DNA of 43,093 bases from an uncultured Actinomycetes bacterium (GTDB lineage Bacteria; Actinomycetota; Acidimicrobiia; Acidimicrobiales; RAAP-2): assembly GCA_903825765.1 (NCBI GenBank), contig CAIKBU010000054.1, positions 1 through 43,093 on the forward strand. Reading direction: 5' to 3'. Shown here piece after piece: positions 1-43,093 of this stretch (position 1 is its first letter; every line of letters starts with the position of its first letter). Made by a program: the position numbers and the translations under genes. Below the pieces are notes generated by a model. It had not been told where the DNA came from and made no database searches. It worked only from the letters and a program-made list of their open reading frames with translations.

Positions 1-1308
1 CGATTCCGTGAGGCGTGGGACGCCCTCAACGTCAGCTACGACGACTTCATTCGCACAACCGAGCCCCGTCATCGCGAAACCGTGCAGAAGTTTCTGACCG
101 CGGTCTACGAAAACGGCTACATCTACAAAGACACCTATAGCGGCCTCTACTGCGTGAGTTGTGAGGACTACTTCACTGTTGAAGCCTCCGATGAAGGCAA
201 GTGCCCAATTCACGGTCGCGCCTTGACCGAGATGGAGGAAGAGAACTGGTTCTTTCGCCTCAGTGCATTTGAAGATCGCCTCCTCGAGTTCTACGACGCC
301 AATCCTGAATTTGTCACCCCGCACACCAAGTTCAATGAAGCACGCGCCTTCATCAAGGGTGGCCTGCGCGATATTTCGATTACGCGTAGTTCCATTGACT
401 GGGGCATCACCGTTCCCTGGGACACGAAACACGTCTTTTATGTCTGGTACGACGCTCTCATCAATTACTTGACTGCAATTGGCTACGGCCGCGACGACGA
501 CGAAGTTGCTGACTGGTGGCCGGTGTCGCACCACCTCATCGGAAAAGAAATCATCCGCTTTCACTGTGTCTGGTGGCCGGCCATGTGCATGGCCGCCGGT
601 ATTGATCCAGTCAGCCACGTCCAGGTCCACGGCTGGCTACTCGTGGGTGGTCAAAAGCTCTCGAAGACCATGGCCGCCGAGGGTGGCGTCCGCCTGACTG
701 ATATTTCTCCCGTGTCGCTGACGAATGAGTTTGGCGTTGACCCTGTTCGCTACTACCTCCTACGCGAGACCGCCTTGGGAAATGATGGTGATTTTTCACT
801 CGAGGGAATCGCCGCGCGTTACAACACCGATCTGGCCAACAACCTCGGTAACCTCGTGGCCCGCGTCAGCACCATCGTGGCGGGCAAGTGCGATGGCGTT
901 GGGCCGCGCCCCGAAGCCGACGCGACCCTCCGTGAGGCCGCGGAGACGGCGGTTGCGGCGACGACAGCGGCGTGGGACCGCTTCGCCCCGCACCACGCGC
1001 TGGAGGCCACCTGGGGACTTATCGGTGCCACCAATGCGTACCTCGAACAGACGGCGCCGTGGAAACTGCCCGCCGGCGACGAGTTGCGAGCAGTGTTGGG
1101 CAACGCGCTCGAGGCGATTCGAATTGTCACCGTTCTCGCGTCACCGGCAATGCCACAGGTGTGCGACACCATTTGGCTTCGGATCGGCTTGACCGGTGGA
1201 CCCACCGACGTGAACGTCGCGACGAGCACCGTCTGGGGTCAATATGAGCCGGTTAACGCCATTGAGAAGGGTGAGCCCCTTTTCCCACGGATAAAGGCCG
1301 ACGCGTGA
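1..1308 (+). CDS. metG: Methionyl-tRNA synthetase, 5' end outside window
   Basis: Charges tRNA-Met with methionine in the cytoplasm. The frame is open from the first base, and the residues before the first in-frame ATG/GTG (ALNVSYDDFIRTTEPRH) are typical MetG, so the gene is cut by the window edge and lacks its N-terminal HIGH motif. Visible features are a zinc knuckle remnant (YCVSCEDYF then KCPIHG), the conserved WFFRL segment, the catalytic-core stretch DWGITVPWD, and GGQKLSKT, a KLSKT variant of the KMSKS loop. An alpha-helical anticodon-binding domain follows, with NNLGNLVARV and the ending APWKL region. The stop overlaps the GTG of tatD by four bases (GTGA), so the two are translationally coupled. 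The metG-tatD order is widespread in Gram-positive bacteria. Confidence 0.97.
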   Translation, partial: RFREAWDALNVSYDDFIRTTEPRHRETVQKFLTAVYENGYIYKDTYSGLYCVSCEDYFTVEASDEGKCPIHGRALTEMEEENWFFRLSAFEDRLLEFYDANPEFVTPHTKFNEARAFIKGGLRDISITRSSIDWGITVPWDTKHVFYVWYDALINYLTAIGYGRDDDEVADWWPVSHHLIGKEIIRFHCVWWPAMCMAAGIDPVSHVQVHGWLLVGGQKLSKTMAAEGGVRLTDISPVSLTNEFGVDPVRYYLLRETALGNDGDFSLEGIAARYNTDLANNLGNLVARVSTIVAGKCDGVGPRPEADATLREAAETAVAATTAAWDRFAPHHALEATWGLIGATNAYLEQTAPWKLPAGDELRAVLGNALEAIRIVTVLASPAMPQVCDTIWLRIGLTGGPTDVNVATSTVWGQYEPVNAIEKGEPLFPRIKADA

Positions 1309-2093
1309 GTTTTTGGACTGACGCGCACTGTCACCTTCAGGACCAGTATCTGCGGGACTGGAAGGCAGAAGGCGACGCTCGAGACGCCCTCACCCGGGCG
1401 CGAGCCGCGCAAGTCAATCGCATTGTCGTGATTGGCACTGACGCCGCTTCGTCTGGCGAAGCGCTCGCCATTACGGATCTGTCTGGTGACGTGGAGCTCT
1501 TCGCCACGGTAGGACTGCACCCACACCAGGCCACTGAAGACCTCGCTCCAATCGCCGCTTTGGCCCGTGAGGGGCACGCTCGGCTCGTGGGGATTGGTGA
1601 ATGCGGTCTCGATTACTACTACGAACACGCACCACGAGGCGATCAGCGACGGGCCTTCGCCGCCCAGATTGCCCTGGCCATCGAACTTGACTTGGCGCTC
1701 GTGGTGCACGCTCGCGACGCCTTCGACGACCTCTTCGACGTTTTCGCCAGCGAGGGCGTTCCCCCGCGAACCGTGATTCACTGTTTCACCGGCACCCCGG
1801 ATGAGGCCGAAGGTTGTCTCGAACGGGGCTGCGATATTTCGTTGTCCGGTGTGGTGACCTTCAAAAATGCGCAATTGCTCCGCGATGCGGCCCGCATTGT
1901 GCCGCTCGACCGACTGCACGTCGAGACTGATGCGCCATTCCTCGCCCCGGTGCCACATCGCGGGCGAGCGAACGAACCGGCCTACGTGTCATTGGTGGGC
2001 GCATTCGTCGCCGAACTTCGCGGTGAGGACGTCGCCGTAGTTCGGGCGGCCACGGCGGCGAATACCGCCCGCCTCTTTGCGCTCCCAGTTTGA
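1305..2093 (+). CDS. tatD: TatD family metal-dependent deoxyribonuclease
   Basis: Predicted metal-dependent DNase of the amidohydrolase superfamily (262 aa, normal length). All ligand motifs are visible: DAHCHLQD at the N-terminus (HxH), GECGLDYYYE (metal-bridging Glu), VVHARDAFDD (His), VIHCFTGTPDEA (His) and VETDAPFLAP (Asp). It starts with GTG in a GTGA overlap with metG. Downstream comes the PASTA/RlpA-like gene and then ksgA, the place rpfB or yabE takes in other Gram-positives. The gene ends in TGA just before an AT-rich hairpin region. The family assignment is firm; the cellular substrate is not known from sequence. Confidence 0.95.
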   Translation: MSFWTDAHCHLQDQYLRDWKAEGDARDALTRARAAQVNRIVVIGTDAASSGEALAITDLSGDVELFATVGLHPHQATEDLAPIAALAREGHARLVGIGECGLDYYYEHAPRGDQRRAFAAQIALAIELDLALVVHARDAFDDLFDVFASEGVPPRTVIHCFTGTPDEAEGCLERGCDISLSGVVTFKNAQLLRDAARIVPLDRLHVETDAPFLAPVPHRGRANEPAYVSLVGAFVAELRGEDVAVVRAATAANTARLFALPV

Positions 2094-2217
2094 TAAATAG
2101 TATTTCATCAGGTATTTATAAAATACTAAGAAGTTTTTCTGTCTTTTTTGACTCATACTGCGTAGCGTTGTGGAGTCGGCCGATGCCGCTGGCGCACCAT
2201 CGTGAAGGGGTCGCAAC
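2094..2217. other. AT-rich intergenic region with hairpin and T-tracts
   Basis: This is the longest gene-free stretch in the window. Its first 60 bases are strikingly AT-rich against G+C-rich surroundings. It holds the hairpin listed separately at 2111-2127, two T-runs (2134-2138 and 2144-2149) and a TTGACT at 2149-2154 that might serve as a -35 element, although no convincing -10 lies at the right spacing. A good Shine-Dalgarno (GAAGGGG) lies seven bases before the GTG at 2218. I looked for a long structured leader such as a c-di-AMP riboswitch and do not see one; the space is too short. Confidence 0.6.
2111..2149 (+). terminator. Possible weak intrinsic terminator after tatD
   Basis: GTATTT (2112-2117) pairs perfectly with AAATAC (2121-2126) around a three-base ATA loop, with a G-T wobble extending it by one pair. 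A second, longer pairing (AGTATTT at 2099-2105 with AAATACT at 2121-2127) is mutually exclusive with it. T-rich sequence follows from 2134. The stem is all A-T but for one pair, so it is weak; it may end the metG-tatD transcript or act as a protein-binding palindrome. Confidence 0.35.
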
Positions 2218-3111
2218 GTGTCGCGTAAAAGTCGCCCACACAAACAATCTGCGGGAGTCACGGTGCTGAGCATCGTCGCTTTGACGTTCAGTACCTTCGT
2301 GTCGCCTCTCGTCGCGGCAGCCGCCCCCGCCACGGAAACCCTGCCGAATCTCGTGGGCGAGTCACACACGCAGGCCTACGCCACCTTAAAGGCGGACCAC
2401 CTGTACTTCGCAACGTCGGGACCGGGATCGTCAACCAGCTCGTGGACTCGGGTGGTCGGCCAGCTGCCCGCCGCGGGCACGGTGGTGCAACTCTTCTCGA
2501 CCATTCACCTTGACGTCACCACCGCTCCCGTGACGCCGGTGCGCCACGTTGCGCACCATAAGGTACCAACGCCTCACCACGTCGCCCCGCGACCGGTACT
2601 GGCACCAATGGCCGACGTCCGAGGGCAGGGTCAGGCCTTTACTAAATGGGTTGTCCGCCACCGGAGATTCCGTCTGGTGGTACTGCGTATTGGACCAGCC
2701 GCGGGACAGTGGAACGACGTGCTCGCGCAGCACCCCGCCCCCGGTGTTCGCGTGGCACCGGGCGCACAGCTGATCATTACGGTCCAACGAGTCGTTCCCG
2801 CACCCATCGGACAAAAGACCGTCCCGCACGTCGCACCGATAAAAAAGCAAGTACCGCACGTCGTTCGGCACCTTGCACTGGTGGGTCAAGCCACCTGGTA
2901 TCCCAACACACCGGGAAAGTGCGCCTCGCACTATCTCCACCGAGGTGTCAAAGTGTGGGTACGCAATCTGCAAACCGGTCGTACGATTACCTGCGTGATT
3001 AATGACCGAGAAGCATCCGGCGGCCTGCGGGTGGTCGACCTCAGTTCGTACGATTTTTCAGTCCTCGCCCCACTCGCTCGTGGTGTCATACCTGTCAGAG
3101 TGTGGTGGTGA
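2218..3111 (+). CDS. Secreted protein with two PASTA domains and an RlpA-like barrel
   Basis: 297 aa exported protein. A basic start, then a hydrophobic stretch (about residues 13-40, ending LVAAAAPATE) looks like a signal peptide. Residues about 42-100 (LPNLVGESHTQAYATLKADH onward) and about 133-192 (MADVRGQGQAFTKWVV onward, ending LIITVQRV) read as PASTA domains, which bind peptidoglycan or muropeptides. They are separated by a His/Pro-rich linker. The C-terminus from about 222 (GQATWYPN, CASHYL, ITCVINDREASG, VVDLSSYDF, PVRVWW) reads as a double-psi beta-barrel like that of RlpA and of 3D domains. The GTG start has a GAAGGGG ribosome site. It lies between tatD and ksgA, where mycobacteria have rpfB and Bacillus has yabE. 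A role in cell-wall remodelling is inferred; no Rpf lysozyme-like domain or G5 domain is visible. Confidence 0.82.
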   Translation: MSRKSRPHKQSAGVTVLSIVALTFSTFVSPLVAAAAPATETLPNLVGESHTQAYATLKADHLYFATSGPGSSTSSWTRVVGQLPAAGTVVQLFSTIHLDVTTAPVTPVRHVAHHKVPTPHHVAPRPVLAPMADVRGQGQAFTKWVVRHRRFRLVVLRIGPAAGQWNDVLAQHPAPGVRVAPGAQLIITVQRVVPAPIGQKTVPHVAPIKKQVPHVVRHLALVGQATWYPNTPGKCASHYLHRGVKVWVRNLQTGRTITCVINDREASGGLRVVDLSSYDFSVLAPLARGVIPVRVWW

Positions 3112-3923
3112 CTCATTCGCGTACGTCCCTCGGGGACCTTCTTACTCAGTACTCACTCAAGCCGTCTCGAGCACTCGGGCAGAACTTCGTCGTTGACCCG
3201 AATACGGTTCGTCGGATCGCCCGCCTCGCCAATGTCGCCGAGGGCGATTTTGTCCTCGAGATTGGCCCCGGACTCGGGTCCTTGACGCTGGCCCTCGTCG
3301 AGACGGGAGCCACGGTTGAAGCAATTGAAATTGACAAGTATCTCCTCGAGCCACTTCGTTCAGTAGTCGAACCACACGGGGTCATCGTGCACCACGCTGA
3401 TGCACTGGTCGCCGACTACGAGTCGATCTTGGCCGGTCGCGACACCGTCGTTGTCGCGAATCTCCCGTACAACGTCGCGACCCCGCTGGTGCTCCACTTG
3501 CTCGAAACCGTGCCCTCTATCAAGCGCTTACTCGTGATGGTTCAAAAGGAAGTGGGCGAGCGTTTCGCGGCATACGCGGGTGACGAGGCGTATGGTGCGG
3601 TGTCACTTCGGGTCCAATACTTCGCTGATGCCACGGTGGTGGGAAAGGTCAGCCCCAACGTGTTTATCCCTAAGCCCAAGGTTGACTCCGCGCTCGTTTC
3701 GCTGGTGCGCCGCCCCGAAGTGCGGATTGATCCGGCTCTGGTGTCAGAGGCCGAGCTTTTTACCGTGGTGCGCACCGCGTTCGCGCAACGACGCAAGATG
3801 CTGCGCCGTTCGCTGCACGACTGGGTGACTGAGGGCGTCTTCGAGCGCGCCGACGTCGCCGAAACCCGTCGCCCCGAAGAGCTCACGCTCGAGGAGTTCG
3901 CCCGACTCGCGGCGGCCAAATAG
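3108..3923 (+). CDS. rsmA: 16S rRNA dimethyladenosine transferase (KsgA/RsmA)
   Basis: Uses S-adenosylmethionine to dimethylate the two adjacent adenines in the 3' terminal hairpin of 16S rRNA during small-subunit maturation. Motifs: LGQNFVVDPN near the N-terminus, VLEIGPGLGSLT (SAM motif I), EIDKYL (acidic end of strand 2), VVANLPYNVATPL (NLPY catalytic motif) and MVQKEVGERFAA. The length of 271 aa is normal. Three consecutive GTG codons lie at 3102, 3105 and 3108; I take 3108 because it makes the GTGA overlap seen repeatedly in this window. It is followed by ispE in a one-base overlap (TAGTG), the common ksgA-ispE pair. Confidence 0.96.
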   Translation: MTHSRTSLGDLLTQYSLKPSRALGQNFVVDPNTVRRIARLANVAEGDFVLEIGPGLGSLTLALVETGATVEAIEIDKYLLEPLRSVVEPHGVIVHHADALVADYESILAGRDTVVVANLPYNVATPLVLHLLETVPSIKRLLVMVQKEVGERFAAYAGDEAYGAVSLRVQYFADATVVGKVSPNVFIPKPKVDSALVSLVRRPEVRIDPALVSEAELFTVVRTAFAQRRKMLRRSLHDWVTEGVFERADVAETRRPEELTLEEFARLAAAK

Positions 3924-4666
3924 TGCTCGCACCCGCCAAATTGACGTGGTACCTCGAGGTAACCGGTGTTCGCGCGAACGGCTACCACGAGCTACGCAGT
4001 GAGATGACCACACTCGGGCTGGCCGATGAACTCCTCATTGATCCTGCGGGGGACTCCTTGACCATCCTGGATGGTCCGTCCGTGCCCCTCAATGAGACGA
4101 ATCTGATTGCGCGCGCGCTCGCCGTGCTCAATCGGCGAGCCGGTGTGGTGTTGACGAAACGGATTCCCGTTGGTGGAGGCCTCGGTGGTGGGAGCGCCGA
4201 CGCCGCGGCCATCTTGCGCTGGGGTGGCGGCGTGGCCGATGGTGTGGCCCTGCAGCTCGGTGGGGACGTGCCGTTCTGTCAGCGCGGTGGCCGCGCTCTG
4301 GTCACTGGCGTGGGGGAGTTCATTGAACCGCTCCCACCGCTCGTCCGTGACGTGACGTTGTTTTTGCCGCCCTTTTCACTCGCCACTCCCGCGGTCTACC
4401 GCGCCTATGACGAATTGGTGGCGTCAGGACAGCGACCCAGTGGGCGTAATCACTTAGAGATTCCCGCCAGAACCGTGGAACCGCGGCTGGACGCTGTGAT
4501 GGCGTGGGCTAACGCGACCTTTGGTCCGGTGCACTTAGCTGGTTCAGGTTCGACATTCTTCCTCGAAGGCCACGTGCAACGTGGTGTCTCGACCTGGGAC
4601 GTTGAGAGTCCGGTCGGTACGGTTCAAGTAGTGCAAACACAGACAACGCCCGAGGGGCGTTGCTAA
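3923..4666 (+). CDS. ispE: 4-diphosphocytidyl-2-C-methyl-D-erythritol kinase
   Basis: Phosphorylates CDP-methylerythritol in the non-mevalonate (MEP) route to isoprenoid precursors. GHMP-kinase features: APAKLTWYLEVTGVRANGYHEL at the start with the catalytic-site Lys, VGGGLGGGSADAAAIL (ATP glycine loop), LGGDVPFC (catalytic Asp) and AGSGSTFFL near the C-terminus. At 247 aa it is shorter than the usual 280-300. The helix between the glycine loop and LGGDVPF is about a dozen residues short, and the C-terminus is also trimmed, but all key motifs remain, so I expect it to be active. The GTG start overlaps the ksgA stop. Its TAA directly abuts the stop of the convergent bS22 gene. Confidence 0.93.
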   Translation: MLAPAKLTWYLEVTGVRANGYHELRSEMTTLGLADELLIDPAGDSLTILDGPSVPLNETNLIARALAVLNRRAGVVLTKRIPVGGGLGGGSADAAAILRWGGGVADGVALQLGGDVPFCQRGGRALVTGVGEFIEPLPPLVRDVTLFLPPFSLATPAVYRAYDELVASGQRPSGRNHLEIPARTVEPRLDAVMAWANATFGPVHLAGSGSTFFLEGHVQRGVSTWDVESPVGTVQVVQTQTTPEGRC

Positions 4667-4768
4667 CTATTTACCAGCAGCTCGACGCTGGAAGCGAGTC
4701 CGCTTCAACATCTTCTTGTGCTTCTTCTTGCGCATGCGCTTACGGCGCTTCTTAATTAATGATCCCAT
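4667..4768 (-). CDS. bS22-type mini ribosomal protein (AURKAIP1/COX24 domain)
   Basis: 33-residue, extremely basic protein starting [20 protein letters not shown] and ending QRRAAGK. This is the characteristic sequence of the small actinobacterial protein annotated as an AURKAIP1/COX24-domain protein, found in mycobacterial ribosomes as bS22 and placed near the decoding centre (established knowledge). About two thirds of its residues are Lys or Arg, as expected for an rRNA-embedded peptide. It lies 60 bases after the sensor kinase on the same strand but has its own promoter-like sequence (TTCACA, 16 bases, TAGTGT) ten bases before the ATG and no Shine-Dalgarno. Its stop directly abuts that of ispE. 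It is easily missed because of its size. Confidence 0.92.
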
Positions 4769-4778
4769 GGCTTAGAGA

Positions 4779-4806
4779 ACACTAGTCGAAATTACCGGAC
4801 TGTGAA
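4779..4806 (-). promoter_or_regulatory. Promoter of bS22 gene
   Basis: Read on the minus strand: TTCACA (complement of 4801-4806), a 16-base spacer, then TAGTGT (complement of 4779-4784), ten bases before the ATG at 4768. The -35 matches TTGACA in five of six positions. Initiation about seven bases downstream would leave only a few leader bases and no ribosome binding site. Confidence 0.55.
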
Positions 4807-4828
4807 AATCAGCCATCGAGAGCCCTCC

Positions 4829-6160
4829 TTACGCAGGGAGCGTGCCGACGGGAAGCGTCAGGGTGAAGAGCGCGCCACCGAGTTCGGCGTCGCGGCCAAC
4901 CACGATTTGCCCACCGAACTCGTCAACAACCTGCGCCACGATGGCCAGTCCGAGCCCTGATCCTGGGAGTCCGCGGCTCGAGGGCGCCCGCCAGAAGCGA
5001 TCAAAAATATGCTCGTAATCGGCCTCGGCAATACCCGGTCCGCTGTCGGCCACGGTCAAGGCACCGTCCACCAAACGGACCCGAATGGTGCCACCGACCG
5101 GCGTGAACTTGACGGCATTCGTGAGAAGGTTTGAGACCGCGCGGACGAGGCGGTCTCGTCGCCCATCGATAGCCGTCGCCGTGGTTACTGAGTCGATGGT
5201 GATGTGCTTGATGCGGGCGTAGGTGCGAGCCGTTTCGACGCAATCGTCAACAACCTCGTCGAGTCGCAACGAAACAACGGGGCCTTCGGAGCGCTCTCCT
5301 CGGGCGAGTTCGCCGAGGTCGGTGATGAGCGTGGCCAGTTCATCAACCTGGGTCACCATGTCGTTGGTGAGCTGGTGGACATCATCGGGGGTGAGTTCTG
5401 ACGCCCGCGTCATTACCTGGGCATTCGTGCGCAACGACGTGAGCGGCGTGCGAAGTTCGTGGCTGGCGTCGAGGACGAGCTGGCGCTGCAGGACTTGGCT
5501 CTCTTCGACCGAACTGAGCAATTTGTTGAACACTCGTCGCAGTCGACCCAACTCGTCGAGCCCGCCTTCATCGAGGCGGCGCGTGACGTCGTTCTCATCC
5601 GCAATGGATTCGATGTCATTGGTGACGCTCTCCAGGGGTCGAAGTGCTTGACGCGTCAGCCAAAGGCCCAGTGAGATGGCCAGCAACAGAACGACCGACG
5701 CCGCAACGAAGAGATTTCGCAGGAGGTTGCGAAGTTCGAGAACTTGGCCGTTGAACTGGATGAAATAGACCTCCGTACCTCGATTCTGTTCGACACAGAT
5801 CTGGTTCGAGCACGAGCCCTCAACGTCGAGTACCGCGGGAATCAGCAGTTCGCGGAACCACTGTCCTTGGACCTTGACCGTGCGGTAGATCGTCCGATGC
5901 CCGTCGAGGGCTTCGTGACGCACGGTGTCATCGATGAAGGCGGCGGGGACATTGAGTGATTTGCCGTTCGCGTAGACGAAGAGGTTGACGCTGTCTTTTT
6001 CCGGACCGTACGGTGAGGACCGTTGCTGGAGTGACTGATCAGCCGAGTGCAGGAGTGCGTTGCGAGACGTGAGAAATGAGGTCGCGCTTAGCAAAAAGAC
6101 GGCAATGAGGGTGGCCGACACCGTCGCCACGAGGACGCGGGTTCGAAAGGTTAGATTCAC
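4829..6160 (-). CDS. Sensor histidine kinase (MprB/PhoR-like)
   Basis: 443 aa membrane sensor of a two-component system. TM1 at about 9-30, an extracytoplasmic sensor region of about 115 residues containing two Cys (CSNQIC), TM2 at about 149-170, a HAMP linker to about 222, then the dimerisation/phosphoacceptor domain with LDASHELRTPL (phosphorylated His about 234). The catalytic ATPase domain shows NLLTNAVKFTP (N box), VADSGPGI (G1) and GSGLGLAI (G2). All catalytic residues are present. The GTG start overlaps the TGA of the response regulator upstream by four bases, so the pair is co-translated. The domain order resembles the mycobacterial MprB and TcrY/PhoR types; the signal sensed cannot be read from sequence. 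Confidence 0.94.
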   Translation of the reverse strand: MNLTFRTRVLVATVSATLIAVFLLSATSFLTSRNALLHSADQSLQQRSSPYGPEKDSVNLFVYANGKSLNVPAAFIDDTVRHEALDGHRTIYRTVKVQGQWFRELLIPAVLDVEGSCSNQICVEQNRGTEVYFIQFNGQVLELRNLLRNLFVAASVVLLLAISLGLWLTRQALRPLESVTNDIESIADENDVTRRLDEGGLDELGRLRRVFNKLLSSVEESQVLQRQLVLDASHELRTPLTSLRTNAQVMTRASELTPDDVHQLTNDMVTQVDELATLITDLGELARGERSEGPVVSLRLDEVVDDCVETARTYARIKHITIDSVTTATAIDGRRDRLVRAVSNLLTNAVKFTPVGGTIRVRLVDGALTVADSGPGIAEADYEHIFDRFWRAPSSRGLPGSGLGLAIVAQVVDEFGGQIVVGRDAELGGALFTLTLPVGTLPA

Positions 6161-6858
6161 GACGGTCGCAGGGCGTAACCCACGCCACGAACGGTCTGCA
6201 GGAGTCGCGATTCCCCTCCGTCTTCAAGTTTGCGACGGAGGTAGCCGATGTAGACGGCCAATGAATTGGTACCGGTGTCGAAGTTATAGCCCCACACCAG
6301 ATCAAGAATCTGATCACGTGTGAGAACATGACGTGGGTGTTGCAAAAAGAGTTCGAGTAATTCAAATTCGATCTTCGTCAACTCAATGGAGCGATCACCC
6401 CGCCGGACCTCACGGGTCAGACGATTGAGTGAGATGTCCTCAAAACGCACGAGGGACTCTTCACCCTCGACAACGACGCGACGACGAAGGAGTGCACGCA
6501 GACGAGCCAGGAGCTCCGCCAAATCAAAAGGCTTCACCAGGTAGTCGTCCGCTCCGACGTCGAGTCCAGCGACACGGTCGTTTACGGCGTCGCGAGCGGT
6601 CAACATCAAAATCGGTGTCGCGTCACCGGCGTTTCGCAGTCGACGACAGACTTCGAGTCCGTCGATGTCGGGGAGTTGGAGGTCCAAGATGATGCCGTCG
6701 GGCGCCCGCAGGGCCATGGACCGCAGAGCATCGCCACCACTTTCGAAGAGCTCAACGCTGTATCCCTCGATGCGCAAGGCGCGACCGAGGGAGTTTCGAA
6801 TCGCCGGATCATCGTCAATAATCACGATTGATGAGGTGCTGGTAGGTATCGCGGTCAC
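6157..6858 (-). CDS. OmpR-family response regulator
   Basis: 233 aa DNA-binding partner of the adjacent kinase. Receiver domain: acidic pocket VIIDDDPA, phosphoacceptor Asp about 59 in GIILDLQLPD, and Lys about 109 in DDYLVKPF. The C-terminal winged helix shows LTKIEFELLELFLQHPRHVL, RDQILDLVWG and YIGYLRRKLE, ending in VRGVGYALR. An upstream ATG at 6927 would add 23 unconserved residues; I choose the GTG at 6858 because AAGGGA lies six bases before it and the receiver begins soon after. The upstream region carries tandem direct repeats (6884-6910) that suggest autoregulation, common for this family. Confidence 0.93.
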   Translation of the reverse strand: MTAIPTSTSSIVIIDDDPAIRNSLGRALRIEGYSVELFESGGDALRSMALRAPDGIILDLQLPDIDGLEVCRRLRNAGDATPILMLTARDAVNDRVAGLDVGADDYLVKPFDLAELLARLRALLRRRVVVEGEESLVRFEDISLNRLTREVRRGDRSIELTKIEFELLELFLQHPRHVLTRDQILDLVWGYNFDTGTNSLAVYIGYLRRKLEDGGESRLLQTVRGVGYALRPS

Positions 6859-6883
6859 GTTCGTCCCTTGGTCGGTGCAACAG

Positions 6884-6910
6884 GCTCTAGTCTTAAGGCT
6901 CGGTATTAAG
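6884..6910. repeat. Tandem imperfect direct repeat upstream of the response regulator
   Basis: GCTCTAGTCTTAAG (6884-6897) is followed directly by GCTCGGTATTAAG (6898-6910). Both units share GCTC and TTAAG, with one base of length difference. The block ends 26 bases before the GTG of the response regulator at 6858. OmpR-type regulators usually bind tandem half-sites about one helical turn apart, so this is a plausible autoregulatory site (inference). Confidence 0.45.
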
Positions 6911-6958
6911 TCTCTACGGTTCTTCACTAAGAATCTAGGAAGATTGTTGCACGACCGG

Positions 6959-7031
6959 TCGCGGGTAGTTCAATTGGCAGAACGACGGATTTTGGTTCCG
7001 TAGGTTGGAGGTTCGAGCCCTCCCCCGCGAG
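6959..7031 (+). tRNA. tRNA-Gln(TTG)
   Basis: A complete cloverleaf of 73 bases. The acceptor stem TCGCGGG pairs with CCCGCGA (7024-7030), with discriminator G at 7031 and no encoded CCA. The D-arm is GTTC/GAAC. The anticodon stem ACGGA/TCCGT encloses TTTTGGT with anticodon TTG at 6992-6994. The variable loop has five bases, and the T-arm is GGAGG-TTCGAGC-CCTCC. It reads CAA codons for glutamine. The GyrI-like gene begins 18 bases downstream and may be co-transcribed. Confidence 0.96.
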
Positions 7032-7049
7032 CAGTAGAGGAGTGACGCT

Positions 7050-7532
7050 GTGCTCAAAATAGAAGAGTACTTCTTGCCGACGTTGTCGCTTCGTCTGGCG
7101 ACCAACGTAGCCGTCCCTTCGTGGGAAGCATTCGGGCGCGAGGATGGCATTCTCCGGGCCACTCAGTTGTTGCACGACGAGGTGCTCGTCCGTCGCGCGT
7201 GGCCACTTCGAACCTTTGGCGTCTTCGACGTTCCACGGGGTGACCAACCCGGCCGCTACGCCGCCGCCATTGAGGCCACCGCGAATGACGATCACGATGG
7301 TCGGACGATGGCGATCGCTGGGGGGTACTTCGTCGGTGTCGAACACGTGGGACCACTGGCGACGTTGGGTGAGTCACTGCGTTGGTTCTACGAGGACTAC
7401 CTGCCCGGGTCGCCGTACACGCCCCGGCCTGAATCCCATCTGTTTCTCTTTGACCCTCGATTTAGCCCCACGAGTGCGTCAAGCATTCTCACCTTCGGGA
7501 TGCTCGCGCAGCGCAGCACTGGGTCGCACTGA
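7050..7532 (+). CDS. GyrI-like / AraC effector-binding-like protein
   Basis: 160 aa, probably cytosolic, with no signal peptide or membrane segment. The central part, GRTMAIAGGYFVGVEHVGPL followed by LGESLRWFYEDYLPGS and LFLFDPRF, resembles the GyrI-like small-molecule-binding fold (GGYFV.VEHVGPL pattern, then an aromatic helix and the terminal DPR segment). It has no DNA-binding domain, so it would be a stand-alone version. The GTG start is preceded by GAGGAG. It sits just after tRNA-Gln, and its last 54 bases overlap the convergent alpha/beta hydrolase gene. Family assignment rests on pattern alone; ligand and role are unknown. Confidence 0.7.
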   Translation: MLKIEEYFLPTLSLRLATNVAVPSWEAFGREDGILRATQLLHDEVLVRRAWPLRTFGVFDVPRGDQPGRYAAAIEATANDDHDGRTMAIAGGYFVGVEHVGPLATLGESLRWFYEDYLPGSPYTPRPESHLFLFDPRFSPTSASSILTFGMLAQRSTGSH

Positions 7533-8402
7533 ATCGAGGTAGCTGGCCACGGCCTCGGGTGACTCGCTTTGGAGCGCGTGACCGGCGCCTTCAATAGCCA
7601 CAACGACATCCGTTGGCCGTTCTTCGGCGAAGGCTCTTCGATCATCGCTGTCAACCATCGAGTCCGACCTTGTGCCGTGCAGGAGCGAGACCGGAAGGGG
7701 TAGGTCGTGCAGCGTTGACCACAACTGCGCAGCATCAAACTGCGGTCGCAGACGAGAGGTGTGCACCTGGTGGTGCCAGACCCACTTGCCGTCTTCGCGC
7801 TGACGGGCATTGAGCGCCACACCGCGTTCGAGGGACTCGCGCGAACGCGTGGGGTTGTGGGCGAGGGCGCGAGCAACCATGTCCTCGTGTGAATCGAATG
7901 AATCGGGACCATCGAGGAAGTCGAGAACGCCTCGAGCCTTCTCGGACCTGGCACCCGGAGTGATGTCGAGGAGGACGAGATGTGACCACCACGTCGGTTG
8001 GCGCTGGGCCAACGCGATGGCGCAGAGTCCTCCGAGCGACATGCCCACCAGCACTGCCGGCGAGGTGAGCAGGGGTTCGAGGCCATCACTCAGGACGTCG
8101 GCGATGGTCTCGAGTGACGTCATGGCATCGGTGGCGGCGTCGCTCCAACCGTGACCGGGAAGATCGACGCTCACGAGTGGTGCCGCCAGCATGAGCGCCA
8201 CGGTGTCGAATGTGTGGGCGTTTTGACCAAGTCCGTGCAGAAAGACGAATGTCGGGGCCGCCTCTCCCCACTGGAGCACACTGAGATCACCGCCACGGGT
8301 CGCGAGGGCGCGTCGCTCGACGGGCAACACGCTGGGTCTAAGTCCGCGTTCAACCGCCAACGTCGAGAGAAAACGAAACTCATCCGAAGGCGCGGACACC
8401 AT
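7479..8402 (-). CDS. Alpha/beta hydrolase
   Basis: 307 aa soluble hydrolase. The order of motifs fits the alpha/beta fold: FVFLHGLGQN (oxyanion loop), SVDLPGHGWSD, the nucleophile elbow VGMSLGG (Ser about 122), LLHGTRSDSMV (acid region) and IEGAGHALQSESPEAV (catalytic His). A longer reading to 8642 would run through the prs coding region, so I choose the ATG at 8402, which follows TACGAT by six bases in the leaderless pattern of this window. The substrate cannot be told; relatives include esterases and C-C bond hydrolases. Its 3' end overlaps the GyrI-like gene by 54 bases tail to tail. Confidence 0.9.
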   Translation of the reverse strand: MVSAPSDEFRFLSTLAVERGLRPSVLPVERRALATRGGDLSVLQWGEAAPTFVFLHGLGQNAHTFDTVALMLAAPLVSVDLPGHGWSDAATDAMTSLETIADVLSDGLEPLLTSPAVLVGMSLGGLCAIALAQRQPTWWSHLVLLDITPGARSEKARGVLDFLDGPDSFDSHEDMVARALAHNPTRSRESLERGVALNARQREDGKWVWHHQVHTSRLRPQFDAAQLWSTLHDLPLPVSLLHGTRSDSMVDSDDRRAFAEERPTDVVVAIEGAGHALQSESPEAVASYLDSVRPSAALREHPEGENA

Positions 8403-8408
8403 GGATGC

Positions 8409-8414
8409 ATCGTA
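8409..8414 (-). promoter_or_regulatory. -10 element of the alpha/beta hydrolase gene
   Basis: TACGAT on the minus strand, six bases before the ATG at 8402. This spacing places the transcription start at or next to the A of the start codon, and no Shine-Dalgarno is present. It faces the prs promoter across 48 bases. Confidence 0.5.
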
Positions 8415-8437
8415 TCGGTGGGTAGGCCAATCTCTTG

Positions 8438-8443
8438 TAGCCT
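8438..8443 (+). promoter_or_regulatory. -10 element of prs
   Basis: TAGCCT followed by seven bases and the GTG start at 8451. No ribosome site of normal spacing is seen, so a leaderless mRNA is likely. The -35 position expected for this promoter (8415-8420) abuts the -10 of the divergent hydrolase. Confidence 0.55.
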
Positions 8444-8450
8444 TTAGGGC

Positions 8451-9425
8451 GTGGAAGCACTTTCGAAGCGTCGTCTCGTCGTAGTAACCGGCCGTTGTCA
8501 CCCCGCTTTGGCGAAGGACATCGCTGACCAGCTTGGTGTTGAGTTGACGGAAGCGCACTTGAAGGAGTTCGCGAACGGCGAGATCCACTGCCGCTTCGAT
8601 GAATCGATTCGTGGTGCGCACGTCTTCATCGTGCAGACGCACTCCTCGCCGGTCAACGATGCGGTGATGGAACAGTTGATCATGATTGACGCCGCAAAGC
8701 GGGCGTCAGCCAAGAGCATTACAGCGGTTATTCCGAACTACGGGTATGCCCGACAAGATCGCAAGTCGGCCGGTCGCGAGCCCATCACGGCGAAGCTCAT
8801 TGCCGACATGCTCCAGACGGCCGGGGCGAATCGGGTGCTCTCGGTTGACTTTCACTCTGGTCAGATTCAGGGCTTCTTCGATATTCCCGTGGACCACCTC
8901 GTGGCTGCCCCAGTCCTCGAGGACTATTTGCGCACCAACGCCGACCCGGACAATCTCGTCGTCGTCGCTCCCGACGCGGGACGAGTCAAGGTCGCCGAGC
9001 GCTACGCGACCCACTTGGGCTGCGACTTGGCCCTCGTGCACAAGACGCGACCCAAAGGCACCGCCAACGTGGCCGAGGCCCGCCACATTGTTGGTGACGT
9101 GAAGGGCCGCCACTGCGTCCTTATCGACGACATGATTGACACGGCGGGAACGATTGTGGCCGCGTGCGATTTGCTGAAGTCCCAAGGAGCCGGCGAAATC
9201 TGGGTCATGGCGACCCATGCCATCTTCTCGCCACCGGCCGTCGATCGACTCTTCAATGCCCCGATTTCTCGCGTTGTGGTCACTGACACCTTGCCCCTCG
9301 GGCCGGAGCGTCGCTTTGAAAAGCTTGAGATTCTCTCGATTGCCAGCATTGTGGCCAACGCCATATCGGCCATTTTCGAGGACAGTTCGGTATCGGATAT
9401 TTTCGGCGGGGAAAACCTGCTGTAG
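8451..9425 (+). CDS. prs: Ribose-phosphate pyrophosphokinase
   Basis: Makes PRPP from ribose 5-phosphate and ATP for purine, pyrimidine, histidine, tryptophan and NAD synthesis. 324 aa, normal for class I enzymes. Motifs: GEIHCRFDESIRG, ATP-site region YARQDRKSAGREPITAKL, VDFHSGQIQGFFDIPVDHL (divalent metal His), and the PRPP-binding loop VLIDDMIDTAGTI. The C-terminus ends in a conserved DSSVSDIF stretch. The GTG start follows a TAGCCT -10 by seven bases. prs followed by rplY and pth is the conserved mycobacterial grouping, though there it lies in the opposite order (from memory). Confidence 0.97.
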   Translation: MEALSKRRLVVVTGRCHPALAKDIADQLGVELTEAHLKEFANGEIHCRFDESIRGAHVFIVQTHSSPVNDAVMEQLIMIDAAKRASAKSITAVIPNYGYARQDRKSAGREPITAKLIADMLQTAGANRVLSVDFHSGQIQGFFDIPVDHLVAAPVLEDYLRTNADPDNLVVVAPDAGRVKVAERYATHLGCDLALVHKTRPKGTANVAEARHIVGDVKGRHCVLIDDMIDTAGTIVAACDLLKSQGAGEIWVMATHAIFSPPAVDRLFNAPISRVVVTDTLPLGPERRFEKLEILSIASIVANAISAIFEDSSVSDIFGGENLL

Positions 9426-9433
9426 CCCGACTT

Positions 9434-9462
9434 TTCGCAGGGGCGCTGGTCTGCGATAGACT
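9434..9462 (+). promoter_or_regulatory. Promoter of rplY
   Basis: TTCGCA (9434-9439), a 17-base spacer and TAGACT (9457-9462), starting just after the prs stop. Initiation near 9469 would give a leader of roughly 48 bases containing an imperfect GTGCG/CGCAC stem and a strong AAGGAG site (9506-9511) five bases before the ATG. Confidence 0.5.
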
Positions 9463-9516
9463 GAGAACCCTGTGCGCGGCCATTGGTCGCACCAGCCATT
9501 CGTCTAAGGAGAAGTC

Positions 9517-10098
9517 ATGTCACAGAGCACGCTGCAGGCGTCCACGACCCGCGAGCACGGGACGCGTAATTCACGCCGTCTTCGCTTGGCCGGTTCTATC
9601 CCCGCGGTCGTTTACGGTGTGGGCGTTCCTCCGCTCCCCGTGTCAGTTGACGCCAAGGCCTTCCGCACCGCCGTCTCCGGTGACCAGGGGCTCAACACCC
9701 TGATCGAACTCGACGCCGATGGCCAGAAGTTTTTGGTGCTCGCCCGTGAGATTCAGCGTCACCCCGTTCGTGGCACCGTTGCGCACATTGACTTCCAAGT
9801 CGTGGACCCGAACGCTGCCGTAGTTGCCGTTGTGCCATTGCACATGATCGGCGACGCCGTCGAAGTTCGTCACGCTGACTGGGAAATCGACCAGCAGATG
9901 TTTAGCTTCGCAATTCGCACGCGCCCCGCTCTCATCCCGACCCACATTGACGTTGACATTTCGGACCTCAAGCCCGGTCAGGCAATTCACGTGAAGGACG
10001 TCATCTTGGGTGAGGGCGTCGAGGCCGCTGGTGACCCCGCTGCCAACGTCGTGAACACCCGCGCCGGTCGCGCAGCCAAGACGTCCGAGCGCGCGTAG
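9517..10098 (+). CDS. rplY: Large-subunit ribosomal protein bL25 (TL5/Ctc type)
   Basis: 5S rRNA-binding protein of the large ribosomal subunit. At 193 aa it is the long form. It has the N-terminal 5S-binding domain (GTRNSRRLRLAGSIPAVVYG, then IELDADGQKFLVLAREIQRH) and the C-terminal TL5 beta domain (HIDVDISDLKPGQAIHVKDV). The strong AAGGAG five bases before ATG fixes the start. It has its own promoter-like sequence after prs, and pth follows a few bases on. The same gene is known as the general stress gene ctc in Bacillus. Confidence 0.96.
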   Translation: MSQSTLQASTTREHGTRNSRRLRLAGSIPAVVYGVGVPPLPVSVDAKAFRTAVSGDQGLNTLIELDADGQKFLVLAREIQRHPVRGTVAHIDFQVVDPNAAVVAVVPLHMIGDAVEVRHADWEIDQQMFSFAIRTRPALIPTHIDVDISDLKPGQAIHVKDVILGEGVEAAGDPAANVVNTRAGRAAKTSERA

Positions 10099-10152
10099 TT
10101 CGCCGTGGCTCTCCGGCGTTTTGCCGCGAGTGGCCGACGAGGCAGTGCCAGT

Positions 10153-10728
10153 GTGCTCGTCCTCGTAGGACTAGCGAATCCCGGTCCTGATTACGAAGGA
10201 TCGCGTCACAACATTGGCGGTGACGCCGTGCGCTTGCTGGCGGCTCAACGCGGTGTGCGACTCCTAGTGGAATCTCGTCAACGCTGCGTGAGCGCCACCG
10301 TGCCCACCCCTCGAGGTCCCGTGACCCTGGCAGTACCCACGACGTACATGAACGAATCAGGAGCGGCCGTCTCGCCGCTGCTGACCAGAACCTCACTCGA
10401 GGACCTCCACAATTTTGTGGTCATCCACGACGAACTCGACCTCGAGCCCGGTCGTCTGCAGTGCAAGTTCGGCGGTGGGCTCGCGGGTCACAATGGACTT
10501 CGCTCCATCGCCTCAGCCCTCGGCACCCAAGACTTCGCTCGACTTCGCATTGGCATCGGTCGACCAGAGCGCAAGGAGCAAGTTACCGACTGGGTGCTGC
10601 GACGACCAACGGGGGAGCGTAAGGCAGCGTTGACTCGCGATACTGACGCTGCTGCGAGCGCCCTCGCCCTGCTGATCGATGAACCCTTTGACGATGCGCA
10701 GCGACGCATCAACAGCAGCCGTGACTAA
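10153..10728 (+). CDS. pth: Peptidyl-tRNA hydrolase
   Basis: Releases peptides from peptidyl-tRNAs that drop off the ribosome, recycling tRNA. Visible catalytic residues: His in GSRHNIGG, Asn in TYMNESG, Asp in VIHDELDL and Asn in GHNGLRSI. From the GTG at 10153 the protein is 191 aa, the family norm, and begins MLVLVGLANPGPDYE as expected; GAGG lies eight bases upstream. An in-frame GTG at 10105 would add 16 Arg/Ala/Gly-rich residues with no homology pattern and no ribosome site, so I consider it less likely. It overlaps the start of mfd. Confidence 0.94.
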   Translation: MLVLVGLANPGPDYEGSRHNIGGDAVRLLAAQRGVRLLVESRQRCVSATVPTPRGPVTLAVPTTYMNESGAAVSPLLTRTSLEDLHNFVVIHDELDLEPGRLQCKFGGGLAGHNGLRSIASALGTQDFARLRIGIGRPERKEQVTDWVLRRPTGERKAALTRDTDAAASALALLIDEPFDDAQRRINSSRD

Positions 10729-13700
10729 CGCGGTTGGCCTTCGCAAGGTACTTGAAACGATTGCTCCCGCACTGAGGGCGGCCCATCGAGCGGGGAGTTT
10801 TGCTCCCTCCAGTTACGCCACGCCCCTTACCGTGTCGGCGTACGCCCTGGAGCACGAACACCAGCTCGTGGTCACCGCCACGAGTGCCGAAGCGGAGCTC
10901 TTAGCCGAGGGCATCCGGGCCCTGTGGGGTACGAGCACGGACGTCGCGCTCTGGCCGGCGTGGGACACTCATCCACTCGAACGGGTAAGTCCCGATACAT
11001 CAGTTATGGCCGAGCGGGCAGTACTGCAGTGGCGTGTCACCGTAGGTGACGCCCCTCGCATCATCGTGGCTTCCATTCGCGCGCTGGCCCAAATTCTGCC
11101 CCCGGAGGATGCCGTCGCTCCCCGCGTGCTCGAGACCGGTGCACTAATCGAACGCGAATCATTCCTGCGTGAACTGGTTGACCTGGGCTATCGCCGCGAA
11201 CACCTCGTCGAGCACCGCGCTGAATTCGCCGTGCGCGGCGGCATTGTTGACATCTGGCCGGCCCACGCCGATGAGCCAATTCGACTGGACTTCTTCGGCG
11301 ATGAAATTGAACGGCTAACGGCCTTCGACATCGGCACGCAACGCTCAACTGGATCACTCGACTCGGCCTTGCTCACCAGCGCGAGAGAGTGGCGCCCCGA
11401 CGCGTCGACGCGGGCGCGCGCGGCCGATTTGCGCGACGCCGCAATCTGGAGTCGGCCGGTCATTGACAAGATTGCCGCGGGTGACCTCTTTGACGGTATG
11501 GAGGGGTGGATGTCGCTCCTCGTCGAGCAACGAAGGACATTGCTCGACTTGGTCGGTGACGCGACCGTGGTGGTGGTGGAGCCCGACCGAGTTCGCGCAC
11601 GACTAGCCGACCTCCTCGAGGAAGAACGCGATCTAGCGGAAGCGGTAGCGACGACGTGGCAGGCCGATCACGCGATTCCGTTGCTGCACGTCACCGCTGC
11701 GGAGTTGCTCGACGACCGTGACGTGTTGGTGCTCGACGGCACCGGGCTCGATGGTGCATCGGCGCACCTTCTGACGTCACCGCCCGTGGTGCAAGGTGAC
11801 GCGGCCCGCATCGGTGCCCACGTGCGAGGGTGGACGCGCGTCCAGCGCGGCGTCGTCTTGACGAGCAACGCTGCCGCCGTGTCCCGCATGGCGGATCAGT
11901 TGCGCGGCGAAGGCATCGAGGTCACCACTGACCCCACGCAGGTGCTCCAAGCTCGCCTGTGCGTTCTCGAATCGACACTGCCGGCCGGTTTTAGTCTCTC
12001 GGATCCAGCCGTGGTCGTGTGGAGCGAAAATGACCTCACCGGTCGTCGCGCCGCGCACCGAGTTGCGCGCACGCGCACGAGAAACGTGGACGGCTTTTTT
12101 GACGACCTCGCCGTTGGGTCCTACGTCGTGCACCGTCAACACGGTGTCGCCAAGTTCTCGGGTACCACGACGCGAGAGATGAACGGGGCCATCCGCGACT
12201 ACCTCATTCTGGAGTTCAAAGACGGGCGCGTCTACTGGCCGACCGAACAGTTCGATGCGCTAACGCCCTACTCCGGTGGTGATGCGCCGGCCCTCTCACG
12301 CATGGGTGGCGCAGAATGGCAAAAGACGAGAGCCAAGGCTCGCGCGGCGGCCTACCTGGTTGCCCAAGAACTCGTCGACCTCTACCGACAGCGGACGGTT
12401 GCGCAAGGGTTTGCCTTCAGCCCCGACTCGGCGTGGCAGGTTGAAATGGAAGACCTCTTCCCCTACGCCCTGACTCCTGATCAGGCCGAGGCGGTCAACG
12501 CCATCAAGGTCGATATGGAAACGCCTCGTCCGATGGACCGACTCGTCGTGGCCGATGTGGGCTTTGGGAAAACGGAAATTGCGGTCCGAGCCATTTTTAA
12601 GGCCGTGCAAGACGCCAAGCAGGCGGCAATTTTGGTGCCCACCACGTTGCTCGCGAGTCAACACTTCACCACAATTAGCGAACGTTTCGCTGGGTTTCCC
12701 GTCAAGGTAGCGCTCCTCAGTCGTTTCGTTGATGACAAAGAAGCGGCCGCCACGTTGGCGGGACTCAAGGATGGCTCCATTGACGTCGTCGTTGGTACCC
12801 ACCGCATTCTTTCCTCATCCCTGGAATTCAAAAATCTCGGTCTCCTCGTCGTCGACGAAGAGCAGCGTTTCGGTGTGACGCACAAGGAGGCCATCAAAAC
12901 GCGTTCGGTCGGTGTTGACGTGCTCACGTTGTCGGCGAGCCCGATTCCTCGTACGTTGGAAATGGCCTTCGCTGGTATTCGCGACCTGTCGATGGTGACG
13001 ACGCCGCCCGCCGATCGACGCCCCATCTTGACCCACGTAGGTGAGTACAGCGAAGCAGCAGTAGTCGAGGCTATTCGTCGTGAACTACTGCGTGAAGGCC
13101 AAGTCTTTTTCGTCCACAACCGCGTCTCCGATATTGACGAGGTGGCTCGCCGCATCGGACAACTGGTGCCCGATGCTCGCATCATTGTCGCGCACGGCCA
13201 AATGGATGAAGGCACACTCGAGCGAGTGATGATTGACTTTTGGGAGCGACGCTTTGACGTGCTGGTCTGCACGACAATCGTCGAGTCCGGCATCGACTTG
13301 CCGTCGGTGAACACGATGATTGTCGACCGCGCCGATCGACTCGGCCTGGGTCAGCTCCATCAGTTGCGTGGACGCGTTGGTCGAAGTGGCCAACGCGCGT
13401 ACGCCTACCTGTTTCACCCCGCCGACAAGACGCTGAGTGAAACGGCCTTCGAACGTCTGCGCACGATTGGCGACAACACGGCCCTCGGCAGCGGTTTCAA
13501 AATTGCCATGCGCGACCTCGAAATTCGTGGCGCCGGCAACCTGCTCGGCCATCACCAATCGGGGCCAGTGGCCGCCGTGGGCTACGACCTCTACATGCAG
13601 TTGGTTGCTGAGGCGGTCGCCGAAGCCAAGGGTGAGGTGGTGACGAACGTGGAGCCCATGACGCTCGACATTCCCGGCGAGGCCAGCCTGCCCAAAACCT

Positions 13701-14107
13701 ATGTCGAGGCCGAAGACGCGCGTCTCGAGGCATACCGCCGCCTGTCGAGCATCACGACGATTGAAGAGATGCGTGACTTGCGCGAGGAATGGCTTGACCG
13801 ATACGGTGCGCTCCCCGCCGCGGCACAGGGCCTGATCGACCTCGGCGAACTTCGTGTCCGTTGCCTCGCCTGGGGGATTCGCTCACTGCAGGCCTTGCCG
13901 GCCAAAGTTGGCATTCGCTCTACCCCTCTCCTGAAGGCGTCGCCGGTCGTCCTGTCGATGAGCCAACAGATGCGACTTCGTCGCCGGTTTGGATCAGGTC
14001 GGTACAACGAAGAGACGAAGGAACTCAAGATAGACCTCACTGCGGCCCAGACATCGGCCGCTGGAGTTCTCACCCTCCTCGAGGAACTTTTCGAAACAGC
14101 CAACTGA
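10721..14107 (+). CDS. mfd: Transcription-repair coupling factor Mfd
   Basis: ATP-dependent translocase that removes RNA polymerase stalled at DNA lesions and recruits UvrA. About 1128 aa. Domains in order: UvrB-like N-terminal region, RNA polymerase-interacting domain (GSYVVHRQHGVAKFSG), the RecG-like motor with Walker A VADVGFGKTEIAVRA, DEEQ box VVDEEQRFGVTHKE, motif III TLSASPIPRTLEMA, and motif VI GRVGRSGQRAYAYL, then a C-terminal TRCF domain. GTG at 10721 overlaps the pth stop by eight bases; ATGs at 10679 and 10694 in frame would add up to 14 residues but lie deeper in pth. Full length and intact. Confidence 0.96.
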   Translation: MTNAVGLRKVLETIAPALRAAHRAGSFAPSSYATPLTVSAYALEHEHQLVVTATSAEAELLAEGIRALWGTSTDVALWPAWDTHPLERVSPDTSVMAERAVLQWRVTVGDAPRIIVASIRALAQILPPEDAVAPRVLETGALIERESFLRELVDLGYRREHLVEHRAEFAVRGGIVDIWPAHADEPIRLDFFGDEIERLTAFDIGTQRSTGSLDSALLTSAREWRPDASTRARAADLRDAAIWSRPVIDKIAAGDLFDGMEGWMSLLVEQRRTLLDLVGDATVVVVEPDRVRARLADLLEEERDLAEAVATTWQADHAIPLLHVTAAELLDDRDVLVLDGTGLDGASAHLLTSPPVVQGDAARIGAHVRGWTRVQRGVVLTSNAAAVSRMADQLRGEGIEVTTDPTQVLQARLCVLESTLPAGFSLSDPAVVVWSENDLTGRRAAHRVARTRTRNVDGFFDDLAVGSYVVHRQHGVAKFSGTTTREMNGAIRDYLILEFKDGRVYWPTEQFDALTPYSGGDAPALSRMGGAEWQKTRAKARAAAYLVAQELVDLYRQRTVAQGFAFSPDSAWQVEMEDLFPYALTPDQAEAVNAIKVDMETPRPMDRLVVADVGFGKTEIAVRAIFKAVQDAKQAAILVPTTLLASQHFTTISERFAGFPVKVALLSRFVDDKEAAATLAGLKDGSIDVVVGTHRILSSSLEFKNLGLLVVDEEQRFGVTHKEAIKTRSVGVDVLTLSASPIPRTLEMAFAGIRDLSMVTTPPADRRPILTHVGEYSEAAVVEAIRRELLREGQVFFVHNRVSDIDEVARRIGQLVPDARIIVAHGQMDEGTLERVMIDFWERRFDVLVCTTIVESGIDLPSVNTMIVDRADRLGLGQLHQLRGRVGRSGQRAYAYLFHPADKTLSETAFERLRTIGDNTALGSGFKIAMRDLEIRGAGNLLGHHQSGPVAAVGYDLYMQLVAEAVAEAKGEVVTNVEPMTLDIPGEASLPKTYVEAEDARLEAYRRLSSITTIEEMRDLREEWLDRYGALPAAAQGLIDLGELRVRCLAWGIRSLQALPAKVGIRSTPLLKASPVVLSMSQQMRLRRRFGSGRYNEETKELKIDLTAAQTSAAGVLTLLEELFETAN

Positions 14108-14108
14108 C

Positions 14109-14114
14109 TAGCAT
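14109..14114 (+). promoter_or_regulatory. -10 element of the parvulin-like gene
   Basis: TAGCAT six bases before the ATG at 14121, overlapping the last bases after the mfd stop. It fits the leaderless pattern; there is no Shine-Dalgarno. Confidence 0.5.
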
Positions 14115-14120
14115 CGAAGC

Positions 14121-15193
14121 ATGCGTCGAATGCTCGTTGTCCTTCTTTTGTGCCTCACCGCTACTGCGTGGTTCGGCGTGAATCAGCGGTCCTCCGCCCT
14201 CGTGGTTGATGGTGTCACCGTCACCAGCGCCGAACTCGCCTCCGAGCTACGCACCGTCTCGGGTACGCCCGTCGTGCAGTGTTATCTCTCGGAGCTCTAC
14301 CAAAACGGCTTCACCACGGGTGCGGCGAGCGCGTCGGTGAGTGCGAGCGCCGTGGCGGCGTGGACGGGAGGGCGCGTCGAAGGAATGGCCATTCGCGACT
14401 ACGTACGCCAGCACTACCACCACGCACCCACCACGGCCGAACTCGCGACGGCCACGTCCGCCTTTGAAGGTGAACTAACCTCACTCGCTGCGCAGCATTC
14501 GCTCCGCTGCCCCGGCACCGCCGCCCAAGCAGTCGCGGTGATGCCCGCGGCAATGCGAACGACACTCATTGAGAGTCAAGCCGATTCGATGTACCTTATT
14601 TCGCACCTAAAGGGCACCATTCCCCTCACGGTTCCCGCCCTCAAGCGGTACTACAACCAGCACCTTTCGTCCTTTCATGAGACGTGCATCTCGGTGGCCC
14701 TCGTGCCTCACGCGAAAGTTGCGACCTTCCAAAAAGCTGTTCGTCACGGTATGAAAATCGAAGCTTCGGCCGCGAAGTATTCGGTCGACCCCTCCGCCAA
14801 GCATGGTGGCTTCTACGGATGTTTGACACCGTCGTCGTCGGCCTACGCCGCAGTTTCCGCTGACGTGGCGGGCCTTCCCTTGCGGACGTGGAGTAAGCCA
14901 TTCAATTATGCCAATGGCAAATTCGGTCTCTTCGTGGCGGTTCGCTCGCAAGGTGTGCAGCCCTTTTCCAGTGCCGCGAGCACCGTGTTAAGTCAGGTCC
15001 GAAACGCCAATGCCGCGAACGCGTCGAAGTTGACGTCGACGTTGCTCTATTCGGCGGTCGTTCACGTCGACCCCTCTCTCGCGGTGTGGCAGTTGACGAG
15101 TAGCGGTCCCGGTATCGGCCCACTGGCACAGCCGGCCCTGATTGATGTCGGTGCGCCGACGCTCTTTACGGCGACCACCGCGCCGACCTACCG

Positions 15194-15197
<4 letters not shown>
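14121..15197 (+). CDS. Secreted SurA/parvulin-like protein
   Basis: 358 aa exported protein. The N-terminal hydrophobic segment MLVVLLLCLTATAWFGVN is a signal peptide or anchor, without a lipobox Cys. The following ALVVDGVTVTSAELASELR resembles the start of SurA/PrsA chaperones. A central part (VPALKRYYNQHLSSFHETCISVALV, then AAKYSVDPSAKHGGFYGCLTP) has the outline of a parvulin-type PpiC domain, including the SxDPSAxxGG signature. Three or more Cys suggest a disulfide outside the cell. It sits between mfd and mazG, where mycobacteria carry the lipoprotein lpqU or similar (from memory). A folding role is inferred. Confidence 0.82.
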
Positions 15198-18261
<3,064 letters not shown>

Positions 18262-18265
<4 letters not shown>

Positions 18266-18747
18266 GCTCCTTTCGCGACGCCTCACTCGAGGACGTCGCC
18301 GTTATTGAGGCCATGCTGGGGCGACCACTGTCGGGTCGCTGCGCGGTGGTCGTGCGTCGGGCTGATGGCAGTCCGGTAGTAATTGAAAACGAACCACACA
18401 TGCGTGACGGCACGCCCATGCCCACGTTGTACTGGCTGATCGATCCCATCATTACCGATGAGGTGTCGCGTCTCGAGGGCGCCGGTGGCGTCCATCGCTT
18501 TGAAGCGCTCGTCGACGCCGAGGCCATTGCGGCGACGCATGAGGACTACCGTCGCCGTCGCGAAGCGGCCACCGTTCGCCGTGAGGGGGCGCAACCCAGC
18601 GGCGGCGTGGGCGGAACGCGCACCGGTCTGAAGTGCCTGCACGCGCACCTCGCGAACCATCTCGCCGGTAATGATGATCCAGTGGGGGCCCTCGTGGCCA
18701 CCACGATTACGTTGCCACCGCTCACCATTGTTGACGTTCGTGACTAG
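18262..18747 (+). CDS. DUF501 family protein
   Basis: 161 aa protein of unknown function. The N-terminal SLEDVAVIEAMLGRPLSG, VVVRRADGSPVVIENEPHMRDGTPMPTLYWLIDP and LEGAGGVHRFE are hallmarks of DUF501. A Cys/His-containing C-terminal part (GTRTGLKCLHAHLANHLAGNDDPVG) is the most conserved and looks like a metal or ligand site. It uses a rare TTG start in a four-base TTGA overlap with the ftsB-like gene, and overlaps ppx by eight bases. Constant position between ftsB and ppx in actinobacteria suggests a shared role, but none is known to me. Confidence 0.9.
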
Positions 18748-19663
18748 TGTCGCCGCCATTGACTGTGGGAGTAATTCAACGCGTCTCCTGGTGAGCAACG
18801 ACTCGGGTACCTCACTGGTTCGCGAGATGCGCATCACTCGACTGAGTCAAGGGGTCGATGCGAACGGGTCGCTGACCCCCGAAGCGATTGAGCGCACGCT
18901 CAAGGTTCTTCGTGAGTACCGCGCGTTGATGGACGAGCATGACGCGACGCGCGGACTACTGGTGGCGACGTCCGCCGTCCGCGACGCCAACAATGGCCAT
19001 GAATTTCTGGCCACCGCTTCGGCAATTACTGGCCTCGAGGCTCGCTGCTTGACCGGCGCGCAAGAGGCCACCTTCACGTATCGAGGTGCCACGGCCACCC
19101 TCGCACAAGGGTCGCCGTCGCCACTCGTGGTGGACATCGGTGGGGGATCGACGGAACTCGCCGTCATGGTTGACGGGGTAGTGGTCGCTCACTCGATGCA
19201 GCTGGGCTGCGTACGCGTCACCGAACGGGCCCTTGGCGTTGGCGTGGTCGACGCAGCGCGGGCCGCGACTGCCGTCGCGCTCATTGCCAGCGAACTCGAT
19301 CGAGCGTGGCGAGAGCAGCCCGCCTTTGCGGGCCTGTCCGGTCATGTGTCGTTGGTCGGCGTGGCGGGGACGGTCGCTACGTTGGCCCAACTCGTCGCCG
19401 GTGATGTCCACTACGAACGTGCACGGGTGCATCATCGGACGGTCACCCGCACTGACGTGCAGACGTGGATTGCCACCTTGTCTCCTCTCTCGCCAACCGA
19501 GCGCCTCGCGCTCCCCGGGATGATGGCGGGACGCGAGGACGTGCTCGTGGCGGGGCTGATGATTCTCGACGCCGTTATGGAGCGCTTTGGAGTGGCTTCG
19601 CTCATCACCAGCGAGGACGACATTTTGGATGGTGTCGTTGCTCACCTTGGTGCTGCGCAATAA
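18740..19663 (+). CDS. ppx: Exopolyphosphatase / guanosine pentaphosphate phosphatase family
   Basis: 307 aa Ppx/GppA enzyme, the short actinobacterial form with just the two ASKHA domains. Motifs: VAAIDCGSNSTRLLV (phosphate loop 1), ATSAVRDANNGHEF, TGAQEATFTYRG, VVDIGGGSTELAV (phosphate loop 2) and GVAGTVATLAQL. It hydrolyses terminal phosphates of polyphosphate or pppGpp; which of the two cannot be told from sequence. I choose the GTG at 18740, which overlaps DUF501 by eight bases and gives MTSVAAIDCG; the in-frame upstream extension lies wholly in DUF501. Confidence 0.94.
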   Translation: MTSVAAIDCGSNSTRLLVSNDSGTSLVREMRITRLSQGVDANGSLTPEAIERTLKVLREYRALMDEHDATRGLLVATSAVRDANNGHEFLATASAITGLEARCLTGAQEATFTYRGATATLAQGSPSPLVVDIGGGSTELAVMVDGVVVAHSMQLGCVRVTERALGVGVVDAARAATAVALIASELDRAWREQPAFAGLSGHVSLVGVAGTVATLAQLVAGDVHYERARVHHRTVTRTDVQTWIATLSPLSPTERLALPGMMAGREDVLVAGLMILDAVMERFGVASLITSEDDILDGVVAHLGAAQ

Positions 19664-19696
19664 GGTGATGGTGATGCGAGCGTTCAAGAGGCAATC

Positions 19697-20323
19697 ATGG
19701 TGAGTCTGCGTTCCTCGCACGCGACCATGACGTTGCACGGTCGGCGCATCCAATTGCGCACCCTGGGGGAAGGCGATTACGAGGGGTGGGTCGACGTTCG
19801 CCAGCGGTGTCGTGACTGGCTTCTCAAGTGGGAGCCGCGCACGCTGCACGCTGCCCACCTGCCCGAAGACCGGCGCAGTTTTGTCAATCGCTGCAGTGTC
19901 CGAGAGCGCGAGCGACAAATGGGAACCGGCTTTGGCTTCGGTGTCTTCTACGAACAACGATTCGTGGGAGAAATTACCCTCTCCTCGATTCAGCGCGGAC
20001 CGCTCCAAAGCGCTTATATCGGATACTGGATTGACGAGGCGGTGGCGGGACGGGGCCTCATGCCCGAAGCCGTCGTCACGATGCTCCAGTACGCCTTTGA
20101 TTCATTGCGACTGCACCGCATTGAAATTGCCATCATCCCGCGTAACGCCGCCTCACGACGGGTGGTTGAAAAACTGGGATTGCGATTTGAGGGGGTCGCT
20201 GAGCGCTACCTCGAGATAGACGGTGTGTGGGAAGACCACGCCCGCTTCGCGATCACCGCCGAGGAGTGGGAACTGCGCGCCCCCGAGCTGGTGTCGAACT
20301 GGCTCTTGCCGCTCCACGACTAG
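19697..20323 (+). CDS. GNAT acetyltransferase, RimJ/RimL-like
   Basis: 208 aa N-acetyltransferase. The pattern fits the RimJ/RimL branch that acetylates protein N-termini: GRRIQLRTLGEGDYEGW at the start, FVGEITLSSIQRGPLQSAYIGYWIDEAVAGRGLMPEAV (acetyl-CoA loop with GRG) and the LHRIEIAIIPRNAASRRVVEKLGL signature, then EGVAERYLEIDGVWEDH. AAGAGG lies five bases before the ATG. Its TAG shares a CTAG palindrome with the stop of the convergent glycosyltransferase. The actual substrate is not known. Confidence 0.93.
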   Translation: MVSLRSSHATMTLHGRRIQLRTLGEGDYEGWVDVRQRCRDWLLKWEPRTLHAAHLPEDRRSFVNRCSVRERERQMGTGFGFGVFYEQRFVGEITLSSIQRGPLQSAYIGYWIDEAVAGRGLMPEAVVTMLQYAFDSLRLHRIEIAIIPRNAASRRVVEKLGLRFEGVAERYLEIDGVWEDHARFAITAEEWELRAPELVSNWLLPLHD

Positions 20324-21249
20324 ACCGCCTGATAGGTGGCGCCGCGTAACTCGCTCAACCGTACTGAGGTGACGTCGGCCCCCAACTGAGGAGCCATGGT
20401 AATCGCGTTGATACCAGCGTCACGGGGGAACACAATGAGCGACTGGTCCTCATGACGGGCAACGACGAGCCCTCGTTGTCTCGTGGCGATCGCGGTCTGA
20501 CGTACGGCCGAGATGTCGAGGTCGGCTGCCCCCCGCAAGGCGAGAATGTCGTACTTCGTCTTAGGAATAGCGCGTACATCGCGCAGGAACGTGCGACTAC
20601 TGCTCGCGCGAACCGTCGAACCCGAGATGTCATCCCAGGTGACGGGCACGGGGGTGGGGGTGATGCCGAGTTGATCGGCGAGGTAGAAGAGTTCGGCGTC
20701 GTAGGCGAACTCCTCGATGAAACCCAGCAGGCCGAGCAGGCGAGCCAGTCCGAGGCTGAAACCCTTGCACCCGCACTGGGTGTCGCGAACCGTCGTTCCG
20801 GTGTAGTGCGTGACTACCCGATGAAAGAGCGCGCCCGCCAACGTGCGCGTTAGATGGCCGTAGCGGATGGTGCCATCGGTGGCCCGGCTACCGGGAGCGA
20901 AGGCACTCGTGGCCAGTGCGTTGTCGACGTCGACGAGGCACGTGGGGTGAATGGCCATGTCGGCATCGATGGTAATAACGTGGGGCGCCTTCGCGCTGGC
21001 CCAGCCGAGACGAACCGCGGCGCCCTTTCCCTGATTGTGCTCGTGACGCACGACCTTGAGATGGGGGAGGTGACCGTAGACGGTTTGGATGGTTCGCAGC
21101 GTACCGTCAGTCGAGCCATCGTCGACGAAGACTATTTCGGTCGTCTCGAGCCCCCACGCCTCGAGGGTGGGGGCGAGGCGGGCGTAGCCAGCGGCGAGGC
21201 GTTGGGCCTCGTTGTAGGCAGGAATGATCAGTGAACGTTGCAACGACAT
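20320..21249 (-). CDS. Family 2 glycosyltransferase, dolichyl/polyprenyl-phosphate glycosyltransferase type
   Basis: 309 aa soluble-looking GT-A enzyme. SLIIPAYNEAQRL, FVDDGSTDGT, ITIDADMAIHP (DxD) and TTVRDTQCGCKGFS fit the Alg5/polyprenyl-phosphate sugar transferase group, in which a sugar is moved from NDP-sugar to a lipid phosphate. After the GT-A domain (to about residue 215) there is VPVTWDDISGSTVRASSSRTFLRDV, usual for the group, and then an extra C-terminal stretch of about 80 residues I do not recognise. The ATG at 21249 is chosen over a longer reading that would run back into the NlpC/P60 gene. It lies two bases after that gene and is probably co-transcribed. Confidence 0.9.
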   Translation of the reverse strand: MSLQRSLIIPAYNEAQRLAAGYARLAPTLEAWGLETTEIVFVDDGSTDGTLRTIQTVYGHLPHLKVVRHEHNQGKGAAVRLGWASAKAPHVITIDADMAIHPTCLVDVDNALATSAFAPGSRATDGTIRYGHLTRTLAGALFHRVVTHYTGTTVRDTQCGCKGFSLGLARLLGLLGFIEEFAYDAELFYLADQLGITPTPVPVTWDDISGSTVRASSSRTFLRDVRAIPKTKYDILALRGAADLDISAVRQTAIATRQRGLVVARHEDQSLIVFPRDAGINAITMAPQLGADVTSVRLSELRGATYQAV

Positions 21250-21251
21250 GA

Positions 21252-22424
21252 TTAGGGGCGAGCGACCCCAATAAATCCCGCACCAAAGTAGGGCGCGAGA
21301 GCGATAGGTATACCGGTACGCGCGGCGGCGATGGTGGTACTTGTTCCCCACGGTCCCGATCCTGCGTACATGACGACGTGGTCGACTTGGTTATCACCGT
21401 CGAGGTTAAAGTAGTAAATCAAATCACCGGGGCGAATGTTGCTAAAGGAGACGTGGGGGAGTGCGGCCCACTGCTCTTGCGTCGTGCGTGGAATCGACAC
21501 GCCGGCCTTTTGCCAGGCCCACTGAACTAGTCCGGAACAATCGAAGCCAACACCGGGAGTAGTGCCGCCCCAGACGTAGGGGACTCCAATTTGCGATTCG
21601 GCCGCCCGCAACGCGGCTGATCCCTGCACCGATGGTGGTACTTGGTGAATTGGCGGCGGTGGCGTGTTGATGCGAATTGCCTCAATAACTTGATTGGCGG
21701 CGGCCTGACCGCCAATCTGACTCGCCGCGTTGACGGCTTGCTCTTCCGCGGCGATATCGCGTGCTTTTGCCGCCTTGCCGCCCTGGCGCACTTCGTAGGC
21801 GATGAACTGTGCTTTTTCGTTCGCGAGCTGGTTTGACACTTGGTTGAGGGTGTTCTGCGCCGCCTGCTCGGCTTGCAAATTCGCGCTCAGCAGTGACTGG
21901 AGGTGCTCACTTTGCAGCTTGGCCTGGTGACGCTGGTAGGTGACGGCCCGAATGCTGCGATAGAGCGATGCTCGCTCGCGGAGCAGCGTGAGGCGTTCTT
22001 GGTTGATGTTGCCAATGGCGAAATCCCCGAAGATTGTTCGGGCATCACTGGAGGTCACGTTCTGATTGAACAAGGCCACGACTTGTGTTCCGGCCGTGGT
22101 AGCGACGTAGGCGTGGACGAGGTCGACCACCATGCGGGCTTTGGTTTTCGCAATTTGCGTGCGCTTGAGGCGGATCTTTTTCTGAAGCGTCGCGATGTGA
22201 TCGGAGAGTTGACCAAAGACACTCAAGGCGGCGTCGTAGGCGTTTGCCGAACGTTCGCTGGCCTGCGTGAGGGCGCTTAATTTCGCCGAAATCACCTGTA
22301 ATTCGGCTTGTGACTGACGAATGGTGGTGATCGACGCCTGCGACGTGGCCGGGGCCATGATCGAGAGGGCGAGACTCAGCGATACGAGTGCCGACAGGCG
22401 ACGAGGGGTTCGCAGCGGAGCCAT
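21252..22424 (-). CDS. Secreted NlpC/P60 peptidoglycan endopeptidase with coiled coil
   Basis: 390 aa. Signal peptide MAPLRTPRRLSALVSLSLAL onward, with cleavage likely near TSQAS (about 30). Residues about 35-110 and 145-230 form long Gln/Ala-rich coiled coils, then a Pro linker (NTPPPPIHQVPP). The NlpC/P60 domain from about 272 has IGVPYVWGGTTPGVGFDCSG (catalytic Cys about 296), RPGDLIYY and QVDHVVMYAG (His about 349). It resembles mycobacterial RipA/RipC-type and Rv2190c-type cell-wall hydrolases, which cleave stem peptides during division. The coiled coil usually keeps such enzymes under control by an activator. It has a TAGGCT -10 six bases before the ATG. Confidence 0.93.
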   Translation of the reverse strand: MAPLRTPRRLSALVSLSLALSIMAPATSQASITTIRQSQAELQVISAKLSALTQASERSANAYDAALSVFGQLSDHIATLQKKIRLKRTQIAKTKARMVVDLVHAYVATTAGTQVVALFNQNVTSSDARTIFGDFAIGNINQERLTLLRERASLYRSIRAVTYQRHQAKLQSEHLQSLLSANLQAEQAAQNTLNQVSNQLANEKAQFIAYEVRQGGKAAKARDIAAEEQAVNAASQIGGQAAANQVIEAIRINTPPPPIHQVPPSVQGSAALRAAESQIGVPYVWGGTTPGVGFDCSGLVQWAWQKAGVSIPRTTQEQWAALPHVSFSNIRPGDLIYYFNLDGDNQVDHVVMYAGSGPWGTSTTIAAARTGIPIALAPYFGAGFIGVARP

Positions 22425-22430
22425 TTCCTA

Positions 22431-22436
22431 AGCCTA
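22431..22436 (-). promoter_or_regulatory. -10 element of the NlpC/P60 gene
   Basis: TAGGCT on the minus strand, six bases (TAGGAA) before the ATG at 22424, so the transcript should begin at or beside the start codon. AGGAA is too close to the ATG to be a good ribosome site. Confidence 0.5.
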
Positions 22437-22507
22437 GTGATGACCACTGCAGGAATTGCGAAGTTGAGCAAGTGTTGATGCGTTAGCGTGGAGATACCAA
22501 AACAGTC

Positions 22508-22580
22508 GGGGGCGTAGCCCAATGGCAGAGGCAGGGCGCTTAAACCGCCTCCAGTGAGGGTTCGAGTCCCTCCGCCCCTA
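22508..22580 (+). tRNA. tRNA with UAA anticodon (Leu), short variable arm
   Basis: 73-base cloverleaf. Acceptor GGGGGCG (22508-22514) pairs with CGCCCCT (22573-22579) with one G-T at the end; discriminator A at 22580; no encoded CCA. D-arm GCC/GGC; anticodon stem GGGCG/CGCCT around CTTAAAC with anticodon TAA at 22541-22543; T-arm GAGGG-TTCGAGT-CCCTC. The variable region is only five bases (CCAGT), although canonical tRNA-Leu has a long variable arm. The decoding identity (UUA, Leu) comes from the anticodon. A TAGCGT at 22484-22489 is a possible -10, about ten bases before the mature 5' end allowing for the start site. Confidence 0.9.
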
Positions 22581-22608
22581 CTCGGTGAAATGTGGTGGTG
22601 CTCTCTAG

Positions 22609-22614
22609 TAGGCT
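22609..22614 (+). promoter_or_regulatory. -10 element of the membrane-anchored unknown gene
   Basis: TAGGCT seven bases before the GTG at 22622, with a GTGAAA 18 bases upstream that could act as -35. It lies just downstream of the tRNA, so the gene need not depend on tRNA read-through. Confidence 0.5.
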
Positions 22615-22621
22615 CTCAACC

Positions 22622-23440
22622 GTGGCTAAGAGCGCAACTGGAAAAATGGTCAGCAAAATCGGCGCGGCCGGTGGCGGTAAGACGTATAAGAAGAATCGTC
22701 CCGTGAACTATTACGGCGTTCTGTCGGTCATCGTGGTGTTGGGTATCGCCTCCGTGGTGCTCGCCCGATACGACTATCAAAACCCGGGAGCAACCGCGAG
22801 CGGTCCAGTTCCGACAGTAGGCACCACCTGGTACGCAGCCCTTACCTTCGACATCTGTGGCGTCAGTGCGCCGTTGCTTCCCGTCGACCCGAAGTACCGA
22901 GGTGGTTTCACGGTTGAGGCCAACGACATTATTCGCATCGCCCCCGTGGCGGCCGCTGACGCGGGTAACCACGCCACGGTCGCGCAGTTTGCCAATGAGT
23001 ACCCGGGCCTCGTTGCCAGTTCCAGCCAGCTCGCTATTCCAGAAACGAACGGTTACGCGACGGCCGCAACGACGTATCACAATGGTCAGGTCTGCCCGAA
23101 GGGGCACGGTGTCCCCACGTCAATTGCCGGAAAGACTGCCCACATTGAGTACGCTTACTGGCGTACCTTTGCCCAGACGACCCCTACCATCACGACCGAT
23201 CCGTCGACGATTAAGTTCTCGAATGAGATGGAAGTAACGATGGCGTTCTTGCCCAAGGGTGCAACACCTGCCCGCCCAAGTGCCGCACAGGTGAATGCCA
23301 TGGTGGCCGCGAACGCTGCAGCGTCGGCGACGACCACGACACTTCCGGTGACAAGTACCACCACCAGCGTCACCACTACGACGGTGGCGTCGACGACGAC
23401 TACTTCCACTCCCGTAACGACGACCACCGCCCAGGGCTAG
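22622..23440 (+). CDS. Membrane-anchored protein with Thr-rich tail, function unknown
   Basis: 272 aa from the GTG at 22622; an in-frame ATG at 22592 is less likely because the TAGGCT -10 lies between. A basic N-terminus (KSATGKMVSKIGAAGGGKTYKK) precedes one TM segment (YYGVLSVIVVLGIASVVLARY). The outer part begins TTWYAALTFDICGVSAPLLP and includes one further Cys (GQVCPKGHG), which could pair with the first, and ends in about 45 residues of nearly pure Thr/Ser/Val. The tail may span the wall or be O-glycosylated. I recognise no named domain. Its location next to a nucleotide-sugar pyrophosphorylase and close to glycosyltransferases suggests an envelope role; that is inference. Confidence 0.82.
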   Translation: MAKSATGKMVSKIGAAGGGKTYKKNRPVNYYGVLSVIVVLGIASVVLARYDYQNPGATASGPVPTVGTTWYAALTFDICGVSAPLLPVDPKYRGGFTVEANDIIRIAPVAAADAGNHATVAQFANEYPGLVASSSQLAIPETNGYATAATTYHNGQVCPKGHGVPTSIAGKTAHIEYAYWRTFAQTTPTITTDPSTIKFSNEMEVTMAFLPKGATPARPSAAQVNAMVAANAAASATTTTLPVTSTTTSVTTTTVASTTTTSTPVTTTTAQG

Positions 23441-23442
23441 AT

Positions 23443-24450
23443 GTGAGGGCAATCATCCTCGTAGGTGGAGAGGGAACGCGACTGCGTCCGCTGACCTACG
23501 AGATGCCCAAGCAGATGTTGCCATTACTGGGGCGCCCATTCATCGAGCACGTCTGTGAGTTTTTGGCGTTGCACGGCGTGAGCGAAGTGGTCCTCAGTCT
23601 GGGCTATAAGCCTGACAGTTTCGTCGAGGCCTACCCCGACGGCGTGATCGCTGGGGTGCGCGTGGACTACGTCACCGAACCGGCACCACTCGACACCGCC
23701 GGAGCTATTCGTTTTGCGGCGGTTACCGCTGGCGTGAGCGATACCTTCGTCGTCATCAACGGTGATATCTACACCGATTTTGACCTCAGCGCACTAGTTG
23801 CCTTCCATCAGGAGAAGAAGGCCGTGGCCACTATTTCTCTCCAACCGGTAGACGACCCCTCGCGTTTTGGTGTCGTGCTGACCGACGAAGACGGGCGCGT
23901 CCTGTCGTTTATTGAAAAGCCACCCCGCGATGAAGCGCCAACGAACCTGATTAACGCTGGTACGTACGTCATGGATCCATCAGTGCTCAACACCATTCCG
24001 AGCGAGGGTCGGGTCAGCGTCGAACGTGAAGTCTTTCCAGCGTTAGCGGCGAACGGGACGCTCTTTGCATTGCCGGCGGACTCCTACTGGCTGGACTCCG
24101 GCACACCAGTTTCGTTCTTGCGGGGATCGTCTGACTTGTTGGCTAATCCCTCGACCCCGGGTGTTATTGATGGAAACTGGCTGCACCCCGAAGCGTCGGT
24201 TGACCCATCGGCAGTTATCGAAGGGTCGGTCATTGATCGCCACTGTGTCGTCGGTGCGAACGCCGTTGTCCGCAATGCCATTTTGATGCCGGGTGTCGTC
24301 GTTGGCGATGGTGCCCTCATCGACGGCAGCATCATTGGTCCTCGGGCCCTGGTTGGCGCCGGTGCCTCACTACGACCCACCTGTGTTGTCGCGGCGAACT
24401 ACGTGGTCCCCGTGGCGACGGTCGCCGAAGGCGACGCGCGCCTCGCCTAG
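23443..24450 (+). CDS. Nucleotide-sugar pyrophosphorylase, probable mannose-1-phosphate guanylyltransferase
   Basis: 335 aa. The N-terminal Rossmann-like nucleotidyltransferase domain has ILVGGEGTRLRPLTYEMPKQMLPL (nucleotide loop with the catalytic Arg/Lys), FVVINGDIYTDFD (metal Asp) and FIEKPP. From about 245 a left-handed beta-helix follows with hexapeptide repeats (VDPSAVIEGSVIDRHCVVGANAVV and on). This two-domain layout is that of bacterial GDP-mannose pyrophosphorylases such as mycobacterial Rv3264c, which also neighbours the F420 genes. A glucose-1-phosphate substrate cannot be excluded. It starts with GTG two bases after the previous stop, and its TAG shares a CTAG with the convergent cofE stop. 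Confidence 0.9.
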   Translation: MRAIILVGGEGTRLRPLTYEMPKQMLPLLGRPFIEHVCEFLALHGVSEVVLSLGYKPDSFVEAYPDGVIAGVRVDYVTEPAPLDTAGAIRFAAVTAGVSDTFVVINGDIYTDFDLSALVAFHQEKKAVATISLQPVDDPSRFGVVLTDEDGRVLSFIEKPPRDEAPTNLINAGTYVMDPSVLNTIPSEGRVSVEREVFPALAANGTLFALPADSYWLDSGTPVSFLRGSSDLLANPSTPGVIDGNWLHPEASVDPSAVIEGSVIDRHCVVGANAVVRNAILMPGVVVGDGALIDGSIIGPRALVGAGASLRPTCVVAANYVVPVATVAEGDARLA

Positions 24451-25157
24451 CGGAACAGGTCCCCCGTGGGGCTGCGGACAATGGTGTCGGCGACCGATCC
24501 GGGTCCGAAAAATCGTTGGTCAAGTCCACGCACGACGGCGAACGGGGTATTGGCATCTTTGGCCAAGACGAGATTGACCGCGGCGGCGACCTCATCAACG
24601 ATGGCGACTTCGGTCGCTTCTAAGAGTCGACCATTGGCGTCGACGGTACCTCGAAGATCAAGAATTGGTAGGAGTCCGGCGGAGCCAATGGCGACATCGG
24701 TCACTCCATTGCGCCAGGTTCGCCCCATAGTGTCGGTGACCACCACGGCGAGTTCGAAGCCGGTTCGTCGGGCGAGGTCACCTCGAAAGCGGCGCGCACT
24801 GCGGTCGGGGTCCAGCGGCAACAAGACGGCGGTGTTCTCGTCGGTGTTCGAGAAGTCGACGCCAGCGTTGGCGTTGACAAATCCGTGCGAGGTCTCCGTG
24901 ATACGAAGCGGTCCCCGTCGGCGCAACGTGCGCACGGACTCTTCATCGATAATTCGGTCACGGTGTGCCTCGGTACCGTCGAAGGCAATGACGCGCCCCT
25001 CGGCTTTCGACACGACTTTGGACGTCACCGTAATGAGGTCACCAGCTTCGAGGTGCTCGCCTTGAGCGCTGAGAGCGTCGAGAAATAACGTAACGAGATC
25101 ATCACCAGGGCGCACCGCTCCGACGCCCCGGACGGCGAAGCACAGCAGTCGACTCAC
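24447..25157 (-). CDS. cofE: Coenzyme F420-0:L-glutamate ligase (CofE/FbiB N-terminal domain)
   Basis: Adds glutamate residues to F420-0 in coenzyme F420 synthesis. 236 aa, matching the archaeal CofE length. Features: LEAGDLITVTSKVVSKAEGR, the metal/GTP region ITETSHGFVNANAGVDFSN, VVVTDTMGRTWRNGVTDVAIG and DEVAAAVNLVLAKDANTPFAVVRGL. Mycobacterial FbiB has a second nitroreductase-like domain, absent here. It overlaps cofD upstream by four bases (GTGA), so the two are co-translated, and ends in the CTAG shared with the pyrophosphorylase gene. Confidence 0.95.
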   Translation of the reverse strand: MSRLLCFAVRGVGAVRPGDDLVTLFLDALSAQGEHLEAGDLITVTSKVVSKAEGRVIAFDGTEAHRDRIIDEESVRTLRRRGPLRITETSHGFVNANAGVDFSNTDENTAVLLPLDPDRSARRFRGDLARRTGFELAVVVTDTMGRTWRNGVTDVAIGSAGLLPILDLRGTVDANGRLLEATEVAIVDEVAAAVNLVLAKDANTPFAVVRGLDQRFFGPGSVADTIVRSPTGDLFR

Positions 25158-26068
25158 GCCAACACCGTCGTCGCCAACGTCCGTGCGTGGTCGGGGTTCG
25201 CCATGATGGTCGTTGTGACGCGCACCTCGCAGCCGGTAGCGGCGACGCGATCGGCGAGGGCGGCGTCGGCTTCGTCAATAACTAAGGTGCCAATGAGACC
25301 TTCGTAGTACTGCGCGACGCCGACGCAGCTCACGTCGTGACCGAGCTCGCGCAGGAGGCGGTCTGCCGGACCCTTAAGCGCGGCACCACCGATGATCGGT
25401 GATACCGCGACAACGGTGTCGCGTCGCTCCGCGAGGAGCGTGCGCACGCCGCCTATGGCCAACATCGGTCCAATTGAGATCAACGGATTGGACGGGGCAA
25501 TAATGATTCGTTCGGCCTCCACGAGGGCACGGCGGGACTCGAGCGACAGCCGGGCCGTATCGGCGCCCGCGAAACGGAGGGAGCGCACGTCGACGTCGTG
25601 GTGGTGTTGAACGAAGTATTCCTGAAACGTGAGCGTCCCCCGCTCGGTTTCGAACATGGTGGCGACGTGGTCGTCAGTTACCGGCAGGAGTCCGATGCGC
25701 AGTCCGAGACGTTCACCGAGTTCGGCGCTCACCATGGTCTTCGTTGCGCCGTGCGCGAGGCGTTGACTTCGGTAGAGATGCGTCGCGAGATCGAGGTCGC
25801 CAAGTCCGAACCACGCATCGCCGCCGAGTGCGCGAAGTTGTTCCATGACACGCCACGTTTCACCTTCGAGGCCCCAGCCGAGTGTTTCATTGTTGCGGCC
25901 GGTGAGGGTGTAGGTAATGGTGTCGAGGTCGGGACAGATGGTGAGTCCGTGCATCACAAGATCGTCACCGACATTCACCACGGCCGTCAGATCCGCGGGA
26001 TCAATGACGGCGCTGAGTGCGCGCAGCAAGCGTGCCGCTCCTACTCCGCCACTAAGAACTGTTATCAC
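25154..26068 (-). CDS. cofD: 2-phospho-L-lactate / phosphoenolpyruvate transferase (CofD/FbiA)
   Basis: Transfers the phosphoryl-lactate (or enolpyruvyl) moiety from its GDP adduct to the deazaflavin Fo, giving F420-0 or its dehydro form. 304 aa. Diagnostic stretches: VLSGGVGAARLLRAL at the start, VVNVGDDLVMHGLTICPDLDTITYTL, WFGLGDLDLATHLYR, VTDDHVATMF, FQEYFVQHHH, IIIAPSNPLISIGPML and VVAVSPIIGGAALKGPADRLL. Which donor is used cannot be told. The GTG start is seven bases after a TAGGAT -10. cofD-cofE form one operon on the minus strand; Fo synthase genes are not in the window. Confidence 0.96.
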   Translation of the reverse strand: MITVLSGGVGAARLLRALSAVIDPADLTAVVNVGDDLVMHGLTICPDLDTITYTLTGRNNETLGWGLEGETWRVMEQLRALGGDAWFGLGDLDLATHLYRSQRLAHGATKTMVSAELGERLGLRIGLLPVTDDHVATMFETERGTLTFQEYFVQHHHDVDVRSLRFAGADTARLSLESRRALVEAERIIIAPSNPLISIGPMLAIGGVRTLLAERRDTVVAVSPIIGGAALKGPADRLLRELGHDVSCVGVAQYYEGLIGTLVIDEADAALADRVAATGCEVRVTTTIMANPDHARTLATTVLA

Positions 26069-26075
26069 CCGAGAA

Positions 26076-26081
26076 ATCCTA
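26076..26081 (-). promoter_or_regulatory. -10 element of cofD
   Basis: TAGGAT on the minus strand, seven bases before the GTG at 26068. Its expected -35 position (26099-26104) falls on the start codon of the divergent serine hydrolase gene. Confidence 0.55.
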
Positions 26082-26091
26082 GGGGCGTTAG

Positions 26092-26097
26092 TAGCAT
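26092..26097 (+). promoter_or_regulatory. -10 element of the serine hydrolase gene
   Basis: TAGCAT six bases before the GTG at 26104. Its expected -35 position (26069-26074) directly abuts the cofD start codon, so it overlaps the cofD promoter entirely. Confidence 0.55.
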
Positions 26098-26103
26098 TGA
26101 GAC

Positions 26104-26907
26104 GTGACTACTTCTTTGGCGGCCTCGTGGCCGGGTAGCCCGGCCTTCGTCGTGGCCCACGTTGACGGGTCGCAGGTCACCCCGCTGTTGACGCACGGTG
26201 ACCTCGATGCGGTTCGACCATGGGCCTCCGTCTCGAAGGTGGCCGTGGGTCTGGGGGTGATGCGGGCAGTGGAAGCGGGCCTCGTGTCACTGAATGATGC
26301 CGTTGGCCCCCCGGGAGCCACGCTCGCGCATCTGCTCTCGCACGCGAGTGGTCTGGGGTATGAAGTGTCGGACCGCGTCGTACCCGTGGGGACTCGTCGG
26401 GTCTATTCAAATTGTGGCATCGATCACGCCGCCGCCCACGTCGCCGAGGCCGACCCACTTGAGTGGCTTCGTGACAGCATCCTTCGACCACTCGCCCTTC
26501 CCGCTACCGACGTCGAAGAGCGCGTCGCGGCGGGTGTCCACGGCCCCACGTCGGCCCTGGTGCGAGTAGGAGCCGAGCTATTGTCCCCAACGCTCATGTC
26601 GCTGGCGGCGCGCGACACCATGATCACGCCATTTCTCCCGTTACTCGACGGCATTACCCCGCCATTTGGCCGGCAAACTCCGAATTTCTGGGGACTTGGA
26701 CCGGAGATTCGAGGCGCGAAGCGCCACTGGATGGGGGACTGGCCCGACGCTTCCTTCGGCCACTTTGGCCGCAGTGGTGCACTGCTGTTATGTGATCCAA
26801 CGACACAGGTTGTGGTGGCCGCTACGAGCACGGAGCCATTCGGTCCTTGGACGGTCACCTTGTGGCCCACGTGGATAAACGAGATCCGAAACGCTGCGCT
26901 CTCGTGA
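26104..26907 (+). CDS. Beta-lactamase-like serine hydrolase
   Basis: 267 aa, class C beta-lactamase/DD-peptidase fold. The three catalytic motifs are present: SVSK (Ser42, Lys45), YSN (Tyr102, Asn104) and HFG (221-223), the last replacing KTG as in many esterase-type members. LAHLLSHASGLGYE and WASVSKVAVGLGVMRAVEAG match the family. There is no signal peptide, so it is likely cytosolic, which suits an esterase more than a penicillin-binding protein. At 267 aa it is short for the family. It heads a run of envelope-sugar genes and overlaps the next by four bases (GTGA). Confidence 0.9.
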   Translation: MTTSLAASWPGSPAFVVAHVDGSQVTPLLTHGDLDAVRPWASVSKVAVGLGVMRAVEAGLVSLNDAVGPPGATLAHLLSHASGLGYEVSDRVVPVGTRRVYSNCGIDHAAAHVAEADPLEWLRDSILRPLALPATDVEERVAAGVHGPTSALVRVGAELLSPTLMSLAARDTMITPFLPLLDGITPPFGRQTPNFWGLGPEIRGAKRHWMGDWPDASFGHFGRSGALLLCDPTTQVVVAATSTEPFGPWTVTLWPTWINEIRNAALS

Positions 26908-27905
26908 ATCCAGTGCGCGTCGGACTTGATTTAGACGGATCACTGGAATCGCTCCGTAACTCAATGACTGAGCTCGCCGACGAACTGCGCACTCGAGGTG
27001 ATTGTTCGCTCGTCGGTTTTCGCTCGAGGACGGCGGCACGAAATACGGAGGAGCGGTCCCTGCGGGGTCGACGCCTGTTCGCCCCACTCTGGGAACGCGG
27101 TCGCGGTCCGAGTATCGACCGGCAGTTACGTGACGTCGAGGTGATTCACCTCGCGGGCGTGGCGATTCCGCCAGTGCGGGCCATACCCTTGATTCTCTCG
27201 GTCGATGACCTGCGCCCCCTCCGCGATGATGCGCGGTCACGCCACCGCGCCGTGGACCTTCGTCGCTGCGTCGATCGTGGTGCGCGCATTGTGGTCTCGA
27301 GTCGGAGTGCGTCGCACGAGGTCCAAGAAGTTCTCCAGCTCGATCGAACACAGTTCACTGTCGTTCGACCTCCCGTGGGCTCGATTGCCCCCACGGTTGA
27401 CGGTCGGCGACTCGTCGTCCAAGTGACGGGACAGGGGCAGCAATTTTTATCACTGGCCCCCCAGTTGGTCGCCTTCTGCGCCGCCCAGCACTGTGACTTG
27501 GTGGTCATTGGCAGCGCGCATTTCGCTGGCGTTCTGCGCACCGCGGGGGTCAATGCAACATTCCTCCATCGCGCGAACGCCACCGAGGCCCTGCGCCACG
27601 CTCGCCTCGTCGTCTCGCTAAGTGATGGGGCTCGTTTCCCCGCCTTCGCCGTGGCCGCACTGGCCGCGGGGGTGCCCACGTTGGCGAGCCTTACGCCAAT
27701 TAACCGTGAACTCCTAAGTGGGGCGGCGACGTTGCTCGAAAGTGACGGCGAGTTGGTGGACGCCATCGACGATATGTGGACGAATGAAGCACATCGGTCT
27801 ATTGCCCGAGCGGCCGGCTTCGACCGAGCGGGAGACTTCGCGCCGCACGCGGTGGCCGCGACCTACGCCTCGCTCTACGCTGAGGTGGCGAGGGGGGTGC
27901 AGTGA
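26904..27905 (+). CDS. GT4-like glycosyltransferase with degenerate catalytic motifs
   Basis: 333 aa GT-B fold protein. The acceptor half shows IPLILSVDDLRPL, VDRGARIVVSSRSASHEVQEVL and VVRPPVGSI, the standard middle of GT4 enzymes. The donor half is eroded: the EPRKN-type loop seen in the two following genes reads VTGQGQQF, and the E-x7-E region reads DGARFPAFAVAALAAG instead of EGFGLPxxEAL. The N-terminus also lacks the glycine-rich GGIASY-type loop. It may be an inactive partner or scaffold for its neighbours, or use an altered mechanism. The GTG start is four bases inside the serine hydrolase end; the next gene starts in another GTGA overlap. Confidence 0.75.
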   Translation: MNPVRVGLDLDGSLESLRNSMTELADELRTRGDCSLVGFRSRTAARNTEERSLRGRRLFAPLWERGRGPSIDRQLRDVEVIHLAGVAIPPVRAIPLILSVDDLRPLRDDARSRHRAVDLRRCVDRGARIVVSSRSASHEVQEVLQLDRTQFTVVRPPVGSIAPTVDGRRLVVQVTGQGQQFLSLAPQLVAFCAAQHCDLVVIGSAHFAGVLRTAGVNATFLHRANATEALRHARLVVSLSDGARFPAFAVAALAAGVPTLASLTPINRELLSGAATLLESDGELVDAIDDMWTNEAHRSIARAAGFDRAGDFAPHAVAATYASLYAEVARGVQ

Positions 27906-28963
27906 GTCGTCAGGTCGTCATCAGCGTTGATCAACTCTCTCGCCCTCAACCGGGTGGCATTGCGTCGTACGTTCACGGATTAGTGCGTGGCCTCGCCGAC
28001 GTCGGCACGGACTCGTATCACGTCATTGGATCACGCGCCGCGCTCGACCATCTCCCTCAGTGGGCCCACACGACGGCGCCCGTGCCACGGCGTCTACTCC
28101 CGGCGGTGTGGCGATCGGTCGCCGCGGGCGTACCGCACGGTGCAGCGGTGGTCCACGGCACGTCGATGGCCGGACCGTTCGATGGTGCCGCGACCTTCCA
28201 GACCGTCGCCTTGCACGACCTGCTGTGGCGCGATGAGCCCGGCGCCACCACGACACGCGGGGCACGATTCCACGAGAACCGGTTGCGCTACCTCATTGCC
28301 CGAGATGACATTCGACTTCTGCCGTCGTCGCCACTGTTGGCCCCTCGATTAATCGCGTTGGGCGTTGATCCTCGCCGCATCTTCCCCATTCGTCTTGGGG
28401 TGGATGATGGTGGCATAACGTCGGCCAGTCCAACGGACGTGCGTGCTCATCTCCTGAGCGCGGGCGTACGCGGTCCCTTCACCTTGCACGCGGGAACCCG
28501 AGAGCCGCGTAAGAACGTCGAGCGGCTCGTCGCGGCCCACGCCGCCGCCCGAGCGAGCGAGCCGGCGCTGGGACCATTGGTCTTCGTAGGGCCGCCCGGC
28601 TGGGGGAGTGCGAACACGGGTGATGCGGTCGTACTCGGCATGGTCTCGCGTGAACTTTTGCTCGGCCTCTACCGTGAGGCCACGGTCGTCGCCTACGTAC
28701 CGAGAGCCGAGGGTTTCGGACTTCCTCCCGTCGAAGCACTTCGGGCGGGTACTCGTGTGGTGGCCTCGTCCAACTGCCCGAGCGTCGCCACGAATGGGGA
28801 GGTTGCCCTGGTCGATCCCCTCGACATCGATGCCATAGGTGAGGGTCTCCTTCGGGCCGTCGCTGGGGACATCAACGATGCCGCACGCGAGCGTCGTCGC
28901 GCGAGCGTCGCCGACATGACGTGGCGCAACTGTGCGCTGGACCACCTGGCGGCGTGGTCGTGA
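27902..28963 (+). CDS. GT4 family glycosyltransferase
   Basis: 353 aa GT-B enzyme, cytosolic or peripheral. N-terminal VISVDQLSRPQPGGIASYVHGLVRGL has the Gly-rich acceptor-side loop; HDLLWRDEPGA, IFPIRLGVDD, LHAGTREPRKNVERLV (donor phosphate-binding Arg/Lys) and AEGFGLPPVEALRAG (E-x7-E) are intact. Such enzymes add mannose, rhamnose or similar sugars from GDP- or NDP-donors to surface polymers. It is tightly packed between two paralogues, with GTGA overlaps on both sides. Confidence 0.93.
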   Translation: MSRQVVISVDQLSRPQPGGIASYVHGLVRGLADVGTDSYHVIGSRAALDHLPQWAHTTAPVPRRLLPAVWRSVAAGVPHGAAVVHGTSMAGPFDGAATFQTVALHDLLWRDEPGATTTRGARFHENRLRYLIARDDIRLLPSSPLLAPRLIALGVDPRRIFPIRLGVDDGGITSASPTDVRAHLLSAGVRGPFTLHAGTREPRKNVERLVAAHAAARASEPALGPLVFVGPPGWGSANTGDAVVLGMVSRELLLGLYREATVVAYVPRAEGFGLPPVEALRAGTRVVASSNCPSVATNGEVALVDPLDIDAIGEGLLRAVAGDINDAARERRRASVADMTWRNCALDHLAAWS

Positions 28964-30072
28964 AAGTCGCCCTCGACGTCTCGGCTATGCCGGTCAAATT
29001 GGCGGGCGCCGGGCGCTACGTCGGAGCCCTGGCCAACCATCTCGGGACGGTACTCGACCTCACGCTGGTGACCCGGCGAAATGACCGCACGCGTTGGATG
29101 AGTGTGCCACGGGCGGACGTGATGAGCCCCGTGCCGGCACACCCCGCACTGCGGTTGGCCTACGAGGCGTATCGCCTCGGCACGACCTCAGCGGCGCGCC
29201 GGGCCGATGTGTGGCACGGGCCGCACTACACGATGCCGCGAACCGGCCACACACCGGCCGTCGTCACGATTCATGATTTGACGTTCTTTACCCACCCCGA
29301 GTGGCATGAAGCACGCAAGGTGGCCTTCTTTACTCGGGCTATTCACTACGCCGCGGTGCACGCTGCGGTCTTACTCTGCGTGAGCGAGACGACCCGCGAC
29401 GAACTCCTCTCCCTCGTGCCAACCTCGAAACCGGTCCTCGTGGCACCACACGGCGTCGATTTTTCTCGTTTCACGGCGGACGGCGTGTCGGACAGTGCGC
29501 TCTTCACGTCAGCGGGGCTGGCGAACGATGTCCCCTACATCTTGTTCGTCGGGACGATCGAACCCCGCAAGGGACTCGACCTGCTCCTTTCGGCCTTCGC
29601 CGAAGTGGCGAGGGACGATGACACCATTGAACTATGGCTGGCGGGACAGAGTGGCTGGGGTGTCGATGACGTGGCGACTGGTCTCGCTCGGCATCCCTTC
29701 GCGACACGGATTCGCCGACTGGGCTTCGTCGCCGACGAGGTGCTCCCCGCGCTCTATCGCCGTGCCCGAGCGGTGGCCTATCCCTCAAGGGGTGAGGGTT
29801 TCGGCCTCCCGGTCCTCGAAGCGTTGGCCTGTGGCGCCCCAGTGGTGACCTCCGCCGACACGGTGATGGCCGAAGTCGCGGGCACCGCGGCCAGTCTCGT
29901 CGCGGTGGGCGACACTGCGGCCCTCGCGAACGCCCTCGAACATGCGGTCTCGCTGAGCACAGGGGAGCGGGAGCACGTCCGCGAGATCGCAGTGCGGCAA
30001 GCGGCTGGTTTTACGTGGGATACGTCAGTTGCCACCCACCTCACGGCCTACGAGATGGCGAAGAAGAGCTAG
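28960..30072 (+). CDS. GT4 family glycosyltransferase
   Basis: 370 aa GT-B enzyme of the mannosyl/rhamnosyl-transferase type. KVALDVSAMPVKLAGAGRYVGALANHL carries the acceptor-side loop; VVTIHDLTFFTHPEWH, LLCVSETTRDELL, VAPHGVDFSRF, FVGTIEPRKGLDLLLSAFAEV (donor site) and GEGFGLPVLEALACGAPVV (E-x7-E) are complete. The order of the three GT genes followed by a GDP-sugar reductase-like gene suggests successive steps in one glycan (inference). The GTG at 28960 overlaps the previous gene by four bases; an upstream ATG at 28921 lies well inside it. Confidence 0.94.
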   Translation: MKVALDVSAMPVKLAGAGRYVGALANHLGTVLDLTLVTRRNDRTRWMSVPRADVMSPVPAHPALRLAYEAYRLGTTSAARRADVWHGPHYTMPRTGHTPAVVTIHDLTFFTHPEWHEARKVAFFTRAIHYAAVHAAVLLCVSETTRDELLSLVPTSKPVLVAPHGVDFSRFTADGVSDSALFTSAGLANDVPYILFVGTIEPRKGLDLLLSAFAEVARDDDTIELWLAGQSGWGVDDVATGLARHPFATRIRRLGFVADEVLPALYRRARAVAYPSRGEGFGLPVLEALACGAPVVTSADTVMAEVAGTAASLVAVGDTAALANALEHAVSLSTGEREHVREIAVRQAAGFTWDTSVATHLTAYEMAKKS

Positions 30073-30074
30073 CG

Positions 30075-30983
30075 GTGCGCGCCTTTCTCACGGGAGCACA
30101 CGGCTTTGTTGGTCGGCACCTCGCGACGCACCTCGCCGAGAGCGGTGACCGCAACGTAACGCCATCGACGCGCGTTGATATCACGGATTCGGCCGCCCTG
30201 AGCGATGCACTTCAACTCGCCGTTCCTGACGTGGTCTATCACTTGGCCGCTCGCAGCAGCGTGGCCGCGTCACTCCAGGACGCGAGTGCAGTGACGCGCA
30301 CCAACGTGGTGGGTACGCAGTTGGTGCTGGAAGCGGTCCGTCGCGCGGCCCCCGAGGCGACCGTCATTGTGGTGTCGTCGTCCGAGGTCTACGGTGCGGT
30401 CGAGGGCCGCGACCAACCCACCTCCGAGCACCACCGGACGGCACCACGAAATCCCTACGCGAGCTCCAAACTCGAAGTGGAGCGAGTCGCTCACGAGGCG
30501 GCTCGTGCCGGACAGCGCGTCATTATTGCGCGACCCTTTACGCACGTGGGCCCCGGGCAGTCGACCAGCTTCGTTGTTCCCGCTCTCACGCGGCGGTTGC
30601 TCGACGCGAAAGACGCTGGGGACGTGTCAATTGTGGTGGGAAACCTCGCGGCGCGGCGAGACCTCAGCGACGTGCGCGACGTGGTGCGGGCGTATCGTTT
30701 ACTCGCTCTCCTCGGGGTGCCTGGTGAGACGTACAACGTCGCGAGCGGCCACGACGTCGCCCTCCAGGACGTCGCCAACGAACTTCGCGAACTCGTGTAC
30801 CCCGGCTGCTCGTTTGAAGTCGACCCCTCCTTGCTGCGTCCGTTGGACATACCGAGCACTCGCGGTGACGCGACAAAGTTGCACGAGGCGACGGGGTGGG
30901 AGCCCCACTTCGATCTGGGGCGGACTTTGCGCGACGTCGTGCACTTTTTAGCACCAGGTTCCATCCCTGATGAACGTCGATAA
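30075..30983 (+). CDS. NAD(P)-dependent sugar reductase/epimerase, GDP-4-keto-6-deoxymannose reductase-like
   Basis: 302 aa extended short-chain dehydrogenase. AFLTGAHGFVGRHLATHL is the cofactor loop, followed by VVYHLAARSSVAASL, VSSSEVYGAV, and the catalytic YASSK (Tyr and Lys), then ARPFTHVGPGQSTSF and GETYNVASG. The GxYNVxSG and HVGPGQ patterns fit RMD (GDP-4-keto-6-deoxy-D-mannose reductase), which makes GDP-D-rhamnose; other GDP- or NDP-hexose epimerases are possible. No GDP-mannose 4,6-dehydratase is in the window. It starts with GTG three bases after the previous stop and ends the GT operon. Confidence 0.87.
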   Translation: MRAFLTGAHGFVGRHLATHLAESGDRNVTPSTRVDITDSAALSDALQLAVPDVVYHLAARSSVAASLQDASAVTRTNVVGTQLVLEAVRRAAPEATVIVVSSSEVYGAVEGRDQPTSEHHRTAPRNPYASSKLEVERVAHEAARAGQRVIIARPFTHVGPGQSTSFVVPALTRRLLDAKDAGDVSIVVGNLAARRDLSDVRDVVRAYRLLALLGVPGETYNVASGHDVALQDVANELRELVYPGCSFEVDPSLLRPLDIPSTRGDATKLHEATGWEPHFDLGRTLRDVVHFLAPGSIPDERR

Positions 30984-31032
30984 ATGACGCCGTGGCCTCA
31001 CTCGCTGGCCCCGCGTAGCGGTCCCCTCACGG

Positions 31033-31038
31033 TAGCCT
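31033..31038 (+). promoter_or_regulatory. -10 element of the GT2/membrane protein gene
   Basis: TAGCCT ten bases before the ATG at 31049. Unlike the strict leaderless cases, GAGGA lies in between, so a leader of a few bases with a very close ribosome site is also possible. Confidence 0.45.
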
Positions 31039-31048
31039 TGAGGAACTG

Positions 31049-34000
31049 ATGGAAACTCGTGCTCCGGCCGTTGTGGCTGTCGTGGTTACCACTGGTTCGG
31101 CCCCCGGCCTCGAGGCAACTTTGTCCTCGCTGGTGGCGCAGAGCTATGAGGAATTGAGCCTGCTCGTTATGGCGAACGGGGCGACGGAACACGTCGCCAC
31201 ACGCGTTGCTTCGGTGGCACCGGCGGCCTTTGTCCGGGTGTTGGACGAAAATCGTGGCTTCGCCGCCGCCTGCAATGAAGCCGCCGTCATGACCGACGGC
31301 TCAGCTTTTTTCCTCTTCTGTCACGACGATGTTCGCCTTGAGGCGGATGCCGTGCAGCAAATGGTCGAGTCAGCATTTCGCACGAATGCTGGCGTCGTTA
31401 CCCCGAAGGTCGTCTCCTACGACGACCCCTACGTCCTCCTCCACGTTGGCCAGACGTGTGACCGATTCGGCGTCGTGCGCGAACGCGTTGAACCGGGCGA
31501 AATCGACCATGGCCAACAAGACCTCGAGCGTGACGTCTTCGTCGCTCCCGGTGGGGTCACCCTCGTCCGAGCTGACCTCTTCGCAACGCTGCGCGGCTTT
31601 GACCCCCTTATCGTGGCGCTGGGCGAAGACATTGACCTTTGTTGGCGCGCCCAGAGTGCGGGCGCGCGCATTGTGGTGGCCCCACAAGCGCGCGTTGCGC
31701 ACCGTGAGACCATCGCCACGAATGAACGACCGGTGGCGGCAATCGGTGCCCGTCGCGCCTCGCGCCAAACGCTCCAACGGCGACACCAACTACTAATTGT
31801 GGCGACCGGCTGGGGGCGTGGTCGTATGATCACCACGCTGGCGACACTGTTCGTCCTCGACGCTATGGAACTCCTGCTGTCGATTGTTGGCCGTGACGGC
31901 GAGCGAGCCTCGTCGATCCTCGGCTCGTGGCGCTGGCTCTTCTCGCAACGTCGCCGGATCCGTGAGCGTCGCCTGCGACGTCGCGACACGACCATCTTGA
32001 GCGATGATGAGCTGCACCGTCTTCAGGTCGGTGGGGCTAGTCGACTGCAACGGTTTTTCTTGACACTGGTGCGCGAAGGACTCGACGGTGCGCGAGGTGT
32101 GTTGCCCGACGCTCTAGTGGAACCAGAAGTCACCGACGAAGAGAGTGCGGGGGTTGGATTCGCCGCTGGCTTTGCCCCGAACGAAGAGTTCGATGACGGC
32201 CTCACTGAAATCACGGGTCCACACTCACGCCCATCACGGGTGCTGACCTCATTTCGCGCGCAAGTCGTCGCCCTCGTTATTGCCGCCGGCTTATGGGTAC
32301 TGGGTTCACGCAACTTGGTCGCCATGCACTTGCCTTTGGTCGGCCGCCTCGCCCCCCTGGACTCGTGGTGGTCGACGTGGCGTCACTTCTTCGCATCGTG
32401 GTCACCGAATGGGGTTGGTACGGGCGACCCGGGCATGCCCGGGTACGGACTGCTGGGCTTTGCCGGCACCTTGGTCTTCGGTCGCATGGGTATCTTGCCG
32501 CGCCTCGTGCTCGTGGGCGCCGCCCCGTTCGCCGCCCTCGGCATGTCACGACTTTTGAAGGGGCGGGTCTCGAACCGGGCGCGCGTGGTGGGTGTGCTGG
32601 CGACACTGGGTTTGCCGACGGGTCTCAACATGATTTCGCAGGGCCGCATTGACGTGTTGGTCGCCGTCGCTGGGCTTCCCTTTATTGTCCGCCGGCTCCT
32701 TGCCTTGTTGGCGGTGCCCGGGTTCCGAGACGTTCCCTATCCCGACCCCGTACCGTTTGGTACGACGGGATGGCGCGTTACCGAGGCTGGTCAACGCATG
32801 AGCGTGATCATGATGATTGCGACGATGACGGCATTTGCGCCGAGCACGCTCGTGCTCGTGGCGTTGGTGATTGCGGGAGTAACGATGAGTCGTTGGCTCG
32901 TGGCCGATGCGCAGCAGCCGGACGTGGCGCCGTGGCGACTCCTTGGTTCGATCGTTTTCAACGTGGCCATTTTCCTGTTGCCGATGACCTTCGACACGCT
33001 GATGGCCGGGCGCCGGGCGCTTGGGCTCTTTGGATTGCCTGGTGGCCCGTGGTCGATGCCCTCGTGGAGCCACCTGCTTCGAGGGGTCGACGGCCTCTTC
33101 GGGGGAGGATGGCTGGGCTGGTGTCTGCCACTCGCCGCCATCGTCGGCCTCCTCATTGCCCGTCGCGAACGGGCCGCGCTCGCGGCCAAAACCAGCGTGA
33201 TCGCGGTGCTGACCCTCCTGCTCGCCACGCTCAGTGGTCACCACTGGCTGGGTAGTTTTGCCCCAGACCTCGACGTCTTGCTCGCCCTCTACACCCTCTG
33301 CCTCGCGGTTATGGCTGCCGTGTGCGTGGGGGCCATCGAGAACGATCTGCGTGACATGGCCTTTGGTTGGCGCCAAGCCGGCTCGGCCCTTGCCGTCGGC
33401 GCCCTGGCCCTTAGTTTGATTCCCTTCGCCATCGCCATGGGCTCTGGCCGCTTCGATTTGCCAACGACGAGTGTGGCGGAGTCACTTAGTTCACTGCACC
33501 CGACGAATGGTGGCGGGTACCGCGTGTTATGGCTCGGCGACCCGTCGGTGCTCCCAGTCGCGGGGTGGAGTGTCGTACCGGGCCTGGCCGCCGCGACCAC
33601 AATGAACGGTCTTCCCGGGGGCAATGAGCTCTTCACCTCGCCGGCCTCGGGGGCCAGTGACGTGATCCTGGCCGATATTCGGCAAGCCATCGAAGGTCGC
33701 ACCGTGGCGCTCGGCGCCCTGCTGGCGCCCGCCGGCATCTCGGCCGTTGTTGTCATGAATGACGCCGCCACGTTCGTGGAGGGTCAGCGTCCCGCCGCGA
33801 GTCGGGCGCTGCCCGCAGGGCTACTCAGCACCTTGAACGCCCAGACGGGCTTGGCGCTGACGCTGCAAACTCCTTCGGCGGCGGTCTACACCAACGCCGA
33901 CTTCCACGGCCTCTACAGCGCCGTGGACCCCTCGACTAGGTCACTAGTGCCAATCTTCACCTCGTCGAAAGCGAGTGGTGCGCTCCCGAAGGGAACACCA

Positions 34001-34285
34001 CGCGTCGTACTGGGACTCGCCCCCGCGAGTGCCTTTGCCCTCGACGTTGATGGTCATACCACCACTCGTTCGACGAGTCACGGCTGGGCACCCACCTACG
34101 CAGTCAATGCCGCCACCAAGCACTGGGTGGCATCGGTCTCGCTCCACCAGTTCCCACTCAACGGCATCCTGGCCCTGTTTACCTTGGGCATGTGGCTCAT
34201 CATATGGCTCGGCTTTGGCTGGGTTCAGCGACTCGAATGGCTCTTCACTGGTCGTCGACCTCGCCATGAATCGGAGGTTCCGTGA
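31049..34285 (+). CDS. Large GT2 glycosyltransferase fused to a multi-pass membrane region
   Basis: 1078 aa. Residues 1-about 235 form a GT-A family 2 domain: LSSLVAQSYEELSLLV, LDENRGFAAACNEA, LFCHDDVRLEADAV (DxD) and LGEDIDLCWRAQSAGA, the ED-x-DLCWR signature of rhamnosyl/galactofuranosyl-transferase relatives. After a charged linker, from about 405, some ten or more TM segments follow to about 800, then an extracytoplasmic domain (about 810-1035) and a last TM (LNGILALFTLGMWLIIWLGF). The first membrane block resembles GT-C enzymes. It overlaps DUF5719 by four bases. I recall that a similar pair of genes recurs near whiB/manB in Streptomyces. A role in synthesis and export of a cell-surface glycan is inferred. 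Confidence 0.88.
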   Translation: METRAPAVVAVVVTTGSAPGLEATLSSLVAQSYEELSLLVMANGATEHVATRVASVAPAAFVRVLDENRGFAAACNEAAVMTDGSAFFLFCHDDVRLEADAVQQMVESAFRTNAGVVTPKVVSYDDPYVLLHVGQTCDRFGVVRERVEPGEIDHGQQDLERDVFVAPGGVTLVRADLFATLRGFDPLIVALGEDIDLCWRAQSAGARIVVAPQARVAHRETIATNERPVAAIGARRASRQTLQRRHQLLIVATGWGRGRMITTLATLFVLDAMELLLSIVGRDGERASSILGSWRWLFSQRRRIRERRLRRRDTTILSDDELHRLQVGGASRLQRFFLTLVREGLDGARGVLPDALVEPEVTDEESAGVGFAAGFAPNEEFDDGLTEITGPHSRPSRVLTSFRAQVVALVIAAGLWVLGSRNLVAMHLPLVGRLAPLDSWWSTWRHFFASWSPNGVGTGDPGMPGYGLLGFAGTLVFGRMGILPRLVLVGAAPFAALGMSRLLKGRVSNRARVVGVLATLGLPTGLNMISQGRIDVLVAVAGLPFIVRRLLALLAVPGFRDVPYPDPVPFGTTGWRVTEAGQRMSVIMMIATMTAFAPSTLVLVALVIAGVTMSRWLVADAQQPDVAPWRLLGSIVFNVAIFLLPMTFDTLMAGRRALGLFGLPGGPWSMPSWSHLLRGVDGLFGGGWLGWCLPLAAIVGLLIARRERAALAAKTSVIAVLTLLLATLSGHHWLGSFAPDLDVLLALYTLCLAVMAAVCVGAIENDLRDMAFGWRQAGSALAVGALALSLIPFAIAMGSGRFDLPTTSVAESLSSLHPTNGGGYRVLWLGDPSVLPVAGWSVVPGLAAATTMNGLPGGNELFTSPASGASDVILADIRQAIEGRTVALGALLAPAGISAVVVMNDAATFVEGQRPAASRALPAGLLSTLNAQTGLALTLQTPSAAVYTNADFHGLYSAVDPSTRSLVPIFTSSKASGALPKGTPRVVLGLAPASAFALDVDGHTTTRSTSHGWAPTYAVNAATKHWVASVSLHQFPLNGILALFTLGMWLIIWLGFGWVQRLEWLFTGRRPRHESEVP

Positions 34286-35655
34286 AAGGTAAGCAGCGTC
34301 TACTCACTGTCGTGGTGCTCGGTCTGGCCGGCGTTGTCGCCGTCAATCAGTGGAGTGGGGTCTCGAACGTGGCCTCGCCACTCGACCCGACATCGCCCTT
34401 GGCGAGTTCGAGTGTGCTCTACTGCCCCGGCCTTACGAATGCGGCTGGTGGTCTGAGCGGCAGCGTCGTGCTCTTTAACACCACCGCATCCTCTCGGCAC
34501 GTCGTGCTGAGTGTGACGTCGCCAGGGTCGACGTCAGCCGTCGTCAAACGGGCCTTCACCTTGCCCGCCTATGGCCAACACGCGCTGGCGCCGTCACGCC
34601 TCGCCAAGGCCGCCTTCTACGCCGTAACCGCGGCCATCGATGGCGGCGGTGTACGGGGTGAGGTTCTCTCTTCCTCGGGGCAAAGTGAAGCGTCCTGCGC
34701 GTCTCGTGGCGTCACGCACTGGGTGGCAACGGGGCTCTCCACGCTGGTGGGCTCGAGTGCGACACTGGCGCTCTTCAATCCCACGGCAACCTCAGCAGTC
34801 TTCAACGTGCAGACGTACTCAGCGAATGGCTTCTTGCAGCCGGCGGCCTGGCAGGGCCTCACCGTTGCCCCGAAGGGGCTGGTCACGATTGACCTGTCAA
34901 CTCTGCTGGCGAACACGTCGGCTATTGGTGTCGACGTGCGTGTTGTCCGAGGCAGTCTGGTGAGCGTCGCGGACCAGGTTATAAATGGTGCTGGTTCGTT
35001 TAGCGCAGGCAGTCGAGGGCCCAGTGCTCGTGACCGGTTCGCCTTGGTTCCGACCGCGAATCGTGTGCTCGCCCGCATCGTTGTCTCAAACCCCGCCCGA
35101 ATACCAGCCCACGTGTCACTCGGCATCGGACTGGGCAAGTTCGCCGTGCCATCGCAGCGGTTCACCGTGGCGCCGCTGACGTCCTCAACCTTCGTCGTCA
35201 CCCCGAATACCGCTATTCCGGCGGCCGGTCTTGCGAACGTCACGTTACGCGCGTCGGTGCCCGTGATCGCTGCACTCCAAACGGGGATTGCGTCGGCCGT
35301 GGTGCGAAAGTCGCCACTGCACCTCTCGCCGCAGCGGACGTCGTGGCGTACTTGGCTCATCGCCGACGCCACCGGCCGCGGGTATGGCAACGTACTGGTC
35401 AGCAATACCAGTCATCACACCCTCACGATCACCGTCGTGGGGGGGGCACTTGGGCACACCCCCACGACGGTGACCACAACCATTGAAGGCGATACATCTC
35501 GCAATCTTCTTCGCCTCGCGCCACAACTGGCCACGTTACGGCACGCCATGGTAACGATCACTGCGGGGTCGAACGACCTACTTGTTACCGCCACGGCCAG
35601 CGCGCACGTCGGGCAGTCAGGGACCGTCCCGCGAACGGCGCTAGACGGTCGGTAG
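34282..35655 (+). CDS. DUF5719-like exported protein
   Basis: 457 aa. One N-terminal hydrophobic segment (LLTVVVLGLAGVVAVNQW, residues 7-24) anchors or exports it; the remainder is extracytoplasmic, rich in beta-strand-forming Val/Thr/Ser, with at least three repeats of a pattern like SGSVVLFNTTASSRHVV, SATLALFNPTATSAVF, LARIVVSNPARIPAHV and YGNVLVSNTSHHTLTI. This xxxLxNP/NT repeat reads as tandem Ig-like folds. The family is conserved after the large GT2 gene in actinobacteria (from memory), with no described function. The GTG start overlaps the GT2 stop. The last 15 bases overlap ftsH tail to tail. Confidence 0.83.
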   Translation: MKGKQRLLTVVVLGLAGVVAVNQWSGVSNVASPLDPTSPLASSSVLYCPGLTNAAGGLSGSVVLFNTTASSRHVVLSVTSPGSTSAVVKRAFTLPAYGQHALAPSRLAKAAFYAVTAAIDGGGVRGEVLSSSGQSEASCASRGVTHWVATGLSTLVGSSATLALFNPTATSAVFNVQTYSANGFLQPAAWQGLTVAPKGLVTIDLSTLLANTSAIGVDVRVVRGSLVSVADQVINGAGSFSAGSRGPSARDRFALVPTANRVLARIVVSNPARIPAHVSLGIGLGKFAVPSQRFTVAPLTSSTFVVTPNTAIPAAGLANVTLRASVPVIAALQTGIASAVVRKSPLHLSPQRTSWRTWLIADATGRGYGNVLVSNTSHHTLTITVVGGALGHTPTTVTTTIEGDTSRNLLRLAPQLATLRHAMVTITAGSNDLLVTATASAHVGQSGTVPRTALDGR

Positions 35656-37626
35656 CGCTGGCGGTTCCCAGGTCGGCGTAGCCGGAACGAGAGAATCGAC
35701 GCTCTCACTCTCAATGGCACGCAGATTGAGTGACGACACGGTTCGGGTGCCAGCGGGGTGCACGGGCGAGCCGAAGGCCTCATCGATCAAACGAGCCGCC
35801 TCTTCGCCATCAATGGTTTCGTGCTCGAGCAACGAACGGGTCAGTGCTTCGAGACCGGCTCGGTGCAACGTGAGAACCTCGATGGCCCGCGATTCTTGCT
35901 CGCGCAGAATCCGCTCGACTTCGTCGTCAATAACTCGTGATGTGTGGTCCGAGTAGTCACGGGTATGCATGAGGTCCTCGCCAAGGAACACCTGATTGTT
36001 GGAGCCCCAGGCCATTGGGCCAATCTCTTTGGACATACCCCATTCACGAACCATGCGACGGGCGAGGTCGGTGTTGCGCTGCAAGTCGTCGGCCGCGCCG
36101 GTCGACAGGTCTCCGTAGACGAGGAGCTCCGCTACTCGGCCACCCATGCGCATGCACAAGGAGTCCTCGAGGTGGGCCCGAGCCATAATGTGACGGTCTT
36201 CCTCCGGCAGGGTCATGGTGACACCGAGGGCCATGCCGCGCGGAATAATCGTGATCTTGTGCAGTGGGTCGGTCTTGGGCAAGACATACGCGAGTAGGGC
36301 GTGACCACTTTCGTGGAAGGCGATGCGCTCGCGTTCATCGTCCTGTAGGACCATGGAGTCACGCTGCTGCCCCATCATCACACGGTCACGGGCCGACTCG
36401 AAGTCTTCCATAGTGATGGTGGTGGCGTGGCGACGCACGGCGTGCAGCGCGGCTTCATTGACCAGGTTGGCCAAATCGGCACCACTAAAGCCCGGTGTGC
36501 CACGGGCAACCATCGAGAGTTCCACGCTGGCGTCGAGGGGCTTACTCTTCGAGTGCACTTGCAAAATCGGCAGGCGCTCGTCGAGGTCGGGCAGCGGAAC
36601 CACAATTTGACGGTCGAAGCGACCTGGGCGTAGGAGCGCTGGGTCCAGAACGTCGGGACGGTTGGTCGCGGCAAACATGACAACACCTTCGCTGGGGTCG
36701 AAACCGTCCATCTCACTCAGCATTTGGTTCAGGGTCTGCTCGCGCTCATCGTGTCCGCCACCAACGCCGGCCCCACGCTTGCGGCCGATCGAGTCGATTT
36801 CGTCGATGAAGACAATGGCGGGTGCTTGCTTACGGGCGGTTGCGAAGAGGTCGCGCACGCGGCTGGCGCCGACGCCAACGAACATTTCCATAAAGTCGGA
36901 GCCGGAAACGGAGAAGAAGGGCACACCCGCCTCGCCGGCGACGGCTCGCGCGAGCATCGTCTTACCGGTACCGGGGGGTCCGACGAGCAAAATACCCTTC
37001 GGAATTCTCGCACCGATTGCGCTGTAGCGCTCGGGGGACTTTAGAAAGTCCACCACTTCATTGATTTCCTGCTTGACGCCGTCGTACCCGGCGACATCAG
37101 CGAAGGTCGTCGTGGGTCGGTCCTGATTGAACTGCTTGGCCTTGGAGCGGCCAACCGACATCATGCCATTCATTTGCCCCTTGGCCTGGCGGTTCATGAA
37201 CCACAGCAGCCCGACAATCATGATGATCCAGATGATGTAGGGGAGGAGCAGTGAAAGGACGCCGGACTGGTTGACGAAGGTAACCGCGACCTTGCTTTGG
37301 CGCAACGCTGCTACTTCGGTGGTCAGGACGGGAATGGGACCGTTGGTCGTGTATTCGACGTTGTTGACGAGCTGACCAGTGATGACGCCGGTCGCGTTGT
37401 TGATCGCCGCGGTGAGTACTTGCTGACTTTGCGCATCGGCCACCAGTGTCGAGTAACTAATCGTCTTGACGTTGTGATTCGTGAACACGTAGGGAATGGC
37501 GAGAGCGCCGATGATGAAGGCGGCAATAGCGATCCAGAGGATGCGACGCTTCCCATCAGGGGACCCTGGGCCGCGCTGGGGCATAAATTTCTTGAGACCG
37601 GATTTGTCATTGGAAGGTGATGTCAT
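35641..37626 (-). CDS. ftsH: ATP-dependent zinc metalloprotease FtsH
   Basis: 661 aa membrane protease that degrades misfolded and short-lived proteins. TM1 ([20 protein letters not shown]), a periplasmic-side domain of about 80 residues, TM2 ([20 protein letters not shown]), then the AAA+ domain: [19 protein letters not shown] (Walker A), [15 protein letters not shown] (Walker B), [18 protein letters not shown] (second region of homology). The protease domain has [11 protein letters not shown] (HExxH zinc site) and [10 protein letters not shown] (third ligand region). All key residues are intact. A TAGGCT lies eight bases before the ATG. It is divergent from the CPBP gene. Confidence 0.97.
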
Positions 37627-37634
37627 TAGTCCCC

Positions 37635-37640
37635 AGCCTA
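37635..37640 (-). promoter_or_regulatory. -10 element of ftsH
   Basis: TAGGCT on the minus strand, eight bases before the ATG at 37626; no Shine-Dalgarno is evident in the spacer (GGGGACTA is weak). Near-leaderless initiation is likely. Confidence 0.45.
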
Positions 37641-37690
37641 GAGGTAGGCCTCGAAGTTCTTTTCGGGCCGGCAGTGAGAGTGCCTCTTGT

Positions 37691-37696
37691 TAGCCT
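37691..37696 (+). promoter_or_regulatory. -10 element of the CPBP protease gene
   Basis: TAGCCT followed by GTG at five, ATG at eight and ATG at eleven bases. It faces the ftsH promoter across about 50 bases. Confidence 0.45.
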
Positions 37697-37704
37697 ACAA
37701 AGTG

Positions 37705-38445
37705 ATGATGACAACAAAAACGGCACGTCCCGGTGTGGGATATCTCCTCGTAGGAGCGGTTCTGGGGTACGTCGGTGGCCAAGTACTCGCCCTGCTGCTC
37801 GTCGTGCTCATTGGCGTCGCGAAGGGGCAGCACCACCTCGCGTCGTCGATTGATGCTTCCCCGGCGCCGTGGTGGGTAACGGCGGGCGGGTTTGTCGGAC
37901 TGTGGAGTGGCATGCTGGCGTTCGTCCGTTGGGCGGCTCGTACGGAATCGCTCCGTTGGCCGGCGGGAACCTGGCGCTTTGCCGGTATCACCGACGTCCT
38001 GTACGTGGCCCTCGGCGTTGGCTTGCAGGTCGTACTCGACCTTTGCTATCAGCCCTTCCACGCCCGATCACTCAATCATCCCGTCACCAACCTCTTTGGT
38101 GCCGCCCACGGGGCGGCCTTCGTACTGGTCGCCGTAATGACGACTGTTGGTGCCCCGTTGGTCGAGGAATGTTTCTTCCGCGGTGTGCTCTACCGCGGTC
38201 TGGCCCAGTCGTGGCGTGAACGCTGGGGACGTCGTGGTGTCGCCTTGGCCATGGTCTCGTCGGGGCTACTTTTTGGCCTCGCGCATGGTGAATTGGTGCA
38301 ACTCCCTGGATTGGCGGTAACCGGCGTCGTGCTCGCATTCGTCTATGAACGATCGCGGCGCTTGCTGCCCAGCGTGCTGGTGCACATCGGGTTCAACAGC
38401 CTCACGGTTATTGGGCTGGTACTCCAGCGAGGCGGCCACGCATGA
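37705..38445 (+). CDS. CPBP family intramembrane metalloprotease
   Basis: 246 aa, about six to seven TM segments. The catalytic motifs of the CPBP/Rce1 group are present: EECFFRGVLYRGL (EExxxR), GLLFGLAHGELVQLPG (HxxxE-type second motif) and LVHIGFNSLTV (HxxxN). Such proteases cleave membrane or lipidated peptides; some protect against bacteriocins. A reading from the TTG at 37687 would include the TAGCCT -10, so I choose the ATG at 37705; GTG 37702 and ATG 37708 are also possible. The stop overlaps the GT-C-like gene by four bases (ATGA). Confidence 0.93.
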   Translation: MMTTKTARPGVGYLLVGAVLGYVGGQVLALLLVVLIGVAKGQHHLASSIDASPAPWWVTAGGFVGLWSGMLAFVRWAARTESLRWPAGTWRFAGITDVLYVALGVGLQVVLDLCYQPFHARSLNHPVTNLFGAAHGAAFVLVAVMTTVGAPLVEECFFRGVLYRGLAQSWRERWGRRGVALAMVSSGLLFGLAHGELVQLPGLAVTGVVLAFVYERSRRLLPSVLVHIGFNSLTVIGLVLQRGGHA

Positions 38446-40790
38446 GTGATTCGCGTTGGTTGCGCCTTCTCGATATCGGTGGGCTGCTCGCCGTGATGGT
38501 CGTGACGTTTTGGTCCCTGCACCCGAATTTGTTGTTTTCGACGTCGCTCATCACCGGTGGTGATACGGGGTCACACGTCGCCGCCGCAGATTTCTTGCGT
38601 ACGAATGGGCTCTGGCACCTCACGCCGTGGTACCCCGGTTGGTTTGACGGTATGCCGCTGTACACGTTCTATTTCGTACTGCCCGACGTCCTCGCGGTGT
38701 TGGGGGGGCTCGTGATTCCCTTCACTATCTCATTCAAACTCATGACCGTGCTCGGATCGCTGCTGCTCCCGGTCGGGGCCTACGTCATGGCGCGGCAGTT
38801 TCGGGCGCCTCGTCCGATCCCCCTCGCCCTCGCCATGGCGACGCTGCCATTTCTCTTTGACGCAAATTTCACGATTGACGGTGGCAACCTCTTCTCTACG
38901 ATGGCGGGGGAGTACGCCTTTTCCCTCTCACTCGCCCTGTCGTTAGTGGCGATTGGCTATTTCGTCCGCGGCATGCGCACCGGTCGGGGCTACGTGGTTG
39001 CGGCGAGTGCGCTGGCCGCCACGCAGCTCGCCCACTTGCTTCCGTGGTTATTCGCCATCGTGATCATTGGCATTGTCATGATTCTCGAGGTACTGGCTCG
39101 TCACGGCTGGGGAGACCCGACGCAGCGCCGCGACACGGTTGACCTCACCCGCCCCATTCGTTTCAGCGTGGTCGCCGGCCTTCTTTCGTTGGCCTTCACG
39201 GCGTGGTGGTTTGCGCCATTTGCCAGCCTGCAGAACTACACCAACTCAATGGGATACACCAACGACGACGTGTCCTCGCTCCACGCGATTTTCTCCTTCC
39301 TCGGCTGGTTCAACGCCACCGGTGGCGCGTCGAGTGACCGTTGGGTCCTCGTGCTGGCGGCGCTCGGGTTCGTGGCCGCTTGGTGGTCGCGTCAGTTACT
39401 GGGCGTCACGCTGGCCCTGTGGTGCGCCGGGTCACTCGCGGCCTTCGTATACGACCCGCAGAGTGTGATCTGGAATGAACGCCTCGTTCCCTTTTGGTAC
39501 CTCGGTACGCACCTCTTGGCCGGTTGGTTTGTGGGCTACGGCCTGTGGTGGTGGTACCAACGTGGTCAGGTTCGTCGACAGGCCCAGGTCGATGCCATGG
39601 TCTTCGGCGACGATGATGCGACGCAGGACCCCGCCGACGTGATGCAACTGCACTCGTCGGCCAAGGAGTGGCTCGTGTCACAGAGTTATCGGTCGCTCTT
39701 CAATGCGACGGTGGCCGTCGTGACACTGGGGCTCGTTTCGACCGTGCCGGGGCTCCTGCCGCAGACGGCGGCCGCGCTCCATCTCAACACGTCGGGGAAT
39801 GAAGTTACGTCCTGGGCCGCCTTCAACTACGCCGGCTACCAGGGCCAAGCCGCCTGGCCGGAGTACCACGACCTGATGACGACCATGGCGACAACCGCCC
39901 ATCGCTACGGTTGCGGTCGGGCCATGTGGGAGTACGACAGTGGGGAGCAGCGATTTGGCACGCCCATGGCGCTGATGCTCTTGCCCTACTGGACGCACAA
40001 TTGCGTCGACTCTATGGAGGGGCTGTTCTTTGAGTCCTCAGCCACCACCCCCTACCACTTCTTAAATCAGGCGGAACTCTCCAGTGCGCCGAGTAATCCC
40101 CAAGTTGGCTTAACATACGGCGTCCTCAACGTCGCCCTCGGAGTGCAGCACCTGCAAATGCTGGGCGTCAAGTACTACATCGCCTTTTCGTCGAACACAC
40201 TGGCCCAGGCGCAGGCTGATCCCGACTTGCAACTCGTGGCGCAGTCGAAAGCCTGGCCCGCTCCGGGGGTGCGCTGGAGCATCTTTTTGATCAAGCACTC
40301 CTCCTTAGTGAGTGGGCTGGCGCATCTCCCCACCGTGGTGGCCCCGAGTGACACTGGTCGAGTGGCGTGGCTGGCCGCCAACGAACCGTGGTGGCTCGTG
40401 AAGTCGAACTGGTCGCATCTGCTCGCCGCGAGTGGACCCGCCAGCTGGCCTCGAGCGGGTCACCTTGCGACGGCGATGCAGGCGGCGAACTTGTTGCCCG
40501 TGCGCGTGAGCCACGTCCGACTTTCCTCGCAGCGGCTGAGCTTTGACGTTGACCGGATTGGGATTCCGGTGGAGGTCAAGATGTCGTACTTTCCCCGATG
40601 GCACGTGGCGGGGGCAACCGGGCCCTACCGAGTGAGTCCCAACCTGATGGTGGTGGTGCCGACTTCCCACCACGTCACCCTGACGTATGGCGCAACACCG
40701 TGGCAAACGGCCGGTGACGTCGTGACCGTAACAACCGTCATTCTCTGCTCCTGTGTTTTATTTCAGGGTTGGCGCCGCCGTCGCCGTTAG
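38442..40790 (+). CDS. Large GT-C-like membrane protein (PTPS-related / YfhO-type)
   Basis: 782 aa. About ten or more TM segments to about residue 460, then a long extracytoplasmic region (about 460-755) and a final TM (VVTVTTVILCSCVLF) with a polybasic end. After TM1 comes SLITGGDTGSHVAAADFLRT, the acidic outer loop (GGDxxxH) typical of lipid-linked-sugar-using GT-C transferases and of the 6-pyruvoyl-tetrahydropterin-synthase-related membrane family. It is therefore a candidate for transferring or modifying surface sugars from polyprenyl carriers (inference); the acceptor is unknown. It starts in an ATGA overlap with the CPBP gene, and phosphomannomutase follows after 12 bases. Confidence 0.82.
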   Translation: MSDSRWLRLLDIGGLLAVMVVTFWSLHPNLLFSTSLITGGDTGSHVAAADFLRTNGLWHLTPWYPGWFDGMPLYTFYFVLPDVLAVLGGLVIPFTISFKLMTVLGSLLLPVGAYVMARQFRAPRPIPLALAMATLPFLFDANFTIDGGNLFSTMAGEYAFSLSLALSLVAIGYFVRGMRTGRGYVVAASALAATQLAHLLPWLFAIVIIGIVMILEVLARHGWGDPTQRRDTVDLTRPIRFSVVAGLLSLAFTAWWFAPFASLQNYTNSMGYTNDDVSSLHAIFSFLGWFNATGGASSDRWVLVLAALGFVAAWWSRQLLGVTLALWCAGSLAAFVYDPQSVIWNERLVPFWYLGTHLLAGWFVGYGLWWWYQRGQVRRQAQVDAMVFGDDDATQDPADVMQLHSSAKEWLVSQSYRSLFNATVAVVTLGLVSTVPGLLPQTAAALHLNTSGNEVTSWAAFNYAGYQGQAAWPEYHDLMTTMATTAHRYGCGRAMWEYDSGEQRFGTPMALMLLPYWTHNCVDSMEGLFFESSATTPYHFLNQAELSSAPSNPQVGLTYGVLNVALGVQHLQMLGVKYYIAFSSNTLAQAQADPDLQLVAQSKAWPAPGVRWSIFLIKHSSLVSGLAHLPTVVAPSDTGRVAWLAANEPWWLVKSNWSHLLAASGPASWPRAGHLATAMQAANLLPVRVSHVRLSSQRLSFDVDRIGIPVEVKMSYFPRWHVAGATGPYRVSPNLMVVVPTSHHVTLTYGATPWQTAGDVVTVTTVILCSCVLFQGWRRRRR

Positions 40791-40793
40791 GCT
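40788..40793 (+). promoter_or_regulatory. -10 element of phosphomannomutase gene
   Basis: TAGGCT ending nine bases before the ATG at 40803, overlapping the last bases of the upstream gene. AAAGG lies between the -10 and the ATG, so a short leader with ribosome site is possible. Confidence 0.4.
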
Positions 40794-40802
40794 AAAGGTC
40801 TT

Positions 40803-42158
40803 ATGGACACCTCCCTCATTTTTAAGGCCTACGACGTACGTGGCACCTACCCCGACCAGATCAACGAAGAATTGGCCCGTGCCATTGGTTCGGCCTTCGC
40901 CACCTTCGTCGACGTGCCCCGCGTAGTCGTCGCCCGCGACATGCGACCGTCGGGTGTCTCCCTGACCGCGGCATTCGCGGAGGGAGTGCGCCGCGCCGGG
41001 GTCGAAGTCCTGGACCTCGGTCTCGCCTCGACCGACTTCCTCTACTACGCCTCGGGTCACCTCGACGCGCCGGGGGCCATGTTCACCGCGTCGCACAATC
41101 CCGCGGGGTACAACGGACTGAAGTTGTGCTTCGCCGGAGCGAAGCCCATCGGCTCTGAATCGGGGCTCAAAGAAATCGAGGCGATGGCGCACCAGTTCCT
41201 CGCGACGCCGGCCAGCGGTGACATGGCCGAACAGCACGACGTGTCGTTGATGAAGGAGTGGGTCGCCCACGTGCACTCCTTCGCCGACCTATCGGTGATG
41301 CGTCCGCTCAAGATTGTTGCCGACACCGCCAATGGGATGGGTGGCTTCATCGCCCCCGAGATCTTTGCGGGCCTCCCGTTCGACGTGGAGATCATGTACC
41401 CCGAACTCGACGGGACGTTTCCAAATCACCCCGCCGACCCCCTCAATCCCGAGAACATCGTCGACCTACAACGTCGCGTCTTGGAAGTGGGCGCCGACAT
41501 TGGTCTGGCGTTCGACGGTGACGCCGACCGAGTCTTCTTGATTGACGAGAAAGCGCAGCCCATTAGTGGTTCAACCACGACGGCCATGGTCGCCGCGTCG
41601 ATGCTGGACAAGCACCCCGGTGCCACCATCCTCTACAACGTGATCTGTTCGAAGTCGGTCCCCGCCGTGATTGCCGAACATGGCGGCGTCGGTGTGCGTA
41701 CGCGCGTGGGGCACAGTTACATCAAGTCGGCCATGGCGGAGACGAATGCCGTCTTCGGCGGTGAGCACTCGGGCCACTACTACTACCGTGAAAACTTCCG
41801 GGCCGACTCGGGCATTATTACCGCGATGGTGGTGCTCGAACTCCTCTGCCGCGCCAGGGTGCCACTGTCGGAACTCGTCGCTCCCTTCAATCGCTTTGCC
41901 GCTTCGGGAGAAATCAACACCACCGTTACGTCACCATCGGCGTCGGTCGCCGCGATTGCCGAGCTGCTTCGCATGGCCGGCGACGCCACGATTGACCTGA
42001 TGGATGGACTAACGGCGGACTTTGGCGGCTGGTGGTTCAATCTGCGCCCGTCCAACACCGAGCCCTTGCTCCGCCTCAATGTTGAAGCTGCCACTGATGA
42101 GGACGTGGCGCGCCACGTCGCTGACGTACGGGCCATGATTGCGGCGGTGGAGGCGTGA
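40803..42158 (+). CDS. manB: Phosphomannomutase / phosphoglucomutase
   Basis: Interconverts mannose 6-phosphate and mannose 1-phosphate (or the glucose forms), feeding GDP-mannose synthesis. 451 aa alpha-D-phosphohexomutase. The four active-site loops are visible: TASHNPAGYNGLK (phospho-Ser about 97), AFDGDADRVFLID (metal), GGEHSGHYYYR (sugar ring) and RPSNTEPLLRLNVEA (phosphate). It corresponds to the phosphomannomutase that precedes a Trm112-like gene in mycobacteria and Streptomyces (from memory). It overlaps that gene by four bases (GTGA). Confidence 0.96.
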   Translation: MDTSLIFKAYDVRGTYPDQINEELARAIGSAFATFVDVPRVVVARDMRPSGVSLTAAFAEGVRRAGVEVLDLGLASTDFLYYASGHLDAPGAMFTASHNPAGYNGLKLCFAGAKPIGSESGLKEIEAMAHQFLATPASGDMAEQHDVSLMKEWVAHVHSFADLSVMRPLKIVADTANGMGGFIAPEIFAGLPFDVEIMYPELDGTFPNHPADPLNPENIVDLQRRVLEVGADIGLAFDGDADRVFLIDEKAQPISGSTTTAMVAASMLDKHPGATILYNVICSKSVPAVIAEHGGVGVRTRVGHSYIKSAMAETNAVFGGEHSGHYYYRENFRADSGIITAMVVLELLCRARVPLSELVAPFNRFAASGEINTTVTSPSASVAAIAELLRMAGDATIDLMDGLTADFGGWWFNLRPSNTEPLLRLNVEAATDEDVARHVADVRAMIAAVEA

Positions 42159-42379
42159 GCCTCGATCCACGCCTCCTGGCCATTTTGTGCGATCCGCTGG
42201 ACCACGGCTCACTGCGGTACGTGCCGAGTGCCAATCTCCTCGTCAACCCCCGCACCAGCGTGGCGTACGAGATTCTCGACGGCATCGTGTCGCTGGTGCC
42301 GGGCGAAGGGCGCACGCTCAGCGCCGACGAACTGGCCGCGTTACTTGCGTTTGACGGCGTCGACACCGCGACGCGCTAG
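42155..42379 (+). CDS. Trm112-like small protein, zinc site mostly lost
   Basis: 74 aa. LLAILCDPLDHGSLRYVPSANLLVNPRTSVAYEILDGIVSLVPGE follows the Trm112/YcaR pattern of CPxCxxxL then CxxCxxxYPIxDGIPxML. Only the first Cys remains; the second pair reads NPRT, so it probably does not bind zinc. In other organisms Trm112 activates methyltransferases; here the role is unknown. It is coupled to phosphomannomutase by GTGA overlap, and its stop shares a CTAG with the convergent thiolase gene. Confidence 0.85.
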   Translation: MSLDPRLLAILCDPLDHGSLRYVPSANLLVNPRTSVAYEILDGIVSLVPGEGRTLSADELAALLAFDGVDTATR

Positions 42380-43093
42380 CGGCGAAGGTTCTCGACGATC
42401 AGGGCCATGCCCTGACCACCAGCCACACACATCGTTTCCAGCCCGTATCGTCCGCCGGAGTCCGTTAGGTCGTTGAGCATCGTCGTCAAAATGCGGACGC
42501 CCGTCATACCAAAGGGGTGTCCGAGGGCGATTGCGCCACCACGCTTGTTGAGCGTGCGCTGATCAACCCCCAGCGCCTTGGCGCTGGCGAGTACTTGTGC
42601 GGCGAAGGCCTCATTTATTTCAATTGCGTTGAAGTCGTCAATCGAGAGTCCGGCGCGACGCATGGCTTTTCGTGACGCTTCTACCGGTCCGAGCCCCATG
42701 ATCTCCGGGTCGAGTGCACTTAGTCCGGTCGACACTATCCGAGCCAGCGGGGTGAGTCCCCGCTCGCGGGCGAAGTGGTCACTCGTGATGACGACTGCTG
42801 CTGCTCCGTCGTTCAGGGGGCACGAATTACCGGCCGTCACCGTCCCGTCTGGTCGAAACGCCGGGGCGAGTGCCGCCAACGCCTCCATGCTTGACGTGCG
42901 TCGAGGTCCATCGTCGTGCTCAATGATGTCCCCCTCGGCGGTAGTGACAGGAAGTATCTCGTTCGAGAAGAATCCATTGTCTTGATTCGCCACCGCACGT
43001 TCTTGCGACCGTTGGGCGAACTCGTCCATTTCGAGGCGTGAGATCCCCGACAAGGCGGCGACGTTCTCCGCAGTTTGACCCATGTCGATGTAG
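42376..43093 (-). CDS. Acetyl-CoA acetyltransferase / thiolase, 5' end outside window
   Basis: C-terminal 239 residues of a thiolase; the frame stays open to the window end (preceding residues read YID before MGQTAENVAALSG). NGFFSNEILPV, RRTSSMEALAALAPAFRPDGTVTAGNSCPLNDGAAAVVI, the NEAFAAQVL signature, GGAIALGHPFGMTG (catalytic His) and MCVAGGQGMALIVE (second catalytic Cys) are all in place. The nucleophilic Cys is upstream, outside. It acts either in fatty acid beta-oxidation or in acetoacetyl-CoA formation. Its TAG lies on the CTAG palindrome shared with Trm112. Confidence 0.95.
   Translation of the reverse strand, partial: YIDMGQTAENVAALSGISRLEMDEFAQRSQERAVANQDNGFFSNEILPVTTAEGDIIEHDDGPRRTSSMEALAALAPAFRPDGTVTAGNSCPLNDGAAAVVITSDHFARERGLTPLARIVSTGLSALDPEIMGLGPVEASRKAMRRAGLSIDDFNAIEINEAFAAQVLASAKALGVDQRTLNKRGGAIALGHPFGMTGVRILTTMLNDLTDSGGRYGLETMCVAGGQGMALIVENLRR

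Follow-up and report, generated by a model that had tools for sequence, protein, structure and literature searches.

Gene X and its domains

The window, i.e., the whole stretch of 43,093 nucleotides that was analysed, carries a metG fragment and tatD, followed by the gene under study (gene X), ksgA and ispE (Table 1). The open reading frames (ORFs) and Pfam matches confirmed this gene order, which had been given in the initial annotation. The ORF list gives GTG as the start codon of X, and the start of ksgA is one of three GTG codons (3102, 3105 or 3108). A match to X was found in 36/36 same-genus relatives. Of 29 relative loci fetched, 28 show the order tatD-X-ksgA-ispE, and the remaining one starts at a contig end ahead of X. 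Because X was matched in all same-genus relatives and the gene order was kept, X is not a chance reading frame; close relatives retain the locus. In named assemblies, 45 X loci were found, with ksgA present in all 45 and tatD in 44. Their record titles name Acidimicrobiaceae or Acidimicrobiales in 30 cases, and 18 loci carry peat-type isolate labels (palsa, bog, fen). Four loci (L220, L226, L227 and L241) have titles that say Acidobacteria or Candidatus Saccharibacteria and carry tatD-X-ksgA (X-ksgA in L227); these are probably mislabelled bins.

Table 1. Positions of the features discussed, in the window unless another locus is named.
Feature	Positions	Strand or place	Basis
metG fragment	82-1308	upstream of tatD	ORF and Pfam
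tatD, upstream border of the slot	1305-2093	+	ORF; Pfam TatD_DNase 2.5e-70
Promoter-like pair: CTGTCT (2139-2144), 18 nt, TAGCGT (2163-2168)	2139-2168	+	inferred
Shine-Dalgarno-like AAGGGG, 7 nt 5' of the X start	2205-2210	+	read from the sequence
Gene X, PASTA-PASTA-DPBB protein of 297 aa with an N-terminal hydrophobic segment	2218-3111	+	ORF list, Pfam, AlphaFold2, fold alignment
PASTA 1, residues 42-101	2341-2520	+	Pfam, genus profile (85 bits), structure
PASTA 2, residues 136-189, diverged	2623-2784	+	genus PASTA profile (42 bits)
DPBB, residues 220-297	2875-3108	+	Pfam, AlphaFold2, fold alignment
D263 of the X DPBB	3004-3006	+	conservation analysis
D274 of the X DPBB	3037-3039	+	conservation analysis
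ksgA	3102-3923	+	ORF; Pfam RrnaAD 8.4e-51
GTGA, formed by the final base of the X Trp codon and the X stop; overlaps a GTG in frame with ksgA	3108-3111	+	read in family loci
ispE, following gene in the putative operon	3923-4666	+	ORF; GHMP kinase match; order kept in relatives
NlpC/P60 protein whose N-terminal part resembles a coiled coil (by eye like PcsB/RipA)	21252-22424	-	domain match and ORF
Small Rpf-domain protein, 180 aa, N-terminal hydrophobic stretch	L199 1613-2155 (G000:C37)	+	Rpf domain match
Kinase-like ORF of the window's genome	L273 1467-3269 (G000:C49)	-	PASTA profile

The computed domain assignment revealed two PASTA stretches and a C-terminal double-psi beta-barrel (DPBB). 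The Pfam PASTA profile matched X with 35.5 bits against a cut-off of 23.2. PASTA 1 alone was above the cut-off (25.4 bits) and was modelled by AlphaFold2 with a pLDDT of 95-97. The PASTA 2 segment, when tested alone, reached 17.7 bits, which is under the Pfam cut-off, and its pLDDT was moderate (74-84 in blocks of ten). DPBB_1 scored 26.9 bits in the Pfam scan, just short of the cut-off of 28.8, and 29 bits in the whole-genome search, which is above it; the pLDDT of this domain was 85-97, and it contains two cysteines (C235 and C259). Upon fold alignment with VIA-align, the X DPBB matched PA4485 (4avr) with a Z-score of 13.6 and an rmsd of 1.5, and residues 38-103 matched a PASTA domain of PBP1 with a Z-score of 10.1. 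Overall, the folds of X matched the PASTA domains of PknB and the PBPs and the RlpA-like PA4485, and the next-best matches of the DPBB were expansins, a loosenin and a papain inhibitor. The two PASTA-like domains and the two-cysteine barrel described in the initial annotation were therefore borne out by profiles and structure alike, the genus profile included.

No Pfam match at E<=1 was found in X for Rpf (PF06737), G5, DUF348 or 3D (PF06725), which was consistent with the earlier description of X as a protein without Rpf or G5; the same Pfam library does detect 3D in five slot proteins of other families. The X DPBB has the fold and both presumed active-site Asp in common with RlpA/PA4485. In contrast, no SPOR domain was matched in X by Pfam, the RlpA His is absent, and the NCBIfam rlpA model (TIGR00413) gave 17.8 bits, far below its cut-off of 82.15. 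Matches to PET-hydrolase and cutinase, the fold of which we take to be other than that of this region of X, spanned the border of linker and DPBB and were judged to be due to chance. The N-terminal hydrophobic stretch is present, as annotated earlier; the signal peptide was judged from this stretch alone, and the segment would carry X across the membrane.

Contents of the slot between tatD and ksgA

In the order, ksgA was sought in 148 genomes, of which 136 were classified by the stretch upstream of ksgA with profiles built from slot proteins. The 12 others comprised eight with only fragment ksgA matches and four that were not fetched; among the latter, coordinates place a DPBB match (G083) and an Rpf match (G092) beside ksgA. 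The computed slot classes of the 136 genomes were no gene in 53 (defined as a tatD-ksgA gap of <250 nt), DPBB in 36 (including four degenerate rows of family f7), Rpf in 34, other in nine and unassigned in four. When ten proteins of each type were checked with Pfam, Rpf was above the cut-off in nine Rpf-type proteins, the tenth (G062) being SLT-type, and DPBB_1 was above the cut-off in eight DPBB-type proteins. On a tree of tatD and ksgA (129 of the 136 rows, each with at least 250 residues; 355 columns), the minimum number of switches between Rpf and DPBB was five, a rough count as 50 of the 126 inner branches are open. Of the 31 Rpf rows placed on this tree, 28 fall in one starred group of 58 rows, alongside three DPBB rows. 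The order is thus a mosaic, and the consistent replacement in one class that the initial annotation named as support for its claim was not seen.

Some slot contents were unusual. The slot DPBBs of f7 (L048, L056, L059 and L187) have lost D274 in 4/4, with D263 kept in one; by its residues, this DPBB looks like a dead enzyme still retained in the slot. In three f58 loci (L116, L162 and L184), the slot gap is 362-422 nt and no Rpf or DPBB was found in it. In L116, the reading frame encodes nothing beyond an export-like segment and a linker, resembling a slot gene minus its catalytic end. Two Rpf domains were observed in the slot region of L109, L158, L114 and L183 (f51, f56), on one chain in L109.

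That the tatD-ksgA slot has exchangeable catalytic ends was described earlier, with Rpf and Sps/3D as the alternatives (Ravagnani 2005, PMC1084345); the reason why a wall enzyme adjoins ksgA in so many Gram-positive bacteria was there called not obvious. The initial annotation had proposed that the position is reserved for a wall enzyme or sensor while the domains change. The exchange of domains held, as already published; the slot is empty in 53/136 order genomes. The idea of a slot is right; that RpfB was replaced is probably incorrect in the case of this lineage.

Outside the order, 59 of 119 genomes of the phylum sample were examined, and their slots contained no gene in 20, DPBB in nine, Rpf in nine and other genes in six, with 15 left unassigned. 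Pfam scans of 20 phylum ORFs gave eight DPBB, two Rpf, five 3D and five other genes (three metG, one BacA and one FMN reductase). Their architectures were DUF348-G5-Rpf in two, DUF348-G5-3D in four and 3D alone in one; the DPBB proteins were DUF348-G5-DPBB_1 in 6/8 and PcsB-coiled-coil-DPBB_1 in 2/8. In 5/6 of the DUF348-G5-DPBB_1 loci outside the order, tatD lies upstream. The window tatD had no match in G281, G185, G201, G280 and G253, where the gene is placed only as lying before ksgA. A DUF348-G5-DPBB_1 protein lies between tatD and ksgA in L294 (G199), which belongs to the same class as the window and to another order. The DUF348-G5-DPBB architecture is also that of PPA2239, a secreted protein of P. 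acnes (PMC3224659).

In the DPBB tree (94 columns; the data do not root it), 42 order slot DPBBs, eight slot DPBBs from outside the order and four non-slot domains were separated from 16 non-slot RlpA domains with support of 100/100, the non-slot RlpA domains numbering 20 in all. The Cys pair was found in 34/34 family proteins and in 27/27 slot DPBBs of other families of the order (the degenerate f7 apart), and outside the order in 1/8, namely the same-class protein by sequence. Since the slot DPBBs group apart from 16/20 non-slot RlpA domains and the same-class protein has the Cys pair, the window DPBB most likely came down by descent together with the slot. G5 was computed to be present in 0/148 order genomes, with B. 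subtilis and C. glutamicum detected as positive controls, so that the accessory part seems to have been lost in the order. The ancestor would have been a DUF348-G5-DPBB slot protein, from which DUF348 and G5 would then have been lost. The slot DUF348-G5-DPBB_1 proteins likewise precede ksgA, and their DPBB lies on the same side of the tree as that of X; in contrast, the X family has lost the His and, where those proteins have DUF348-G5, carries PASTA or a plain linker, and the Cys pair is common only to the same-class protein.

Comparison with the known slot proteins revealed further differences. The 3D domain is a double-psi barrel. YabE/SpsB of firmicutes (DUF348-G5-3D) shares the slot with X and has an Asp pair 11 residues apart (numbers from the related YuiC, PMC4499186), whereas X has an RlpA-type DPBB_1 rather than 3D, lacks G5 and DUF348, and has no rnmV between itself and ksgA. 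RpfB (DUF348-G5-Rpf) has in common with X the slot, presumed export and a presumed muralytic C-terminal domain, and an overlap with ksgA was reported there too (PMC6009663). In contrast, X contains DPBB and PASTA instead of Rpf, G5 and DUF348.

The N-termini of the Rpf-type and DPBB-type slot proteins were compared, omitting rows that contained masked letters or lacked a distinct hydrophobic stretch. The Rpf-type profile scored a mean of 8.5 bits on DPBB-type N-termini versus 2.4 for shuffles, and 15/35 beat at least 48 of 50 shuffles; conversely, the DPBB-type profile scored a mean of 7.6 versus 2.3 on Rpf-type N-termini (13/30). Seven non-slot Rpf proteins gave means of 7.7 bits with the Rpf-type profile and 3.4 with the DPBB-type profile. 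Because non-slot Rpf proteins reach 7.7 bits with the Rpf-type profile, the similarity may reflect what export signals in general have in common.

X had also been suggested to be a functional replacement of Rpf, a view that the genome does not support. A separate Rpf-domain protein is encoded elsewhere in it (Table 1), so X is not the sole candidate for Rpf work, and Rpf matches were found in 25/41 family genomes searched, the window's own included. This protein is not an RpfB with full G5 and Rpf domains, as no G5 was found in the genome. Its gene lies directly 5' of one that, by eye, resembles a gene for a pyruvate dehydrogenase E1 alpha subunit.

PASTA repeats and a kinase-like protein of the genus

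The number of PASTA repeats in 34 family proteins was zero in three (G061 from another genus, and G110 and G146 from the window's genus), one in three, two in 20, three in five and four in three. At least one repeat was present in 42/45 X proteins of named assemblies. On the genus tree, PASTA presence is explained by one change (on a branch with weak bootstrap support, 36/97), and we infer that the repeats were gained in one genus.

Among the 148 order genomes, the genus PASTA profile reached at least 57 bits only in four same-genus genomes, where the matches were X (G000 and G178) and a kinase-like protein of approximately 600 aa (all four, including G110 and G146). Any match to this profile was found in 43/148 genomes, the best outside the genus being 33 bits. 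Sixteen kinase-like ORFs of the genus were fetched, that of the window's genome (Table 1) and 15 others (in L274-L277 and L280-L290); each contains one or two PASTAs at 54-90 bits, the others being below 27. An intact HRDxKPxN motif was found in 0/16 of these ORFs and in both canonical PknB-like ORFs. The Asp is kept by eye in at least two kinase-like ORFs, the stretch was not located by pattern in four, and some ORFs are partial. In the copy from the window's genome, the usual Lys and DFG are also missing by eye.

In the PASTA tree (64 columns, midpoint-rooted, with 50/105 inner branches open), the X PASTAs and the high-scoring kinase-like PASTAs fall on one side with an SH-aLRT support of 99. 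Computation shows the X PASTAs to be a subtype common to the kinase-like protein of the genus. The direction of transfer is read in two ways: the kinase-like form is present in G110 and G146, whose X is without PASTA, which points to a kinase-like donor, and in the midpoint-rooted tree the high-scoring kinase-like PASTAs are nested among those of X, which points in the opposite direction. With the PASTA kinases (PknB) and the PBPs, X shares the PASTA fold and the Pfam match, and the subtype is common to the kinase-like protein; in contrast, no kinase or transpeptidase domain was matched in X by Pfam (kinase families at E<=1). In PknB, such domains bind muropeptides and are required for mid-cell placement (PMC3145798).

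We tentatively suggest that X and the kinase-like protein without an intact HRDxKPxN motif might be partners that recognise one wall ligand via a single PASTA subtype, the module having passed between them. In that case, a pathway that senses the wall would control the wall enzyme or run alongside it, and translation would connect the enzyme to the dimethylation of 16S rRNA. If this were true, the slot would act as a plug-in socket, in which the catalytic domain (Rpf, 3D or DPBB) and the wall-reading domain (DUF348-G5, PcsB coiled coil, PASTA or none) are exchanged independently beside ksgA.

Proposed activity of X and its possible link with ksgA

Conservation was computed for the DPBB, and D263 and D274 were found to be invariant in 34/34 family proteins and in 45/45 proteins of named assemblies. 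PA4485 retains both Asp in the profile alignment. The TAAH motif of RlpA contains a His that has a role in these proteins. At this position, the family has Thr, Ser or Ala in 34/34; the His is present in 20/27 slot DPBBs of other families and in 4/20 non-slot RlpA domains of the order, and since it is mostly missing from non-slot RlpA too, its loss in the family is hard to read. P. aeruginosa RlpA needs an Asp that E. coli RlpA has lost (PMC9712689). The spacing of D263 and D274 is 11 residues, the same as that of D151/D162 in YuiC and D297/D308 in MltA, in which the second Asp of the pair is catalytic (PMC4499186). Because both Asp are invariant yet the RlpA His is absent in 34/34, activity of the X DPBB as an enzyme is likely but not certain.

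The stop of X and the start of ksgA overlap as GTGA in 33/34 family loci. This overlap is less common beyond the family: it was found in 13/36 of all DPBB rows and in 3/34 Rpf rows, six further Rpf rows having an in-frame CTGA at the same place, outside the GTGA count. TAGCGT is present before X in 33/34 family loci, with TTGCCN 17 nt ahead of it in 24, these being raw counts. The window's own -35 element, CTGTCT, agrees with TTGACA at 3/6 positions, and a generic promoter scan upstream of X found none. Because the GTGA overlap and TAGCGT are each kept in 33/34 loci, X, ksgA and ispE probably form a separate operon. In M. tuberculosis, rpfB-ksgA-ispE are co-transcribed (PMC6009663). A search of the window with Rfam revealed two tRNAs and nothing else, and the consensus fold of the X leader contained one weak hairpin near the coding start, for which the column-shuffle control was uninformative.

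Taken together, X is likely a wall enzyme with PASTA targeting that is probably co-expressed with ksgA. In full, we propose, with a probability of roughly 0.6, that X is an exported, PASTA-targeted wall enzyme of the slot that is translated with ksgA, its DPBB being inherited and its PASTA repeats gained. The PASTA repeats (zero to four in the family, two here) would bind peptidoglycan fragments or precursors at sites where the wall is remade, and the RlpA/MltA-type DPBB would cut glycan strands, D274 likely serving as the acid/base and D263 likely helping to bind the sugar. Translation of X together with ksgA would let wall opening and 30S maturation rise jointly at the start of growth. The link of wall growth to ksgA put forward in the initial annotation is made likelier by the GTGA overlap in 33/34 loci, and the purpose of this coupling is our reading of it.

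Alternatively, the X DPBB may open the wall for an NlpC/P60 endopeptidase. In B. subtilis, RlpA-like proteins, YabE among them, assist LytE, an NlpC/P60 enzyme (PMC10653849), NlpC/P60 matches in the genome number two, and the NlpC/P60 protein of the window (Table 1) is a candidate partner of X. In its strict form, this explanation holds that the DPBB no longer cuts and that X is a PASTA-bound, expansin- or activator-like wall loosener, to which the missing His and the expansins and loosenin among the best folds also point. We consider it unlikely, as both presumed active-site Asp are invariant in the two protein sets, the seemingly dead slot DPBB of f7 has by contrast lost D274 in 4/4, and non-slot RlpA of the order is mostly without the His as well. 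A role as a secreted protease inhibitor akin to the Streptomyces papain inhibitor was suggested by a profile match to 5ntb (2.7e-7) and a weak Papain_Inhib match (21.4 bits). The latter is far below the NCBIfam cut-off of 150, the PA4485 fold fits better (Z-score of 13.6 versus 10.3), and the slot and wall-binding repeats suit a wall role, which renders an inhibitor highly improbable.

Regarding ancestry, the initial annotation had X replacing rpfB, which would mean that an RlpA gene was recruited in the lineage and displaced rpfB. Exchanges of this kind happened in the order, as shown by the at least five switches on the order tree, and Rpf fills the slot in 34/136 genomes (the SLT-type G062 among them). 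However, DUF348-G5-DPBB precedes ksgA in the same class and elsewhere, and the slot DPBBs side with those proteins and not with 16/20 non-slot RlpA domains; displacement of rpfB in this lineage is accordingly improbable, although less so than the inhibitor role. Inheritance of the DPBB with the slot is preferred. A further explanation concerns the gene order, which may be merely inherited, X being functionally unrelated to ksgA, with the overlap reflecting compaction of a 1.75 Mb genome. The 53/136 order genomes in which tatD and ksgA are still adjacent without a slot gene would fit this explanation, as would the promoter-like element that parts X from tatD, whereas the persistence of the slot through exchanges of the catalytic domain and the near fixation of the in-frame GTGA in the family speak against it. 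We regard mere inheritance as possible, though less probable than a functional tie between X and ksgA.

Among the matches listed for the open-access literature, none described a PASTA-DPBB protein next to ksgA. As far as the searches show, the PASTA-DPBB form, its genus-level origin and the kinship of its PASTAs to those of the kinase-like protein are new, as is the charting of slot states (Rpf, DPBB or empty) across a single order. Within this order, the slot is empty or holds Rpf or DPBB, with at least five switches on a rough tree, and in one genus the wall-reading part was freshly exchanged. This constitutes a natural experiment, in which a wall protein beside ksgA is kept and the catalytic fold and binding module are free to change. 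The residues, the presumed ligand-binding module and the kinase-like partner are now named and can be tested.

A minor observation concerns the region preceding X. The leader in the genus (e.g., L027 and L017) contains a recurrent GGAGGGTGGAGATCTGAGG; the X frame of many relatives suggests a CTG start 8 nt after GGAGG, where the window has GTG.
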